A stretch of DNA of 64,000 bases, taken from the NCBI RefSeq assembly GCF_003946915.1, contig NZ_RPOC01000010.1, positions 1 through 64,000 on the forward strand. Reading direction: 5' to 3'. The notes under the pieces were generated by a model. The model searched no databases and was not told the DNA's origin. It was given only the letters and a program-made list of their open reading frames with translations. How positions within the stretch are numbered: the first letter of the stretch is position 1; every line of letters begins with the position of its first letter. The DNA is from Flavobacterium ustbae. GTDB taxonomy: Bacteria; Bacteroidota; Bacteroidia; Flavobacteriales; Flavobacteriaceae. Positions 1 to 64,000 of this stretch are shown piece by piece. Both the position numbers and the translations under genes were made by a program.

Positions 1-142
1 GCCTTCTCTTTTGGCCGTTTCGAATCTTCCGACTCTACTGCTCTTATTTCTTTTGTTCTGAAATCTCTTTCAGAACGGCTGTCAATTCAATATGTCTACG
101 AACGTGTCTTTTTTCTGTTTCGCCTGTATCTCAAAGCGGGTG
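1..142 (-). other. Probable rRNA operon leader (16S rRNA beyond left edge)
   Basis: On the minus strand this stretch follows three promoter boxes, has no reading frame, and carries a perfect 9-bp stem with a 4-nt loop (55-76, arms GTTCTGAAA and TTTCAGAAC). Strong tandem promoters followed by a non-coding leader with a stable hairpin, running off the contig without a start codon, fit the 5' leader of an rRNA operon. The 16S gene itself is not in the window, so this is an inference from context. Confidence 0.6.
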
Positions 143-173
143 CAAAACTAATGATTCTTTTTGTTTCCTGCAA
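143..173 (-). promoter_or_regulatory. Promoter P3 (proximal) of putative rRNA operon
   Basis: Reading the minus strand, the -7 box TAGTTTTG (143-150) fits TAnnTTTG, and a TTG (171-173) lies 20 nt upstream. The box is followed by CACCCGC, where transcription should begin. The same box-plus-CACCCGC arrangement occurs twice more upstream. Confidence 0.65.
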
Positions 174-267
174 GAAAAATTTAAAAATTTTTGAAACTTT
201 TTTTTTCGCCTCTCTTTTCTATTTTTCTCAGCAATCTCTCAAGGAACTTTCAGTGTTTTGCGGGGTG

Positions 268-298
268 CAAATGTAAAAAGCATTTTCAAATCTCGCAA
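268..298 (-). promoter_or_regulatory. Promoter P2 of putative rRNA operon
   Basis: Minus-strand -7 box TACATTTG (268-275) with TTG (296-298) exactly 20 nt upstream, followed by CACCCCGC. This is the second of three near-identical promoter modules about 125 bp apart. Confidence 0.65.
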
Positions 299-390
299 GC
301 TTTTCAGGATCTTTTTTTTTTAGAAAATCGCTTTTCTTTTGATTCAGTGCCTGCCACTATTTTGATGAACGTTTTTCGCTGTTGCGGGTG

Positions 391-420
391 CAAAAGTAGA
401 ACCTTTATTTACATTTACAA
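391..420 (-). promoter_or_regulatory. Promoter P1 (distal) of putative rRNA operon
   Basis: Minus-strand -7 box TACTTTTG (391-398), TTG (418-420) 19 nt upstream, followed by CACCCGC. It is the most upstream of the three modules. The DNA between modules is T-rich on the plus strand (A-rich on the transcribed-strand sense) and non-coding. Confidence 0.62.
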
Positions 421-631
421 GCTTTTATTTTACATTTTTTCCATCTTTTTCTTAACGCGCTCATAACCCATCCTTTACAATTCAACTTTTTCTGCTGAGC
501 TGTGGGGTTTTTCTGCGTTTTTTTCTTTTTTGATGGTTTTCGGCTCTTTTCGCATGTCGTTTTTATTGGTTTTTGACTTTTTTCGAGCCTTTTTTGTTCT
601 TTTTGCAGTATTTGCTTCTTCCGAAAACAGC

Positions 632-719
632 TGCCCTAGCCCCGATAGCAGCGGAAATCCTTTTGTCTGGTTTCTTTAGCCAGACAAAAGATTGAAGCGG
701 ATAGCGGGAAACAGCTCCC
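632..719. repeat. REP-like palindromic element, copy 1
   Basis: A central 11-bp stem (CTTTTGTCTGG, 660-670, with CCAGACAAAAG, 680-690) is flanked by CTAGCCCCGATAGC on the left and GCGGATAGCGGGA on the right. A second copy with the same flanks but a different stem is at 10724-10806. The flanks are conserved while the stem covaries, as in a structured dispersed repeat. Confidence 0.75.
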
Positions 720-730
720 TATTAATATTT

Positions 731-842
731 AAATTCCAAGTTTCAAATTCCAAGTTTCAAATTCCAAGTTTCAAATTCCAAATTCCAAATTCCAAATTCC
801 AAATTCCAAATTCCAAATTCCAAATTCCAAATTCCAAATTCC
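731..842. repeat. Heptamer tandem repeat (AAATTCC)n
   Basis: Three 14-bp units AAATTCCAAGTTTC (731-772) are followed by ten uninterrupted 7-bp units AAATTCC (773-842). The 14-mer is one AAATTCC plus a variant heptamer, so the array is sixteen heptamers. It lies in non-coding DNA; an open frame across it is an artefact of the repeat. Confidence 0.9.
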
Positions 843-900
843 AAACCCTAAAGGCTTCGCTGAGCTCAGCCAGACAGGACCGTTCTTTTATGCGTGGCGT

Positions 901-922
901 GAGACGCACTGCGGTGCGTCTC
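901..922. repeat. Palindrome GAGACGCAC/GTGCGTCTC
   Basis: Perfect 9-bp stem with a TGCG loop, GC-rich compared with its surroundings. It is likely a short dispersed palindrome rather than a terminator, because neither side has a T-run. Confidence 0.6.
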
Positions 923-969
923 TACGGAAGATTGGGGGTTATGAATAATGCTGCACCTATATAATACAG

Positions 970-1001
970 AAACCCGACAGGTTTGGAAAACTGTCGGGTT
1001 T
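970..1001 (-). terminator. Hairpin terminator after the flavin oxidoreductase gene
   Basis: 11-bp stem AAACCCGACAG/CTGTCGGGTTT with a 10-nt loop, 50 bp beyond the stop of the minus-strand gene at 1052. A related hairpin is at 10552-10585, so it may also be a dispersed repeat doing terminator duty. Confidence 0.6.
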
Positions 1002-1051
1002 AGTTGTAAATAATTACTCTTATATATATAGTGTAAAACTACCTTAATATA

Positions 1052-2056
1052 TTATTCATTTATCGCATCTATAACTTCTTTTGTGATTTGGATGCTTTTT
1101 AGTTTTGCCTGATGATCAAAGATTGGACTTGTTACCATTAATTCGTCGATTCTTGCGTAGTTGATAAACTTTTTAAGATCTGTAACTAACTGTTCCTTGT
1201 TTCCTGTAAAGGTTCCAGCGGTCATTTGGTTTACATGAAAACGTTCTGCTTCATTCATGATATCGTCTAATGATGAAACTGGAGGCTGCAATCCTTTGCG
1301 ATCATTTCTGATTAAGTTTAAAAACATTTGATACAAACTTGTAGAAAGCAATTCTGCTTCTTCATTTGTATCAGCAGCAATTACATTGAGACAAGCCATA
1401 GTTTTAGGTTTATCTAAAAATTCAGACGGCTGGAAATTTTCTCTATAAAATTCAAATGCCTGAATCATCAATTTTGGCGCAAAGTGTCCGGCAAATGCAT
1501 AAGGTAGTCCGTACGCTGCTGCGAGAGCCGCGCTGTCCATACTTGATCCCAAAATCCAGATTGGCACTTTTAAACCTTCGGCTGGAAATGCACGGACTTT
1601 TCCTGTGGCATTTTCTACTGAAAAGTATTCCTGAAGCTTGCTCACATTCTGCGGAAATCGCTGTGCTTGCTCAAAAAAGTCTTTTCGAATCGCTTCGGCT
1701 GTTGGCTGATCTGTTCCTGGGGCTCTTCCTAATCCTAAATCGATTCGGTTTGGATAAAGTGTTTCAAGTGTTCCGAATTGCTCGGCTACTACTAAAGGTG
1801 AATGATTTGGCAGCATGATTCCGCCAGAACCTACTCGGATGTTTTGTGTTTGACTTGCTATATAACCAATTAAAACTACCGTTGCTGTACTGGCAACGTG
1901 TGCCATATTGTGGTGTTCTGCGAGCCACATTCTTTTGTACCCGATTTTGTCGGCAAGTTGGGCTATTTCTTTTGTTTTTTGAAATGTTTCTGTTGCGTTG
2001 CTATCTTGGGTGATAATCGCAAGCTCTAATATTGAGACTGAAATTGGGTTTTTCAT
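1052..2056 (-). CDS. Luciferase-like flavin-dependent monooxygenase
   Basis: 334 residues, full length for the LLM class of flavin-dependent oxidoreductases. Seen: an N-terminal SVLELAIITQ strand, then AEHHNM near residue 46, the VGSGGIMLPNH segment around residue 96, and GLGRAPGTDQP around 130. These belong to the MsnO8/YhbW-type branch, whose members oxidise small organic substrates using reduced FMN supplied by a reductase. The substrate cannot be read from sequence. No signal peptide, so cytoplasmic. It is monocistronic: a hairpin follows it, and the next gene upstream is separated by about 100 bp. The ATG at 2056 gives a normal family N-terminus. Confidence 0.85.
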   Translation of the reverse strand: MKNPISVSILELAIITQDSNATETFQKTKEIAQLADKIGYKRMWLAEHHNMAHVASTATVVLIGYIASQTQNIRVGSGGIMLPNHSPLVVAEQFGTLETLYPNRIDLGLGRAPGTDQPTAEAIRKDFFEQAQRFPQNVSKLQEYFSVENATGKVRAFPAEGLKVPIWILGSSMDSAALAAAYGLPYAFAGHFAPKLMIQAFEFYRENFQPSEFLDKPKTMACLNVIAADTNEEAELLSTSLYQMFLNLIRNDRKGLQPPVSSLDDIMNEAERFHVNQMTAGTFTGNKEQLVTDLKKFINYARIDELMVTSPIFDHQAKLKSIQITKEVIDAINE

Positions 2057-2153
2057 ATATAAATAAGGCTAAAATGCAAAATTAAGTCATTTATGTGAAT
2101 GCCTCTTATTTCTAATGTTAATAGAATTATAATGTTTGTAGATACAAATGTCT

Positions 2154-3362
2154 TTATCTTAATTGAAGTATAATCAAATCGTGGTTTGTTTTGCCGTTGT
2201 GTTTTATTTTGGCATCTTTATCTGTTTCTACTTCAAATTTTGACGAATTTTCTACATTTAATGAAATATCACGATTTCTAAAACTTTTAGGAATTTCTGG
2301 AAGCTGAATCGTTACCGTTACTTCTTTATCTTTCTGAACGAAATCAACTTTAATCCTATCTCTCAGCCAAATGTATTCGTAGACTTCCTGCCATGGCGCC
2401 ATCCAAATTGAATCGTTTCCATTTGCTCCATATTTATTGGCAAGTTTTGTCATATAATATTTAAAATCAGGAAAACGCATACTAAGATTCCAAAGATTAG
2501 TATTTCCAGTTCCGTGTGTGAATTCGTTAAACCAAACTGCATCTTTTTGTTTTACAATAGAATCTATCATTTTTAAATATTTATCCATTGTTTTAAAACT
2601 TGTTGTATCTTTTGAACTCTGCACAAAAGTTCTGGCAGAAATCAATTTATCTAAATCAACTTTTTCATTGACTTTATAAACTGGCCCTTTTCCATAGTAT
2701 GAAGCCACCGAAAAATGACCGTTTTGAAGTGCCTCTTTTTCGTACTCTAAATAATATTTTTCATCACCTTCTCCGCCTGGAACTACAAAATGTGACATTG
2801 TGAAGTTCAGATTTTCTTTTATCGATTTTGTATTATCTGTTACTTCTGTCAAATAATTGGTGCCGTGTTTTGTGGCGTGATGAAAACTGTGATTGAGAAT
2901 ATCCCAACCTGCATTGTACATTTCACGAACTTCACCCCAAGAAAGATGTCCACGATTAGGCAAATTATTTAAAGATGCTCCGTTTATGGCTAATGCTAAT
3001 TTGAACGGAATTTTATTCCCCAATCCGTCTGTATAAAAAAGACCTTTTGAAGTTGTTCCGTCCCCACCCTGATCTATTTTCCATCCATTTTTATTTGAAG
3101 CACTAATTTTTCCTCCATTTAATAATGGAAATGCTGTCAAATAAGCCGATCTGTAACCATCGTCAAGCGTAAAACTATAAGCAAAATGTTTGTTGTATTT
3201 TAATGGAGAGATGGAAATTTTTACTTTATCAGCCGATTTCAATTTTATTTTGAATGAAATAGTTTTCCTTTTTGAAGAATCTTTTTCAATTATTCCGTTT
3301 GAATAACCATTGAAACTGCTAAAAATTATAGCAGTTAATATAAGGAGAATTTGTTTTGACAT
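2154..3362 (-). CDS. Exported polysaccharide deacetylase (NodB-like)
   Basis: 402 residues with a signal peptide (hydrophobic residues 4-20). The NodB fold signature is visible: TLDDGY with Asp67-Asp68 near residues 65-70, and NHSFHH with His158 and His161/162, the expected metal ligands. Family members (carbohydrate esterase family 4) remove N- or O-acetyl groups from polysaccharides such as peptidoglycan, chitin or xylan. The C-terminal 70 residues look like a small beta domain. Acts in periplasm or on the surface; no lipobox is seen. The gene is divergent from the response regulator at 3532 with 169 bp between them. Substrate unknown. Confidence 0.85.
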   Translation of the reverse strand: MSKQILLILTAIIFSSFNGYSNGIIEKDSSKRKTISFKIKLKSADKVKISISPLKYNKHFAYSFTLDDGYRSAYLTAFPLLNGGKISASNKNGWKIDQGGDGTTSKGLFYTDGLGNKIPFKLALAINGASLNNLPNRGHLSWGEVREMYNAGWDILNHSFHHATKHGTNYLTEVTDNTKSIKENLNFTMSHFVVPGGEGDEKYYLEYEKEALQNGHFSVASYYGKGPVYKVNEKVDLDKLISARTFVQSSKDTTSFKTMDKYLKMIDSIVKQKDAVWFNEFTHGTGNTNLWNLSMRFPDFKYYMTKLANKYGANGNDSIWMAPWQEVYEYIWLRDRIKVDFVQKDKEVTVTIQLPEIPKSFRNRDISLNVENSSKFEVETDKDAKIKHNGKTNHDLIILQLR

Positions 3363-3485
3363 AAATTTTTAGTGGTTCATTTTTCGAACTAAAAGTACAT
3401 TTCTTTTTGAAGATAATATTTTAAAACTGATTATACTCTTAAAAATAATTTCGACCGAATTAAAAAAGCGAACTGGTTTTACACC

Positions 3486-3493
3486 TAAATTTG
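3486..3493 (+). promoter_or_regulatory. -7 box of the response regulator gene
   Basis: TAAATTTG matches TAnnTTTG and lies 39 bp before the ATG at 3532. No clear TTG is found at the usual upstream distance, so this is a partial match. Confidence 0.45.
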
Positions 3494-3531
3494 TACATCA
3501 AATATCAAAATTTGATTTAGCATAACTGCAA

Positions 3532-4872
3532 ATGATACACAAAATTTTAATTATAGACGACGAAGAAAAACTGAGAAGTCTTTTAGTACGTATTGTAAAA
3601 TCGGAAGGTTTCGAAGTTTTTGAAGCCAAAGATTTAAAATCGGGTTTTAAAAAACTAGAACAAAATGACATTGAAGTGGTTTTGTGTGATGTAAAACTGC
3701 CTGACGGAAACGGTGTCGATTTTGTACAAAATATAAAAGGTAGTTTTCCTTTAACAGAAGTTATTCTCCTAACCGCTTTCGGAAATATTCCCGACGGTGT
3801 TCAGGCGATGAAAAACGGCGCTTTCGATTATATTGTAAAAGGCGATGATAATGACAAGATTATTCCACTTTTGTACAAAGCGGTTGAAAAAGTGCAATTG
3901 CAAAAAAAAGTGCAGCAACTCGAAAAACGTATTGGCGATAAATATTCGTTTACTACAATTATAGGTAAATCAAAAGGAATTGAGCAAGTAATCGATCTGG
4001 CACAAAAAGTAGCTAAAACTGATTCGACTGTTTTATTAACGGGAGAAACAGGAACTGGAAAAGAGGTTTTTGCTCAGGCGATTCATGAAAATAGCAATCG
4101 TGTCGGAAAATCTTTTGTGGCTTTAAATTGCAGTACTTTTAGCAAGGAAATTTTGGAAAGTGAACTTTTCGGGCACAAACAAGGTGCTTTTACTGGAGCT
4201 TTAAAAGATAAAAAAGGTTTTATTGAAGAAGCAAACGGCGGTACTTTATTTCTGGATGAAATTGGTGAAATGCCGATTGATCTTCAAGCAAAATTATTAC
4301 GTGTTCTGGAAACCAATGAATATATTCCAGTTGGCGATACGACTTCAAAAAAATCTAATTTCAGGTTAATTGCCGCCACAAATCGTGATTTAAAAGAAGA
4401 AAGCGATGCACACCGTTTTCGTTCTGATTTGTATTTCCGTTTGAATATTTTCGAAATCAAACTTCCTTCGCTTCGTGAAAGAATAAAAGATATTCCGCTT
4501 TTGGTTAATTTTTTTGTGAAACAGTTTTCTGAAAAAACAAATAAAAAGATGTTATCGGTTTCGGATGATTTTGTTCAGAAATTAGAAAATTATTCATGGC
4601 CGGGAAATATCCGTGAACTTAAAAATATTATCGAAAGATCGGTTATTTTAAGTAACAGTGACATTTTGACTTCTGATGTTCTTCCGTATGAAATGCAGCA
4701 TCAACAGGAAAAAAACAACAAATCGATGTCGGCTTTTTCTATGCAGAGTATTGAAAAACTGCATATTCAGAAAGTTTTAAATTATACGAAAGGTAATAAA
4801 GCAGAAACGGCTAGACTTCTTGAAATTGGAATTGCGACTTTGTATAGAAAAATTGAGGAATATAATTTATAG
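3532..4872 (+). CDS. Sigma-54-dependent response regulator of the kdp locus
   Basis: 446 residues, NtrC-type. Receiver domain 1-120 with acidic IDDEE (8-12) and phospho-acceptor Asp53 in [12 protein letters not shown]+ domain about 140-370 with Walker A GETGTGKE (171-178), the sigma-54 contact loop GAFTGA (218-223) and Walker B GGTLFLDE (236-243); a Fis-type helix-turn-helix at the C-terminus ([19 protein letters not shown]). It should activate sigma-54 promoters by ATP hydrolysis when phosphorylated. It sits immediately before the kdp genes, where other bacteria encode the OmpR-type KdpE, so it probably takes the KdpE role. It has its own hairpin terminator (4996-5024), hence separate transcription from the kdp structural genes. 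Confidence 0.9.
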
Positions 4873-4876
4873 CGTT

Positions 4877-4962
4877 CCTGCAAGGTTTCCAAAACCTTGT
4901 AGGTTTGATTATAAGTTTAGACCTCATCACAAATACCTACAAGGTTTTGGAAACCTTGTACG
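4877..4962. repeat. Paired inverted palindromes after the response regulator
   Basis: 4877-4904 and 4935-4962 are inverted copies of each other (25 of 28 positions), and each copy is itself a hairpin (CAAGGTTT/AAACCTTG core). The pair can form either two small hairpins or one long stem. A partial relative with the same ACCTACAAGGTTTTG word is at 10659. Confidence 0.8.
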
Positions 4963-4995
4963 AGCCACCTACACTAAAATCATATCATTTCAATA

Positions 4996-5024
4996 AAAGC
5001 TTATCATTTTGATAGGCTTTTTTT
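4996..5024 (+). terminator. Terminator of the response regulator gene
   Basis: AAAGCTTATCA and TGATAGGCTTT form an 11-bp stem with one G-T pair, followed by a run of seven T. It separates the regulator from the kdp structural genes. Confidence 0.75.
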
Positions 5025-5033
5025 ATGCCGAAA

Positions 5034-5112
5034 TTTTGGCACGAAACAATAACCTTTTATTTTACAATGCTTTACACATTACTCATCATTTTCGGAATAT
5101 AATTTGGCATAA
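5034..5112 (+). promoter_or_regulatory. Possible kdp control region with two TTGGCA motifs
   Basis: TTGGCAC near 5035-5041 and TTGGCAT near 5104-5110 resemble the -24 element of sigma-54 promoters. Neither is followed at the correct distance by the GC of the -12 element. The region between the regulator's terminator and the first kdp-locus gene must contain the kdp promoter, but no canonical one is seen. Confidence 0.3.
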
Positions 5113-5142
5113 GGCGGGAAAGAACATTTAAAATCATTTCTC

Positions 5143-5424
5143 ATGAAAAATAAAGTAAATACCATCTACAAACAAGCCGAACGGTTTGCTGAGATTACCA
5201 AAAAATCGATTATTAGCGGTAATATCGTTCGGGCAAAAAAATGTTTAGCACTTGCTGAACGGCTATTCATTAGCGGAAGCTTAGAAACCAAAAATGCAAT
5301 TTCAAACGTCTATGTTTTCTCCGTTTCTTCTTTTATGGAAATGCGCCACTGCAATATTTCGCATCTTTTTCCGCAAACTCTAAAAGCAGAATACATAAAA
5401 CAGGTTAATGCTTCAGGAGTTTAA
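5143..5424 (+). CDS. Small conserved protein at the head of the kdp operon
   Basis: 93 residues, soluble, mostly helical, basic. Contains IYKQAERFAEITKKSI and RAKKCLALAERLF, a pattern like two amphipathic helices, and a single Cys-rich-looking MRHCNISHLFP segment. I do not recognise a catalytic motif. Its position as first gene after the control region, before kdpF, and its co-direction suggest a Kdp-associated accessory or regulatory role. It resembles small DUF proteins found before kdp genes in other Bacteroidota (DUF7674-like is my recollection, not verified). The ATG at 5143 is the only good start. Confidence 0.65.
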   Translation: MKNKVNTIYKQAERFAEITKKSIISGNIVRAKKCLALAERLFISGSLETKNAISNVYVFSVSSFMEMRHCNISHLFPQTLKAEYIKQVNASGV

Positions 5425-5500
5425 AAAAGTTTAATCGCTAAACTGGTTAATTGGTTAATCGTCAAAAAGCACAATCTAAAATCTTAAATCTAAAATTATC

Positions 5501-5584
5501 ATGGTCACATTTCTTTTGCTTGGGCTTGCAGTTTTACTCTTTGCTATCTGTTTCTTATCTGTCGAATTTTTTGAAAAAATCTAA
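5501..5584 (+). CDS. 27-residue single-span membrane peptide before kdpF
   Basis: Starts MVTFLLLGLAVLLF and ends SVEFFEKI. It is one hydrophobic helix with a short charged C-terminus, the same design as KdpF but a different sequence. It is followed 3 bp after its stop by kdpF, which argues for translation as part of the operon. I recall similar peptides ending in FFEKI upstream of kdpF in relatives, unverified. Function unknown; a second small stabilising subunit of the Kdp complex is a reasonable guess. Confidence 0.6.
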   Translation: MVTFLLLGLAVLLFAICFLSVEFFEKI

Positions 5585-5587
5585 ATC

Positions 5588-5665
5588 ATGACTGCACTAT
5601 TTATTATTTCCATCGCCGTTTTCCTGTATTTGGTTTATGTACTAATCAAACCTGAAAAATTTTAA
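5588..5665 (+). CDS. kdpF: KdpF small subunit of potassium-transporting ATPase
   Basis: 25 residues: MTALFIISIAVFLYLVY followed by VLIKPEKF. The single transmembrane helix ending in (L/I)xKPE(K/R)F is the hallmark of KdpF, a peptide that stabilises the KdpABC complex in the inner membrane. The length is normal for the family. It lies 100 bp before kdpA. Confidence 0.85.
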   Translation: MTALFIISIAVFLYLVYVLIKPEKF

Positions 5666-5667
5666 TT

Positions 5668-5745
5668 GTGTGAAATGTCAAAAGCGAAATGTTAGATGAC
5701 TTCATTTCTCAAATCACATCTCGCTTTTTACAATTCACATCTCAC
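5668..5745. repeat. Inverted repeat between kdpF and kdpA
   Basis: Left arm around 5668-5693 (GTGTGAAATGTCAAAAGCGAA) and right arm around 5716-5738 pair over about 20 of 23 positions with a short gap. The sequence is unrelated to the other kdp-operon palindromes. Confidence 0.65.
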
Positions 5746-5765
5746 ATCTTACAAAATATAAAATT

Positions 5766-7484
5766 ATGAACACAGAATTACTAGGTGTCATCGGAATTTT
5801 TATCCTGACCATTGTTTTAGCAATTCCATTTGGGAAATATATTGCTAAAGTTTTTACGGGAGACAAAACACTTCTTGACCCGATTTTCAACCCGCTTGAA
5901 AAATTTATTTTTAAAATCAGCGGCATCAATCCAGCTGAAGAAATGAACTGGAAACAGCATCTTAAAGCACTTTTAAGCATTAATATGGTTTGGTTTTTTC
6001 TTTGCTTTTTTGTGCTGATGTTTCAAGGTTCGTTATTCTTAAATCCGGATAATAATCCTAATATGTCGCCAGATTTGGCTTTTAATACTGCCATTTCATT
6101 TTTAGTGAATTGTGATTTACAGCATTATTCCGGCGAAAGCGGTGTTTCTTATTTGTCGCAAATGGTTTTAATGTTTCTGCAGTTTGTTTCTGCCGGAGTC
6201 GGAATCGCAGCCGCGGCAATGGTTTTTACCGCTATGCGCGAAAAAACCACAGAAAAACTGGGGAATTTTTATAACTATTTCGTAAAAAGCTGTACCCGTA
6301 TATTATTACCGCTTTCTGCAATTGTAGCAATTGTTTTGGTTTTCAGCGGAACGCCTATGACTTTTGAAGGAAAAGATGCGATTACCTCTTTACAAGGCGA
6401 CCAGGTAGAAGTTTCACGCGGACCTGCCGCGGCTTTCATTGGAATTAAACATATTGGTACAAACGGCGGTGGATTCTTCGGAGCCAACTCTGCGCATCCT
6501 TTAGAAAATCCGACTTATTTCACCAATGCGGTTGAACTTTGGGCACAACTTATTGTTCCGTTTGCAATGATTTTCGCACTTGGATTTTTCTTGAACAAAA
6601 GAAAATTCTCTTACATCGTTTTTGGTGTAATGACAATTGGTTTTTTACTTCTCGTAATTCCAACAATTTCAAGCGAATTAAATGGAAATCCTGCCATCGA
6701 AAAAATGGGAATTGCTCAGACAACCGGAGCAATGGAAGGAAAAGAAGTCCGATTTGGCCCTGCTATTTCAGGATTTTGGAGTATTGCTACAACGGTAATT
6801 TCAACAGGTTCTGTAAACAGCATGCACGATAGTTCGATGCCTATCTCTGGAGCTATGCAGTTATTAGCTATGATGGTCAATGCCTTTTATGGCGGATGTG
6901 GTGTGGGGTACCTCAACTTTTACATCTTTATTATTTTGGCTGTATTTATTTCAGGTTTAATGGTTGGTCGAACTCCTGAATTTTTAGGAAAGAAAATTGA
7001 AGCTCGGGAAGTTAAAATTGCTGCTTTTATCGCTATTCTTCATCCGTTATTGATTTTATCAGGAACTGCTCTAGCATCTTATCTTGCTGCAAACGATACT
7101 GCAATGGGGTATTGGTTTAGCGGAAATGCAACTGGCTGGCTGAACAATCCGGGAAATCACGGTTTCTCTGAAATGTTATATGAATATACTTCGAGCGCCG
7201 CCAACAACGGTTCTGGGTTTGAAGGTTTAGGTGATAATAATCCGTTTTGGAATATCTCTACAGGAATTGTTTTATTGTTAGCTCGTTTCATTCCAATTAT
7301 TGGGCCTTTGGCAATCGCAGGTTTATTGGCCAATAAAAAATACATTCCGGAAAGTGCAGGAACTTTAAAAACGGATACTTCAATTTTCGGAATCATGATT
7401 TTTGCTGTTATTGCGATTATTGCTGCACTTTCCTTCTTTCCTGCTTTGGCGCTTGGGCCATTGGCTGAATATTTTACTCTTTAA
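5766..7484 (+). CDS. kdpA: KdpA, potassium-translocating subunit
   Basis: 572 residues, the usual KdpA length, with ten or more membrane helices. KdpA belongs to the superfamily of K+ channel-like transporters with four selectivity-filter loops; visible filter-region motifs include NGGGFFGANSAHPLENPT (around 232-249) and SSAANNGSGFEGL (around 477-489). It binds K+ with high affinity and passes it to KdpB for ATP-driven uptake at low external K+. First large structural gene of the operon; the gap to kdpB is 304 bp and filled with nested palindromes. Confidence 0.97.
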   Translation: MNTELLGVIGIFILTIVLAIPFGKYIAKVFTGDKTLLDPIFNPLEKFIFKISGINPAEEMNWKQHLKALLSINMVWFFLCFFVLMFQGSLFLNPDNNPNMSPDLAFNTAISFLVNCDLQHYSGESGVSYLSQMVLMFLQFVSAGVGIAAAAMVFTAMREKTTEKLGNFYNYFVKSCTRILLPLSAIVAIVLVFSGTPMTFEGKDAITSLQGDQVEVSRGPAAAFIGIKHIGTNGGGFFGANSAHPLENPTYFTNAVELWAQLIVPFAMIFALGFFLNKRKFSYIVFGVMTIGFLLLVIPTISSELNGNPAIEKMGIAQTTGAMEGKEVRFGPAISGFWSIATTVISTGSVNSMHDSSMPISGAMQLLAMMVNAFYGGCGVGYLNFYIFIILAVFISGLMVGRTPEFLGKKIEAREVKIAAFIAILHPLLILSGTALASYLAANDTAMGYWFSGNATGWLNNPGNHGFSEMLYEYTSSAANNGSGFEGLGDNNPFWNISTGIVLLLARFIPIIGPLAIAGLLANKKYIPESAGTLKTDTSIFGIMIFAVIAIIAALSFFPALALGPLAEYFTL

Positions 7485-7501
7485 TAATGCTGATATTTTT
7501 T

Positions 7502-7739
7502 AAACACATAGAAACATAGGAATTCAATATCCAAAAAAAGGAATTAGAAAAAACTAGTTTTCACACATAGCCCCGAGACTTCGGGATGAATATAAACATT
7601 CACGAAATGTTTTTCAAACATAACCCACGGTTTCAACCGTGGGGACACAGATTGAGAAAATACATTGCGTACCCACGGTTGAAACCGTGGGCTATGTTTA
7701 ACATCAAAATCAATAAAAAAATCTATGTCTATGTGTTTA
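7502..7739. repeat. Nested palindromic element between kdpA and kdpB
   Basis: The outer arms AACACATAGAAACATA (from 7502) and CTATGTCTATGTGTT (to 7738) are inverted. Inside, 7616-7644 and 7671-7699 are inverted copies (27 of 29), and each is a palindrome with a CCCACGGTT/AACCGTGGG core. A separate small hairpin CCCGAGACTTCGGG lies near 7572. The ACACATAG outer word also bounds the element at 22647-22795. Confidence 0.8.
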
Positions 7740-7788
7740 AAATCAACTCATAACATTTAACAAATAACATTTAACTTTTTACAAGAAA

Positions 7789-9834
7789 ATGACAACTAAT
7801 AAATCCACATCATTGTTTGAAAGTCAGCAGGTAAAAGAGGCTTTATGGCAATCTTTTGTGAAGCTGAATCCAAAAATGATGATTAAAAATCCGGTAATGT
7901 TTACAGTAGAAATCGGAACTGCAATTATGTTTGTGGTTTGCATTTCGATCTTAATGGGTGCCAACGATCAGGGAAGTTTTATTTACAACTTAATTATATT
8001 CTTAATATTACTGGCTACACTTTTGTTCGCCAATTTCGCCGAAGCTATTGCCGAAGCCCGCGGAAAAGCACAAGCCGACAGCTTAAGAAAAACCCGTGAA
8101 GAAACGCCTGCAAAATTAGAAAACGGACAAACGATCTCGTCGTCACAATTAAAAAAAGGAGACATTTTTGTCTGCGTTGCTGGAGATGTTATTGCAACTG
8201 ATGGTGAAATTATTGAAGGTTTAGCAACTATCGACGAAAGCGCCATTACAGGAGAAAGTGCTCCAGTTATTAGAGAAGCTGGCGGAGATAAATCTTCTGT
8301 TACGGGCGGAACAAAAGTTTTGTCTGATAAAATCAAAGTACAGGTAACTTCTGAACCTGGTGAAAGTTTCTTAGACAAAATGATTGCTTTGGTTGAAGGT
8401 GCGAGCCGTCAGAAAACACCAAACGAAATTGCTCTGACTATTTTATTTGCTGCTTTTACATTGATCTTCGTGATTGTCTGCGTGACTTTAAAACCTTTTG
8501 CAGATTATGCCAATGCGCCAATTACCATTGCAGCTTTTATTGCTTTATTTGTTTGCTTAATTCCAACCACAATTGGAGGTTTGCTTTCTGCGATTGGGAT
8601 TGCGGGAATGGACAGAGCGTTGCGCGCCAACGTAATTACCAAATCAGGAAAAGCGGTTGAAACTGCTGGAGATATTGACGTTTTGCTTTTGGATAAAACG
8701 GGAACAATCACCATTGGAAACCGAAAAGCAACTAATTTTTACCCAACCAAAGGAATCGCTTTTGAAGATTTTGTGAAATCTGCCGTTTTGAGTTCGCTTG
8801 CTGATGATACTCCTGAAGGGAAAAGTATTTTGGAATTGAGTGAAATGTTAGAGGTAAAAAATGAAAGCAAACCAAGTGTTTTACAAAATACTTCTGAAAT
8901 CTCACAAACTATAAAATTTACTGCCGAAACCAGAACATCTGGCGTTATTTTAAAAGACGGAACTAATATTCGAAAAGGTGCGCAAGATGTTGCTAAAAAA
9001 ATCGCAGAACGAGCTGGAAATGCTTTTCCTGAAGATACTGCACAACAAGTGATCACTATTTCTTCTAACGGAGGAACGCCTTTGGTTGTCCTAAAAAACA
9101 ATCAGGTTCAAGGTGTTATCGAATTACAGGATATTATCAAAACTGGAATGAAAGAACGTTTTGAGCGCTTACGCCGAATGGGAATCAAAACGGTTATGGT
9201 TACGGGTGATAATCCGCTGACGGCAAAATTTATTGCTGAAAAAGCAGGTGTTGATGATTTTATTGCTGAAGCAAAACCTGAGGATAAAATGAATTATATC
9301 CGAAAAGAACAGGAAGAAGGTCGTCTCGTTGCTATGATGGGTGACGGAACAAACGATGCTCCTGCCCTTGCCCAAGCCAACGTTGGTGTTGCGATGAACA
9401 GTGGAACGCAAGCTGCAAAAGAAGCTGGAAATATGGTCGACTTAGATAACGATCCAACAAAATTGATCGAAATTGTAGAAATCGGAAAACAGCTTTTAAT
9501 GACACGAGGAACGTTGACTACTTTCTCTATTGCGAATGACGTTGCGAAATATTTTGCGATTGTTCCGGCACTTTTTATTACCGCGATTCCAGCCTTGCAA
9601 GGTTTAAATATTATGCATTTGCATAGTCCTGAAAGTGCGATTTTATCTGCTGTAATTTTTAATGCGATTATTATTCCGATCTTAATTCCGCTTGCGCTGA
9701 AAGGTGTTGAATACCGCCCGATTGGAGCGAGTGCGATTCTGAAACGTAATCTTTTGATTTATGGTTTAGGTGGGTTGATTGTGCCTTTTATTGGGATAAA
9801 AATAATTGATTTAGCGGTTGCTCTATTTATGTAA
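7789..9834 (+). CDS. kdpB: KdpB, P-type ATPase subunit
   Basis: 681 residues, family-typical. Phosphorylation motif DKTGTITIG with Asp about residue 302, dephosphorylation loop TGESAPV (about 155-161, the Ser being the site of inhibitory phosphorylation in the E. coli homologue), and hinge motif [12 protein letters not shown]. About seven membrane helices. It hydrolyses ATP to drive K+ delivered through KdpA into the cytoplasm. It lies between kdpA and kdpC in the canonical order but with unusually wide gaps on both sides (304 and 156 bp). Confidence 0.97.
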
Positions 9835-9837
9835 GCT

Positions 9838-9974
9838 CCTAAGGTTCTAAGTCGCTAAGGTTCTAAGTTTTTTTCTTATCGATTTAGTCTTTTATTCAAA
9901 TTAAAAAATCAAAATAATAAATTTCTAAGGTGGTTAAGAAAGCTCAGAAACTTAGAATCTTAGCACCTTAGAAC
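9838..9974. repeat. Inverted repeat between kdpB and kdpC
   Basis: The left arm 9838-9869 is built from the repeated word CTAAGGTTCTAAGT, and the right arm 9949-9974 holds its inverse ACTTAGAATCTTAGCACCTT. The arms are about 80 bp apart and imperfect. It fills essentially the whole gap. Confidence 0.7.
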
Positions 9975-9990
9975 GTTAAAAATAAAAAAA

Positions 9991-10542
9991 ATGAAAAATA
10001 TATTTTCTATACTAAAACTTACCGCAGTGACTTTGGTTTTGTTTGCGGTTATTTATCCTTTATCGATTTATGGAGTGGCTCAATTGGCTCCGAATCAAGG
10101 AAAAGGCGAAACACTTTCGGTTAACGAAAAAGTGATTGGTTATCAAAAAATCGGACAGAAGTTCGACAAATCGAATTATTTCTGGGGAAGACCTTCGGCT
10201 GTGGATTATAATGCTGCGGGAAGTGCAGGAAGTAACAAAGGTCCAAGCAATGCCGAATATCTGGCTTTGGTTCAAAAACGAATTGATACTTTATTATTGG
10301 TTCATCCGTATTTGAAAAAAGCGGACATTCCATCAGATATGGTTACGGCTTCAGGAAGCGGATTGGATCCAAATGTTTCTCCACAAGGTGCTTTGATTCA
10401 GGTAAAACGAATTGCTAAAGAAAGAAAATTGGATGAAGCTAAAGTCAAAGCTTTGGTAGAATCTAAAATTAATACGGCTGTTGTTGGCCCAGAAAGTGTG
10501 AATGTTTTGGAATTGAATATTGCCCTTGATGGATTGAAATAA
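9991..10542 (+). CDS. kdpC: KdpC, assembly subunit of potassium-transporting ATPase
   Basis: 183 residues with one N-terminal membrane helix (residues 8-28) and a soluble outer domain. Family signatures GRPSAVDYNAAGSAGSN (about 66-82) and SGSGLDPNVSPQGALIQV (about 121-138) are present. KdpC stabilises the KdpFAB complex and raises K+ affinity. It ends the core transporter genes; the porin gene follows after 320 bp of repeats. Confidence 0.96.
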   Translation: MKNIFSILKLTAVTLVLFAVIYPLSIYGVAQLAPNQGKGETLSVNEKVIGYQKIGQKFDKSNYFWGRPSAVDYNAAGSAGSNKGPSNAEYLALVQKRIDTLLLVHPYLKKADIPSDMVTASGSGLDPNVSPQGALIQVKRIAKERKLDEAKVKALVESKINTAVVGPESVNVLELNIALDGLK

Positions 10543-10551
10543 TAAGATTTT

Positions 10552-10585
10552 AAACCTGACAGGTTTTTTAAAACCTGTCGGGTTT
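10552..10585. repeat. Hairpin after kdpC
   Basis: Stem AAACCTGACAGGTTTT/AAAACCTGTCGGGTTT with one mismatch, followed by GACAA and no long T-run. It is a variant of the hairpin at 970-1001. It may partly terminate kdp transcription before the porin gene. Confidence 0.65.
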
Positions 10586-10723
10586 GACAAAACTATTCAG
10601 CGATTTTGTGCGATTTCTCCTTTCAGTCGAAATGACAAACAGAAACTTTAAAACTAATACCTACAAGGTTTTGTCCCGAAGTCTCGGGATTGCAGGAAAG
10701 AAAACGCCTTTTTACCCCAAATC

Positions 10724-10806
10724 TCCTAGCCCCGATAGAAGCGAAAATTCTTTTTCTGGCTTCTTTAGCCAGGAAAAGATTGTAGCGGATAGCGGGATTA
10801 GCTCCT
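10724..10806. repeat. REP-like palindromic element, copy 2
   Basis: CTAGCCCCGATAGAAGCG on the left and GTAGCGGATAGCGGGA on the right surround a stem TTTTTCTGGC/GCCAGGAAAA. The flanks match copy 1 (632-719) while the stem differs, with compensating changes. The stem could also act on transcription between kdpC and the porin gene. Confidence 0.72.
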
Positions 10807-10862
10807 AAAAAATCTACTACTAATTTAATTACCCTAAATCGGTTTAAATACCACAAATACAA

Positions 10863-11939
10863 ATGAAAAAAATAATACTTACCGCTTTAATCGCTTTTGG
10901 TTTTAGCAATTTACATGCACAAGAAGAGCCTAAAAGTCCGTTTACTTTTTCGGGATATGTTGATGTTTATTACAGTTATGATTTCGGAAAACCTGAAGAT
11001 CATACGCGCCCAGGATTTTTTTACAGTTATAATAAAAGTAATGAAGTGAACCTGAATATGGGAATGGCAAAAGTGAATTATTCTAAAGAAAATATCCGAG
11101 GGAATTTTGCTCTTATGGCGGGAACTTACGCGCAATATAACATGTCGGCTGAACAGGATTTACTGCAAAATGTGTATGAAGCCAATGTTGGTGTGAAAAT
11201 TTCCCGAAACCATAATTTATGGATTGATGCTGGAATTATGCCTTCGCACATTGGTTTTGAAAGCGCGATCGGGAAAGACTGCCAGAATCTAACGAGAAGC
11301 ATTCTGGCTGAAAATTCTCCGTATTATGAAGCGGGAGTTAAAATTGGCTATACGTCTGAATCCGGAAAATGGTATTTGGCAGGAATGTATTTAAACGGCT
11401 GGCAGAGAATCCAGAAAATTGAAGGAAATCAAACTCCGGCTTTTGGAACGCAAGTTACGTATAAACCTTCGGACAATGTGACTTTAAACTGGAGTACGTA
11501 TGCAGGAAACGAACAGCCTGATATCGACAAAAAATGGCGTTATTTTAATAATTTCTACGGACAGTTTAAAGTGTCTGAGAAAACAAATATAACAGCTGGT
11601 TTTGATGTGGGTTCGCAACAATCGGTAAAAGGAAGTGAGAAATATGATGTTTGGTTTTCGCCAGTTTTGATTCTGCAATACAAACCGACAGATAAGATTC
11701 AGCTTGCGGCGCGTGGTGAATATTACAGTGACGAAAAAGGTGTAATTATCGCAACAGAAACTCCAAACGGTTTTAAAACTTACGGATTTTCGGCTAACTT
11801 TGATTACTTAGTTACTGATAATGTTATGTTTAGAATTGAAGCGAGAAATTTGTCAAGCAAAGATGAAATTTTCACAAAAAACAATCTCCCAACGGATACA
11901 AATACGTTTGTAACGACTTCGTTGGCTATTAGTTTTTAA
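10863..11939 (+). CDS. Outer-membrane beta-barrel porin of the kdp locus
   Basis: 358 residues with a signal peptide ending near AQEEPKSP (residue 20). The rest alternates aromatic and polar residues and ends in a terminal phenylalanine (SLAISF), as outer-membrane barrels do. SGYVDVYYSYDF near the start and GMAKVNYS are typical of the OmpL-like putative porin-2 (BBP2) family. Lying between kdpC and the kdpD-like gene, it probably lets K+ or another ion cross the outer membrane when Kdp is active; this role is inferred from position only. No lipobox. Confidence 0.8.
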   Translation: MKKIILTALIAFGFSNLHAQEEPKSPFTFSGYVDVYYSYDFGKPEDHTRPGFFYSYNKSNEVNLNMGMAKVNYSKENIRGNFALMAGTYAQYNMSAEQDLLQNVYEANVGVKISRNHNLWIDAGIMPSHIGFESAIGKDCQNLTRSILAENSPYYEAGVKIGYTSESGKWYLAGMYLNGWQRIQKIEGNQTPAFGTQVTYKPSDNVTLNWSTYAGNEQPDIDKKWRYFNNFYGQFKVSEKTNITAGFDVGSQQSVKGSEKYDVWFSPVLILQYKPTDKIQLAARGEYYSDEKGVIIATETPNGFKTYGFSANFDYLVTDNVMFRIEARNLSSKDEIFTKNNLPTDTNTFVTTSLAISF

Positions 11940-11947
11940 AAAATTAT

Positions 11948-12039
11948 TTCACGCAGATTCCACAGATTTTAGCAGATTTAGTTTGATTTTTATTTAATAA
12001 TCTGCGTTATCTGCTTAAATCTTTTTAAATCTGCGTGAA
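11948..12039. repeat. Inverted repeat between porin and kdpD
   Basis: TTCACGCAGATT at 11948 and AATCTGCGTGAA at 12028-12039 are perfect inverted ends. Between them the words CAGATTTTAGCAGATTTA and TCTGCGTTATCTGC continue the pairing imperfectly. Confidence 0.75.
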
Positions 12040-12148
12040 AAAAACTCTACGTCCTGGACTTTGCGAGATTTTTTCTCCCGCAGATTTGGCAGATTTAGCT
12101 GATTTTAAAATAAATCTTAGTGTCTTAGCGCCTTCGTGGCAAAAACCT

Positions 12149-13276
12149 ATGAAAGAGGAAAAAGAAAATAATGCACAGCACTTTCTGGATTTGATTCAGA
12201 AATCACGGAAAGGAAAATTTAAAATCTACATCGGGATGAGTGCCGGTGTGGGTAAGACTTTCCGTATGCTTCAGGAAGCGCATTCGTTGTTGCGAAACGG
12301 AATCGATGTGAAAATCGGTTATATCGAAACGCATAATCGGAAAGAAACACATGAATTATTAACTGGTTTGCCTCTTATTCCGAGGCGAACCATTTTTTAT
12401 AAAGGTAAACAACTCGAAGAACTCGATGTTCAGGCAATTATAAATTTACGTCCAGAAGTTGTGATTGTAGACGAATTGGCGCATACCAACGTCGAGGGAA
12501 GCAAAAACGAAAAACGCTGGCAGGATGTTCTGGAAATTCTCGAAGCGGGAATTAACGTCATTTCGGCGGTTAATATTCAGCATATTGAAAGTCTAAACGA
12601 AGACGTAAAACGCATTACAGGAATTGATGTTCAGGAGAGAATTCCAGATAATGTTTTGCGTCTGGCAGATGAAGTCGTAAACATCGACTTGACTTCTGAA
12701 GATTTGATTGCGCGTTTGAAAGAAGGAAAAATTTACACGCCAGATAAAATTCAAACCGCTTTGGCAAACTTCTTTAAATCGGAACAGATTCTGCAATTGC
12801 GCGAATTGGCTTTAAAGGAAGTAGCGAGTCAGGTCGTTCGGAAGGTCGAAAATGAAGTTCCGAATCTGCATGCTTTACGACATGAAAAATTATTGGCTTG
12901 TATTAGCAGTAATGATAAAACAGCCAAAATTGTGATTCGAAAAGCGGCGCGTCTGGCGAGTTATTACAACGGAATCTGGTATGTTTTATACGTTGAAACT
13001 CCAAAAGAAAGCACTACAAGAATTGCTCTCGATAAACAACGGCATTTAATTAATAACTTTAAACTCGCTGTGCAACTCGGCGCCGAAGTTATAAAAGTAG
13101 AAAATGAAAATATTACCAATGCGATTTTAAAAACCGTCGAAGAAAAACAAATCACAACTGTCTGCATCGGAAAACCGCATTTGAATTTATTTAAAGTAAT
13201 TTTGTCTACAACAATTTTCAGACGCTTGCTAAATAAACTGTCTTTATCAAACGTCGATCTTGTTATTTTGTCTTAA
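12149..13276 (+). CDS. kdpD: Truncated KdpD: sensor and USP domains only
   Basis: 375 residues from the ATG at 12149. An in-frame upstream extension to 12035 is rejected because it is intergenic repeat sequence. Residues about 20-230 are the KdpD N-terminal domain, with Walker A GMSAGVGKTF and Walker B-like VVIVDELAHTN; residues about 245-375 are a universal-stress-protein domain. There are no membrane helices, no GAF and no histidine kinase, which full-length KdpD (about 890 residues) carries. The frame ends cleanly with a stop, so this is a real short form rather than a frameshift. It likely partners with the membrane kinase encoded 121 bp downstream. Confidence 0.88.
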   Translation: MKEEKENNAQHFLDLIQKSRKGKFKIYIGMSAGVGKTFRMLQEAHSLLRNGIDVKIGYIETHNRKETHELLTGLPLIPRRTIFYKGKQLEELDVQAIINLRPEVVIVDELAHTNVEGSKNEKRWQDVLEILEAGINVISAVNIQHIESLNEDVKRITGIDVQERIPDNVLRLADEVVNIDLTSEDLIARLKEGKIYTPDKIQTALANFFKSEQILQLRELALKEVASQVVRKVENEVPNLHALRHEKLLACISSNDKTAKIVIRKAARLASYYNGIWYVLYVETPKESTTRIALDKQRHLINNFKLAVQLGAEVIKVENENITNAILKTVEEKQITTVCIGKPHLNLFKVILSTTIFRRLLNKLSLSNVDLVILS

Positions 13277-13283
13277 AGGTTAA

Positions 13284-13382
13284 ACCATATAAGTCATATA
13301 AGAAAATGTAAGCGGATTGTGTTTAAAGTTTAAAAAGCTTATCCGTACAACCTTTTAAATGAACTTATATTACTTATATGGT
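13284..13382. repeat. Inverted repeat between kdpD and the kinase gene
   Basis: ACCATATAAGTCATATAAG (13284-13302) and CTTATATTACTTATATGGT (13364-13382) pair over 18 of 19 positions. An inner pairing of AAGCGGAT with ATCCGT adds to it. The right arm overlaps the first codons of a longer possible frame, arguing for the later start of the kinase. Confidence 0.8.
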
Positions 13383-13397
13383 GAAAAAAATATTTTT

Positions 13398-15116
13398 ATG
13401 AGAATTAAAACCAAATTGAATCTGGGTGTCGGATTGTTATTTTTGATGATAATCATCCTTTCGCTGGTGAGCGCTTATTCTGTTTTTTTGATTAAACAGG
13501 ATACGGAAAATATTCTGAAATCAAATTACAATACGTTGGAATATTCGCGAAATATGATTTTTGCTTTGGATGGAATGAAATCAGATTCGAAAGAAACGAT
13601 TCGAAATTTTGAGGAAAATCTTCAAAAGCAAACTCGAAATATTACCGAGCCAGGCGAAAAACAGGCAACAGAAAAACTGATGGCTAGTTTTGCTCTTTTA
13701 GAAAAGAATAATTCGGACGAAAATCTAAAAGCGCAGATTCGTCAGGATATTTTTGCGATCATGAAACTGAATCTTGATGCCATTAAACAGAAAAGTGACA
13801 TTGCGAAACAATCGGCTGAAACGGCTAATTTATCTATTGCTATCGTTGGAACTTTATGCTTTTTGATCGCTTTTAATTTATTAGTTAATCTTCCAAACAA
13901 TATTGCCAATCCGATTAAGGAACTGACTTTTAGTATTAAAGAAATTGCGAATAAAAATTATTCGGAGCGTGTGCATTTTACAAGCCACAGCGAGTTTGGA
14001 GATCTGGCCAAATCGTTTAATACGATGGCGCAGAAACTCGAAGAATATCACGATAGTAATGTATATAAACTTCTTTTTGAGAAAAAACGTCTGGAAACGC
14101 TTATCAATAACATGAATGATCCAATTATTGGTCTGGATCATGACGGAATTGTTTTGTTTGCTAATGATGAAGCGCTGAAAATTATTGGGCTAAAATCGGA
14201 AGATGCAATTGGAAAATCGGCTTCGGAATTAGCTAATACAAATGATTTAATTCGTTCTTTGATTTTAAAAGATACTGATGGGAATTCGAAGAAACAACCT
14301 TTAAAAATCTTTGCAAATTCCAAAGAAAGTTATTTCGAAAAAGAAATCCTCAACATCACGATAACACCAACAGGCGAAGAAAAAGAAATCAATATTGGCG
14401 ATGTAATTATTCTGCGAAATATTACGCTTTTTAAAGAATTGGATTTTGCTAAAACTAATTTTATTGCCACCGTTTCACACGAATTAAAAACGCCGATTGC
14501 TTCTATAAAACTGAGTTTGCAATTGCTTGAAAATGATAAAACTGGAGAAATGAACGAAGACCAAAAACAATTGGTAGAAAGTATAAAAGATGATAGTCAA
14601 AGGTTATTAAAAATTACGGGCGAATTACTCAATTTATCACAACTGGAAACCGGAAATATTCAATTAAATATTGAAAAAAGCAATCCGTACCAAATTGCAA
14701 ATTATGCCGTTGAAGCAGTAAAAGTTCAGGCAGACCAAAAGCAGATTCAATTGATTATTGATGCCGACGAAAACCTAAAAGATGTAAAAGCCGACAGCGA
14801 AAAAACAGGCTGGGTTTTGATTAATTATTTATCGAATGCGATTCGGTATTCATCAGAAAAAAGTACGATTCTTATCAAACTAAAAGAAGAAAATAATCAA
14901 ATCGTTTTTCAGGTAATCGACACCGGAAAAGGAATTGATACGAGATATAAGGAGAAAGTTTTTGATAAATATTTCCAGATTCCGGGAAGTCCAAAAACAG
15001 GAACGGGATTGGGTCTGGCGATTAGCAAAGAATTTATTGAAGCCCAAAACGGAACGGTTGGCGTTGAAAGTAATTTAGGATTGGGGAGTACGTTTTGGTT
15101 TGCATTAAAGGTTTAG
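13398..15116 (+). CDS. Membrane sensor histidine kinase of the kdp locus
   Basis: 572 residues from the ATG at 13398. TM1 about 8-30, a helical periplasmic segment, TM2 about 145-165, HAMP about 168-220, a PAS domain about 230-345 (NNMNDPIIGLDHDGIVLFAN), HisKA with phospho-accepting His361 in TVSHELKTP, and HATPase_c with NYLSNAIRYS, DTGKGID and GTGLGLAISKEF. All kinase boxes are intact. It should autophosphorylate and pass phosphate to a response regulator, most likely the sigma-54 activator at 3532. It follows the kinase-less KdpD fragment, so together they may replace a full KdpD. Its sensor portion does not resemble KdpD's four-helix module. Confidence 0.9.
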   Translation: MRIKTKLNLGVGLLFLMIIILSLVSAYSVFLIKQDTENILKSNYNTLEYSRNMIFALDGMKSDSKETIRNFEENLQKQTRNITEPGEKQATEKLMASFALLEKNNSDENLKAQIRQDIFAIMKLNLDAIKQKSDIAKQSAETANLSIAIVGTLCFLIAFNLLVNLPNNIANPIKELTFSIKEIANKNYSERVHFTSHSEFGDLAKSFNTMAQKLEEYHDSNVYKLLFEKKRLETLINNMNDPIIGLDHDGIVLFANDEALKIIGLKSEDAIGKSASELANTNDLIRSLILKDTDGNSKKQPLKIFANSKESYFEKEILNITITPTGEEKEINIGDVIILRNITLFKELDFAKTNFIATVSHELKTPIASIKLSLQLLENDKTGEMNEDQKQLVESIKDDSQRLLKITGELLNLSQLETGNIQLNIEKSNPYQIANYAVEAVKVQADQKQIQLIIDADENLKDVKADSEKTGWVLINYLSNAIRYSSEKSTILIKLKEENNQIVFQVIDTGKGIDTRYKEKVFDKYFQIPGSPKTGTGLGLAISKEFIEAQNGTVGVESNLGLGSTFWFALKV

Positions 15117-15117
15117 A

Positions 15118-15181
15118 TTTTTTCCGCCACAAATTCACGAATTTTGATTTTAAATAATTCGTGAATTTGTGGCGGAAAAAA
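15118..15181. terminator. Long perfect hairpin between convergent genes
   Basis: 26-bp perfect stem (15118-15143 with 15156-15181), 12-nt loop, six T or A at the ends. It serves both the kinase gene (plus) and the acetyltransferase (minus). The inner word CACAAATTCACGAATT also appears degenerately at 43200-43256. Confidence 0.85.
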
Positions 15182-15191
15182 ATCATTTTAA

Positions 15192-15641
15192 TTATAGATT
15201 CATCTCCATAATCGGCATAAATCTGTTTTTGATTGACGTTTCAAATTCGCCCACTTTTTTAAATCCTAATTTCTGGTAAAACTGTTCTGCATTTGGTTCA
15301 GAATCAAGAATGATTTTTTGGCATTTTTCATTTCGCATTCTTTGTAGAAAATCATTCATTAATAAAGTCCCGAATCCTTTTCCGATGTATTCTGGCAAAA
15401 GAAATAAATTGTCCAATTTTACCTGATTATTTTCTTCTTTTAAATAAGAGTAATAACCGATGATTTGTTTTTCTTCGACTAAATTAAAAACAGGATTTTT
15501 TTGAATATAAGCTGAAGTAATTGTTAGATGTTTATCCCAAGCCAAAATTTGTTCTTTCGAATATCCCCAAAAGGCTTTTGATTTTTTGGTGATTTCGGTT
15601 AAGATTATGTGGTCTTCTGGTTTGGCTTTTTGGATGTTCAT
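15192..15641 (-). CDS. GNAT family N-acetyltransferase
   Basis: 149 residues, a complete GNAT fold: N-terminal strand MNIQKAKPEDH, central LDNLFLLPEYIGKGFGTLLM around residues 77-96, which contains the acetyl-CoA loop (Q/R-x-x-G-x-G/A variant IGKGFG), and a C-terminal YQKLGFKKVGEFE signature. It transfers an acetyl group from acetyl-CoA to an amine of unknown identity. Cytoplasmic. It stands alone between convergent and repeat-rich regions. Confidence 0.85.
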   Translation of the reverse strand: MNIQKAKPEDHIILTEITKKSKAFWGYSKEQILAWDKHLTITSAYIQKNPVFNLVEEKQIIGYYSYLKEENNQVKLDNLFLLPEYIGKGFGTLLMNDFLQRMRNEKCQKIILDSEPNAEQFYQKLGFKKVGEFETSIKNRFMPIMEMNL

Positions 15642-15654
15642 TTAAAAGATGCTT

Positions 15655-15897
15655 TTTAAAAGAGCCATCGGCTCGAATCATTTTGTAGGACCGGATTTTA
15701 ATCCGGTCAAGATCGATACGCAGAGAATTCGGAGAACCATAGGTTCGACACATATAAAAACGTCAAATATGTATCGTTCCTACGGAACTTTTAAATTGAC
15801 CGTCCAATTTTCAACGGATTAAAATCCGTTGCTACAATATCAATCATTCCTACGGAATTTTAAAAATTGAAATTGTCATTGCAATTGATATTGCTTT
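15655..15897. repeat. Mosaic of short palindromes before the acetyltransferase gene
   Basis: No gene is seen here. Palindromic modules follow one another: GAGCCATCGGCTC, GACCGGATTTTAATCCGGTC, GAACCATAGGTTC, AACGGATTAAAATCCGTT, and two copies of TCCTACGGAA (about 15779 and 15848). It looks like accumulated dispersed repeats lying between two minus-strand genes. Confidence 0.7.
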
Positions 15898-16671
15898 TTA
15901 TGCATTCGAAGTATTATTCTTAATTTCCCTAACTTCACGTTTCAATTCCAAAAGCAAGTCTTTCATTGCTCCAGTTTCTGTTATTTCCTGTTTTTTATCC
16001 GAACGGCCGATGTTGCATTCGTATTCCCAAATCTCCAAAATATCAGAAGCTTTCACTTCATAATTCGGATAAAAACTATTATCGGATTCGAGAACCAAAG
16101 CGTTCTTTTTGTTTTTATTGAGACGTTTGTAGACCATTCCTTCGTTTTTAGTAATCAGGATATAGGTTTTCCCATCCATCACTTCGCCTAATTTTTCTAC
16201 GTAACGTCCAATAATAATCGACCCATCTTCATGCGGTGGCATTGAATCACCTTCAACGGGAAATCCGCGGTGTTTTCCTGGTCCTAAAAATGGAAGCGTA
16301 ATCTGCTGTAAACTTTCAATATATTCCGGATCGGCATATCCGTTTAGATAACCCGCTTTTGCTTTTTGAGATACGATTTCGATAAAATTTTCTCCAAAAC
16401 TATCCACTTGTATGGGCAAAATAAGTCGGTTGCCTTCTAGTTTTATCAAATTTTGCACGTCAATTTTACGTATATCGACCGATAATATCAAGTCAATACT
16501 CATATGAAAATATAATGCAATCTTCTTTAGAATATCATACGGAGCTTCCGAAGTTCCATCTTCGTATTTCACGTATCTTCCTCTGGTAATGCTAAGGTTT
16601 TCAGCTAATTTCTCCTGTGATATTTTATGCTTAACCCTTAACGCTCTGATGTTGTCTGAAAATAAGGACAT
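15898..16671 (-). CDS. XRE/S24 self-cleaving repressor (LexA/UmuD-like)
   Basis: 257 residues. N-terminal XRE helix-turn-helix (about 7-62, ISQEKLAENLSITRGRYVKYEDG) joined to a peptidase S24 domain. The cleavage site Ala106-Gly107 (KAKAGYL), nucleophile Ser143 (EGDSMPP) and general base Lys182 (GMVYKRL) are spaced as in LexA. The C-terminal 25 residues look coiled-coil. RecA filament-stimulated cleavage is expected in the family. It is divergent from a Y-family polymerase with only 84 bp between start codons, so it most likely represses both itself and the mutagenic polymerases. A UmuD-like partner role cannot be excluded. Confidence 0.88.
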   Translation of the reverse strand: MSLFSDNIRALRVKHKISQEKLAENLSITRGRYVKYEDGTSEAPYDILKKIALYFHMSIDLILSVDIRKIDVQNLIKLEGNRLILPIQVDSFGENFIEIVSQKAKAGYLNGYADPEYIESLQQITLPFLGPGKHRGFPVEGDSMPPHEDGSIIIGRYVEKLGEVMDGKTYILITKNEGMVYKRLNKNKKNALVLESDNSFYPNYEVKASDILEIWEYECNIGRSDKKQEITETGAMKDLLLELKREVREIKNNTSNA

Positions 16672-16679
16672 AATAAATT

Positions 16680-16724
16680 TGTTATAATTTGGAACAGCAA
16701 ATATACAAAAAATGTTATTATCTG
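16680..16724. promoter_or_regulatory. Candidate operator: direct repeat in the repressor/dinB gap
   Basis: TGTTATAATTTG (16680-16691) and TGTTATTATCTG (16713-16724) match at 10 of 12 positions and are 33 bp apart, about three helical turns. They flank the repressor's own -7 box. This is an unverified candidate binding pair for the XRE/S24 repressor. Confidence 0.35.
16698..16705 (-). promoter_or_regulatory. -7 box of the S24 repressor gene
   Basis: On the minus strand the sequence is TATATTTG, an exact TAnnTTTG match 27 bp from the repressor start codon. No TTG is seen at the usual distance. It lies 22 bp from the oppositely directed dinB box. Confidence 0.5.
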
Positions 16725-16727
16725 TAC

Positions 16728-16735
16728 TAATTTTG
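16728..16735 (+). promoter_or_regulatory. -7 box of the dinB-dnaE transcript
   Basis: TAATTTTG matches TAnnTTTG and is 20 bp before the dinB ATG. The two promoters point away from each other and overlap in their upstream parts, so one bound repressor could shut both. Confidence 0.55.
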
Positions 16736-16755
16736 TTTCATACAAAAACAAGGAA

Positions 16756-17937
16756 ATGGCACGGGCAATTGTACATATGGATTTGGATACCTTTTTTGTA
16801 TCCTGTGAACGACTCACTAACTCCGAACTCAATGGTATTCCGCTTATTGTAGGTGGTGGAGAACGCGGGGTGGTTGCTTCTTGCTCATATGAAGCACGTA
16901 CATTTGGAGTTCGTTCTGCAATGCCAATTGCCATGGCAATGAAACTTTGTCCGCAAGCGAAAATTATCAAAGGCGACATGGAATTATATTCGAAAATGTC
17001 TCATGATGTTACCGAAATTCTTCAGGAAAAAGCGCCCGTTTTAGAAAAAGCGAGTGTCGATGAATTTTATCTGGATATTACCGGAATGGACCGTTTTCAC
17101 GGAAGTTATAAATGGACAGATGAATTGGCTCAAAAAGTAATTAAAGAAACCGGGCTTCCTATTAGTTTTTCGTTATCGATTAATAAAACGGTTTCTAAAA
17201 TTGCTACTGGAGAAGGAAAACCTGTTGGGAATCTTGAAATTCCGGAACATAAAGTGCAGACATTTTTAAATCCGCTTTCGATTCAGAAAATACCAATGGT
17301 CGGAACGGTGACTTTTCAGCTTTTGTCCCGAATTGGCGTTCGTAAAATTCAGACTTTGGCCGAAATGCCCGCCGAAGTTTTACAGCAAATGATTGGCAAA
17401 AACGGGCTTGATATCTGGAAAAAAGCCAACGGAATCGATCATACACCTGTAGAACCTTATAGCGAACGAAAATCTATTTCGACCGAACATACTTTTTCAC
17501 AGGATACCATTGATATTGCAAAACTGAAAAGAGTGCTTTTGGGAATGGTTGAAAAACTGGCTTTCCAGCTTCGCTCAGAACAATGGCTGACCTCAACCGT
17601 TACAGTAAAAATTCGTTATGCCAATTTTGATACCGAAACCAAACAATGCCGTGTTGCTTACACTTCTGCAGATCATATTTTGACCAAAAATGTAATGGAA
17701 CTGTTCGAAAAAGTGTATCAGCGCCGAATGCGTCTCCGTTTGATTGGTGTTCGCTTCAGCGGATTGGTTCGCGGCACGTACCAAATCGATCTTTTTGAAG
17801 ACACTCAGGAAATGCTTTCGCTTTATGAAGCGATGGATAAAATGAAAAGCCGTTACGGTTTTGATGCCGTAATGCGTTGTGCAGGAGCTTCATTCAAACC
17901 AAATAATAAAGATGAAATTTTAAAACGCAACAAATAA
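16756..17937 (+). CDS. dinB: Y-family DNA polymerase IV
   Basis: 393 residues, full length. Catalytic residues: Asp8 region in HMDLDTFFVSCE and the Asp-Glu pair in KASVDEFYLDITG (about 104-116). The little-finger domain is at about 240-350, and a classical sliding-clamp motif QIDLF is near residue 343. It copies past damaged bases without proofreading. It is transcribed divergently from the S24 repressor, and its stop codon overlaps the start of the next polymerase gene (TAATG). This tight coupling suggests the two polymerases are made together after DNA damage. Confidence 0.93.
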   Translation: MARAIVHMDLDTFFVSCERLTNSELNGIPLIVGGGERGVVASCSYEARTFGVRSAMPIAMAMKLCPQAKIIKGDMELYSKMSHDVTEILQEKAPVLEKASVDEFYLDITGMDRFHGSYKWTDELAQKVIKETGLPISFSLSINKTVSKIATGEGKPVGNLEIPEHKVQTFLNPLSIQKIPMVGTVTFQLLSRIGVRKIQTLAEMPAEVLQQMIGKNGLDIWKKANGIDHTPVEPYSERKSISTEHTFSQDTIDIAKLKRVLLGMVEKLAFQLRSEQWLTSTVTVKIRYANFDTETKQCRVAYTSADHILTKNVMELFEKVYQRRMRLRLIGVRFSGLVRGTYQIDLFEDTQEMLSLYEAMDKMKSRYGFDAVMRCAGASFKPNNKDEILKRNK

Positions 17938-20900
17938 TGTATCTTAATTGTCATTCCTATCATTCTTTGCGTTATGGCACGATTCCGCTAAAAAATTTAG
18001 TTGAGAATGCCGTTTCTTATGGCATAAAAGCAATGGCTTTGACAGATATAAACACAGTTACCGGAATTTATGATTTTATAAAATTATGCGGCGAAAAGAA
18101 TATTAAACCTCTTATCGGAATGGAATTTCGCTGTAATCATCAATTCCGATACATTGGTTTAGCCAAAAATGCCAAAGGTTTAGGCGAAATGAATCGTTTT
18201 TTAACCGAACATAATTTCAGCGGCGAACCTTTGCCTTTGCAAGCACCCAAATTTAAATCGGCTTTTGTTATTTATACTTTAGAAAATGCTCCTGAAATTC
18301 TTCATGAAAATGAATTTATAGGCGTTCGTCCAGAAGGAGTTACAAGTCTTCTGACTTCAAAACATAAAAATAAAATCTCCAAAATGGTGGTTTTACAGCC
18401 TGTAACTTTTTCGATGAAAAAAGAATACAATCTGCATAAAGTCTTGCGTGCTATTGATACCAATATTATTTTATCAAAACTCACAGAAGCGGACTTTTGC
18501 AAGACTTCAGATTTTATGGTTCCGACAGAATCTCTTATTCCTTTTTATGAAAATTATCCGGAGATTTTATTCAATACACAAAAGATTATTGACGACTGTA
18601 ATTTTGAATATGATTTTTCAATTAAAAGAAATAAAAAATTCTTTACCGGAAGCCGTGAAGGAGATATAAAAAGACTAACCGAATTAACACTAGAAGGCTT
18701 TGAACACAGATATGGAAAAGAAAATAAAATTGCTGAAGAACGAGTTAAAAAAGAGCTGAAAGTTATTGATGAATTAAAATTTAGCGGTTACTTTTTAATT
18801 ACCTGGGATATTATTCAATACAGCAATAGTCAGGGATTTATGCATATTGGTCGCGGAAGCGGTGCCAACAGTATTATTGCTTATTGTCTCGGAATCACCG
18901 ACATCTGCCCTATTGAACTCGATTTATATTTTGAACGTTTTTTAAACCTGAACCGCAAAAGTCCGCCCGATTTTGATATCGACTGGAGCTGGCAAGAACG
19001 TGATGTGATTTTGAAATACATTTTTGGAAAATATGGTAAAGATCACGTGGCTTTCTGCGGAACGAATGTGGAATTTAAATACCGCTCTATTTTTAGAGAA
19101 GTCGGAAAAGTTTTTGGTCTTCCGAAAGAAGAATTAGATGTTTTAGCTAAAAATCCTGAAAACCTGCATCCGACAAATAAAATTGTAAGACTGGTTCAGG
19201 AATACGGGCATATGATGGAAAAATATCCCAACCAGCGCAGTATGCATGCCTGTGGAATTTTGATTTCTGAAGAACCAATTACGAATTATACACCTCTGGA
19301 AATGCCTCCAAAAGGATTTCCGATTGTACTTTTTGACATGCACACTGCAGAAGAAATTGGCTTTGACAAATTTGATATTTTAAGTCAGCGCGGAATCGGG
19401 CATATTGACGACAGCGTAAAACTAATTCAGAAAAATCGTGGTATAAAAATCGATATTCGTGATACTTCTATTTCAAAAGATGAAAAGATCTGTAATATTC
19501 ATTTAGCAAAAGGAGATACAATTGGCTGTTTTTATATCGAAAGTCCGGCGATGCGTGGTTTGCTTCGTCGTTTGAATTGTGATAATTATAAAGTTCTCGT
19601 GGCGGCTTCGTCTATTATTCGTCCCGGCGTGGCGCAATCGGGAATGATGAAAGAATATATTTTCAGACATAATTATCCAACGAAGTTTGACTATTTTCAT
19701 GATGTTTTTAGGGAACATCTCGGTGAAACTTACGGCATTATGGTGTATCAGGAAGATGTGATCAAAATCGCTCAGCATTACGGCGGACTTCCCGCTGCAG
19801 ACGGCGATATTCTGCGCCGTGCCATGTCTGGAAAAGGACGTTCTCTGGAAGCGCTTCAAAAAGTAAAGGACAATTTCTTTGCGAGTTGTGCTCAAAAAGG
19901 ACATCCATTAGCTTTAAGTCAGGAAATTTATCGTCAGATAGAATCTTTTGCGGGGTATTCTTTTTGTAAAGCACATTCGGCTTCTTATGCGGTAGAAAGC
20001 TATCAGAGCTTGTATTTGAAAGTGAATTATCCTGTCGAATTTATGACGGCGGTAATCAACAATCAGGGCGGTTTTTACAGAACGGAGGTTTATGTACACG
20101 AAGCGCGTATGTCTGGCGGAACAATTCATAATCCGTGTGTGAATAAAAGTGAATATCAAACGACTTTGTACGGAACTGATATTTATCTCGGTTTTATGCA
20201 TTTGCAGAGTCTGGAATCTAAAATCGCTTTTTTAATTGAATCTGAAAGAAACGAAAACGGTGATTATAGTTCTTTAGAAGATTTTATCAACCGCATTCCG
20301 ATTGGAATTGAAGGCATTAAAATCCTGATTTTTATTGGCGCTTTCCGCTTTACAGGAAAAACTAAAAATCAGCTTTTGGTGGTTGCCAGTTTACTTTTAA
20401 ATAATTACAAACCCGAAAACCGAAATTTAAAACTGCTTCAGGAACCTGCTAAAGAATACACGCTTCCTGTTTTGGAACGTTCTGTTTTTGAAGATGCTTT
20501 TGACGAAATTGAATTATTAAGTTTTCCGGTTTCGTGTACTGTTTTTGATATTTTACAGACCAAATACCGAGGTGCTATTATGGCCAAAGATTTAGTAAAA
20601 CATCATAAAAAACAAGTGAAAATGCTGGCGTATCTAATTTCTAGGAAACACGTTCCAACAAAACGAGGTGCTATGTATTTTGGAACCTGGATTGATCATG
20701 AAGGCACCTATTTTGACACGGCACATTTTCCTGATTCGTTAGAAAAAAATCCATTTCAAGGCGGAGGCTGTTATCTTTTGCTGGGAAACGTAGAAGTCGA
20801 TTATCATTTTCCAACGATTACGATTATCCGAATGGCAAAAATGCCTTTTATTCCGGATCCGCGTTATATGGATACAAAAGATCAGTATAAAACGCAGGGT

Positions 20901-20990
20901 CAGATTAGAGAAGATGTGAGTATGACAAATAGAAAACCGTATCCGCAGGAACATGAAATTAATATGCCAAGACACAGAATGAAGTTTTGA
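17937..20990 (+). CDS. DnaE-type polymerase alpha subunit, damage-locus paralogue
   Basis: 1017 residues, shorter than the replicative DnaE (about 1,150 or more) and close to the error-prone DnaE2 class. N-terminal PHP domain begins NCHSYHSLRYGT but reads LTDINTVTG where metal-binding PHP domains have an Asp-His, so its metal site is degraded. The polymerase core has GRGSGANSIIAYCLGI and the catalytic PPDFDIDW. Helix-hairpin-helix and OB-like parts follow (about 800-960). The start overlaps the dinB stop by one base. It likely extends from lesions bypassed by DinB; the role is inferred from company and divergence. Confidence 0.88.
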   Translation: MYLNCHSYHSLRYGTIPLKNLVENAVSYGIKAMALTDINTVTGIYDFIKLCGEKNIKPLIGMEFRCNHQFRYIGLAKNAKGLGEMNRFLTEHNFSGEPLPLQAPKFKSAFVIYTLENAPEILHENEFIGVRPEGVTSLLTSKHKNKISKMVVLQPVTFSMKKEYNLHKVLRAIDTNIILSKLTEADFCKTSDFMVPTESLIPFYENYPEILFNTQKIIDDCNFEYDFSIKRNKKFFTGSREGDIKRLTELTLEGFEHRYGKENKIAEERVKKELKVIDELKFSGYFLITWDIIQYSNSQGFMHIGRGSGANSIIAYCLGITDICPIELDLYFERFLNLNRKSPPDFDIDWSWQERDVILKYIFGKYGKDHVAFCGTNVEFKYRSIFREVGKVFGLPKEELDVLAKNPENLHPTNKIVRLVQEYGHMMEKYPNQRSMHACGILISEEPITNYTPLEMPPKGFPIVLFDMHTAEEIGFDKFDILSQRGIGHIDDSVKLIQKNRGIKIDIRDTSISKDEKICNIHLAKGDTIGCFYIESPAMRGLLRRLNCDNYKVLVAASSIIRPGVAQSGMMKEYIFRHNYPTKFDYFHDVFREHLGETYGIMVYQEDVIKIAQHYGGLPAADGDILRRAMSGKGRSLEALQKVKDNFFASCAQKGHPLALSQEIYRQIESFAGYSFCKAHSASYAVESYQSLYLKVNYPVEFMTAVINNQGGFYRTEVYVHEARMSGGTIHNPCVNKSEYQTTLYGTDIYLGFMHLQSLESKIAFLIESERNENGDYSSLEDFINRIPIGIEGIKILIFIGAFRFTGKTKNQLLVVASLLLNNYKPENRNLKLLQEPAKEYTLPVLERSVFEDAFDEIELLSFPVSCTVFDILQTKYRGAIMAKDLVKHHKKQVKMLAYLISRKHVPTKRGAMYFGTWIDHEGTYFDTAHFPDSLEKNPFQGGGCYLLLGNVEVDYHFPTITIIRMAKMPFIPDPRYMDTKDQYKTQGQIREDVSMTNRKPYPQEHEINMPRHRMKF

Positions 20991-20994
20991 TTTT

Positions 20995-21150
20995 TTTTTG
21001 AGCCACAAAGACGCAAAGTTTTATATAAAGACTTAAAAAAGAAAAGCTTTGCGCCTCTGCGTCTTTGCGAAATTAAAAAATAATGCATCGAATGAGTTGA
21101 ATTTGCGCGCAAAGTCACAGAGTCGCAAAGTTTTATTCAAAGCCTTAAAA
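20995..21150. repeat. Inverted word-repeat region after the dnaE paralogue
   Basis: GCCACAAAGACGCAAAGTTTT (21002 onward) is inverted at about 21043-21070 (AAGCTTTGCGCCTCTGCGTCTTTGCG), and a third degenerate copy GCGCAAAGTCACAGAGTCGCAAAG starts at about 21106. No gene is seen in the 213-bp gap. Confidence 0.7.
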
Positions 21151-21203
21151 AAGCTTTATAAAAAATTAAATAACAGAAATAGAACATTTTACGTTATATA
21201 CAA

Positions 21204-22583
21204 ATGAAAAAGCAGGAATATGCCATAGTAGATATTGAGACCACCGGTGGCAATGCCAGTCACAGCCGTATTACCGAAATCGCGATTATTATTCACGACG
21301 GAATAACTGTACTCGATCGTTATGAAACGCTTGTGAATCCGGAAAAAGATATTCCGCCTGCGATTTTTGGGTTAACCGGAATTAATAATGAAATGGTTGC
21401 TCATGCCCCAATCTTTGATGATATTTCTGAAAAAGTGCTGGAAATGCTCACAGATCGTATTTTCGTAGCGCACAATGTCAATTTCGATTATTCGTTTGTA
21501 CACCATCAGCTGGCTCAGGCAGGATTTAAGTGGACTGCTAAAAAACTCTGTACGGTTCGTGCTGCCCGAAAAATCAAACCCGGACTGGGTTCTTATAGTT
21601 TGGGAAATCTTTGTAATTCCTTAAATATTGGTTTAGAAAACCGACACCGCGCGGGCGGAGATGCCGATGCAACTGCGCAATTATTCTCGCTTTTACGCGA
21701 ATGGGATGATGAAGGCATTATTGATAAAATGATCAAAAAAACGGCTCCAGATCAGCGTTTACCTCCAAATTTACCGCCGGAAGATTTTAATGCTTTGCCC
21801 GAAAAACCGGGAATTTATTATTTCTATAATCAGGCGAAAAAAGTGATCTATGTTGGAAAAGCCGTTAATCTTAAAAAACGCGTTACATCGCATTTTACAG
21901 GAAATAACATCAATCCGCAGCGACAGCATTTTCTACGGGATATTTACGGAATTTCTTTTGAAGTTTGTGCTACCGAATTAATGGCGCTTCTGTTAGAATG
22001 TACCGAAATCAAAAAACTCTGGCCAACTTATAACAGAGCCTTAAAACGTTTTGAAGCCAAATTTGGAATCTATCAATACGAAGCGAGAAATGGTTATAAA
22101 TATCTTGCAATTGGCAAAGTGAGTAAATTTCAAATCTGTATCCATGAGTTTAACAGCCTTCATGTTGGGATTAATTTATTGAGAAGTCTTGCCGAACAAT
22201 TTGAAATTGATCATCGGTTCTGCAAATATTCCAGACCCGAAGAAGGGGAATTTTTCTATACTCCAGAAGTTAAAGAGCTTCCAGATGTTTTATTGCATAA
22301 CGATCAAGTCGATAATGCAATTGATTTTCTATTGAATAATAGACCGAGTTTTGCCATTATTGACAAAGGAAGAACTTCAGATGAAAGAAGCTGCATATGG
22401 ATCGAAAACGGCCGTTTTCATGGAATGGGTTATATTCCGAGAGATGTTGCTATCAATGATCCAGAAGATGTAAAAAGTTATGTTACGCTTTATAAAAGCA
22501 ATCAATATATGGAGCAGTTAATTTTTGCTTACGCCGAAAAATATCCAGGTAAAGTGTTCTTTAACAAACACTTTCTAAAGTAA
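21204..22583 (+). CDS. DnaQ-like exonuclease fused to GIY-YIG endonuclease
   Basis: 459 residues. Residues 5-170 form a DEDD exonuclease with ExoI Asp10-Glu12 (VDIETTGG), ExoII NVNFDYSF and ExoIII HRAGGDAD. About 200-280 is a GIY-YIG nuclease, PGIYYFYNQAKKVIYVGKA with the following Lys/Arg-rich helix, as in UvrC and Cho. The C-terminal 170 residues are unassigned. Exonuclease plus UvrC-type nuclease fusions occur in several bacteria. Here it lies after two lesion-bypass polymerases, so it may serve as a proofreading or incision factor in the same damage response. Confidence 0.9.
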   Translation: MKKQEYAIVDIETTGGNASHSRITEIAIIIHDGITVLDRYETLVNPEKDIPPAIFGLTGINNEMVAHAPIFDDISEKVLEMLTDRIFVAHNVNFDYSFVHHQLAQAGFKWTAKKLCTVRAARKIKPGLGSYSLGNLCNSLNIGLENRHRAGGDADATAQLFSLLREWDDEGIIDKMIKKTAPDQRLPPNLPPEDFNALPEKPGIYYFYNQAKKVIYVGKAVNLKKRVTSHFTGNNINPQRQHFLRDIYGISFEVCATELMALLLECTEIKKLWPTYNRALKRFEAKFGIYQYEARNGYKYLAIGKVSKFQICIHEFNSLHVGINLLRSLAEQFEIDHRFCKYSRPEEGEFFYTPEVKELPDVLLHNDQVDNAIDFLLNNRPSFAIIDKGRTSDERSCIWIENGRFHGMGYIPRDVAINDPEDVKSYVTLYKSNQYMEQLIFAYAEKYPGKVFFNKHFLK

Positions 22584-22646
22584 ATAAGAAATTATATAAG
22601 ATCTAAAATTTGAAAAAGCTGTAAATTTATGTTATAATCATTTTTA

Positions 22647-22795
22647 ACACATAGTCCCGAAGCTTCGGGATAGATTTTATTATTAGTAAAAGAGATTAAT
22701 GAAAGAAACTCTTTTCTAACACATAGTTATAGCTATGTGTATTTAATTTTTTAAGCTAAAAAAACTATCCCGAAGCTTCGTGACTATGTGTTTAA
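22647..22795. repeat. Nested inverted-repeat element between nuclease genes
   Basis: Outer arms 22647-22673 and 22769-22795 are inverted over 27 bp with one mismatch; each includes the self-complementary CCCGAAGCTTCGGG core. Inside lies a further hairpin ACACATAG/CTATGTGT (about 22720-22741). No coding capacity, no flanking target duplication recognised. The ACACATAG boundary word is shared with 7502-7739. Confidence 0.82.
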
Positions 22796-22837
22796 AATTT
22801 AGCACTAAGCAGTTTAAGACAACTAATTAAATCTACT

Positions 22838-23635
22838 ATGAAAATAGCCACTTATAACGTAAACGGAGTCAACGGACGATTGAATGTTTTATTACAATGG
22901 CTCGAAGAAGCAAAACCCGATATTGTATGTCTTCAGGAATTAAAAGCGCCACAGGACAAATTTCCAATAAAGGCTATTAACGACGCGGGATATAATGCTA
23001 TTTGGCATGGGCAAAAACAATGGAACGGCGTTGCAATCTTAGCCCGAAACATGGAAATTGAAGAAATAACACGCATACTTCCGGGCGATAAAGACGATGT
23101 ACAAAGTCGTTATGTAGAAGCTTTAATTGACGGAATTGTAATTGCTTGTCTGTATCTCCCGAACGGAAATCCTGCTCCGGGACCAAAATTAGAATACAAA
23201 ATGAAATGGTTTAATCGTCTGGCGCATCGCACTGAAACTTTATTAAAATTAAAAGTTCCCGTGATATTGGTTGGCGATTACAATGTTATGCCAACAGAAT
23301 TAGATGTTTATAAACCCGAAAAGTGGGTAAAAGACGCTCTTTTTTTACCCGAAGTCAGAAAGGCTTTTGCATCTATTGTTGCTCAGGGATGGACAGATGC
23401 GATTCGAACATTGTATCCTAATGAAAAAATATATACGTTTTGGGATTATTTCCGCAATGCTTATCAGAGAGATGCCGGTCTTAGAATTGATCATTTTTTA
23501 TTAAGTCCGCAAATTGTTAAAATGCTGCGTTCTGGCGGAGTTGACCGACATGTTCGCGGTTGGGAAAAAACAAGTGATCATGCGCCTGTTTGGATTGAAA
23601 TTGAAAAAAATAAAAAGAATCATGACATTATTTAA
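22838..23635 (+). CDS. xth: Exodeoxyribonuclease III
   Basis: 265 residues, endonuclease/exonuclease/phosphatase fold. Visible active-site elements: YNVNGVNGR (5-13), CLQELKAP with catalytic Glu (about 34), YLPNGNP (about 108), VGDYNVMP (about 149), and SDHAPVWIEIE at the end with the catalytic Asp-His. It cuts DNA at abasic sites and degrades 3' ends during base excision repair. Its last 14 bases overlap the start of alkB, so the two are translationally coupled. Confidence 0.93.
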   Translation: MKIATYNVNGVNGRLNVLLQWLEEAKPDIVCLQELKAPQDKFPIKAINDAGYNAIWHGQKQWNGVAILARNMEIEEITRILPGDKDDVQSRYVEALIDGIVIACLYLPNGNPAPGPKLEYKMKWFNRLAHRTETLLKLKVPVILVGDYNVMPTELDVYKPEKWVKDALFLPEVRKAFASIVAQGWTDAIRTLYPNEKIYTFWDYFRNAYQRDAGLRIDHFLLSPQIVKMLRSGGVDRHVRGWEKTSDHAPVWIEIEKNKKNHDII

Positions 23636-24248
23636 CGACACCGAATTGTTTACAACAGGTTTGGGAGGAAAAAAAATATTTGACATCCCAGATTCTGAAT
23701 TGATTTTAATCGATAATTTCTTTACCAAAGAAGAATCTGATATTTTTTATGAAAGAATTCTTCGTAAAACAAAATGGAGAGAACATCAAATGGAAATTTA
23801 TGATAAAACGTATACTGTTCCGAGAATGATTGCCTGGTACGAAGATAAAGATAATGTTGGCGCAGACCCAAAAGGTCCAGATTGGACTTACGAGTTATTA
23901 AAAATAAGAGGCCGCGTTGAAAAAGAAACGCAACTTGATTTTAACACCGTACTTCTAAATTTGTACCGGGATGGAAATGATGGCGTGGGCTGGCACAGCG
24001 ACAAAGAACACAATACGGGACCCGATCCTATTATTGCTTCGGTTACTTTTGGAGAAACTAGAATGTTTAAACTTCGTCATAAATACAGTAAAGAAATTCC
24101 GCAAATCGAAATTCCGCTGCATCATGGATCTTTTTTATTAATGGCTGGAACTACTAATAGTTTTTGGCAGCATCAAGTTCCAAAAACAGCTCGAAATGTT
24201 TTGCCAAGGATCAATCTTACCTTTAGGAGAACCAATCGAAATATTTGA
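23622..24248 (+). CDS. alkB: AlkB-like DNA repair dioxygenase
   Basis: 208 residues from the ATG at 23622; a longer frame from 23514 would lie inside xth and is rejected. Iron ligands His125 and Asp127 (GWHSD) and His184 (QHQV) are present, as are the 2-oxoglutarate-binding arginines near the C-terminus (RNVLPRINLTFRR). AlkB removes methyl groups from 1-methyladenine and 3-methylcytosine by oxidative demethylation. It overlaps xth by 14 bp, tying alkylation repair to base excision repair in one transcript. Confidence 0.92.
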   Translation: MTLFNDTELFTTGLGGKKIFDIPDSELILIDNFFTKEESDIFYERILRKTKWREHQMEIYDKTYTVPRMIAWYEDKDNVGADPKGPDWTYELLKIRGRVEKETQLDFNTVLLNLYRDGNDGVGWHSDKEHNTGPDPIIASVTFGETRMFKLRHKYSKEIPQIEIPLHHGSFLLMAGTTNSFWQHQVPKTARNVLPRINLTFRRTNRNI

Positions 24249-24374
24249 TTTTTATCGAATTGGGTTTGTTTTTTTAATACTTTTTTTATTTAATAACCGT
24301 AAGATATTACTTAATCTAAAAGTTAAAACACACACTGTATGAAGCTTTTATTAGGCAGAACCTATCTTTTTTAC

Positions 24375-24382
24375 TATTTTTG
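24375..24382 (+). promoter_or_regulatory. -7 box before the DUF1810 gene
   Basis: TATTTTTG matches TAnnTTTG 28 bp before the ATG at 24410. It suggests the gene has its own promoter separate from xth-alkB. No clear TTG element. Confidence 0.45.
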
Positions 24383-24409
24383 CAACCTTTTTTTAAATAC
24401 AATACCGTA

Positions 24410-24871
24410 ATGGCTTATTCGAACAATGATTTAGCGCGTTTCTTAGACGCACAGAACAAACTTTATCTTACTGCTCTTTCTGAAATCAGCAAAGGAAAAA
24501 AAGAAACACACTGGATGTGGTTTATTTTTCCGCAAATAAAAGGCTTAGGAAAAAGCGATACTGCAAATCTTTATGCCATTAATGACTTAAAAGAAGCTTC
24601 TGATTATTTGGAACATCCCATTTTAGGAAAACATTTAATTGAAATTTCAGAATTATTACTAACCTTTAAAATGAAATCGGCTGACGGTATTTTTGGAGAT
24701 TTAGATGCTCGAAAGTTGCGTTCATGCATGACTTTATTTTCTTTGGTAGAAAATGCAAATCCGATATTTCAGGAAATTCTGGACGCTTTCTTCTCTGGAG
24801 AAATCGATCCGCTAACTTTGTCTATTATTAATTCAACTATAAAATCTGTTGATGAACCGGTTGTATTATAG
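24410..24871 (+). CDS. DUF1810 family protein
   Basis: 153 residues from the ATG at 24410; the ten extra codons of the longer frame overlap the promoter box. Recognisable family features: DLARFLDAQ at the start, THWMWFIFPQIKGLG (about 38-52), and RKLRSCMTLF (about 104-113). The fold is all-helical and the biochemical function is not established. It directly follows the damage-repair genes but has its own promoter box and terminator, so membership in that response is uncertain. Cytoplasmic. Confidence 0.8.
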   Translation: MAYSNNDLARFLDAQNKLYLTALSEISKGKKETHWMWFIFPQIKGLGKSDTANLYAINDLKEASDYLEHPILGKHLIEISELLLTFKMKSADGIFGDLDARKLRSCMTLFSLVENANPIFQEILDAFFSGEIDPLTLSIINSTIKSVDEPVVL

Positions 24872-24898
24872 CCGAGTTTACAGCGATTATTTACATGT

Positions 24899-24927
24899 AA
24901 AAGACACTAATTCTAGTGTCTTTTTTT
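24899..24927 (+). terminator. Terminator of the DUF1810 gene
   Basis: Perfect stem AAAAGACACTA/TAGTGTCTTTT with a 4-nt loop, then further T. It lies 27 bp after the stop. Confidence 0.85.
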
Positions 24928-25028
24928 GTTGGTAGATATGCTCTTGAATAAAATCTAAAGAGGAAATTCTTCATTTAAAAAGAATTAGCCTTAACTTGCA
25001 TACGATCAATCTCAAATCTACCCCAATC

Positions 25029-25433
25029 ATGACCGAAAAAATCAAAACTTTACAAATTATCCATCTTGCCATTTGCGCAGGAACCATTATAGCTTATTAC
25101 ATTGTAGGAGATCTTTCTTTAGAAACATTAAATATTCCTACTATAAATTCGACTTCAATTATATATCTTGCCATTCCTGTTTTGGCCTTTGTTTTGAGCA
25201 GTATATTGTTTAAAGCACAATTAAAACAAATTGACCCGAAATTAAAACTTGAAGATAAACTACCTGTTTACCAAGCAGCTTCTATTATGCGTTGGGCAGT
25301 TTTAGAAGGTGCCACTTTTCTGATCTTATTTGTAACGCCTGAATTTATACTATTCGGAATATTTATTCTCGTTTATCTTGTTTTTCTAAGACCGACAGAA
25401 GAAAGAATTATTAATGATTTATCTGATCGTTAA
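25029..25433 (+). CDS. Small four-span membrane protein, function unknown
   Basis: 134 residues from the ATG at 25029; a TTG start upstream is less likely. Hydrophobic helices at about 8-28, 42-62, 86-106 and 108-125; the start TEKIKTLQIIHLAICAG and the stretch RPTEERIINDL at the C-terminus are recognisable only as features of small Bacteroidota membrane proteins. No transporter or enzyme motif. It stands alone, convergent with an APC permease through a shared terminator. Function not assigned. Confidence 0.7.
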   Translation: MTEKIKTLQIIHLAICAGTIIAYYIVGDLSLETLNIPTINSTSIIYLAIPVLAFVLSSILFKAQLKQIDPKLKLEDKLPVYQAASIMRWAVLEGATFLILFVTPEFILFGIFILVYLVFLRPTEERIINDLSDR

Positions 25434-25450
25434 AATAAAATGCAACAAAT

Positions 25451-25486
25451 AAAAAAAGCATCTTGAAAGAACAAGATGCTTTTTTT
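25451..25486. terminator. Bidirectional terminator between convergent genes
   Basis: Perfect 14-bp stem AAAAAAGCATCTTG/CAAGATGCTTTTTT with A and T runs on both ends, placed between a plus and a minus gene. Confidence 0.9.
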
Positions 25487-25511
25487 ATGAAATCGTTTTA
25501 AGATAAAAATA

Positions 25512-26921
25512 TTATTCGCTTGGTTTTGTTAAATAGTAAACTGGAATTCCGGTTAACATAATTAATACTCCCCATCCGCAAGTTGAAAATTTTGTAATTA
25601 ATAACGAAATACAAATTGCTGATGCTACAATGATATATACCATTGGTAAAAATGGATAACCAAATGCTTTATAAGGTCTTTCTGCATCTGGCATCTTTTT
25701 TCTTAGAATAAAAATTCCGTAAATGGTCAAGATATAAAAAATCAGAACGATTATAATTACAAAGTCTAGCAAATCGCCATACTTTCCTGTCAGACACAAA
25801 GCCGAAGCCCATATACATTGTGCCCAAAGTGCCCATGCAGGCACACTGGAACTATTTAAAACTGCCGCTTTTTTGAAAAACAAACCATCTTTTGCCATTG
25901 TATAATATACTCTTGCACCCGCCATAATTAATCCGTTGTTGCAGGCAAAAGTCGAAATCATAATCATTATTGCTATAATCAAAGCTCCGATATTTCCAAA
26001 AATATAATCTGAAGCAACAACTGCAACACGATCAAACTTTGCTGTTGCCATTTCGTCAAACGGAATTACTGCCAAATACATCAGATTGGTCAGCACATAA
26101 ATAGAGGTTACAATAAAAGTTCCTAGAAACAAACTAAGACCTACATTTCGTTTCGGGTTTTTAATTTCTCCCGCTATAAAAGTTACGCCATTCCAGGCAT
26201 CACTAGAAAATAATGATCCAACCATTGCTGCAGAAATTCCAGAAATTAAAGCCGTTCCGCTAATTGGTAGCCATGAACCGCTGTCTTTGTCAAATGTTCT
26301 TGTGCTCCATCCGTCTGCCCAGTTTGCATCCCAAACAGAAGCTTTCGCGGCAAGCGTTAATCCAAAAATGACTAATCCGAGCAGTGATAGAATTTTGATT
26401 ATAGTTAAAACTGTTTGCAGAATTTTTCCATTTTTAACACCACGGCTGTTGATAAAAGTCAGTATGATAATGGTAAGAATCGAAACCAGCTGTGCAGCAT
26501 TCAGTTTAAAAGCACCTAATTCGTATAGGATATTCTCATCACTTAGAGGTTCATACAAATAAGCAGCAAATTTAGAAAAAGCCACTCCTACTGCTGCAAT
26601 AGTTCCAGTCTGAATAACAGCAAAAAAACTCCAGCCGTACAAAAAAGCAATCAGTTTGTTGTAGGCCTCTTTTAGGTAAACGTATTGTCCTCCAGCTTTA
26701 GGAAACATTGCACTCAATTCGCCGTAACTAACAGCTGCGACAACAGTTATAAAACCGGACAAAAGCCAGATTAATGTAAGCCATCCTGCCGACCCAACTT
26801 GTCGGGCGATATCGGCACTTACAATAAATATCCCGGATCCTATCATAGAGCCTACCACAAGCATGGTTCCGTCTAAAAGGCCGAGTTCTCTTTTAAAATT
26901 TTCTTGGTCGTTTTCTTGCAT
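25512..26921 (-). CDS. APC superfamily amino acid permease
   Basis: 469 residues with about twelve membrane helices. The first helix carries the superfamily substrate-binding GSMIGSGIFIVSA motif (about 21-33), followed by WLLSGFITVVAAVSYGELSAMFPKAGGQYVYL (shown here only to describe the second helix and loop), typical of L-type/SteT-like exchangers. A second APC gene of a different branch begins at 63240. It moves amino acids across the inner membrane, probably with protons or by exchange; the substrate is not identifiable. Confidence 0.88.
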   Translation of the reverse strand: MQENDQENFKRELGLLDGTMLVVGSMIGSGIFIVSADIARQVGSAGWLTLIWLLSGFITVVAAVSYGELSAMFPKAGGQYVYLKEAYNKLIAFLYGWSFFAVIQTGTIAAVGVAFSKFAAYLYEPLSDENILYELGAFKLNAAQLVSILTIIILTFINSRGVKNGKILQTVLTIIKILSLLGLVIFGLTLAAKASVWDANWADGWSTRTFDKDSGSWLPISGTALISGISAAMVGSLFSSDAWNGVTFIAGEIKNPKRNVGLSLFLGTFIVTSIYVLTNLMYLAVIPFDEMATAKFDRVAVVASDYIFGNIGALIIAIMIMISTFACNNGLIMAGARVYYTMAKDGLFFKKAAVLNSSSVPAWALWAQCIWASALCLTGKYGDLLDFVIIIVLIFYILTIYGIFILRKKMPDAERPYKAFGYPFLPMVYIIVASAICISLLITKFSTCGWGVLIMLTGIPVYYLTKPSE

Positions 26922-27292
26922 TTTTATTGGTTTAGGTTGGCTAAAGGTATACTTTTTTCTGAAATTTTAATCTTTACTGATAATTTAAAAATAAAAAACA
27001 TAACTAAAATTAATGCTTTACGGCTTCACGTAATGTTGTAATATTTATTTTACATAAATTTGAATTAAAACAGTAATATATATTTGATAAAAATTCAATT
27101 ATTATCAATAGAAATTTAACCTAACGTTTCAGTAGTAATTGCGGGTACTTTGATATAACCGCAAATAATTCGATTGAGCGGATTGCAAAATCTAAAGTTA
27201 AAATCTAAAAGGCGGAACAAATTAACCCAAATCTAGTACCTAAAGTTTTCGTCTATAAAGGCAGTTATGCTAAAAAAGGGAAGTAAAAAAAC
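26922..27292. other. Intergenic region with divergent promoters
   Basis: AT-rich with no gene. TAnnTTTG boxes on the plus strand at 27055-27062 (TAAATTTG) and 27079-27086 (TATATTTG) could drive the lipoprotein gene. On the minus strand TACCTTTA near 26944-26951 is a near match for the permease. The last 100 bp before the lipoprotein have no strong structure. Confidence 0.5.
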
Positions 27293-28081
27293 ATGAAAAA
27301 TTTTAAAGCTTATTTCAGTATTTTTCTCATTTCATTAGTATCGAGTACAGTTTTTTTCGCTTGCTCAAACGATGATAACCAGCAACAACAGATTATAAGT
27401 TCTTCAAAAAAAGAATCTATAAATAAAACAACTAACAAATCAGCCTTAGTTCAAACGGTATGTAACGTAAACGGTCCAACGCTTGTCAATACAAATACTC
27501 CTATCACTTACACTTACACAAATGATAGTGGAACACCTGCCAATATTACTTGGGTAGCAAATCCTGCAAACCTCATAACAATTAATGGAAGCGGATCCAC
27601 TATTACTGCCACATTCGCACCAAATTTTGTAAGTGGCTCAATAACTGCCACAGGTTATAACGGAACTGCATTAATTTGCGCATCAAAACTAAATATAACT
27701 AAGCAAGTTCCAACATGTTGCACTCCAGTGTTGTCTGCTTCATACATTTGTAGAGGTAGTGGATCAGGAAGCGCTGGAGGAGCAGTAGACATATCTATCC
27801 CAACGGGATGCAATATTGATTGGTCTTCAATTTCTAAAATTGACGTTAGTCTTTCTAGTGGAACAAGATTTACAGCAACTTATCCTAGCAGCTTATACAA
27901 TCAGAGTCAAGGAACTTTGACAGCTCCATATAATATTAATAGTAACAAAATTCGTCTACCTTTCATTAATCCAGAATGCGCTCCAGATGTCGCATGTACT
28001 GCAACATTTTATTTCAATAATGGCTGCCCAACAGTTACAGCAACTGTAGTTACATTGGGACCACTTGAAACATCTGAATAA
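27293..28081 (+). CDS. Probable surface lipoprotein with an Ig-like region
   Basis: 262 residues. Type II signal peptide with lipobox FFAC and mature start CSNDDN. An S followed by acidic residues just after the lipidated Cys resembles the surface-export signal known for Flavobacterium lipoproteins, so the protein is probably on the cell surface. About 55-135 looks like a PKD/Ig-like beta domain (PTLVNTNTPITYTYTN); the second half has six or so cysteines (CCTP, YICRG, NPECAPDVACTATF) and low-complexity GSGSGSAGG. No enzyme motif. Single gene with its own terminator. Function unknown. Confidence 0.72.
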   Translation: MKNFKAYFSIFLISLVSSTVFFACSNDDNQQQQIISSSKKESINKTTNKSALVQTVCNVNGPTLVNTNTPITYTYTNDSGTPANITWVANPANLITINGSGSTITATFAPNFVSGSITATGYNGTALICASKLNITKQVPTCCTPVLSASYICRGSGSGSAGGAVDISIPTGCNIDWSSISKIDVSLSSGTRFTATYPSSLYNQSQGTLTAPYNINSNKIRLPFINPECAPDVACTATFYFNNGCPTVTATVVTLGPLETSE

Positions 28082-28094
28082 TTTTAACTATGTA

Positions 28095-28128
28095 TAAAAA
28101 ACTGCAAAAATATTTTTGCAGTTTTTTT
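28095..28128 (+). terminator. Terminator of the lipoprotein gene
   Basis: Stem AAAAAACTGCAAAAAT with its inverse and a run of seven T, 14 bp after the stop codon. Confidence 0.9.
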
Positions 28129-28270
28129 ATACATTACAAAAGTTTTATTTTTTTGCCTTTAATACTATAAGTTCTAAAAAACAGGTGGAAATATATCAAA
28201 TCTAAACATCTTCACTTTTACAAGATTTACAGGAAAATAAAATGGAAATTATCTTTAATCCTAAAAACAC

Positions 28271-28615
28271 ATGAAAAAAATTACTTTTTTGCTCTTATTC
28301 TTTTTTGCTTCATTGGGCATCTTTGCTCAAGATAACAACGGTGATTGGAAAGGTTTACTCAAAGTTCCAGGCGCCGAACTAAACCTTGTTTTACATATCA
28401 CAAAAACTGAAAACGGTTTAAGTGCAACACTTGATAGCGTTGACCAAAAAGCGTTTGGGATTCCTGTAACTGCAATAAGCTTTGAAAACTCCACTCTCAA
28501 ATTTACGATCACAAATCTACAAATAGAATATCAAGGCGTTCTTCAAAAAGATCAAACCATTACAGGAACTTTCAAACAAATGGGACAATCCTTGCCATTA
28601 GTTTTGAAGCGCTAG
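28271..28615 (+). CDS. Small secreted single-domain protein
   Basis: 114 residues, cleavable signal peptide ending near FAQDNNG (about 19). The remaining 95 residues form one beta-rich domain: GDWKGLLKVPGAELNLVLHI, then SATLDSVDQKAFGIPVTAI. In Bacteroidota this domain is usually the N-terminal part of secreted alpha/beta or serine hydrolases; here it stands alone and the frame ends normally at LVLKR, so no hydrolase follows. It may bind a substrate or be a remnant. It precedes a methyltransferase gene by 33 bp and could share its transcript. Confidence 0.72.
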   Translation: MKKITFLLLFFFASLGIFAQDNNGDWKGLLKVPGAELNLVLHITKTENGLSATLDSVDQKAFGIPVTAISFENSTLKFTITNLQIEYQGVLQKDQTITGTFKQMGQSLPLVLKR

Positions 28616-28648
28616 AAATTTTGTTTATTTTTAAATAAAAACAATATC

Positions 28649-29407
28649 ATGACTTGGGATCCGAAAAAATATAACGAATTTAAAACAGAACGTTCTAAAC
28701 CTTTCGATGATCTTATAAGTCATATTGTTGACAAACCCAATCTAAAAGTTATAGATCTCGGATGCGGAACTGGAGAACTTACTCAAAAATTATCTCAAAA
28801 ACTTACAAATCCGTTTGTTATTGGCATTGATAATTCTGCTGAAATGCTGGCAAAAGCTCCCACACAAAACAATCTTGAATTTAAAGAAAAAACTATATTA
28901 GAACAGATTGATGAAGAAACTAAGTGGGATTTAATTTTCTCTAATGCTGCATTGCAATGGATTGACAATCATGAGGAACTTTTTCCGAAAATTATCTCGC
29001 GTATAAATCCAGGCGGACAACTGGCAGTTCAGATGCCGCAGCAAAACGAAAATATCCTTAACAAAATACTCTTCCAATTAGTTCAAGAAGAACCTTTTGC
29101 ATCTTATCTAAAAAATTGGACACGACCTTCTCCAGTATTAACTTTAGATGAATATGCTAAAATTCTTTTCGAAAATGGCGGTAAAGATTTGACTATCTAT
29201 GAGAAAGTTTATCCTTTAATTTCTAATAAAAAGCATGACTTTTTTGATTTCATTTCTGGATCAGCTTTAACGGTTTACCAAGAAAGGTTGAAAGAAGAAG
29301 AATTTGGAGCATTAACAGTCGAATTTAAGAAAAGAATAGATGCCTATTTTCCTGTCGTTCCCTCTATTTATGCATTTAGAAGGCTGATTATTTATGCTCA
29401 ATTTTAA
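28649..29407 (+). CDS. tam: Trans-aconitate 2-methyltransferase-like SAM methyltransferase
   Basis: 252 residues, full length. Begins WDPKKYNEF as Tam proteins do; SAM motif I VIDLGCGTGELT (about 35-46), acidic loop GIDNSAEML, and motif FSNAALQWIDNHE (about 94-106). Tam methylates trans-aconitate, a toxic by-product of aconitase chemistry, in the cytoplasm. Two aconitases are encoded a few kilobases away, which fits but is not an operon link. Specificity is inferred from overall similarity; a related small-molecule methyltransferase is possible. Confidence 0.78.
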   Translation: MTWDPKKYNEFKTERSKPFDDLISHIVDKPNLKVIDLGCGTGELTQKLSQKLTNPFVIGIDNSAEMLAKAPTQNNLEFKEKTILEQIDEETKWDLIFSNAALQWIDNHEELFPKIISRINPGGQLAVQMPQQNENILNKILFQLVQEEPFASYLKNWTRPSPVLTLDEYAKILFENGGKDLTIYEKVYPLISNKKHDFFDFISGSALTVYQERLKEEEFGALTVEFKKRIDAYFPVVPSIYAFRRLIIYAQF

Positions 29408-29841
29408 ACAAACTACTCATAAATAAAGTATTCAATTACAGAATAATAAGGCTTACTGTTTATATTTTAGTTTATATTTTAGTTTATATTTTAGTTCCTA
29501 TTTTTTACTCCTTTTTTCACTTCAAATTCAAATTCAAAACATACTTTTAAAGTTTCCAGACAACTAAATCTCTTTTTAAAAATCATAAAAAAAGACCTAA
29601 CAACAACTTAAACAAAACACACTTAAATAAATATATTTTTGCTTAAAATATATTTATTCTACTAAATTCATAAGATAAATTTTACTATATTTGAAATAAT
29701 CATTTTAAAAGCACTAAGTAAAGCAATACACATTAACAAGTGTTTAAAGTTTAGCTAAATTAATTTACCCCAACATTTTATTCAAACTTTAGTAAAAACA
29801 CATAACAGGCACTTTATTATTAACCTACTAATTTTAAGATT
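29408..29841. other. AT-rich intergenic region with a 12-bp tandem repeat
   Basis: No gene. Three perfect copies of TTTATATTTTAG lie at 29459-29494, after the methyltransferase. A plus-strand -7 box TATATTTG is at 29686-29693, about 150 bp before the histidine kinase. The rest is A/T-rich sequence without a recognisable RNA structure. Confidence 0.6.
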
Positions 29842-31266
29842 ATGTCTAAATTGCGGGCTTTAAAAAACTTTCGTTTCCCTAATGTTTTCATTCTTATCTT
29901 AATCGTTTTCATTTCGTGTGCATTATTAATCTGTATCAATTTTTTTACTATTAAAATTTTATCTGCCAACAGAGCTTACGCAAATGGCGAATCCCATTAT
30001 TCTAAAGGACAGAAAGATGCTTCGAGACATTTAATTACTTATTTGTTTACCAAAAACCCTTTACAATGGAAATTGTTTCTTGAAGAGCTAAAAGTTCCAC
30101 AAGGAGATGGCATTGCAAGAGCTACTCTTTTAAAGGCTGGAGATAATGAAGTTGCTAGAAAGGGATTTCTTATTGGCAGAAATAACGAAGATGACCTAGA
30201 CGATCTTATCTGGCTTTTTGAAAATTTCAAAAATGTAAGTTTTTTATCTAAAGCTATAGACGAATGGGGACAAGGAGATAAACTTATTTTTGATTTGTTT
30301 ATTATTGGTCAGCAGATCAATGCAAAAATCGAACATAATATATTAACAGCAGCAGACCAGAAAAAACACTTAAAGCAAATCAGTTCAATAAGCGACCGAT
30401 TAACGATTAATCAGCGTAATTTTTCAAATACATTAGGAGACGGAACCCGTAAAATAAAAGATTTGCTAATTATAACAAACATCTTTTTTATTCTGATCAT
30501 CATCTTAAGCGTTTGTCTTTATTATTCGATAATGGTAAAAAGACTGTTGCTTTCGAAGAAAGAGACTGAGGTGAAAAATGAAAATCTTATTTTGGTAAAT
30601 CGCGAATTGGATCGTTTTGTGTACAGTGCTTCACACGATTTGAGGTCGCCAATTACTTCTCTAAAGGGCCTCATCGAAATAACAACATTGGAAGATGATG
30701 TACAGCAAGTTCGAAATTATTTACAAATGATGCACCACAGTCTAGAAAGACAAGACCAATTTATTAGCGATATTATTGACTATTCTAAAAACAAAAGAAA
30801 GGAAATAATCATAGAGCCTGTTAGCCTTAAAGAACTGTGTAATGAAGCCATTCTACAATTAATGCATATTGAAAATGCAGACAGAATTAAATTTACACAA
30901 GAACTTTTGATAGATCAAATTGAAAGCGATGGATTACGTTTAAAAATCATAATTAATAATTTGCTTTCTAATGCTATTAAATATGCAGATTGCAATAAGC
31001 AGGAAATGTTTATTACGATTAAAACGTATTTGAGCGAAGGTCTCAATAAAATTGAAGTAACTGACAATGGAATAGGAATTCATGATGATCATAAAGCCAA
31101 TATTTTTGATATGTATTTTGGAACAAACAAAAACAAAGGCTCTGGATTAGGCTTATACATCGTAAAAGAAGCTGTTGAAAATATTAAAGGAGATATTTCT
31201 GTTTTTTCTGAAAACTGTGTTGGAAGTAAATTTATAGTAACAATACCAAAATCATATGCCGTATAG
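29842..31266 (+). CDS. Membrane sensor histidine kinase
   Basis: 474 residues. TM1 about 14-38, a long helical extracytoplasmic region to about 205 (CHASE3-like in feel, not confirmed), TM2 about 208-230, HisKA with His265 in SASHDLRSPITSLKGL, HATPase_c with IIINNLLSNAIKYAD, DNGIGI and GSGLGLYIVKEA. All catalytic boxes are intact. No HAMP or PAS domain. The last 11 bases overlap the response regulator gene, so the two form a cognate pair. The signal is unknown. Confidence 0.9.
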   Translation: MSKLRALKNFRFPNVFILILIVFISCALLICINFFTIKILSANRAYANGESHYSKGQKDASRHLITYLFTKNPLQWKLFLEELKVPQGDGIARATLLKAGDNEVARKGFLIGRNNEDDLDDLIWLFENFKNVSFLSKAIDEWGQGDKLIFDLFIIGQQINAKIEHNILTAADQKKHLKQISSISDRLTINQRNFSNTLGDGTRKIKDLLIITNIFFILIIILSVCLYYSIMVKRLLLSKKETEVKNENLILVNRELDRFVYSASHDLRSPITSLKGLIEITTLEDDVQQVRNYLQMMHHSLERQDQFISDIIDYSKNKRKEIIIEPVSLKELCNEAILQLMHIENADRIKFTQELLIDQIESDGLRLKIIINNLLSNAIKYADCNKQEMFITIKTYLSEGLNKIEVTDNGIGIHDDHKANIFDMYFGTNKNKGSGLGLYIVKEAVENIKGDISVFSENCVGSKFIVTIPKSYAV

Positions 31267-31645
31267 ATCTCAATTTATAATTATAGAAGACAATCTGATC
31301 GATCAATTTGTAACTAAAAAGCTTCTTAAAAAAGGGCTTGACATTAATCCTATTTACATCGCTAACAATGGAAAAGAGGGAATGAACTGGCTTTTAAAGA
31401 ATCAAAACCAAAATCCGCTGATTATTCTTTTAGACATTCAAATGCCAATTATGAATGGGTTTGAATTCTTAGAAGAGTTTGACAAGCTGCCAGAAAATAT
31501 AAAAGAAAATATAGAGATTTTTGTGCTATCTTCGACTCTAGACATAGACGAAATTAAGAAAGTCAAAGAGAATAAGTATGTATCAGAGTTTTGGAGTAAA
31601 CCTTTTAGGTTAGAAATACTGCAAAATGCTTTTCTTCACGCTTAG
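31256..31645 (+). CDS. Single-domain response regulator
   Basis: 129 residues, a receiver domain only. Acidic IIEDN (about 9-13), phospho-acceptor Asp60 in ILLDIQMP, switch residues LSST, and the conserved Lys in WSKPF (about 115). No output domain, so it acts through protein contacts or relays phosphate. It overlaps the kinase gene by 11 bp. Its stop codon also overlaps the stop of the convergent NlpC/P60 gene, leaving no room for a terminator. Confidence 0.9.
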   Translation: MPYRSQFIIIEDNLIDQFVTKKLLKKGLDINPIYIANNGKEGMNWLLKNQNQNPLIILLDIQMPIMNGFEFLEEFDKLPENIKENIEIFVLSSTLDIDEIKKVKENKYVSEFWSKPFRLEILQNAFLHA

Positions 31646-32802
31646 TTCAAGATACGATTTACTTGAGAAAAAGCTCTTGTGTAGTACGGTTCTTTTGTAG
31701 AAGAAATAATTACTCCGCCGTGTGTTGATGAATGCACAAATTTAATTTCACCTTCTGCTACTTCTACAATCATTCCAACATGATTGATATGGCGTCTTCC
31801 ATTAGTTCTAAAGAAAATCAAATCTCCTTTCTGAGCTTCATCGGCACTCACTTTTGTACCAACACGGGATTGTTCGATCGAACTTCTGGGCAATTTAATA
31901 TCAAAATTATTAAAAGTACAAATCATTAGACCCGAACAATCAAAACCAGCTTTGGTTGTTCCACCCGATCGGTATCTTGTTCCAATATTTTCAGTGGCAT
32001 TTGCAATAAGCTGATCTATTAACTCCGAATTAGTTCCCATTCGGACCAAAGTGGAATCTCTTTTTATTTCTGAAACCGCTTCAACTGTTGCATTTACAGG
32101 TGAAGAAGAAGAGGCAATTGCATTTTCATTATTAGATCCTTGAAGAGCTTTTGAAGCTTGAATAGCATCTGCTTTTTCTTTAGGAATTCTAATTTTCAGA
32201 AGATAACCAACTGGTACTTTTCCTTTTATTGATGGATTTTGGCGTTCCAGTTCTGCAACTGTAATTCCATATTCTTTAGAAATACCGTATTTTGTTTCTT
32301 TGGCTTTGACTTCTCTAAAAAGTTCTACATCTGTCGATACTACCTCTACAGAAGTTTCTGGTTGTTTTTCTTTAATAACAGCTTCGTCAGTAGGAATAAC
32401 AATTTGTTGTCCAATTTTTAATCCTTCTGTTTCTAAAAGCGGATTGGCTTTTTTTAAGTCATTAACAGAGACATTATATTTTTTAGAAATTCCCCAAAGT
32501 GTTTCTTTAGATGCCACTTCATGAATTCCAGAAGTATTTGAAGGGGTGTTATTTACTGCAACTTCAGCATTTTTATTCTTTGACTTTACAGTATTTTTAT
32601 TTGGAATTAAGAGCGTTGAATTTAGTTTCAATATTTTAGGAGCGTTCGGATTCGCATCTGCTATATCTTTAACTTTAACTCCATATTTTTTAGCAATAAC
32701 AGAAAGGTTTTCTCCTTGCGAAATTTTGTGCTTAATATAATTATCTTGTGCAAAAACTCCAACACTGAAAAAAAACATTACTATTATTAACCTGTAAACC
32801 AT
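31642..32802 (-). CDS. Secreted LysM / NlpC-P60 peptidoglycan endopeptidase
   Basis: 386 residues with a signal peptide (1-18). Three LysM domains at about 24-67, 93-137 and 163-207 bind glycan strands. After a Ser/Ala linker, the C-terminal NlpC/P60 domain (about 255-386) has catalytic Cys289 (GFDCSG) and His341 (INHVGM), with a third polar residue near His357. It cuts peptide stems of peptidoglycan in the periplasm, for growth or turnover. Minus-strand promoter box TATATTTG at 32870-32877. Confidence 0.9.
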   Translation of the reverse strand: MVYRLIIVMFFFSVGVFAQDNYIKHKISQGENLSVIAKKYGVKVKDIADANPNAPKILKLNSTLLIPNKNTVKSKNKNAEVAVNNTPSNTSGIHEVASKETLWGISKKYNVSVNDLKKANPLLETEGLKIGQQIVIPTDEAVIKEKQPETSVEVVSTDVELFREVKAKETKYGISKEYGITVAELERQNPSIKGKVPVGYLLKIRIPKEKADAIQASKALQGSNNENAIASSSSPVNATVEAVSEIKRDSTLVRMGTNSELIDQLIANATENIGTRYRSGGTTKAGFDCSGLMICTFNNFDIKLPRSSIEQSRVGTKVSADEAQKGDLIFFRTNGRRHINHVGMIVEVAEGEIKFVHSSTHGGVIISSTKEPYYTRAFSQVNRILN

Positions 32803-33209
32803 ATTTACTCTTTAAAGTTATTAAATTCTCTCTTTTTAAGCTCAGTTACATAATTAAACTTAAAAATTACAAATATATTACCTCAAAGGCGAATTTAATT
32901 CTTAAAACAGTAAAAACCATAATTTTTAACAATTATTTTACCTCAAATTAACAGCATCGGCATAGAAATTGAGCCAACATTTTGAAATACAATTTTTTAT
33001 AGAAAGGTATTTTATTTGACCTTAATCTCAATTTTACACTTTATTACAGGGCAAAAAAGTACTTTTCACCACCTCATACTTTCCTTTTCATCAACAACAA
33101 AAACAATCAAAAACTTCAAAAAAAGAAAATAAAAACTTTTCACTATAATAACTTTCAATAAAAAAGCCCTGTAAATACAGAGCTTTTTTCATAAATATTT
33201 ACTGAAACA
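32803..33209. other. Intergenic region with one promoter box and one terminator
   Basis: Contains the minus-strand box TATATTTG (32870-32877) for the LysM peptidase gene, then AT-rich DNA, and a hairpin AAAAAAGC/GCTTTTTT with CTGT/ACAG (33161-33189) that should end aconitase A transcription. No gene or RNA recognised. Confidence 0.6.
33161..33189 (-). terminator. Terminator of aconitase A gene
   Basis: Imperfect stem AAAAAAGCCCTGT/ACAGAGCTTTTTT, 21 bp after the stop of the minus-strand gene. Confidence 0.75.
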
Positions 33210-35474
33210 TTAAGCTTTTCCAGCAGCAATTAAGTTTAATGCAGAACCAGCAACAAACCATCCAATTTGCCCTTCATTGTACGTATGGTTGGCCAATATA
33301 ATATCTTTTGAACCATCTGCGTGAACAAATTCTAATGTTAAAGGCTTACCTGGAGCAAATTCTGTTAAATCTAAGAAGTTAATTGTATCATCTTCTTGAA
33401 TTCTATCATAATCTGTTTCGTTTGCAAATGTCAATCCCAAAAGACCTTGTTTTTTAAGGTTGGTTTCGTGGATACGTGCAAAAGATTTCACTAACACCGC
33501 TTTCACTCCTAAGAAACGAGGCTCCATGGCAGCATGCTCACGAGAAGAACCTTCTCCGTAGTTATGATCTCCAACTACAATAGATGGCACTCCAGCTGCT
33601 TTGTATGCACGAGCCACCGCAGGAACAGCGTCATAATCTCCAGTTAATTGGTTTTTAACTGAATTAGTTTTTTGATTGTAAGCATTAACAGCACCAATCA
33701 GCATATTGTTTGAAATATTATCTAAATGTCCGCGGAAACGCAACCAAGGTCCAGCCATAGAAATATGATCTGTAGTACATTTTCCAAATGCTTTAATTAA
33801 TAATTTAGCTCCTGTAATATTTTTACCATCCCAAGCATTAAAAGGAGCCAATAATTGCAAACGTTCTGAAGTTGGATCCACCACAACCTGAACATTTGAA
33901 CCATCTTCTGCCGGAGCTTGAAAACCTGGATCTTCAGCGTAGAAGCCTTTTTCAGGAAGCTCGTCACCCGTTGGCTCATCCAACATTACTTCTTCCCCAT
34001 CTTCGTTGATTAATTTATCTGTTAAAGGATTAAAACCTAAATCACCTGCAATTGCAAGCGCCGTTACTAATTCTGGAGAACCAACAAACGCTAAAGTGTT
34101 TGGATTACCGTCTGCACGTTTTGAGAAGTTTCGGTTAAAAGAGTGTACAATCGTGTTTCTTTCTTCTTTTTCTGCTCCTTCTCTATCCCACATACCAATA
34201 CACGGTCCACAGGCATTTGCAAATACAGTAGCATTGATTTTATTGAACGTATCGATAAAGCCGTCTCTTTCTATTGTAGAACGCACTACTTCAGAACCTG
34301 GAGTAATAGTAAACTTTGCTTTTGTTTTTAGATTTTTAGCCGCTACTTGTCTTGCCAATGAAGCTGCACGCGAAATATCTTCGTAAGAAGAGTTTGTACA
34401 AGAACCAATTAAACCAACCTGAATTTGTAGTGGCCAATTGTTTTTAACCGCTTCTTCTTTCATTTTAGAAATTGGAGTAGCTAAATCTGGTGTAAAAGGA
34501 CCATTCAAGTGTGGCTCTAATTCAGACAGATTAATTTCTATAACTTGATCAAAATATTCGTGCGGATTTGCGTATACTTCTGCATCTCCAGTTAAATAAG
34601 GAGCAATTTTATCCGCAGCATCAGCCACGTCAGCTCTGTTTGTAGAACGAAGGTAACGACTCATTGAGTCATCATAACCAAAAGTCGAAGTTGTCGCTCC
34701 AATTTCGGCACCCATGTTACAAATAGTTCCTTTACCAGTACAAGACATTGCTGTTGCACCTTCTCCAAAATATTCTACAATTGCACCAGTACCACCTTTT
34801 ACAGTTAAGATACCAGCAACTTTAAGTATAACATCTTTAGGAGCTGTCCATCCAGATAATTTTCCGGTTAATTTAACTCCGATAAGTTTAGGAAATTTAA
34901 GCTCCCAAGCCATTCCAGACATAACATCTACAGCATCTGCTCCACCGACACCAATCGCAACCATTCCTAGACCGCCTGCATTTACAGTATGAGAATCTGT
35001 ACCAATCATCATTCCGCCAGGGAAAGCATAATTTTCAAGTACAACTTGGTGAATAATTCCTGCTCCTGGCTTCCAGAAACCGATTCCGTATTTATTAGAA
35101 ACAGAAGATAAGAAGTCGAAAACTTCATTACTTTGTGTTTTTGCTCGAGCCAAATCGGTTACAGCATCTACTTTTGCTTGAATCAAGTGATCGCAGTGAA
35201 CCGTTGTAGGAACTGCTACTTTAGATTTTCCAGCGTGCATAAACTGTAATAATGCCATTTGTGCGGTTGCGTCTTGACAAGCTACGCGGTCTGGCGCAAA
35301 ATCAACATAATCAACCCCTCTTCCAAACGCCTTTGTTGGATTTCCATCCCAAAGGTGATTGTATAAAATTTTCTCTGTTAAAGTAAGCGGACGACCTACA
35401 ATCTCACGCGCTTTATCAACTCGCGCTGGCATGTTTTCGTACACTTTCTTAATCATTTCGATATCAAAAGCCAT
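33210..35474 (-). CDS. acnA: Aconitate hydratase (AcnA type)
   Basis: 754 residues, the length of mitochondrial-type aconitase. Iron-sulphur cysteines lie in [12 protein letters not shown] (about 357-368) and [12 protein letters not shown] (about 421-432); the N-terminal half has [16 protein letters not shown], and the C-terminal swivel domain has [14 protein letters not shown]. It converts citrate to isocitrate in the TCA cycle. It follows an AcnB-type gene 124 bp upstream in the same direction, separated by a terminator, so this organism encodes both types side by side. Confidence 0.95.
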
Positions 35475-35544
35475 AGATTTTTTGTTTTTTATTATTCTTT
35501 TTTGAACATCACAAGTTACAAAAAATAGAATAATTATTACTAAA

Positions 35545-35572
35545 AAAGCCCGAGTTTTATGACTCGGGCTTT
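35545..35572 (-). terminator. Terminator between acnB and acnA
   Basis: Perfect 11-bp stem AAAGCCCGAGT/ACTCGGGCTTT followed by T on the minus strand, just after the acnB stop. Confidence 0.9.
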
Positions 35573-35598
35573 CAAAATATTATTAAATAATCTATAGA

Positions 35599-38370
35599 TT
35601 ACATAACTAATTGTTTGTTAGAAGGCGCAAACTTAGTTAAGTTAATACCATCTACCGCAGCAGTATATTCTTCCATAGTTGGAGTTCTACCTAAAATTGT
35701 AGAAAGAACCACAACTGGCGTAGAAGAAAGCAATGATTCTCCTTTTTTACCTTCTGTATCTTCTACAACTCTACCTTGGAAAAGACGCGTAGAAGTAGCC
35801 ATTACAGTATCTCCTTTAGCTGCTTTTTCTTGGTTACCCATACAAAGGTTACATCCTGGACGCTCTAAATAAAGCATGTTTTCATATTCTGTACGTGCTG
35901 CGCCTTTTGGAGCATCATCATTAAATTCGAAACCAGAGTATTTTTGTAAAACTGCCCAATCCCCTTCAGCTTTAAGCTCGTCAACAATATTATAAGTTGG
36001 CGGCGCTACTACAAGTGGAGCATTAAATTGAACTTTACCATTTTGAGCTTCAACGTTTTTCAACATTTGAGCAAGGATTTTCATATCTCCTTTGTGAACC
36101 ATACAGGAACCGATAAATCCAAGATCTACCTTTTTCACTCCACCATAGAAAGATAATGGTCTAATCGTATCGTGAGTATATCTTTTAGAAACATCAATAT
36201 TATTAACGTCTGGATCAGCAATCATTGGCTCAGCAATCTGATCTAAGTCAACAACAACTTCAGCATAATATTTAGCGTTTGCATCTGGAGTTAAAGCTGG
36301 TTTTTCTGCAGATTTAATTTCAGCAATACGTTTATCTGCTTTATTGATTAATCCTTGAAGAACTTGTCTTTCGTTATCCATTCCTTTTTCGATCATAATC
36401 TGAATTCTGCCTTTAGCAATTTCCAATGATTCGATCAAAGTATCATCTTCAGAAATACAGATAGAAGCTTTCGCTTTCATTTCTGCAGTCCAATCTGTAA
36501 ATGTAAAGGCTTGGTCAGCTGTAAGAGTCCCAATATGAACCTCGATAATTCTACCTTGGAATACGTTCTCTCCACCAAACTGATGTAACATTTGAGCTTG
36601 TGTAGCGTGAACCACATCACGGAAATCCATGTAACCTTTCATGTCTCCTTTGAAAGTTACTTTTACAGATTCTGGAATAGGCATAGAAGCTTCTCCAGTA
36701 GCCAATGCAAGTGCAACAGTTCCAGAGTCAGCACCAAAAGCAACACCTTTTGACATTCTTGTATGAGAGTCACCACCGATAATGATTGCCCATTCGTCGA
36801 TAGTAATATCGTTAAGTACTTTATGGATAACGTCTGTCATTGAGTGATAAACACCTTTAGGATCACGAGCTGTGATTAAACCAAAGTTGTTCATAAATTT
36901 CATCAATTTAGGAATATTAGCCTGCGCTTTTTTATCCCATACAGAAGCTGTGTGACATCCTGATTGGTAAGCACCGTCAACAATTGGAGAAATTACTGTA
37001 GCAGCCATAGACTCTAATTCTTGAGCAGTCATTAAACCTGTAGTATCTTGAGAACCAACAATGTTAACTTCTACACGAACGTCTGAACCAGCATGTAAAA
37101 CTTTTCCTGGAGTGATACCAACAGCATTTTTATTGAAGATTTTCTCTACAGCAGTAAGTCCTTGTCCTTCAATAGAAATTTCTTTTGATGGAGCAAATAC
37201 TAGCGGAGCTTCAATATCTAAAACTTTTGCTGCGAATGTCTGTAATTTTTTACCAAATACAATAGCATAAGATCCTCCAGCTTTAATGAATTCCATTTTT
37301 TGCGGAGTGAATGACTTAGACATGTCAATCAATTCTTGATCACCGTTGTATAGTTTTTTTGTTTTTGTATTAATTGTCAGAACTGTTCCTGTAGCAACAG
37401 AATAAGTTTGCTCAAGGATTGGTTCGTCATTTTCGTTACGAATAACATTTCCTTCTGCGTCCGTTTTTTTAACCCAGTTTTTAAGGTCAACACCGATACC
37501 TCCGGTAACGTCAACCGTTGTAAGGAAGATTGGAGAAATACCGTTTGTACCTCCAACAATTGGAGCAATATTTACAAACGGAACATATTTACTTGCTTGT
37601 TTACCAGTCCAAAGAGCCACGTTGTTTACACCTGACATTCTAGAAGAACCAACACCCATTGTACCTTTTTCAGCAATTAACATCACGCTTGCGTCTGGAT
37701 GTTTTGCCTGTAAAGCCTGAATTTCAGCTTGCGCTTCTGGCGTGATCATACATTTACCGTGAAGTTCACGATCTGAACGTGAGTGAGCTTGGTTTCCTGG
37801 AGATAATAAATCTGTAGAAATATCACCTTCTCCAGCGATAAAAGTGACCACTTTAATTTCTTCTGCTACTTCTGGAAGTTTAGTAAAGAATTCTGCTTTT
37901 GCATAACTTTCTAAAATATCTTTAGCAATTACACTTCCACTTTTATATGCTTCTTTTAAACGATCTGTGTCTGCATCATAAAGGAATACTTGCGTTTTAA
38001 GCACTTTAGCCGCTTCTTGCGCAATAGCAACATCATTTCCTAATGCCAAATCAAGTAAAACCTCTATTGAAGGTCCACCCTTCATGTGTGATAATAATTC
38101 AAAAGCAAAATCAGGAGTAATTTCTTTTACTACAGATTCGCCTAAAATAATTTCTTTTAAAAACTTTGCTTTTTCACCTGCAGCACTTGTAGTACCAGGT
38201 AAAGTATTGTAAATAAAAAACTTAAGAGAGTCTTCGCGGTGTGCGTTATCAACATCTTTAATTTGGGCAATGATTTCGCTTAATAATTCAGCTCCATCAA
38301 TTGGTTTAGGGTGTAACCCTTGATTTTTTCTTTCTTCAATTTCTTGAATGTAATCCTGATAAATATTCAT
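35599..38370 (-). CDS. acnB: Aconitate hydratase B / 2-methylisocitrate dehydratase
   Basis: 923 residues from the ATG at 38370; ten in-frame upstream codons are less likely and close on the promoter. N-terminal HEAT-like region (about 1-160) as in AcnB, then the swivel domain, then the catalytic core. Cluster cysteines: GFIGSCMVHKGD (about 759-770) and RPGCNLCMGNQEKA (about 825-838). The substrate-binding GGDSHTRMSKGVAFGADSG is present. It works in the TCA cycle and possibly the methylcitrate cycle. A minus-strand box TAAATTTG (38398-38405) precedes it. Confidence 0.94.
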   Translation of the reverse strand: MNIYQDYIQEIEERKNQGLHPKPIDGAELLSEIIAQIKDVDNAHREDSLKFFIYNTLPGTTSAAGEKAKFLKEIILGESVVKEITPDFAFELLSHMKGGPSIEVLLDLALGNDVAIAQEAAKVLKTQVFLYDADTDRLKEAYKSGSVIAKDILESYAKAEFFTKLPEVAEEIKVVTFIAGEGDISTDLLSPGNQAHSRSDRELHGKCMITPEAQAEIQALQAKHPDASVMLIAEKGTMGVGSSRMSGVNNVALWTGKQASKYVPFVNIAPIVGGTNGISPIFLTTVDVTGGIGVDLKNWVKKTDAEGNVIRNENDEPILEQTYSVATGTVLTINTKTKKLYNGDQELIDMSKSFTPQKMEFIKAGGSYAIVFGKKLQTFAAKVLDIEAPLVFAPSKEISIEGQGLTAVEKIFNKNAVGITPGKVLHAGSDVRVEVNIVGSQDTTGLMTAQELESMAATVISPIVDGAYQSGCHTASVWDKKAQANIPKLMKFMNNFGLITARDPKGVYHSMTDVIHKVLNDITIDEWAIIIGGDSHTRMSKGVAFGADSGTVALALATGEASMPIPESVKVTFKGDMKGYMDFRDVVHATQAQMLHQFGGENVFQGRIIEVHIGTLTADQAFTFTDWTAEMKAKASICISEDDTLIESLEIAKGRIQIMIEKGMDNERQVLQGLINKADKRIAEIKSAEKPALTPDANAKYYAEVVVDLDQIAEPMIADPDVNNIDVSKRYTHDTIRPLSFYGGVKKVDLGFIGSCMVHKGDMKILAQMLKNVEAQNGKVQFNAPLVVAPPTYNIVDELKAEGDWAVLQKYSGFEFNDDAPKGAARTEYENMLYLERPGCNLCMGNQEKAAKGDTVMATSTRLFQGRVVEDTEGKKGESLLSSTPVVVLSTILGRTPTMEEYTAAVDGINLTKFAPSNKQLVM

Positions 38371-38397
38371 AATAAAAGCGGATTTATTTTTTTGAGG

Positions 38398-38405
38398 CAA
38401 ATTTA
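38398..38405 (-). promoter_or_regulatory. -7 box of acnB
   Basis: Minus-strand TAAATTTG, exact TAnnTTTG match 28 bp before the chosen start codon, which also supports that start. The rest of the gap to 38700 is AT-rich with no gene seen. Confidence 0.55.
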
Positions 38406-38700
38406 AGCATTAAAGACGATAATTAAAAAAAATTTAATAGAACTAGCCTTTTCAAAAATTATTATTGTTAAAAAACGATTTTCACTCCTTGTTTTTATCA
38501 ATAAATCAATTTAATATTAAAATAATGAATTATTAACATTTAAAAATCTTTTCTTTAACAAAGTCGAAATTCATTGTTAAAAGCGAAGTAAGTTTTTACC
38601 TCTATTTTCACTAAGAATCTTTCTAAATAAGCAATTATAACGTTATAGTTGAGATTTTAAAAGTCGTTGAAGGAGAATTTTCTACTTCTAAAAAAACAAA

Positions 38701-38728
38701 AAATCCTGACAATAAATTATCAGGATTT
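38701..38728 (-). terminator. Terminator of the MoxR ATPase gene
   Basis: Perfect stem AAATCCTGA/TCAGGATTT with a 10-nt loop, followed by TTTTTTGTTTTTTT on the minus strand. Confidence 0.85.
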
Positions 38729-38748
38729 CTATAAAGTATTTTTAGTTT

Positions 38749-39702
38749 TTACATTAATTTTTTAATAATAACTTCTTCCGTTATTCCTTCAGCATCTGCT
38801 TTGTAATTTTTAATAATTCTGTGTCTCAAAATACCTGTAGCAACCGCTTGAACATCTTCAATATCTGGTGAAAATTTTCCATTAAAAGCGGCATGCGCTT
38901 TTGCTGCCAGAATTAAATTCTGTGAAGCTCTTGGCCCTGCACCCCAATCAAGATAATTTTTCACAAAATCGGTAGTTAAACTATTGTCTGGACGTGTTTT
39001 ACTTACTAGAGTAACTGCATATTCGATAACATTATCTGCGACAGGAATTCTGCGAATTAAATGCTGAAAATCGATAATTTCCTGTGCATTAAACAATGGA
39101 TTAATGTCTGTTTTAACATCAGAAGTTGTTCGTTTTACTACTTGAACTTCTTCTTCAAAGGTTGGATATTCTAATTTAATAGCAAACATAAAACGATCCA
39201 ATTGCGCTTCTGGTAAAGGATAAGTTCCTTCTTGCTCAATTGGATTTTGAGTTGCTAAAACAAAATAAGGCAAATCTAATTTATAATGCTGGCCTGCAAT
39301 AGTTACCGATCTTTCCTGCATGGCTTCTAACAAAGCTGCCTGCGTTTTTGGTGGCGTTCTATTGATTTCGTCAGCCAGAATAATATTAGAAAAAATTGGT
39401 CCTTTTATGAATTTGAAATTTCTATTTTCATCCAAAATTTCGCTACCTAAAATATCAGAAGGCATTAAATCTGGCGTAAACTGAATTCTTTTAAAATCTA
39501 GCCCCAAAGCCTGAGACAAAGTATTTATCATTAAGGTTTTTGCCAAACCAGGAACACCAATTAAAAGTGCGTGTCCTCCAGAAAATATACAAAGTAAAAT
39601 TTGATCTACAACGGCATCTTGCCCTACAATGATTTTCGCTATTTCTTTTTTTAATTCGTTTCTTTTTTGAACTAAATTGTGAATTGCTGTTACGTCAGAC
39701 AT
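38749..39702 (-). CDS. MoxR-family AAA+ ATPase
   Basis: 317 residues. Walker A IGVPGLAKT (about 56-64), Walker B IILADEINR (about 109-117), sensor region ATQNPIEQEGTYPLPEAQ (about 150-167) with the arginine finger after it. MoxR proteins act as chaperones that assemble or activate partner complexes, often with von Willebrand A proteins. No such partner lies next to it here. It follows the SurA-like chaperone gene after a palindromic hairpin, so the pair may be co-transcribed in part. Confidence 0.92.
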   Translation of the reverse strand: MSDVTAIHNLVQKRNELKKEIAKIIVGQDAVVDQILLCIFSGGHALLIGVPGLAKTLMINTLSQALGLDFKRIQFTPDLMPSDILGSEILDENRNFKFIKGPIFSNIILADEINRTPPKTQAALLEAMQERSVTIAGQHYKLDLPYFVLATQNPIEQEGTYPLPEAQLDRFMFAIKLEYPTFEEEVQVVKRTTSDVKTDINPLFNAQEIIDFQHLIRRIPVADNVIEYAVTLVSKTRPDNSLTTDFVKNYLDWGAGPRASQNLILAAKAHAAFNGKFSPDIEDVQAVATGILRHRIIKNYKADAEGITEEVIIKKLM

Positions 39703-39722
39703 TTATGAATGTATTTAAAATT

Positions 39723-39765
39723 AAAAAGAGTTAATTCTATGAATTCATAAAACTAACTCTTTTTA
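39723..39765 (-). terminator. Hairpin between the SurA-like and MoxR genes
   Basis: AAAAAGAGTTA and TAACTCTTTTT form an 11-bp stem around an inner palindrome TATGAATTCATA. It lies between the MoxR start and the SurA-like stop, so it should attenuate or end transcription... on the minus strand the SurA-like gene is upstream of it. Confidence 0.8.
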
Positions 39766-39780
39766 TTTATTTATTAAAAC

Positions 39781-41211
39781 TTATTTTTTCAACCAATTGT
39801 TTGCAAAAGTACAGTCTTTATATTCTCCAATAATTTTGATATAAGTGTCTTTAATCTTAGTATCAAACCATTTTGCAATTGCATTAATCTGCTTTTCTTT
39901 TAGTGCTAATTCTTTAATCTTAGTATAATCTTTAGCATAGTCTGCAGTATGTTCGTCAATTCTGTTGGTAACGGTAATTAGCTTATATGTTTTTTTACCT
40001 TTATCATCTGTATTTAAAAGTGGCTGAGAAATTTCGTCTCCTTTTAAATTTGAAACTTGACTATATAAAGTCGGATCCATTTTTGTTAACTCAAATCGAG
40101 TATCTTGAGTTGTTGGGTTTACCAATGTTCCTCCGTTTGCTCTTGTTTCTTTTTCATCAGACTCTGTTCTCGCTGCTTCGGCAAAAGTGATTTCTTTATT
40201 GATAATTTTAGCTCTAATATTAGCAATTCTCTCTTTAGCTTCTTTTAAAGCCGCTTCAGAAACTGTTGGAGCAATCAAAATATGACGGAGCTCAACCTCT
40301 TGCCCTTTAATTTTTTCTACCATAATAATATGGAAACCAAAAGTAGTTTCAAATGGCTCAGAAATTTCTCCAGCTTGCAAACTAAAAGCCACATCTTTAA
40401 ACTCTTTTACAAAAGGAGTTTTTCTTGTCATTTTATAATAACCTCCATTTGGTGAAGAACCTGGATCTTGAGAATATAAAACTGCTTTTGTTGCAAAACT
40501 AGAACCTTCAAGAACGTCTTTTCTAATTGCATTCAGCCTATCTTTAACTTTTTGTTTGTCTTCTGCAGAAATTTTAGGTTCCACAACAATTTGCGCTACT
40601 TCCATTTCAGCTCCAAAAGTTGGCAATTCATCTTTTGGTATTTTTTTAAAGAAATTACGAACTTCTTCTGGAGTAATCTCAACATCTTTAATGATCTTAT
40701 CTCTCATTTCAGAAGCTAATTTCTGCTCCTTTAAGATATCCGAAAAATAAGTTTTAAATTCTTCTACAGAACTTTTTTTATAGTATTCTACTACTTTATT
40801 AATATCACCAACTTGCTGCGTCATGTAGTTTAGACGATCTTCCATCATACCTCTAACTTCGGCATCACTCACAATAATACTATCCTGAATGGCTTGGTGC
40901 GCATATAATTTATCTTCTAGAAGTTTACCAAGCATCTGGCATCTTGTAATATCTTTCACAGATCCGCCTTGCGCCGTAATTTCTAAAAATCCTTTATCGA
41001 TATCCGAATCTAAAACGATATAATCTCCTACTGTCGCAATAATTCCGTCAATTTTCAATTTTCCGCCAGAAGGAACTTCTACTGGTTTTTGAGCAACAAC
41101 ATCAGAAATAATTTCTTGCGCTGTGATAATTGGAGTAAAAAAAAGAAAAAAACAAATTGGTAGTGCAAACTTGAAATCAATTGTTTTTAGCTGTAATTTT
41201 TTTAATAGCAT
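39781..41211 (-). CDS. Periplasmic peptidyl-prolyl isomerase/chaperone (SurA-like)
   Basis: 476 residues with a signal peptide (about 14-31). An N-terminal SurA-like chaperone region (about 45-190) starts KIDGIIATVGDYIVLDSDID; two PpiC rotamase domains follow at about 200-310 (ending SLQAGEISEPFETTFGFHII) and about 315-425 (VELRHILIAP). SurA-type proteins hold outer-membrane proteins unfolded in the periplasm and isomerise prolines. The second rotamase ends in a less typical QPLLNTDDKGKK segment. It is upstream of the MoxR gene on the same strand. Confidence 0.88.
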   Translation of the reverse strand: MLLKKLQLKTIDFKFALPICFFLFFTPIITAQEIISDVVAQKPVEVPSGGKLKIDGIIATVGDYIVLDSDIDKGFLEITAQGGSVKDITRCQMLGKLLEDKLYAHQAIQDSIIVSDAEVRGMMEDRLNYMTQQVGDINKVVEYYKKSSVEEFKTYFSDILKEQKLASEMRDKIIKDVEITPEEVRNFFKKIPKDELPTFGAEMEVAQIVVEPKISAEDKQKVKDRLNAIRKDVLEGSSFATKAVLYSQDPGSSPNGGYYKMTRKTPFVKEFKDVAFSLQAGEISEPFETTFGFHIIMVEKIKGQEVELRHILIAPTVSEAALKEAKERIANIRAKIINKEITFAEAARTESDEKETRANGGTLVNPTTQDTRFELTKMDPTLYSQVSNLKGDEISQPLLNTDDKGKKTYKLITVTNRIDEHTADYAKDYTKIKELALKEKQINAIAKWFDTKIKDTYIKIIGEYKDCTFANNWLKK

Positions 41212-41702
41212 TATTTTAATTTTTATTTGAATGTAAGCCTGTTTTTAGATAATCTTCTAAAATTATTGATGCTGAACTTGTAACATAAATAATTAAAGTA
41301 TAGTTCTTTCGTAACTTATAACGAACAAAAATAACAATTCAATTACATAATCCAACTATCCAGTATACTATTAACAAAAAATTATAGGATAGTTTTATAT
41401 CGGAGTATAGAATAGTCTCTTTTTAATTTCTCAATTCAGTGAAATACAATTTAATAATAGTTTTCAAAATTTAAATTTCTGCCCAAATAAAAACTTAATT
41501 ATAAGCTTCATAATAAAAAGTTCTTAACACTACAACGTTTTCGTAATAACTTATTTTCTTACAAATTAAAATTAAATCAAAAAACAATTACTTTAGATGC
41601 ATAATTAATAATTTATAGCTCTAAAAAATATAAATATATGATTTTTGGAGTTTAAAATTTAGTAATTACAAAATACAACTATTTAACTTAACCACATCTA
41701 TT
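41212..41702. other. AT-rich gap between divergent genes
   Basis: 491 bp between the SurA-like gene (minus) and the amylase gene (plus). It is very AT-rich with no reading frame of note, no clear hairpin and no exact TAnnTTTG box in a convincing position. It must contain two promoters that I cannot locate with confidence. Confidence 0.5.
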
Positions 41703-43145
41703 ATGAAAAAACCTATTTTAAAGTTATGTCTTATTACAGCATTTACTGGACTGCTGTATTCGTGTTCGACAAATGAAATCAGCGAATCTGATGCAATAGC
41801 GGAAAGCCAACAATTTAAAGTTATTGATGTTACGCATCACGATGGAAAACCTTTTAGTACAGGAGTTTCCAGTGCTTCTGTAACGGGAAAATATGTAGAT
41901 AATCCTGGTGGTGGCGTTATGATGCAAGCGTTCTATTGGGATGTGCCTGCTGGTGGAAATTGGTGGAATACTGTTAAAGGAAAAGTAACTGCATGGGGAA
42001 ATGCAGGAATTGGTTCAATTTGGCTGCCTCCAGCTTCAAAAGCACAAAATGGAGCTTTCTCAATGGGATATGATCCAACAGATTACTTTGATTTTGGAGA
42101 CTACAATCAGAACGGAACTACAGAAACGAGATTTGGATCAAAAACCGAATTAGTGAGTTTAATAACTGCGGCTCATAATGAAAATATAAAGGTATATGCA
42201 GACATTGTAATTAACCATAACAGTGGAGGGCAATCTGAAGCCAATCCATTCACAGGAACCAATACTTGGACTAATTTCACAGGAGTTGCTTCTGGTAAAT
42301 TTCCTCGTACCTATAATGATTTTTACAAAAATAGTTACGGAAATAATGACGAAGGATCTTTTGGAGGATTTCCAGATTTATGCCACGCTGCCCCAAATGT
42401 TCAAAACTGGCTTTGGCTTAGAGCCGATGGTGTTGGAAAATATTATAAAAATACTATGAAATTTGATGGTTGGAGATTTGATTATGTAAAAGGTTTTGGT
42501 GCGTGGGTTGTAAATGCATGGAATGCCAATGTTGGCGGATTTTCTGTGGGAGAATTATGGGACTCCAATGTAAATGTATTAAATGACTGGGCAAACAATG
42601 CAAACAGTTCTGTTTTTGATTTTGCTTGTTATTATAAAATGAATGATGCCTTTGATGGAAACAATCTGGCACTTTTGAATGATGACATGATGTGGAAACG
42701 TAATCCGTACAAAGCGGTAACTTTTGTAACCAATCATGATACAGATGAAATTTGGAGCAAAATGTTAGCTTACTCTTATATATTAACTCATGAAGGATAT
42801 CCAACCATTTTCTACAGAGATTATGAAGAATGGTTAGACAAAAATAAATTGAATAACCTGATCTGGATTCATAATAATAAAGCAACTGGAACAACTTCTA
42901 TTTTATATTCTGATAATGATGAATATGTGGCACGAAGAAACGGTTACAACGGAAATCCTGGATTGGTGGTTTACATTAATAATTCAGATGTTTGGCAAGA
43001 AAGATGGATTCAAACCAATTGGGCCAATACTCAAATTAAAGATTTTACAGGAAACTCAACTTGGTACCCAACTACTCAAGCAGACAAATGGGTAAAGATA
43101 CAATGTCCTCCAAAAGGATATTCAATTTGGTCAATTAATCAGTAA
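41703..43145 (+). CDS. Lipoprotein alpha-amylase (GH13)
   Basis: 480 residues. Type II signal peptide with lipobox LYSC (Cys21). TIM-barrel GH13 catalytic regions in order: DIVINH (region I), GWRFDYVKG with nucleophile Asp260, GELWD with acid/base Glu284, and NHDTDEIW with transition-state Asp346. The N-terminal MMQAFYWDVP and overall size resemble the archaeal/plant-type amylase subfamilies. It cleaves internal alpha-1,4 links of starch or glycogen outside the inner membrane. It is isolated from any SusC/SusD genes, so not an obvious polysaccharide utilisation locus. Confidence 0.9.
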   Translation: MKKPILKLCLITAFTGLLYSCSTNEISESDAIAESQQFKVIDVTHHDGKPFSTGVSSASVTGKYVDNPGGGVMMQAFYWDVPAGGNWWNTVKGKVTAWGNAGIGSIWLPPASKAQNGAFSMGYDPTDYFDFGDYNQNGTTETRFGSKTELVSLITAAHNENIKVYADIVINHNSGGQSEANPFTGTNTWTNFTGVASGKFPRTYNDFYKNSYGNNDEGSFGGFPDLCHAAPNVQNWLWLRADGVGKYYKNTMKFDGWRFDYVKGFGAWVVNAWNANVGGFSVGELWDSNVNVLNDWANNANSSVFDFACYYKMNDAFDGNNLALLNDDMMWKRNPYKAVTFVTNHDTDEIWSKMLAYSYILTHEGYPTIFYRDYEEWLDKNKLNNLIWIHNNKATGTTSILYSDNDEYVARRNGYNGNPGLVVYINNSDVWQERWIQTNWANTQIKDFTGNSTWYPTTQADKWVKIQCPPKGYSIWSINQ

Positions 43146-43162
43146 TTTAAAATGACTATTCT

Positions 43163-43197
43163 AAAGGCTGTTCTAAATGGAACAGCCTTTTCTTTTT
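43163..43197 (+). terminator. Terminator of the amylase gene
   Basis: Perfect stem AAAGGCTGTTC/GAACAGCCTTT, 6-nt loop, then TTCTTTTT. A degenerate word repeat CACAAATTTCACAAATTATCAC follows at 43201-43256. Confidence 0.9.
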
Positions 43198-43339
43198 ACC
43201 ACAAATTTCACAAATTATCACAAATTAAATATTGCAAATTCGTGAATTCGTGGCTAAAAAAAATATTTGAAATTGACAACTATACCTTTTAACACTTTAA
43301 TTTGCGAACTGAATATTTTTATTAAGCCGTAATTAATAG

Positions 43340-43347
43340 TACTTTTG
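43340..43347 (+). promoter_or_regulatory. -7 box of prfC
   Basis: TACTTTTG fits TAnnTTTG exactly, 20 bp before the ATG. No TTG at the standard spacing. Confidence 0.55.
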
Positions 43348-43366
43348 CAACCTATTTATACAAAAT

Positions 43367-44959
43367 ATGAGCTTTTTAAAAGAAATACAACGCAGAAGAA
43401 CATTTGGAATTATATCGCATCCCGATGCCGGTAAAACAACATTGACTGAGAAGTTATTGTTATTTGGAGGTGCAATTCAGGAAGCTGGTGCGGTAAAAAG
43501 TAATAAGATTAAAAAAGGAGCAACATCTGATTTCATGGAAATCGAACGCCAAAGAGGTATTTCGGTTTCTACCTCTGTTCTTGCTTTTAATTATAAAGAC
43601 AAAAAAATCAATATCCTTGATACTCCTGGACACAAGGATTTTGCTGAAGATACATTTAGAACTTTAACTGCAGTTGATAGCGTAATTGTTGTAATTGACG
43701 TTGCAAAAGGGGTTGAGGAACAAACTGAAAAACTGGTTTCTGTTTGTAGAATGCGTAATATTCCGATGATTGTTTTCATCAACAAATTAGACCGTGAAGG
43801 TAAAGATGCTTTTGATCTAATGGATGAGGTAGAACAAAAATTAGGTCTAAAAGTTACGCCATTAAGTTTCCCAATCGGAATGGGATACGATTTTCAGGGA
43901 ATTTACAATCTTTGGGAAGAAAACATCAACCTTTTTAGCGGAGACAGCCGTAAAAATATAGAAGAAACAATCGCTTTTTCTGATGTTCAGAATAATCCGG
44001 AACTGGATAAAATTGTGGGCGAAAAAGCAGCGGCTAAACTTCGTGAAGAATTAGAATTAATAGACGAAGTATATCCAAAATTTGATCGTCAAGATTATTT
44101 AGACGGAAAAATTCAGCCTGTGTTTTTTGGTTCTGCATTGAATAATTTTGGAGTTCGCGAATTGTTAGATTGTTTCATTACAATCGCTCCTTCGCCAAGA
44201 GCAAAAGATTCTGAAACTCGTTTGGTTGATCCAACAGAAGAAAAAATGAGTGGTTTTGTATTTAAAATTCACGCTAATATGGATCCTAAACATAGAGATC
44301 GTTTAGCTTTCATCAAAATTGTTTCGGGAACTTTCGAAAGAAATAAACCTTACTATCACGTCCGTCAGAAGAAAAATTTAAAATTCTCTAGCCCTAATGC
44401 CTTTTTCGCTGAGAAAAAAGAAATTGTTGACGTTTCTTATCCTGGTGATATTGTTGGTTTGCACGATACTGGGAACTTTAAAATTGGTGATACTTTAACT
44501 GAAGGTGAAATTATGAGTTTCAAAGGAATTCCAAGTTTCTCTCCAGAGCACTTTAGATATATCAATAATGCCGATCCTTTAAAAGCAAAACAGCTTGATA
44601 AAGGTGTCGATCAGTTAATGGACGAAGGTGTTGCTCAGTTATTTACCTTAGAAATGAACAACCGTAAAGTAATCGGAACTGTTGGAGCGCTTCAATATGA
44701 AGTTATTCAATACCGTTTAGAGCATGAATATGGTGCAAAATGTACTTATGAAAATTTCCCAGTACATAAAGCATGTTGGGTAAAGCCAGATGATGCTAAA
44801 AATGAAGAATTCAAAGAATTTAAACGTATCAAACAAAAATTCTTGGCTCACGACAAATATGGCCAATTGGTATTTTTAGCCGATTCTGATTTTACAATCC
44901 AGATGACACAAAGTAAATATCCAACTGTAAAATTATATTTTACGTCTGAGTTTGATTAA
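43367..44959 (+). CDS. prfC: Peptide chain release factor 3
   Basis: 530 residues, full length. GTPase motifs: G1 HPDAGKTT (about 18-25), G3 DTPGHKDF (about 86-93), G4 NKLDRE (about 140-145). Begins FLKEIQRRRTFGIISHPDAGK, as RF3 does, and carries the EF-G-like domains II and III. It recycles RF1 and RF2 from the ribosome after peptide release. Single gene with a promoter box at 43340 and a terminator at 44981. Confidence 0.95.
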   Translation: MSFLKEIQRRRTFGIISHPDAGKTTLTEKLLLFGGAIQEAGAVKSNKIKKGATSDFMEIERQRGISVSTSVLAFNYKDKKINILDTPGHKDFAEDTFRTLTAVDSVIVVIDVAKGVEEQTEKLVSVCRMRNIPMIVFINKLDREGKDAFDLMDEVEQKLGLKVTPLSFPIGMGYDFQGIYNLWEENINLFSGDSRKNIEETIAFSDVQNNPELDKIVGEKAAAKLREELELIDEVYPKFDRQDYLDGKIQPVFFGSALNNFGVRELLDCFITIAPSPRAKDSETRLVDPTEEKMSGFVFKIHANMDPKHRDRLAFIKIVSGTFERNKPYYHVRQKKNLKFSSPNAFFAEKKEIVDVSYPGDIVGLHDTGNFKIGDTLTEGEIMSFKGIPSFSPEHFRYINNADPLKAKQLDKGVDQLMDEGVAQLFTLEMNNRKVIGTVGALQYEVIQYRLEHEYGAKCTYENFPVHKACWVKPDDAKNEEFKEFKRIKQKFLAHDKYGQLVFLADSDFTIQMTQSKYPTVKLYFTSEFD

Positions 44960-44980
44960 TCTTTTCTTTTACAAAGATAT

Positions 44981-45015
44981 AAAGGCTGTTTAATGATTTT
45001 TAAACAGCCTTTTTT
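44981..45015 (+). terminator. Terminator of prfC
   Basis: AAAGGCTGTTTA/TAAACAGCCTTT stem followed by TTTT. The GGCTGTT stem core is the same as in the amylase terminator (43163). Confidence 0.88.
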
Positions 45016-45104
45016 ATTTCTAATTTCTTTATCGCGAAATACTATTTCATCAAAATATAATTTTAATCGGAAACGAAATTTTTTACGCAATATATACTGA
45101 ATAA

Positions 45105-45132
45105 AAAAAACGCTAAAAATTAGCGCTTTTTT
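45105..45132. terminator. Hairpin with A/T runs on both sides
   Basis: CGCTAA/TTAGCG stem with an A-run to the left and T-run to the right, in the gap between prfC and DUF3467. It can end transcription from either direction. Confidence 0.65.
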
Positions 45133-45290
45133 ATAACTTGAATTAAATCAACCTTTACTAAGTCATTATATTTCAAAATTCAATCTTTTTTAGGCAACAC
45201 CAAATTAAAATAATACTCTGTTGAAAAGAAATTTTGTCGACTAAAGTAAATTAAATCAGATTAACTACATTTTATTGACGTGCATTACAA

Positions 45291-45317
45291 AAAAAAGCCC
45301 CTTTAAAAAGGGGCTTT
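45291..45317 (-). terminator. Terminator of the rpoBC-DUF3467 transcript
   Basis: AAAGCCCCTTT/AAAGGGGCTTT stem directly after the DUF3467 stop, followed by TTTTTT on the minus strand. Confidence 0.9.
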
Positions 45318-45322
45318 AAAAT

Positions 45323-45634
45323 TTATGCTTGTCCTGTTGGACCGAAATTAAGCGGAATTGGCGCCTGTTCCGTTTCTTTGATTTCGCCATGAGCGGCTTC
45401 AAATCTGTGGATATTTTCTCCAATTGCTCTCAATAATCTTTTAGCATGTTGTGGTGTCAAAACAATTCTTGACTTTACCTTGGCTTTAGGAATACCTGGC
45501 ATAATACTCACAAAATCTAAAACAAATTCTGATGATGAGTGATTGATAATTGCCAGATTAGAATAAATTCCTTCTGCAATAGTTTCGTCTAACTCAATGT
45601 TAATTTGCTCTTGTTGTTGTTTCGGATTACTCAT
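45323..45634 (-). CDS. DUF3467 domain protein after rpoC
   Basis: 103 residues, soluble. IELDETIAEGIYSNLAIINHSSSEFVLDF (two short strands, about 13-41) and KSRIVLTPQHAKRLLRAIGENI (about 54-75) are the family's features. Function is not established. It begins 10 bp after the rpoC stop, so it is the last gene of the RNA polymerase operon; the same neighbour is common in Bacteroidota, to my knowledge. Its company suggests a link to transcription, but nothing in the sequence proves it. Confidence 0.88.
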   Translation of the reverse strand: MSNPKQQQEQINIELDETIAEGIYSNLAIINHSSSEFVLDFVSIMPGIPKAKVKSRIVLTPQHAKRLLRAIGENIHRFEAAHGEIKETEQAPIPLNFGPTGQA

Positions 45635-45644
45635 AGTTTCCTAA

Positions 45645-48600
45645 TTAATAAATGTATTCTTCTTTATTAGCCATCATTTCGTTGTAATCATCTTTAGATC
45701 CTACGATAGTGTTATCGTATTCTCTCATACCAGTTCCCGCAGGAATTCTGTGTCCAACAATTACATTTTCTTTCAATCCTTCTAGATCATCTACTTTACC
45801 AGCTACAGCAGCTTCGTTAAGTACTTTCGTTGTCTCCTGGAATGAAGCCGCAGAAATGAATGATTTAGTTTGTAGCGAAGCTCTTGTAATACCTTGTAGA
45901 ACTGGCGTTGCAGTTGCAGTAATTACGTCTCTTGCTACAACAAGATTTTTATCTGTACGTTTTAGTAATGAATTTTCATCACGTAATTCACGAGGCGTAA
46001 TGATCTGACCTGGTTTCAATACTGAAGAATCTCCAGCATCTTCAACCACTTTCATACCGTATAATTTATCGTTTTGAACGATGAAATCTTTAGTATGGAT
46101 TAATTGGTCTTCTAAGAATAAAGTATCACCTGGATCCTGAACTCTTACTTTACGCATCATTTGACGAATAACTACCTCAAAGTGCTTATCATTAATTTTT
46201 ACCCCTTGTAAACGGTAAACCTCTTGAATTTCATTTACCAAGTACTGTTGAACAGCAGCTGGCCCTTGAATTCTTAAGATATCATCTGGTGTAATCGCAC
46301 CATCAGATAATGGAACTCCCGCTCTTACGAAGTCATTTTCTTGAACTAAGATTTGGCTTGAAAGTTTCACTAGATACTTTTTAACCTCACCAAATTTAGA
46401 TTCGATAACGATCTCACGGTTACCTCTTTTGATTTTACCGAAAGATACAACACCATCAATTTCAGATACAACTGCTGGGTTAGAAGGGTTACGAGCCTCA
46501 AGAAGCTCAGTAATTCTTGGTAAACCTCCCGTGATATCGCCCGCTTTAGAAGAACGACGTGGAATTTTTACTAATACTTTACCTGCTTTAATTTTCTCAC
46601 CATTCTCAACCATAAGGTGTGCACCTACTGGTAAGTTGTATGAACGAATCAATTCACCTTCTTTACCGTAAACCAATAAAGTTGGGATTAATTTTTTGTT
46701 TCTAGCCTCAGAAATTACTTTTTCCTGGAAACCAGTCTGCTCATCAATCTCCACCATGAACGATTGTCCTTGCTCTAAATCTTCGTAAGCAATCTTACCG
46801 GTAAACTCAGAAACAATTACACCGTTATATGGATCCCATTTACAGATTACAGTTCCTTTAGCAACAGTATCTCCGTCATTAACAAAAATACTAGATCCGT
46901 AAGGAATGTTATGTGTATTTAAAACAATTCCAGTTTTCTCGTCAACCAATTTCAACTCAGTTGAACGTGAAACTACGATGTCAACAGAGTTTCCTTCTCC
47001 ATCTTCTCCTTTAACTGTTTTTAAATCTTCAATTTCAAGTCTACCGTTGAATCTTGTAATAATACTAGACTCTTCAGAAATACCTCCAGCAACCCCTCCA
47101 ACGTGGAACGTACGAAGTGTTAACTGTGTACCTGGCTCACCAATAGACTGAGCTGCAATAACTCCGACAGCTTCACCTCTTTGTGTCATCTTACCAGTAG
47201 CTAAGTTTCTACCGTAACATTTAGCACAAATTCCTTTTAAAGCTTCACAAGTTAATGGAGATCTAACTTCTACTTTCTCAATTGGAGAAGCTTCGATCGT
47301 TCTCATAATTGATTCTGTGATTTGCTCTCCAGATTTAACCATTACTTCGTTAGTAAGAGGATTAATAACGTCTTGTAATGCAACACGTCCTAAAATTCTC
47401 TCTCCTAAAGATTCAACGATTTCCTCATTTTTCTTCAATGCTGCAACTTCAACACCTCTTAAAGTTCCACAATCCTCGATGTTAACAATAACATCCTGAG
47501 AAACGTCATGAAGTCTTCTTGTCAAGTAACCAGCATCGGCTGTTTTAAGAGCCGTATCCGCAAGACCTTTACGAGCACCGTGAGTAGAAATGAAATACTC
47601 AAGGATCGAAAGACCTTCCTTAAAGTTAGAAAGAATCGGGTTTTCAATAATCTCACCACCACCGGCAGTAGATTTTTTAGGCTTAGCCATCAAACCACGC
47701 ATACCTGTTAACTGACGAATCTGCTCCTTAGAACCCCTCGCTCCAGAGTCAAGCATCATATATACAGAGTTGAAACCTTGCTGGTCTTCTCTAATATTTT
47801 TCATTGCTAATTCTGTTAACTGAGCATTCGCAGAAGTCCACACGTCAATAACTTGGTTGTAACGCTCGTTATTGGTAATAAGACCCATGTTATAGTTGGT
47901 TGAGATACCTTCAACTTGCTCTCTGGCATCTGCAATCAATTTCGTTTTTTGTTCTGGAATTCTAATATCACCTAAAGAGAATGATAAACCTCCTCTAAAT
48001 GCGAATTTATATCCCATATCTTTCATATTATCCAAGAAAGCTGCTGTTGTAGGTACATCAGTCACACTTAAAATGTGTCCGATAATATCTCTAAGGTTTT
48101 TCTTAGTCAATACGTCGTTGATATATCCGGCTGCTTCCGGTACCACTTCGTTAAATAATACACGTCCAGCAGTTGTTTGGATAATTTTGTACACTAATTC
48201 TCCAGCTTCATTAAAATCTTTTGCACGGATTTTCACACGAGCATTCAATTCTAATCTTCCTTCGTTTAATGCAATATTTACTTCTTCAGCAGAGTAAAAA
48301 GTCAAATCCTGACCAATAATTTTGTGATCTTCTGTAGAAATACGCTCTTTGGTCATATAGTATAGACCCAAGACCATGTCCTGAGAAGGTACAGTAATTG
48401 GAGCACCATTTGCAGGGTTCAAGATATTATGAGAAGCCAACATTAATAATTGTGCCTCTAAAATAGCCTCTGGTCCTAATGGTAAGTGAACCGCCATCTG
48501 GTCACCATCGAAATCGGCGTTGAATGCCGTACATACTAATGGGTGTAACTGGATTGCTTTTCCTTCAATTAATTTTGGCTGGAATGCCTGAATACCAAGT

Positions 48601-49952
48601 CTGTGCAAAGTAGGAGCACGGTTAAGTAATACTGGGTGTCCTTTAATTACGTTTTCAAGGATATCCCAAACTACAGGCTCTTTTTTGTCAATGATTTTCT
48701 TAGCAGATTTTACTGTTTTAACAATACCCCTTTCAATCAACTTACGGATTACGAAAGGTTTGTATAATTCAGAAGCCATATCTTTTGGCAATCCGCACTC
48801 ATATAATTTTAACTCCGGACCAACGACGATTACCGAACGGGCAGAATAATCCACACGTTTTCCTAAAAGGTTTTGACGGAAACGTCCTTGTTTACCTTTT
48901 AATGAGTCAGATAATGATTTTAATGGTCTGTTTGATTCTGTTTTGACAGCAGAAGCTTTACGTGTATTATCGAATAATGAATCTACAGATTCTTGTAACA
49001 TACGTTTTTCGTTTCTTAAGATAACTTCTGGAGCTTTAATCTCCATTAATCTTTTCAAACGGTTGTTACGAATGATTACACGACGATATAAATCGTTCAA
49101 ATCTGAAGTTGCAAAACGACCTCCATCAAGTGGCACAAGCGGACGTAATTCTGGCGGAATAACTGGAACCACTTTCATAATCATCCATTCTGGACGATTT
49201 TCACGGTTTTCGTTAGACTCACGGAAAGATTCAACAACTTGTAATCTTTTTAAAGCCTCAGTTTTTCTTTGCTTAGATGTTTCGTTGTTAGCACTGTGTC
49301 TTAATTCATAAGATAATGCATCAAGATCAATACGAGCTAATAAATCCATAATACACTCTGCTCCGATTTTGGCAACAAATTTATTTGGATCTAAATCATC
49401 TAAATATTGATTTTCCTGCGGAAGAGTATCTAAAATGTTTAAGTATTCTTCTTCAGTTAAGAAATCTAATCTTTGTAATGATTCTCCATCTGCATTTTTA
49501 GCGATACCAGCCTGGATTACTACGTATCTTTCGTAGTAAATGATCATATCTAATTTCTTAGATGGAAGACCAAGGATATAACCAATTTTGTTTGGAAGAG
49601 AACGGAAATACCAGATGTGAGCGATTGGCACAACAAGGTTGATGTGTCCTACTCTATCACGACGTACTTTTTTCTCAGTAACTTCAACACCACAACGGTC
49701 ACAGATGATACCTTTGTAACGAATTCTTTTATACTTACCACAAGCACATTCGAAATCTTTTACTGGTCCGAAGATTCTTTCGCAGAAAAGTCCGTCACGC
49801 TCTGGTTTGTGAGTTCTATAGTTAATTGTTTCTGGCTTTAAAACCTCTCCTCTTGATTCTTTTAGGATAGATTCTGGTGAAGCCAATCCAATAGAGATTT
49901 TGTTAAATCTTTTTACTGGATTTTTATCTTTATTGTTTCTGTTATTCATCAT
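45645..49952 (-). CDS. rpoC: DNA-directed RNA polymerase beta' subunit
   Basis: 1435 residues. N-terminal zinc ribbon [13 protein letters not shown]...CDRCG (about 69-91), catalytic [15 protein letters not shown] (Mg-binding Asp triad, about 467-481), trigger-loop region [10 protein letters not shown], and the second zinc site CGTLRG ... [13 protein letters not shown] (about 800-900). Full length. It holds the active-site magnesium of RNA polymerase. Two adjacent ATG codons occur at the start, and either could be used. The gap to rpoB is unusually wide at 281-284 bp. Confidence 0.98.
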
Positions 49953-50233
49953 AGTTTTTACTATTGATTTATTTGCAATTAAAAAATTGATTTTAGATTT
50001 ATAATCTACTCTTCAAAAAATTAAAGAGTTAATCATTCAGCTACTACCTCGGGTTACTTCTCTAAACCTCAAAATTTTATCTGAAGTGCTAGTTATAAAA
50101 TGCTTTGCATTATTATAAAAAATCGGAACGGTTTACGGGTATAAATCTTTAAAAACTTCTAACATTTAGTAACAGTTTCAGTCCCAGTTTTCAGGGTAAA
50201 CTGAATACTGAGACTGTGACTGAAAACTTTTAT
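49953..50233. repeat. rpoB-rpoC gap with a word-type inverted repeat
   Basis: 281 bp without a gene. At 50172-50227 the words CAGTTTCAGTCCCAGTTTTCAG and CTGAATACTGAGACTGTGACTGAAA form an imperfect inverted repeat just after the rpoB stop. The rest is AT-rich leader. Most bacteria have a far shorter rpoB-rpoC spacer. Confidence 0.7.
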
Positions 50234-53200
50234 TTATTCTTCCAAACGAAGATCTAATCCTAGACCTTTCAATTCGTGCATTAATACATTGAATGACTCT
50301 GGTAAGCCTGGTTCTGGCATAGTTTCACCCTTAACGATAGCCTCGTAAGTTTTAGCTCTACCAATAACATCATCAGACTTAACAGTTAAGATTTCACGTA
50401 GTGTACTAGAAGCCCCATAAGCCTCAAGTGCCCAAACCTCCATCTCTCCAAAACGCTGACCTCCAAATTGAGCCTTACCTCCAAGTGGCTGTTGCGTAAT
50501 CAATGAGTATGGTCCGATAGAACGTGCGTGCATCTTATCATCAACCATGTGTCCTAATTTAAGCATGTAAATTACACCCACAGTCGCTTTTTGTGCAAAA
50601 CGCTCTCCAGTACCACCATCGTAAAGGTGAGTATGTCCGAAACGTGGTACTCCAGCCTCATCAGTCAAAGCATTGATCTCGTCTAAAGAAGCACCGTCAA
50701 AAATTGGAGTAGCAAATTTTCTACCCAAGTTCATACCAGCCCAACCTAATACAGTCTCATAAATCTGACCAATGTTCATACGTGAAGGTACCCCAAGTGG
50801 GTTCAACACGATATCAACTGGCGTTCCGTCTTCAAGGAAAGGCATATCTTCATGACGAACGATTCTAGCAACAATACCTTTGTTACCGTGACGTCCTGCC
50901 ATTTTATCCCCTACTTTCAACTTACGTTTCTTAGCAATATAAATCTTAGCTAATTTTAAGATACCAGATGGTAACTCATCTCCAACAGTGATCGTAAATT
51001 TCTCTCTTCTTAAAGCCCCTTGTAAGTCGTTCAGCTTAATTTTATAGTTATGAATCAAATCATTAACCATTTTATTAGTAGCATCATCAGCAACCCATTG
51101 ACCTTTACTTAAGTGAGCAAAATCTTCTACAGCGTAAAGCATTTTTTGAGTATATTTTTTACCTTTTGGTAAAACTTCTTCACCCAAATCGTTCATTACA
51201 CCTTGAGATGTTTTTCCGTTAACGATCAAGAATAATTTCTCTACTAATCTGTCTTTTAATTCAACAAATTTAGTTTCGAATTCCATTTCAAGAGCTCCTA
51301 AAGCATCTTTATCTTGAGTACGTTTACGTTTATCTTTTACGGCTCTTGCAAATAATTTTTTGTCAAGAACTACACCATGTAAAGATGGAGACGCTTTTAA
51401 TGAAGCATCTTTTACGTCACCCGCTTTATCTCCGAAGATTGCACGAAGCAATTTCTCCTCTGGAGTTGGATCTGATTCTCCTTTTGGTGTAATTTTTCCG
51501 ATTAGAATGTCGCCAGGCTTAACCTCTGCTCCAATTCTGATCATACCGTTTTCATCTAAATCTTTAGTAGCTTCTTCAGAAACGTTAGGAATATCGTTTG
51601 TTAACTCTTCATTTCCTAACTTAGTATCTCTAACCTCTAATGAATAATCATCAACGTGGATAGAAGTAAAAATATCATCACGAACTACTTTTTCAGAAAT
51701 TACAATCGCATCCTCAAAGTTATACCCTTTCCATGGCATGAACGCAACTTTTAAGTTTCTACCTAAAGCTAATTCTCCATTTTGAGTAGCATATCCTTCA
51801 GACAATACTTGTCCAGGAACAACTCTGTCACCTCTTCTTACGATTGGTTTCAAGTTAATACTTGTTCCTTGGTTTGTTTTTCTAAATTTAATTAAGTTGT
51901 ATGTTTTCTCATCAGCATCAAAACTAACCATTCTTTCATCTTCAGTACGGTCGTATTTGATAGTAATGATATTAGCATCAACGTATTCTACAGTACCATG
52001 ACCCTCAGCATTAATCAATACTCTTGAGTCCGAAGCAACCTGACGCTCTAAACCTGTACCAACAATCGGAGCTTCAGGACGAATCAAAGGAACCGCCTGA
52101 CGCATCATGTTAGATCCCATCAACGCACGGTTCGCATCATCATGCTCCAAGAAAGGAATCAAAGATGCAGAAATCGAAGCGATCTGGTTTGGTGCAACGT
52201 CTGTATAATGAACAACATTTGGCTCAACAACTGGGAAGTCACCTTCCTCACGAGCAATAACATTGCTAGCTGTAATTTTACCAGTTTCGTCCATTTCAAT
52301 GTTTGCCTGAGCAATCATTTTTCCTTCTTCTTCTTCCGCACTTAAATAGATTGGAGTACTTTCTAAATCAACTACACCGTTAGTAACTTTACGGTAAGGA
52401 GTTTCGATGAATCCCATTCCGTTTACTTTCGCGTAAACACCAAGAGATGAAATCAAACCAATGTTTGGTCCCTCTGGAGTTTCAATTGGACATAAACGTC
52501 CGTAGTGCGTGTAGTGAACGTCACGAACCTCGAAACCAGCTCTTTCTCTCGAAAGTCCACCTGGTCCAAGTGCAGATAATCTTCTTTTGTGTGTAATCTC
52601 AGCAAGTGGATTCGTTTGATCCATAAATTGAGATAACTGGTTAGTACCAAAGAAAGAGTTAATAACCGAAGATAATGTTTTAGCATTGATCAAATCGATT
52701 GGTGTAAACACCTCGTTATCTCTAACGTTCATTCTCTCACGAATAGTTCTAGCCATACGTGCTAAACCAACACCGAATTGTTGGGACAATTGTTCACCAA
52801 CTGTTCTAACACGACGGTTTGATAAGTGGTCGATATCATCAATCTCTGCTTTAGAGTTGATCAACTCGATCAAATATTTAACGATTGTAATGATATCCTC
52901 TTTAGTAAGCACTTGCTTATCCATAGGGATATCTAAATCTAATTTTTTGTTCATTCTGTAACGACCTACTTCACCTAAGTTGTAACGTTGGTCAGAGAAG
53001 AACAATTTATCTATAATACCACGAGCAGTTTCCTCATCAGGCGGTTCAGCGTTACGCAACTGACGGTAAATGTGCTCTACAGCTTCTTTTTCAGAGTTTG
53101 TTGGATCTTTTTGTAGCGTGTTGTGGATAATAGCATAATCTGCTTGGTTATTATCCTCTTTGTGTAACAAAATAGATTTAACGTTAGAATCGATGATCTC

Positions 53201-54046
53201 TTCAACATTATCTTTATCGATAATTGTATCACGATCAAGGATGATTTCGTTACGCTCGATAGAAACTACCTCTCCAGTATCTTCATCTACGAAATCCTCA
53301 TGCCATGTGTTCAAAACACGTGCAGCAAGTCTTCTTCCAATATATTTTTTAATTCCTGTTTTAGAAACTTTAATTTCTTCCGCTAAGTCGAAAATCTCTA
53401 AGATATCTTTATCTCTTTCGAATCCAATAGCACGGAATAAAGTTGTTACAGGTAATTTTTTCTTTCTATCGATATAAGCGTACATTACGCTGTTAATATC
53501 TGTAGAGAATTCTATCCAAGAACCTTTAAAAGGAATTACTCTTGCAGAATAAAGTTTAGTTCCATTTGCGTGGAATGACTGTCCAAAGAAAACTCCTGGA
53601 GAACGGTGTAATTGAGACACTACAACACGCTCAGCACCATTGATTACAAAAGTACCACTTGGAGTCATGTAAGGAATTGTTCCAAGATAAACATCTTGTA
53701 CAATCGTTTCAAAATCTTCGTGTTCTGGATCTGTACAGTATAGTTTCAACCTAGCTTTTAATGGCACACTATAAGTAAGACCTCTCTCTATACATTCTTG
53801 AATTGTATAACGTGGCGGATCAACAAAATAATCTAGGAATTCCAATACAAAGTTGTTTCTTGTATCTGTGATTGGAAAGTTTTCCATGAAGGTGTTGTAT
53901 AACCCTTCGTTGCCTCTTTCGTCAGATTTCGTTTCTAATTGAAAGAAATCTTTAAAAGATTTAACCTGTACATCCAAGAAGTCTGGATAATCAGGGATAT
54001 TTTTTGTAGAGGCAAAATTCAATCTTTCAGTCTGATTTGTTATCAT
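50234..54046 (-). CDS. rpoB: DNA-directed RNA polymerase beta subunit
   Basis: 1270 residues from the ATG at 54046 (a TTG one codon earlier is not needed). Rifampicin-region motifs [26 protein letters not shown] (described only in part: [16 protein letters not shown]) and core [12 protein letters not shown] near the C-terminus are present, as is [10 protein letters not shown]. It forms the other half of the polymerase catalytic cleft. The rifampicin pocket reads FMDQTN and HKRRLSAL, i.e. sensitive-type residues as far as seen. Confidence 0.98.
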
Positions 54047-54251
54047 CAATGGACAAAATTTTGATTAAAAAAAAGTAATTTTTTTGTGTAAATACACACT
54101 GTTTAATCTATACTTTCTTATTATAATCAATACATCTTTAAAAATTAAAACTTAAATAAAGTTCAATTTTCTTTCTTCGTATTGATCAAAAACTTTTTCG
54201 TATTTTAAACTATGGGATAATAAAATTGATATATTTTATTATACGAAAAAT

Positions 54252-54288
54252 GGTTTAGGCCTTTGAGTGTTAACTCAAGACCTAAACC
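54252..54288 (-). terminator. Attenuator-like hairpin between rplL and rpoB
   Basis: GGTTTAGG/CCTAAACC closing stem and TGAGT/ACTCA upper stem with a GTTA loop, 22 bp after the rplL stop, followed by ATTTTTCG on the minus strand. In other bacteria a partial terminator here lowers polymerase expression relative to L12; the same is likely here. Confidence 0.8.
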
Positions 54289-54309
54289 TAGTTCTTAAAC
54301 TGAGTTTAA

Positions 54310-54681
54310 TTATTTAAGCTCAACAGTAGCTCCAGCCTCTTCTAATGATTTTTTAAGACCTTCAGCCTCTTCTTTAGAAACACCTTCTTTAACGTTGCTT
54401 GGAGCACCGTCAACTACGTCTTTAGCTTCTTTAAGACCTAAACCAGTTAATTCTTTAACTAATTTTACAACAGCTAATTTAGAAGCTCCTGCATCTTTCA
54501 ATACAACTGTAAATTCAGTTTGTGCTTCTTCAGCAGCACCGTCTCCTCCACCAGCAGCAACTACTACAGCAGCAGCAGCAGGCTCGATTCCGTACTCATC
54601 TTTTAATATTGTTGCTAATTCGTTAACTTCTTTAACTGTTAAGTTAACTAATTGTTCTGCGAATTGTTTCAAATCTGCCAT
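54310..54681 (-). CDS. rplL: Ribosomal protein bL12 (L7/L12)
   Basis: 123 residues. N-terminal dimerisation helix [16 protein letters not shown], an Ala/Gly-rich hinge (about 33-50, [13 protein letters not shown]), and the C-terminal factor-binding domain with [20 protein letters not shown]. Present in several copies on the ribosome stalk and recruits translation GTPases. It follows rplJ after 91 bp that carry a small hairpin (54748-54765). Confidence 0.97.
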
Positions 54682-54747
54682 TTTTTCTATCGTTTAAAAT
54701 GATTTGTGTAAAAATATAATTTAATTATTGTGCGCTAATTAAGCAGC

Positions 54748-54765
54748 AAGGAAGCAAACTTCCTT
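54748..54765 (-). promoter_or_regulatory. Small hairpin between rplJ and rplL
   Basis: AAGGAAG/CTTCCTT stem with a 4-nt loop just after the rplJ stop, with no T-run. It is more likely an RNA-processing or stability element than a terminator. Confidence 0.5.
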
Positions 54766-54772
54766 ACGTTGA

Positions 54773-55276
54773 TTACTCTGCTCCTTCTTCTTCGCTTCCA
54801 GCGAATTTGTTTTGTAAAGCAGAAATAATTCTTTGAGCAGGAGATTGTAATAATCCAATGATTTCTCCAATAAGCTCTTCTTTAGATTTAATTGTAGCTA
54901 ATGCATCTAATTGGTTATCCCCAATGTATACTTCAGAATTGATGTAAGCTCCTTTTAAAACTGGTTTATCAGATTTCTTACGGAAATCTTTAATGATTTT
55001 TCCAGGTGCGTTAGCAACATCAGAAATGAAGATAGCACTGTTACCAGATAAAACTGTTGGTAAATCCCCATAATCATTATCAGAAGCTTCCATTGCTTTT
55101 GCAAGCAAAGTGTTTTTAACAACCTCTAATTTGATACCTGCTTTGAAACAAGCTCTACGTAAGCTTGAAGTTGTCTCTGCGTTTAAACCAGAAATATCAG
55201 AAATGTAAATGATATTTGTACCAGCTAACTGCGCAGTTAAATTTTCAATCGCGATTGATTTTTCTTCTCTAGTCAT
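54773..55276 (-). CDS. rplJ: Ribosomal protein uL10
   Basis: 167 residues. Begins MTREEKSIAIENLTAQL and has the RNA-binding domain with SSLRRACFKAGIKLEVVKNTL (about 37-57). The C-terminal helix that binds L12 dimers is followed by an acidic tail. It anchors the L12 stalk on 23S rRNA. In E. coli L10-L12 represses its own mRNA; the 22-bp spacer to rplA here leaves little room for a separate leader, so regulation may differ. Confidence 0.97.
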   Translation of the reverse strand: MTREEKSIAIENLTAQLAGTNIIYISDISGLNAETTSSLRRACFKAGIKLEVVKNTLLAKAMEASDNDYGDLPTVLSGNSAIFISDVANAPGKIIKDFRKKSDKPVLKGAYINSEVYIGDNQLDALATIKSKEELIGEIIGLLQSPAQRIISALQNKFAGSEEEGAE

Positions 55277-55298
55277 ACTAAAAATTTTTAACTACCAA

Positions 55299-55988
55299 TT
55301 ATACTGCTTTTGGGTCTAATGCAATAGCAGGACTCATTGTGCTTGTAAGGTGAATACCTTTAATGTATGTACCTTTAGCAGCAGTTGGTTTAAGTTTTAT
55401 TAATGTTTGAATAATTTCGTGTGCGTTGTCAACGATTTGTTCAGCTCCGAAAGAAACTTTACCAATACCCGCGTGAACGATACCAGTTTTATCAACTTTA
55501 AAGTCAATTTTACCAGCTTTAACTTCTTGAACAGCTTTAGCAACATCCATAGTTACTGTACCTGTTTTAGGGTTTGGCATTAAACCTCTAGGTCCTAAAA
55601 TACGACCTAATGGACCTAATTTACCCATAACAGCAGGCATAGTAATGATCACATCAACATCTGTCCAACCGTCTTTAATTTTTTGTAAGTAATCGTCAAG
55701 ACCAACGTGATCTGCTCCAGCTTCTCTAGCTTCCGCTTCTTTGTCTGGAGTAACCAATGCTAATACTTTAACGTCTTTTCCTGTTCCGTGAGGTAATGTA
55801 ACTACACCTCTAACCATTTGATTCGCTTTTCTTGGATCAACACCCAAACGAACTGCGATATCAACAGACTCATCAAATTTTGCAGAAGCAACAACTTTAA
55901 TTAATGCAGCAGCATCTTTTAAAGAGTATAATTTGTTCTTTTCAATTTTTGAAGCAGCCTCTTTTTGCTTTTTTGTTAATTTTGCCAT
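55299..55988 (-). CDS. rplA: Ribosomal protein uL1
   Basis: 229 residues. Family signatures [22 protein letters not shown] (in part: RKANQMVRG) and [17 protein letters not shown] (about 127-143) are visible. It forms the L1 stalk that helps E-site tRNA leave and may repress the rplKA mRNA as in other bacteria. It follows rplK after 13 bp. Confidence 0.98.
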
Positions 55989-56001
55989 TTCTTTTTCTTA
56001 A

Positions 56002-56439
56002 TTAAAAAGGAGCATCTCCTGATACAGTTATACCCATAGATCTAGCTGTTCCAGCAACCATACTCATAGCTTTCTCAATTGTGAAAGCATTTAAGTCCGG
56101 CATTTTGTCTTCAGCAATAGTTCTAATTTGTTCCCAAGTAACGCTAGCTACTTTTTTACGATTAGGCTCACCAGAACCAGATTTTAGCTTTGCAGCTTCC
56201 ATTAACTGAACTGCTGCTGGAGGAGTCTTAACAACAAAATCAAATGATTTGTCTTTGTACACAGTGATTTGCACTGGACAAATTTTGCCAGGTTTATCCT
56301 GAGTTCTAGCATTAAATTGCTTACAGAACTCCATGATGTTAACCCCAGCAGCTCCTAAAGCAGGTCCAACCGGTGGCGACGGGTTCGCAGCACCTCCCTT
56401 AACTTGTAGTTTAACTACCTTACTAATTTCTTTAGCCAT
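56002..56439 (-). CDS. rplK: Ribosomal protein uL11
   Basis: 145 residues from the ATG at 56439; nine codons upstream in frame do not belong to the family. Contains [19 protein letters not shown] (about 8-26, the thiostrepton-region prolines) and the C-terminal RNA-binding domain ending [10 protein letters not shown]. It binds the GTPase centre of 23S rRNA. Spacing to nusG is 66 bp. Confidence 0.98.
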
Positions 56440-56505
56440 TTTTAAAAAATTTAACACTGTAATCAATGGAAGCGATTACAATGGTTTATTATAGTGTAAC
56501 AAAAA

Positions 56506-57057
56506 TTATACTTTTTCTACCTGCATAAAACTTAACTCTAATGGAGTTTTTCTTCCGAAAATCTTAACCATTACCTCAAGTTTACGCTTCTCTTCATTGA
56601 TTTTCTCAACAGATCCGTTAAATCCGTTAAAAGGACCATCAATAACCTTAACCGTTTCTCCAACACTGAAAGGAATAGAACGAGTATCTGTATTAACAGC
56701 CAACTCATCTACCTTACCTAACATACGGTTTACTTCAGAAAGTCTCAAAGGAACAGGTTCTCCGCCTTTTGTCTCTCCTAAAAATCCAATAACACTAGTA
56801 ATTGACTTAATAATATGAGGGATCTCACCAACCAAATTAGCTTCGATCATAACATATCCAGGAAAATACACTTTATCCTTAGATGATTTTTTCCCATCTT
56901 TTACAGTAACCACTTTTTCAGTAGGAACCAAAACTTGAGAAACATAATCCTCCATACCTAATCTCGCAATCTCAGTCTCAATATAAGCTTTCACTTTATT
57001 CTCTTGACCACTAACCGCTCTAACTACGTACCATTTTTTCACATTATTATCTGCCAT
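56506..57057 (-). CDS. nusG: Transcription antitermination/termination factor NusG
   Basis: 183 residues from the ATG at 57057. NGN domain about 7-115 (KKWYVVRAVSGQENKVK), KOW domain about 130-183 (VKVIDGPFNGFNGSVEKI). Binds the RNA polymerase clamp and links it to Rho or the ribosome. Length is standard. Its stop lies 66 bp before rplK, and secE is 11 bp upstream. Confidence 0.97.
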   Translation of the reverse strand: MADNNVKKWYVVRAVSGQENKVKAYIETEIARLGMEDYVSQVLVPTEKVVTVKDGKKSSKDKVYFPGYVMIEANLVGEIPHIIKSITSVIGFLGETKGGEPVPLRLSEVNRMLGKVDELAVNTDTRSIPFSVGETVKVIDGPFNGFNGSVEKINEEKRKLEVMVKIFGRKTPLELSFMQVEKV

Positions 57058-57068
57058 CACAAAAAAAA

Positions 57069-57266
57069 TTATCCTTTTAACCAGTTAAAAAATCCAGCCA
57101 AAGCTTTTGCAAAAAATTCGTCTACTCCCCAAGTTGCCAAAGCAAATAGAATCGAAAATACAGCCACAACAATTGTCAATTTTTGAACTTCAGCCCAAGA
57201 TGGCCAAGTAACATTTGACTTTAACTCTTCGAAAGCCTCTGATAAATAATTAGTAACTTTTGTCAT
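57069..57266 (-). CDS. secE: Preprotein translocase subunit SecE
   Basis: 65 residues, the short form. Amphipathic segment YLSEAFEELKSNVTWPSW (about 7-24) followed by a single membrane helix (about 30-55). The VTWPSWAEVQKLT motif is typical. It stabilises SecY in the inner membrane. Directly upstream of nusG, as in nearly all bacteria. Confidence 0.95.
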   Translation of the reverse strand: MTKVTNYLSEAFEELKSNVTWPSWAEVQKLTIVVAVFSILFALATWGVDEFFAKALAGFFNWLKG

Positions 57267-57284
57267 TTGATATATTTTTTATTG

Positions 57285-57355
57285 CACGGGCGGAGGGATT
57301 CGAACCCCCATCAACGGTTTTGGAGACCGCTATTCTACCCTTGAACTACGCCCGT
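57285..57355 (-). tRNA. tRNA-Trp (anticodon CCA)
   Basis: 71 nt. Acceptor pairing ACGGGCG/CGCCCGT, D-arm GTTCAAGGGTAGAAT, anticodon stem GCGGT/ACCGT with loop CTCCAAA reading CCA, T-arm GGGGGTTCGAATCCCTC, discriminator G. The 3' CCA is not encoded. It lies between tuf and secE, so it is likely cut from the same transcript. Confidence 0.96.
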
Positions 57356-57359
57356 AATT

Positions 57360-57396
57360 AAAGCCAGTGATTAAAAAAATAACCACTGGCTTTTTA
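57360..57396 (-). terminator. Hairpin after tuf
   Basis: AAAGCCAGTG/CACTGGCTTT stem followed on the minus strand by T-poor AATTACGG, i.e. the T-run is on the opposite side. It sits right after the tuf stop and right before tRNA-Trp, and may be a weak terminator or processing hairpin. Confidence 0.7.
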
Positions 57397-57411
57397 TTTA
57401 TTTTAATAGAA

Positions 57412-58599
57412 TTACTCTACGATTTCAGTTACCTGACCAGCACCAACTGTTCTACCACCTTCACGGATAGCGAAACGTAAACCTACGTTCATAGCGATTG
57501 GGCTTAATAAAGCAACCTCGATAGTTAAGTTATCACCTGGCATTACCATCTCTACACCTGCTGGTAAAGAAATAACTCCTGTTACGTCAGTTGTACGTAC
57601 GTAGAACTGTGGACGGTAGTTATTGTGGAATGGAGTGTGACGTCCACCTTCTTCTTTTTTCAAGATATAAACCTCAGCTTTGAATTTAGCGTGTGGTTTT
57701 ACTGAACCTGGCTTAATAATAACCATACCTCTTTTGATATCAGCTTTATCAATACCTCTTAACAATAAACCTACGTTATCTCCAGCTTCACCTCTATCAA
57801 GGATTTTACGGAACATCTCAACTCCTGTAATAGTAGAAGTTAATTTTTCAGCTCCCATACCAATGATTTCAACAGGATCTCCAGTGTTAGCAACTCCAGT
57901 TTCGATACGACCCGTAGCAACAGTTCCACGACCTGTAATTGTAAATACGTCCTCAACTGGCATCAAGAATGGTTTAGCTACGTCACGTACTGGCTCTTCG
58001 ATCCAAGCATCAACAGCTTCCATTAATTCGATAATTTTAGGTACCCAGTTTGGATCATTGTTTAATCCTCCTAAAGCAGAACCTTGAACAACAGGACCAT
58101 TATCTCCATCATATTCGTAGAAAGATAATAAATCTCTAATTTCCATTTCAACAAGCTCTAATAACTCAGCATCATCAACCATATCCACTTTGTTCATGAA
58201 AACAACGATTCTTGGAATACCAACCTGACGTCCTAAAAGGATGTGCTCACGAGTTTGTGGCATTGGACCATCTGTAGCAGCAACTACTAAGATAGCACCG
58301 TCCATTTGAGCAGCACCAGTAACCATGTTCTTTACGTAATCCGCGTGACCTGGACAGTCAACGTGAGCGTAGTGACGGTTAGCTGTTTCATACTCTACGT
58401 GTGATGTATTAATAGTAATACCTCTTTCTTTCTCCTCTGGAGCGTTATCGATTTGATCAAACGATTTTGCTTGACAGTAACCAGCATCTGACAATACTTT
58501 TGTAATTGCAGCAGTTAATGTAGTTTTTCCGTGATCTACGTGTCCAATTGTACCTATGTTTAAGTGCGGTTTGGAACGATTAAAATTCTCCTTTGCCAT
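57412..58599 (-). CDS. tuf: Elongation factor Tu
   Basis: 395 residues. GTPase motifs GHVDHGKTT (18-26), DCPGHADY (about 81-88), NKVDMVD (about 136-142). Domain II and III motifs [11 protein letters not shown] and GGRHTPF are present. Carries aminoacyl-tRNA to the ribosome. Only tuf copy in the window. It lies downstream of three tRNAs, one for Thr immediately before it. Confidence 0.98.
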
Positions 58600-58654
58600 T
58601 TTACTTAATTTTTAATCTTAGTTATATATTAATTTTCAATTTCCTACTTACTTG

Positions 58655-58726
58655 AGCCAATGTCGGGATTTGAACCCGAGACCTCTTCCTTACCAAGGAA
58701 GCACTCTACCCCTGAGCTACACCGGC
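58655..58726 (-). tRNA. tRNA-Thr (anticodon GGT)
   Basis: 72 nt. Acceptor GCCGGTG/CATTGGC (with G-T pairs), anticodon stem CTTCC/GGAAG, loop TTGGTAA reading GGT, T-arm TCGGGTTCAAATCCCGA. It lies about 55 bp before tuf, as thrT does in E. coli. Confidence 0.95.
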
Positions 58727-58812
58727 AGAGAGTTCTGATTTTAGATTTTCAGAATTTAGATTTTAGATTTTTCTTCCAAAACCACAATGCCAAATCTCGA
58801 CTTCTTGTTTTG

Positions 58813-58893
58813 TGGGGAGAGCAGGATTCGAACCTGCGAAGTTCACACAGCAGATTTACAGTCTGCCCTCGTTGGCCGCTTGAGTATCTCCCC
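58813..58893 (-). tRNA. tRNA-Tyr (anticodon GTA)
   Basis: 81 nt with a long variable arm. Acceptor GGGGAGA/TCTCCCC, anticodon loop CTGTAAA reading GTA, T-arm GCAGGTTCGAATCCTGC, discriminator A. Second tRNA of the tuf-linked cluster. Confidence 0.95.
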
Positions 58894-59012
58894 AAATAAT
58901 TTATGATTTAGAATTAAGAATTCAGATTTCTCCAAAACTCAATCAAGATCACAAATTGTTGTTTTTCAATATTTTAAAAGAACAAATTTCAAATCGTATT
59001 TGAAATTTTCTG

Positions 59013-59086
59013 AGCCGATAGAGGGACTCGAACCCACGACCTGCTGATTACAAATCAGCTGCTCTAGCCAGCTGAGCTACATCGGC
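59013..59086 (-). tRNA. tRNA-Thr (anticodon TGT)
   Basis: 74 nt. Acceptor GCCGATG/TATCGGC, D-arm AGCTCAGCTGGCTAGAGC, anticodon loop TTTGTAA reading TGT, T-arm GTGGGTTCGAGTCCCTC. First tRNA after the promoter at 59124; it heads the tRNA-tuf transcript. Confidence 0.95.
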
Positions 59087-59095
59087 GAATACATT

Positions 59096-59122
59096 AAAAA
59101 AGTCCGCTATTTCTAACGGACT
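59096..59122 (-). terminator. hpf terminator overlapping the tRNA/tuf start site
   Basis: On the minus strand AGTCCG (59122-59117) pairs with CGGACT (59106-59101), 10-nt loop, followed by TTTTT. It ends transcripts from the hpf gene. Its 5' arm begins two bases after the -7 box at 59124, so an RNA started at the expected site (near 59120) would lack part of that arm. Confidence 0.78.
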
Positions 59123-59123
59123 G

Positions 59124-59152
59124 CAAATGTAGCTATTTTATCTTTTAATCAA
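59124..59152 (-). promoter_or_regulatory. Promoter of the tRNA-tuf operon
   Basis: Minus-strand -7 box TACATTTG (59124-59131) with TTG (59150-59152) 18 nt upstream, both elements of the Bacteroidota consensus. It is one of the best promoters in the window and drives tRNA-Thr onward. Confidence 0.75.
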
Positions 59153-59176
59153 AACATTTTTTGAAAAAAATTTCAA

Positions 59177-59479
59177 TTAAATGTGCGCTCTAATTTTTTC
59201 TTTCCTTTTCACAAGTAAACGTTCTAGCGATTCTGCCGAAAGCTCAACGGCTTCTTCAAATGTTTTACACTGTTTTTTTACCAGAAAATCATCTCCAGGA
59301 ACATTAATCTTTATCTCCACCATCTTATTCTCCTTATCACTCGTTCTTTCCACTTTCAAAAAAACATCTGATGAAACCACTCGATCGTAGTATTTTTCTA
59401 GCTTACCCATTCTTTCTTGGATAAAATCGACCAATTTTCTGTCGACAGTAAAATTAACTGCATGAACATCTACCTTCAT
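59177..59479 (-). CDS. hpf: Ribosome hibernation-promoting factor (short form)
   Basis: 100 residues from the ATG at 59479; the eleven-codon extension to 59512 would overlap the xer stop and is not family-like. Begins MKVDVHAVNFTVDRKLVDFI and has the basic C-terminus RLLVKRKEKIRAHI. Short HPF/YfiA proteins bind the small-subunit decoding region and dimerise or inactivate ribosomes in resting cells. It follows the xer gene by 32 bp. Confidence 0.92.
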   Translation of the reverse strand: MKVDVHAVNFTVDRKLVDFIQERMGKLEKYYDRVVSSDVFLKVERTSDKENKMVEIKINVPGDDFLVKKQCKTFEEAVELSAESLERLLVKRKEKIRAHI

Positions 59480-59511
59480 AATAAAAATTTTAGGGTTAAC
59501 ATTTAGAACCA

Positions 59512-60405
59512 CTATTTACTTCTAGGATGCGCACCCTTATATACTTTTTTAAGTTCCGCCAAACTATTATGGGTATAAACCTGAGTAGACGCTAAACTAG
59601 AATGTCCTAGCAATTCTTTAACTGAATTCAAATCTGCCCCATTGTTTAATAGGTGAGTTGCAAAAGTATGCCGAAGCACATGCGGACTTTTTTTTACCTT
59701 TTCTGAGACCCTACTAAAGTATGAATTTATTAAACGATAAACAAAAGATTCACTCAATTTTAACCCTTTTTTCGAAACAAAAAAATAGTCATAATCTGCT
59801 ACACTTTCCAAATCATCCCTTTCTTTAACATATAAGTCAATTTGATCTGCAATAATTGGCAAGATTGGAATAATGCGTTCTTTATTTCTTTTCCCTAAAA
59901 CTTTAATTGTATTATTTGAGCGATCTACATTTTTAATCATCAAATGAATCAGCTCCGCCCGACGCATTCCTGTAACATAAAACATCTCCACAATAAGCTT
60001 ATCCCGAATTTCTTCAAAACCAACAGGCACATCTATTACCGTAAGCAAATCTTGTAATTCTTTTTCTGAAAAAGGAATCTGAATAACTTTTGGCGTTTTT
60101 AAAGACTTATGCTTCAGCATCGGATTAATCTCTATTTGCCTTGTCTTTAAAAGAAATTTATAAAAAGCTTTTAAAGAAGCCATTTTTCTATTAATAGACA
60201 CATTTGAAATGTTCTGATCAACCAAAGAAACAATCCAACTTCTTACCTGACTATAATTTACCAAATCAGCATTTTCCTGATCAAAAGACTCTTTCAAAAA
60301 CAACTCAAATGAGGCTATATCATTCAGATAAGCTCCAACCGTATGCAAAGAATATTTCTTTTCTAATAAAAGATAATCCGAAAAAGCTTCTTTATTCGTT
60401 TTCAT
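59512..60405 (-). CDS. Tyrosine recombinase XerC/XerD
   Basis: 297 residues, full length. N-terminal SAM-like core-binding domain (about 1-85), catalytic domain with the first Arg in GMRRAEL (about 150), Lys in KVLGKRNKE, HVLRHTFATHL (His and Arg, about 240), and GHSSLASTQVYTH (His and nucleophilic Tyr, about 265-278). It resolves chromosome dimers at dif; XerC or XerD identity cannot be settled. It sits between rpsU and hpf rather than near a phage, as in other Bacteroidota chromosomes to my knowledge. Confidence 0.93.
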   Translation of the reverse strand: MKTNKEAFSDYLLLEKKYSLHTVGAYLNDIASFELFLKESFDQENADLVNYSQVRSWIVSLVDQNISNVSINRKMASLKAFYKFLLKTRQIEINPMLKHKSLKTPKVIQIPFSEKELQDLLTVIDVPVGFEEIRDKLIVEMFYVTGMRRAELIHLMIKNVDRSNNTIKVLGKRNKERIIPILPIIADQIDLYVKERDDLESVADYDYFFVSKKGLKLSESFVYRLINSYFSRVSEKVKKSPHVLRHTFATHLLNNGADLNSVKELLGHSSLASTQVYTHNSLAELKKVYKGAHPRSK

Positions 60406-60432
60406 AAAATCTAAAAATTAAGCACAAAAAAA

Positions 60433-60473
60433 ACCGTTAGCATCAAAATTAAAACATTTTGACCACTAACGGT
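60433..60473 (-). terminator. Hairpin between rpsU and the xer gene
   Basis: ACCGTTAG/CTAACGGT closing stem around an inner TCAAAAT/ATTTTGA stem, followed by TTTTTTTT on the minus strand. It should end or thin transcription after rpsU. Confidence 0.82.
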
Positions 60474-60495
60474 AATTATTTTCGAAAAGCTAATA

Positions 60496-60690
60496 CTAAC
60501 TCTCTAAACTATCTTTCAAGCCTTGAATGTAAGCCGCTTTTTGGATTTGAGCTCTTTTGATAACAGAAGGCTTAATAAAAGCAGTACGTGCTCTTAATTG
60601 ACGAACAGTTCCTGTTTTATCAAATTTTCTTTTATAGCGCTTTAATGCTCTATCGATATTTTCTCCGTCTTTAATTGGTATAATTAACAT
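60496..60690 (-). CDS. rpsU: Ribosomal protein bS21
   Basis: 64 residues. LIIPIKDGENIDRALKRYKRKF then the basic helix TVRQLRARTAFIKPS. In Bacteroidota bS21 (with bS18 and bS6) helps hide the anti-Shine-Dalgarno end of 16S rRNA. The gene is preceded by an unusually strong Shine-Dalgarno, GAGGAGGT (60699-60706), with 8 nt to the ATG, absent before neighbouring genes. This fits known autoregulation of bS21 through ribosomes that lack it. Minus -7 box TACATTTG at 60720-60727. Confidence 0.95.
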   Translation of the reverse strand: MLIIPIKDGENIDRALKRYKRKFDKTGTVRQLRARTAFIKPSVIKRAQIQKAAYIQGLKDSLES

Positions 60691-60698
60691 AATATAGA

Positions 60699-60708
60699 CA
60701 CCTCCTCT
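60699..60708 (-). promoter_or_regulatory. Strong Shine-Dalgarno of rpsU
   Basis: Minus strand reads GAGAGGAGGTG ending 8 nt before the ATG (60690). It is the only clear, full-length SD in the window that I found. Confidence 0.88.
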
Positions 60709-60719
60709 CGTTAAGGCTG

Positions 60720-60727
60720 CAAATGTA
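60720..60727 (-). promoter_or_regulatory. -7 box of rpsU
   Basis: Minus-strand TACATTTG, exact TAnnTTTG match, about 30 bp upstream of the start codon and just before the SD leader. Confidence 0.6.
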
Positions 60728-60795
60728 TGTATTAATTATGAATTATGGCTTATAAATTTTGAATTATTTTGACTAAACTCGATTTTACCGAGTAT

Positions 60796-60925
60796 GCGTG
60801 AGGGATTGCAACGGAAATCTTTTTGTTTTTTCTTTAAAAACAAAAAGATTATAGTGAAAAGCCCGACCCTAAAAACAAAAGCTTCTACGCGTTTGCTAAA
60901 TGCTTTTGTTTTTAGGGTCACGCCC
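60796..60925. repeat. REP-like palindromic element, copy 3 (related)
   Basis: Two nested hairpins: ATCTTTTTGTTTTT/AACAAAAAGAT near 60818-60849, and a perfect 17-bp stem ACCCTAAAAACAAAAGC (60866-60882) with its inverse (60902-60918). The flank CGGAAATC and the AAAAGATT after the first stem match copies 1 and 2. It lies between the acyl-CoA dehydrogenase and rpsU. Confidence 0.72.
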
Positions 60926-60937
60926 AAAATGATAGTT

Positions 60938-62077
60938 TTATTTTAGCAGATTTCTAGAAATAACAAGTTTCTGAATTTCGGTTGTTCCTTCTCCTATCGT
61001 ACATAATTTGGAATCTCTATAAAATTTTTCTACCGGATAGTCTTTGGTATAGCCATATCCTCCATGAATCTGAACAGCTTCATTGGCAATTTTGACACAT
61101 GCCTCTGAGGCATACATTTTTGCCATAGCGCCTGATGTCGTAACTGGTTTATGTTTTTGTTTCAAGAAAGCGGCTTTATGAAGCAATAATTCTGAAGCTT
61201 CAATTTCTGTTGCCATTTCTGCTAACTTAAAAGAGATTCCTTGGAAATTACTAATTGGCTGTCCGAACTGATGTCTTTCTTTTGAGTATTTCAATGCAGC
61301 TTCATACGCGCCTTTTGCAATTCCTAAAGACAGAGCGCCGATAGAGATTCTTCCGCCATCTAGAATTTTCATAGCCTGAACAAAACCTTCTCCCACTTCT
61401 CCCAACCTATTTTCATCGGGAACACGGCAATTATCAAAAACCAATTCGGCAGTTTCGCTTGCTCGCATTCCTAATTTATTTTCTTTTTTGCCTGACGAAA
61501 AGCCTTTCATTCCTTTTTCAAAAACAAAAGCTGTCATTCCTTTAGAATCGCCTTTTTCACCAGTTCTTACCACAACGACTGCAACATCTCCTGAAATTGC
61601 ATGTGTAATAAAGTTTTTAGCACCATTTACAATCCAATGATCTCCATCTTTGACTGCTGTAGTATTCATTCCCCCAGCATCAGAGCCAGTATTATGTTCT
61701 GTCAAACCCCATGCACCAATATGTTCTGCGGTAGCTAGTTTTGGAAGCCATTTTTTCTTTTGCTCTTCGTTACCAAAAGTCAAAATATGATTGGTGCATA
61801 ACGAATTATGAGCCGCAACAGATAGTCCGATGGACGGATCTACTTTTGAAATTTCATCAATTACCGTAACATATTCATGATAACCCAAACCAGAACCTCC
61901 ATATTCTTCTGGAACTAAAACGCCCATGAAGCCCATCTCGCCAAGTTGCTTAAATAACGGAATTGGAAAAATTTGCGCTTCATCCCATTCCATTATATAA
62001 GGTCTAATATTTTTTTCTGCAAAATCTTTTATAGATTGTGCAATCATTAGTTGTGTTTCGTTGTAGTCAAAGTTCAT
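60938..62077 (-). CDS. Acyl-CoA dehydrogenase
   Basis: 379 residues, full length. FAD-binding [14 protein letters not shown] (about 132-145), then GAKNFITH, then the C-terminal helical domain with [14 protein letters not shown] and the catalytic Glu in GEGTTEIQ (about 364-371). Oxidises acyl-CoA to enoyl-CoA, passing electrons to ETF; chain length or branched-chain preference is not determinable. Downstream of the HhH gene by 13 bp, so likely co-transcribed. Confidence 0.92.
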
Positions 62078-62090
62078 GAGTTAGTTTCTT

Positions 62091-62978
62091 TTAGAACTCC
62101 AAATATAAACTAATTATTTTTGCTTTTTCAACAGGAAAATCTTTAATTTTTGCTAAATCCTCAATATTATTAAAATTTCCGTTCATACTTCTATATATTA
62201 CGATTTGTCTTGCAAGCCCATATTTGAAGTATGAGAATTGAGCTAGTTCTTTTAATGACGCCTCATTCACATTTATTTTCTTTAAATCTGAAGGGATTAC
62301 AACTTTGAAATGACTGTTCAATTCATTTATAACTTCTGGCGAAAGTCCCCAGACATCCTTCATTTGTTCCATGGACACAAAAGCTCCAAAAATTTCTTTC
62401 TGTTTGAGTATTCTGGTAGACAACCCTTCTCCTATTCCGTAAATTTTCATTAAATCTTCTTTCGTTGCCTGATTAATATCTAAGATTGCGAGCTTTTCTT
62501 TTTTTGGAAAACTTTTTATACTGAATTCTTTTTTCTCAGTAGTCGAATTGCTTTTATTCTGTTTCCAATCTGGAAATTTAAATAAGGGAGAAATTTTATT
62601 TAATAACGAATCGGAAATTCCAGTGACTTTTTGAAACTCTTCTGCTGAATTGACATATTTATTTTCTTTTCGAAAGACTAGTAAACGATCGATTTCTTCT
62701 ACCGACATTCCGAGTTTATAACCTTTGTAATCTGAAATAAAATTAGGATTGAAAAGATAAACCGCTGGTTTTGCATTTGTATTAATCAATTTCTCCTGAT
62801 CGATTTCTGATTGAAGAGCAAGCCATTCTTCTTTTTCTGCACTTTTTGTTTCTGAGATATTAGAATCGGAAAACAAATAAAACAGTTGCAAACTGATCAT
62901 TATAACAAAAAGCATAAAAATGCCTATTCGCTGCTGTTTGGTAAAATGAAAATACTTATTGAGAAACTTAAAATTCAT
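62091..62978 (-). CDS. Membrane-anchored helix-hairpin-helix protein
   Basis: 295 residues from the ATG at 62978. One N-terminal membrane helix (about 18-40, IGIFMLFVIMISLQLFYLF). Three HhH units follow: about 85-125 (GMSVEEIDRLLVFRK), about 165-215 (DINQATKEDLMKIYGIGEGL) and about 235-295 (NVNEASLKELAQFSYFKYGLARQI). The architecture resembles ComEA-type DNA-binding proteins involved in uptake, but longer. No competence genes are nearby. It is first in a pair with the acyl-CoA dehydrogenase. Confidence 0.85.
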   Translation of the reverse strand: MNFKFLNKYFHFTKQQRIGIFMLFVIMISLQLFYLFSDSNISETKSAEKEEWLALQSEIDQEKLINTNAKPAVYLFNPNFISDYKGYKLGMSVEEIDRLLVFRKENKYVNSAEEFQKVTGISDSLLNKISPLFKFPDWKQNKSNSTTEKKEFSIKSFPKKEKLAILDINQATKEDLMKIYGIGEGLSTRILKQKEIFGAFVSMEQMKDVWGLSPEVINELNSHFKVVIPSDLKKINVNEASLKELAQFSYFKYGLARQIVIYRSMNGNFNNIEDLAKIKDFPVEKAKIISLYLEF

Positions 62979-63200
62979 ACTAGAAATACATTTAAAAAAC
63001 AATATGAGAAAAATCCTTCAAATTTATCAAGAAAATTAGTAAGAAAAGTAGTTTTTAAAAAATTATCGAATCTGTTACAAAAGGCCAATTAATTTAATGA
63101 ATATCAATACTTAGAGAATCTTTCTTACGAGTATTGTAAAAAAAACAAACATTTTATAACTTAAAAGATGATAATTGTTTTTATTTTTTGCAAAAAACAA

Positions 63201-63208
63201 TACATTTG
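63201..63208 (+). promoter_or_regulatory. -7 box of the right-edge permease gene
   Basis: TACATTTG matches TAnnTTTG, 31 bp before the ATG at 63240, with a TTG at 63175-63177 (23 nt upstream, at the wide end). Confidence 0.5.
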
Positions 63209-63239
63209 GCACTTAATAACAATAAACCAATATTATAGT

Positions 63240-64000
63240 ATGTCAATAATGAGAGTTAAACCAATATCTGCCTTTGAGGCCGATATGAAAAAAAGTGATT
63301 TAAAAAGGGTTTTAGGAAAATGGAGCCTTACTGCGATTGGAGTTGGTGCCATTATTGGCGGAGGAATTTTTGTATTAACCGGTACTGGAGCCTATTACCA
63401 TGCAGGTCCAGCATTAGCAATTTCGTTTATCATTGCAGGTATTGCGTGTGTTTTTGCGGCTCTTTGCTATTCTGAATTTGCATCAATTTTACCTGTAGAA
63501 GGATCTGCTTACGCTTATGCTTATGGTACAATTGGAGAAATTTTTGCCTGGATTATTGGATGGGGACTTATTCTCGAATATGCAATGGGATCTATGACGG
63601 TAGCGGTTTCCTGGTCTGGGTACTTTAATAAATTGCTAAAACTATTTCATATAAAACTTCCTGATTGGCTTACAACAGATCCTGCAAGTTATACTGGAGA
63701 AGGTTTCTCTATGAATCTTCCAGCTTTCTTGATCGTTATTCTAGTTATTTCGTTACTTATTAAAGGAACAAAAAGTGCAGCAAAAGCAAATAATGCTATT
63801 GTAATCCTTAAAGTTTCGGCGGTAATCTTTGTAATTGTTGCTGGTCTTTTCTTCATCAATACAGCAAACTGGAGTCCGTTTATTCCTGAAGCAACTCAGA
63901 TTATTGAAAAAGAGACAACTCATAATGCTTACGGAATTGGTGGAATCATTTCTGGAGCTGCTGCAATTTTCTTTGCTTATGTTGGTTTTGATGCCGTTTC
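63240..64000 (+). CDS. APC-type amino acid permease, 5' part (CAT branch)
   Basis: Open to the right edge: about 253 codons seen from the ATG at 63240 (a second ATG is at 63249). Begins MSIMRVKPISAFEADMKK; the first helix has AIGVGAIIGGGIFVLTGTG, the substrate site of the superfamily, and later ILEYAMGSMTVAVSWSGY and FFAYVGFDAV, typical of the cationic amino acid transporter (YfnA/CAT) branch. Different branch from the permease at 25512. The C-terminal helices are outside the window. Confidence 0.88.
   Translation, partial: MSIMRVKPISAFEADMKKSDLKRVLGKWSLTAIGVGAIIGGGIFVLTGTGAYYHAGPALAISFIIAGIACVFAALCYSEFASILPVEGSAYAYAYGTIGEIFAWIIGWGLILEYAMGSMTVAVSWSGYFNKLLKLFHIKLPDWLTTDPASYTGEGFSMNLPAFLIVILVISLLIKGTKSAAKANNAIVILKVSAVIFVIVAGLFFINTANWSPFIPEATQIIEKETTHNAYGIGGIISGAAAIFFAYVGFDAV

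Follow-up and report, generated by a model that had tools for sequence, protein, structure and literature searches.

Non-canonical LexA proteins of Bacteroidetes have been described in a study that used gel shifts and induction by mitomycin (Sanchez-Osuna et al. 2021, PMC8565304), with GGA-N5-TCC and CTAA-N5-TTAG as their two main operator motifs. The same study reports that diverged operator variants are functional, includes the Elizabethkingia site TTAC-AAATT-GTAA among those tested, and finds that UmuDAb clusters with UmuD and HdiR with the repressors of Streptococcus phages; the words uvrA and Flavobacterium were not found in its main text. A putative PolY2-DnaE2 mutasome has also been proposed for Bacteroidetes, with Cellulophaga algicola as the example shown (Timinskas and Venclovas 2019, PMC6511836).

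The stretch considered here, referred to as the window, comprises 64,000 nucleotides of Flavobacterium ustbae (contig NZ_RPOC01000010.1, positions 1 to 64,000). Flavobacterium is a genus with laboratory genetics, and, judged by title and abstract, no paper listed in a search of the open literature deals with SOS control in this genus. We consider it likely that a phage-CI-like S24 repressor encoded in the window is the SOS repressor of this Flavobacterium, controlling its own gene, dinB-dnaE2 and targets in trans. As read from sequence, a likely SOS repressor, its predicted operator and a list of concrete targets can be named for Flavobacterium; the system itself is of a known kind.

Organization of the locus

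The features of the locus are as follows.

15898..16671, minus strand: apparent SOS repressor of the non-canonical Bacteroidetes LexA type (257 aa), with CI-like HTH, S24 peptidase and C-terminal helix
16680..16696: predicted operator O1, TGTTAT-AATTT-GGAACA, from the footprint of 80 relatives, a weight matrix and shuffles
16698..16705, minus strand: putative repressor -7 box TATATTTG, from the sequence, adjoining O1
16713..16729: weaker predicted operator O2, TGTTAT-TATCT-GTACTA, 9/12 against the palindrome
16728..16735, plus strand: putative dinB -7 box TAATTTTG, from the sequence, overlapped by O2
16756..17937, plus strand: dinB, Bacteroidetes PolY2-like, with catalytic acids, QIDLF clamp motif and a possible RecA-NT-like tail
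17937..20990, plus strand: dnaE2, error-prone Pol III alpha paralogue by domain search, with a TAATG overlap with dinB
21204..22583, plus strand: DnaQ-like exonuclease plus GIY-YIG nuclease (Pfam RNase_T and GIY-YIG), a neighbour for which no operator was found
22838..23635, plus strand: xth, exonuclease III family (Exo_endo_phos; NCBIfam exodeoxyribonuclease III), a sporadic neighbour
23622..24248, plus strand: alkB-like dioxygenase (2OG-FeII_Oxy_2), found linked to dinB-dnaE2 both among relatives and in this genome's second copy
24410..24871, plus strand: DUF1810 protein (Pfam DUF1810), a neighbour

Much of this layout had been foreseen in the original prediction. Coordinates and sequence confirm that dinB diverges from the repressor and meets the DnaE paralogue at TAATG (17935-17939), which forms both the dinB stop and the dnaE2 start; coordinates and domains also agree with the DnaQ-GIY-YIG nuclease, the overlap of xth and alkB (14 nt shared from the alkB ATG at 23622) and the DUF1810 protein in the block.

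DinB and DnaE2 are apparently active polymerases, carrying the Pfam domains IMS and IMS_C in the former and DNA_pol3_alpha, finger, PHP and HHH_6 in the latter. DinB keeps D9, D102 and E103, which we take to be equivalent to the catalytic acids of E. coli, and its clamp motif QIDLF occupies residues 343-347. No Pfam domain was found beyond IMS_C, and thus no ImuB-C, which fits the earlier view of a full DinB in place of ImuB. The DinB tail gives an ungapped 23-residue match to the N terminus of RecA from the same genome, with a score of 35 that 4 of 500 shuffles equalled or exceeded.

The repressor

The repressor looks like a phage-type protein standing in for LexA in Bacteroidetes, and like the SOS switch of Flavobacterium. 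Its Pfam domains are HTH_3/HTH_19 and Peptidase_S24, the N-terminal CI-type HTH (PF01381) scoring 39.5 bits against a cut-off of 23; there was no Pfam match to the winged-helix DNA-binding domain of canonical LexA. The cleavage site Ala106-Gly107 and the dyad Ser143/Lys182 are all found, with G107, S143 and K182 invariant in an alignment of 36 repressors and A106 present in 35 of them. The XRE/S24 repressor with these residues is therefore borne out, and the LexA-like switch that had been claimed also holds, in that the protein is apparently self-cleaving. Among 80 dnaE2 loci of relatives, the repressor adjoins dinB in 63.

The predicted structure (mean pLDDT 69, and 57-70 across the helix) contains an extra C-terminal helix at residues 232-255. 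The repressors of phages 186 and lambda are the top full-length fold matches of this low-confidence model, and the matches also include the P22 c2 domain and LexA. Several epoxidase chains (2bnm and relatives) occur among the first 20 fold matches as well, and are taken to reflect a general domain layout.

Predicted operators between the repressor and dinB

Comparison of the 80 relatives gave the operator consensus TGTTAY-N5-RKAACA. O1 is a palindrome with a 5-bp spacer in the repressor's own promoter, imperfect in the window and perfect in several relatives, where the perfect forms contain the Elizabethkingia site; the score of O1 was reached by 0.4% of shuffles. O1 and O2 lie 33 bp apart, start to start, and the putative -7 boxes were named on the basis of TAnnTTTG, which we assume to be the Bacteroidetes -7 consensus. 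All 82 dinB upstream regions have O1 at 9-to-12-of-12, 33-34 bp before the place of O2 on the TAATTTTG box. Among these are the 17 dnaE2 loci, out of 80, where a repressor was not found; in three of the 17, O2 is poor (4/12, with the spacing longer by one base). Neither GGA-N5-TCC nor CTAA-N5-TTAG is present in 16672-16755.

A first operator guess, the perfect palindrome TTTTGT-N5-ACAAAA before dinB, was rejected as most of the more distant loci showed no conservation of it; TTTGTN5ACAAA has 54 occurrences in the genome versus 31 in the reversed control. A simple code from recognition helix to operator was also set aside, being not clean: TRGRYAKYE pairs with both TGTTAC and TGCTAC operators. 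In the repressor tree, the 62 "TGTTAC" operator labels are defaults assigned after the footprints rather than individual readings, and some have one TGATAC half.

From the sequence we would expect that, in undamaged cells, the repressor occupies O1 and O2 and keeps its own gene and dinB-dnaE2 off. By analogy with the family, damage would lead to RecA filaments and to cleavage at Ala106-Gly107 by Ser143/Lys182, releasing DinB and DnaE2, which probably act with RecA and the clamp in a single mutasome.

Predicted operators across the genome

Searches of the genome turned up a single recA and two S24 proteins, and no LexA DNA-binding domain is shown in the second S24 protein. The degenerate pattern TGWTMYN5RKAWCA occurs at 18 sites in the window's genome, all of which were inspected, versus 15 in the reversed control. 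Nine of the 18 lie upstream of a gene, and seven of these nine precede SOS-type genes. One is the site at repressor/dinB-dnaE2 and another precedes a second dinB-dnaE2-alkB operon that has no repressor of its own; the remaining five are at recA, uvrA, recQ, a topoisomerase B subunit and an rSAM/UDG operon. The operators thus place the second dinB-dnaE2-alkB operon under predicted control in trans, together with recA, uvrA, recQ, the topoisomerase B subunit and the rSAM/UDG operon. The recA operator is a 10/12 match present in 3 of 30 recA promoters, and in two further genomes 10-of-12 matches occur that are unrelated. The uvrA operator stays clear of the putative -7 box, being located upstream of it; the comparison of uvrA -7 boxes covers 27 loci, with three lacking a start and G018 and G021 outside the list. 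Because its operator also precedes other repair genes, the repressor is likely a general SOS switch, and is probably not the switch of a separate module.

Regulon differences within the genus

The main competing explanation, which we regard as unlikely, is that the repressor governs only itself and the dinB-dnaE2 copies, in the manner of HdiR or UmuDAb, and that the sites at uvrA, recA, recQ and the topoisomerase are due to chance or unimportant. F. aquariorum, with a repressor 84% identical, is in keeping with this, as it has 17 pattern sites versus 19 in the reversed control and just one of the 17, that at its own repressor/dinB, goes with an SOS-type gene. Site counts are about those of the reversed control in two of the three genomes, and since they are not clearly above it, the case in the window's genome and in F. 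aquariorum rests on gene identity. Against such a small regulon stand the seven of nine upstream sites at SOS-type genes in the window's genome and the findings from F. johnsoniae CI04, where 34 sites compare with 14 in the reversed control and five precede uvrA, topoisomerase B, repressor/dinB-A and two further dinB genes. The uvrA and topoisomerase B operators have the same letters in F. johnsoniae CI04 and the window's genome, and their distances agree to within 1 bp.

The distribution of the uvrA operator bears on both readings. Among 29 genomes it occurs only in the four with a repressor at least 98% identical, so that the regulon differs inside one genus. Its presence in those 4/4 favours the general switch, and its absence from 12/12 genomes with a repressor 49-83% identical favours the smaller regulon. 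The uvrA starts were located in 26 of the 29 loci, with G011, G012 and G023 taken from an earlier start placement. Upstream of uvrA in G018 the best operator match is 7/12. In several genomes the right half, TTAACA, is retained at -83 of uvrA, and the 17-mer there matches at 9/12 in G004 (repressor 83%), G010 and G014 and at 8/12 in G028; no repressor was found in G010, G014 or G028. This persistence fits either a gain within an old promoter or the decay of an old uvrA site.

Returning to the general SOS repressor as the preferred reading, we suggest tentatively, and with rather less than even confidence, that the Flavobacterium SOS regulon is still growing. Many repressors would keep only an autoregulated dinB-dnaE2, while the window clade would have newly recruited uvrA, recA, recQ, topoisomerase B and the rSAM/UDG operon via new TGTTAC-N5-GTAACA operators in old promoters, with repressor and operator drifting in step in other parts of the genus (TGTTAC, TGCTAC, TGATAC, TGTGA). 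If true, this would provide a natural series for a phage-type repressor taking over the SOS response. As relatives differ both in the genes that bear operators and in the operator letters, gain and loss within the regulon are directly testable in a few species.

Downstream neighbours

According to the original prediction, dinB, dnaE2, DnaQ-GIY, xth, alkB and DUF1810 could form an inducible module of their own for mutagenesis and repair, separate from general SOS; we now consider this very improbable. Its support is local: a histidine-kinase flank, conserved in 40 of the 80 dnaE2 loci, marks the window's synteny group, and all 40 of these loci keep repressor, dinB, dnaE2, alkB and DUF1810, which makes the grouping more than chance, with DnaQ near dnaE2 in 35. 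The linkage breaks outside this group, where DnaQ-GIY is near dnaE2 in 7/40 loci, DUF1810 in 5/40 and xth in 0/40. The co-conservation expected of the genes is uneven, with alkB at most 120 bp after dnaE2 in 10 of the 80 loci. The intergenic sequences speak against a single operon: repeats separate dnaE2 from DnaQ, and both terminator-like hairpins and repeats lie in the gap from DnaQ to xth. No operator better than shuffled sequence was found upstream of DnaQ-GIY, xth or DUF1810 (P 0.11 to 0.68). A separate module is further disfavoured by the operators predicted at recA, uvrA, recQ and other general SOS genes, and by the lack of any sign of another LexA in the genome searches. Linkage in operons makes alkB an old partner of dinB-dnaE2 that belongs with them; no operator was seen at DnaQ-GIY, xth or DUF1810, which appear to be neighbours.

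A stranded prophage CI repressor without a cellular regulon, the least credible reading of all, would account for the CI-like HTH and the phage repressors as best fold matches, but not for a highly conserved protein beside dinB in so many loci, with operators before host repair genes and no other phage-like protein among the 10 window proteins searched.

Comparison with known systems

The window repressor shares with non-canonical LexA (PMC8565304) a CI-like HTH with S24, the Ala-Gly and Ser-Lys residues, the C-terminal helix, a 5-bp-spacer palindrome in its own promoter and a dinB-dnaE target; recA, recQ, topoisomerase IV and the COG4277-COG1573 operon are common predicted targets. It differs in its operator, TGTTAC-N5-GTAACA, which is neither main motif and has the Elizabethkingia variant as its core; membership is not excluded by this difference, because diverged variants were reported functional in that study. 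A Y-family polymerase that is apparently active, shares an operon with DnaE2 and lacks ImuB-C resembles PolY2-DnaE2 (PMC6511836), although the window's genome has two such operons, one ending in alkB. A Y-family protein and DnaE2 under a damage-type repressor recall ImuA-ImuB-DnaE2, as had been noted, with these differences: this DinB retains its catalytic acids with no Pfam domain after IMS_C, and no ImuA was found in the block (a genome search with PF00154, a model that may miss ImuA, matched only recA). HdiR and UmuDAb are likewise non-LexA S24 regulators of error-prone polymerases but they have minimal regulons.

Repressor and polymerase genes

All genes named in the original prediction lie in the window where it placed them, and their frames are open. 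The regulator is encoded at

15898-16671, minus strand, repressor (CI-type HTH, S24 peptidase domain)

Across 36 aligned homologues there is no variation at Gly107, Ser143 or Lys182, while Ala106 is shared by 35, the remaining one having Met. The structural model (mean pLDDT 69) has a C-terminal helix (232-255) besides its helical HTH and the beta domain of S24. In a fold search the top full-length matches are the phage 186 and lambda repressors, with low TM-scores, and LexA ranks lower, some unrelated epoxidase chains lying in between. The dinB gene overlaps dnaE2 by TAATG, DinB retains its acidic residues and clamp motif and has a possible RecA-NT-like tail, and the catalytic aspartates are retained in DnaE2, residues that we take to be equivalent to those of the E. 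coli proteins.

The genome also encodes a second S24 protein (L101 1441-2124, G000:C55; 227 aa) with an Ala-Gly and Ser/Lys pattern by eye and, in a Pfam search, no domain besides S24. Some genomes carry two repressor paralogues (L025/L091; L047/L092; L219 and L233 in genome G004), with a TGTTAC-type operator at one of the G004 pair and a TGTGAC-like operator at the other. Three copies of Flavo-1 RNA (Rfam RF01705), all above gathering score, lie on the plus strand of the window at 634-715, 10724-10803 and 60782-60872.

Operators and the second gene copy

Operators were sampled from dnaE2 loci, the best 80 of 343, all 80 of them in Flavobacterium records; in 63 of the 80 the repressor adjoins dinB (tblastn). 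Set side by side, the dinB-repressor intergenic regions of these best 80 of 343 contain two conserved 17-bp elements: O1 (16680-16696 in the window), TGTTAY-N5-RKAACA, adjoins the putative -7 box of the repressor, and O2 (16713-16729), TGTTAY-N5-GTACTA, reaches onto that of dinB. Picked as the best match to TGTTACN5GTAACA, O1 scores 9 to 12 of the 12 defined positions, and its start precedes that of the 17-mer ending on the TAATTTTG box by 33 or 34 bp in 82/82 regions (80 relatives, best 80 of 343, plus the window and the genome's own second copy). Since O2 was placed by the TAATTTTG box, its conservation is judged from letters alone; these are good in most regions of the best 80 of 343 loci, and L063, L084 and L090 have one extra base and only 4/12. 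The window O1 is TGTTAT-AATTT-GGAACA, and O1 is perfect in L057 and L067 (TGTTAC-AAATT-GTAACA, read from the repressor gene). Genome G020, whose repressor is a different one (54%), carries TGCTAT-N5-RTAGCA before both its repressor and its recA. The main idea of the original prediction, that DinB-DnaE2 is governed by a self-cleaving switch, is probably correct.

The genome has three Y-family genes (PF00817): the window dinB, a Pol IV-like gene and that of a second dinB-dnaE2 pair (80% and 75% identical), after which, 24 bp on, comes an alkB sharing 62% identity with the window alkB. This second copy has O1, a changed O2 and no repressor beside it. Among the best 80 of 343 relatives' loci, the repressor was not found in 17, where O1 still scores 9 to 11 of 12, and for at least 8 of these 17 loci the same strain has a repressor-bearing copy too among the loci listed; alkB lies within 120 bp after dnaE2 in 10 of the best 80 of 343. 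At the place that the repressor occupies in the window copy, the second-copy loci L074, L082, L084 and L099 have a receiver-like gene divergent to dinB, the domain being backed by Pfam in L099 only.

Predicted regulon

The original prediction was that the module could be separate from the general SOS regulon; with predicted sites before uvrA, recQ and recA, the switch is instead most probably the cell's general SOS repressor, belonging to the type known in this phylum and having one more operator variant. The pattern TGWTMYN5RKAWCA, scanned through the 4.94-Mb genome, gave 18 sites against 15 for the reversed control, so that this count alone proves nothing. Nine sites fall within ORFs or at their ends, and nine lie upstream of one:

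Pattern sites upstream of ORFs in the F. ustbae genome
repressor/window dinB
dinB-dnaE2-alkB, second copy
uvrA, 67 bp from start, perfect palindrome
recQ, 56 bp
type IIA topoisomerase B subunit (ParE or GyrB), 67 bp
recA, 121 bp
TIGR03916-TIGR03915 rSAM/UDG-linked operon, 85 bp
146-aa secreted-looking protein, 66 bp (L104, site 1501-1517, gene 1583-2023; G000:C11:19484)
pssA-like gene, 13 bp

The operator before the 146-aa protein, which has no Pfam or NCBIfam match, is a single letter off the perfect palindrome.

F. johnsoniae CI04 has 34 sites against 14 in the control: five before uvrA, the topoisomerase gene, repressor/dinB and two more dinB genes (one a shorter ORF, 298 aa), 25 inside ORFs, two before other ORFs (one itself inside an ORF) and two intergenic without a nearby ORF. 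Its uvrA and topoisomerase sites are identical in letters to those of F. ustbae, at distances within 1 bp. F. aquariorum (repressor 84%) has 17 sites against 19 in the control, one at its own repressor/dinB, 14 inside ORFs and two before other ORFs, one of these itself inside an ORF. A rough reading from these two genomes puts the chance upstream rate at ~14% of sites, and if that holds, P ~0.002 for at least 8 of 18 upstream.

The repressor is matched in 18 of 30 genus genomes and is full-length in 15 (identity 49-100%). Comparison of uvrA in 28 of these and F. ustbae placed a site of 11 or 12 of 12 at -83/-84 in all four genomes with a repressor at least 98% identical (F. ustbae included); none of at least 11/12 was found in the 12 genomes with a 49-83% repressor or the 13 without a full-length one. 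Outside the first group the best score is 10/12 at -220 (G022), and position -83 scores 9/12 in G004, G010 and G014. In aligned uvrA promoters TTAACA is kept in several genomes, both with and without the repressor, and the full left half only in the window's clade, a restriction that fits gain but may also reflect decay elsewhere. Among 30 recA promoters (G006 left out), a 10/12 site with a GGAACA half lies at -137 to -152 in F. ustbae, G015 and G008; recA is a weaker case than uvrA because 10/12 matches also occur in G016 and G019.

Neighbouring genes

On present evidence DnaQ-GIY, xth and DUF1810, originally counted as module members, appear to be neighbours that do not belong to it. No operator in the regions before them beats shuffled sequence, and repeats or hairpins separate the genes, with 41-nt direct repeats in the dnaE2-DnaQ gap (21001-21153) and both 39-nt inverted repeats and terminator-like hairpins in the DnaQ-xth gap (22640-22798). 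Linkage to dnaE2 is mostly limited to the window's synteny group, 40 of the best 80 of 343 loci, which shares a histidine-kinase flank: xth is near dnaE2 in 19/40 loci of the group and 0/40 others, DUF1810 in 40/40 and 5/40, and DnaQ in 35/40 and 7/40, the right flank being at least 4 kb in 36/40 of the others. Control of DnaQ through another site is possible, because PMC8565304 predicts GIY-YIG exonuclease control elsewhere. A conserved (A/G)CGTTATA element (21187-21203) precedes the DnaQ-GIY start codon by no more than 25 bp in 37 of 42 gene-bearing relatives' loci (best 80 of 343). A 16-bp direct repeat ahead of the second S24 gene (L101 ~2130-2180) looks similar, and the two may be linked.

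Comparison with known systems

The core of this finding is already known (PMC8565304, PMC6511836); its value lies in the predicted Flavobacterium regulon and the differences in regulon within the genus. Bacteroidetes are reported to be without LexA homologues and have CI-like S24 repressors instead, with operators GGA-N5-TCC or CTAA-N5-TTAG, and predicted targets include dinB-dnaE, recA, recQ, topoisomerase IV, a COG4277-COG1573 operon and a GIY-YIG exonuclease (PMC8565304). An active PolY2-DnaE2 pair in Bacteroidetes is described as a putative mutasome with RecA (PMC6511836). In Elizabethkingia mitomycin induces the gene for the regulator together with that for an error-prone polymerase divergent to it, and diverged operator variants exist, such as its TTAC-AAATT-GTAA (PMC8565304); this Elizabethkingia site, as given there, is the core of the perfect O1 in L057 and L067.
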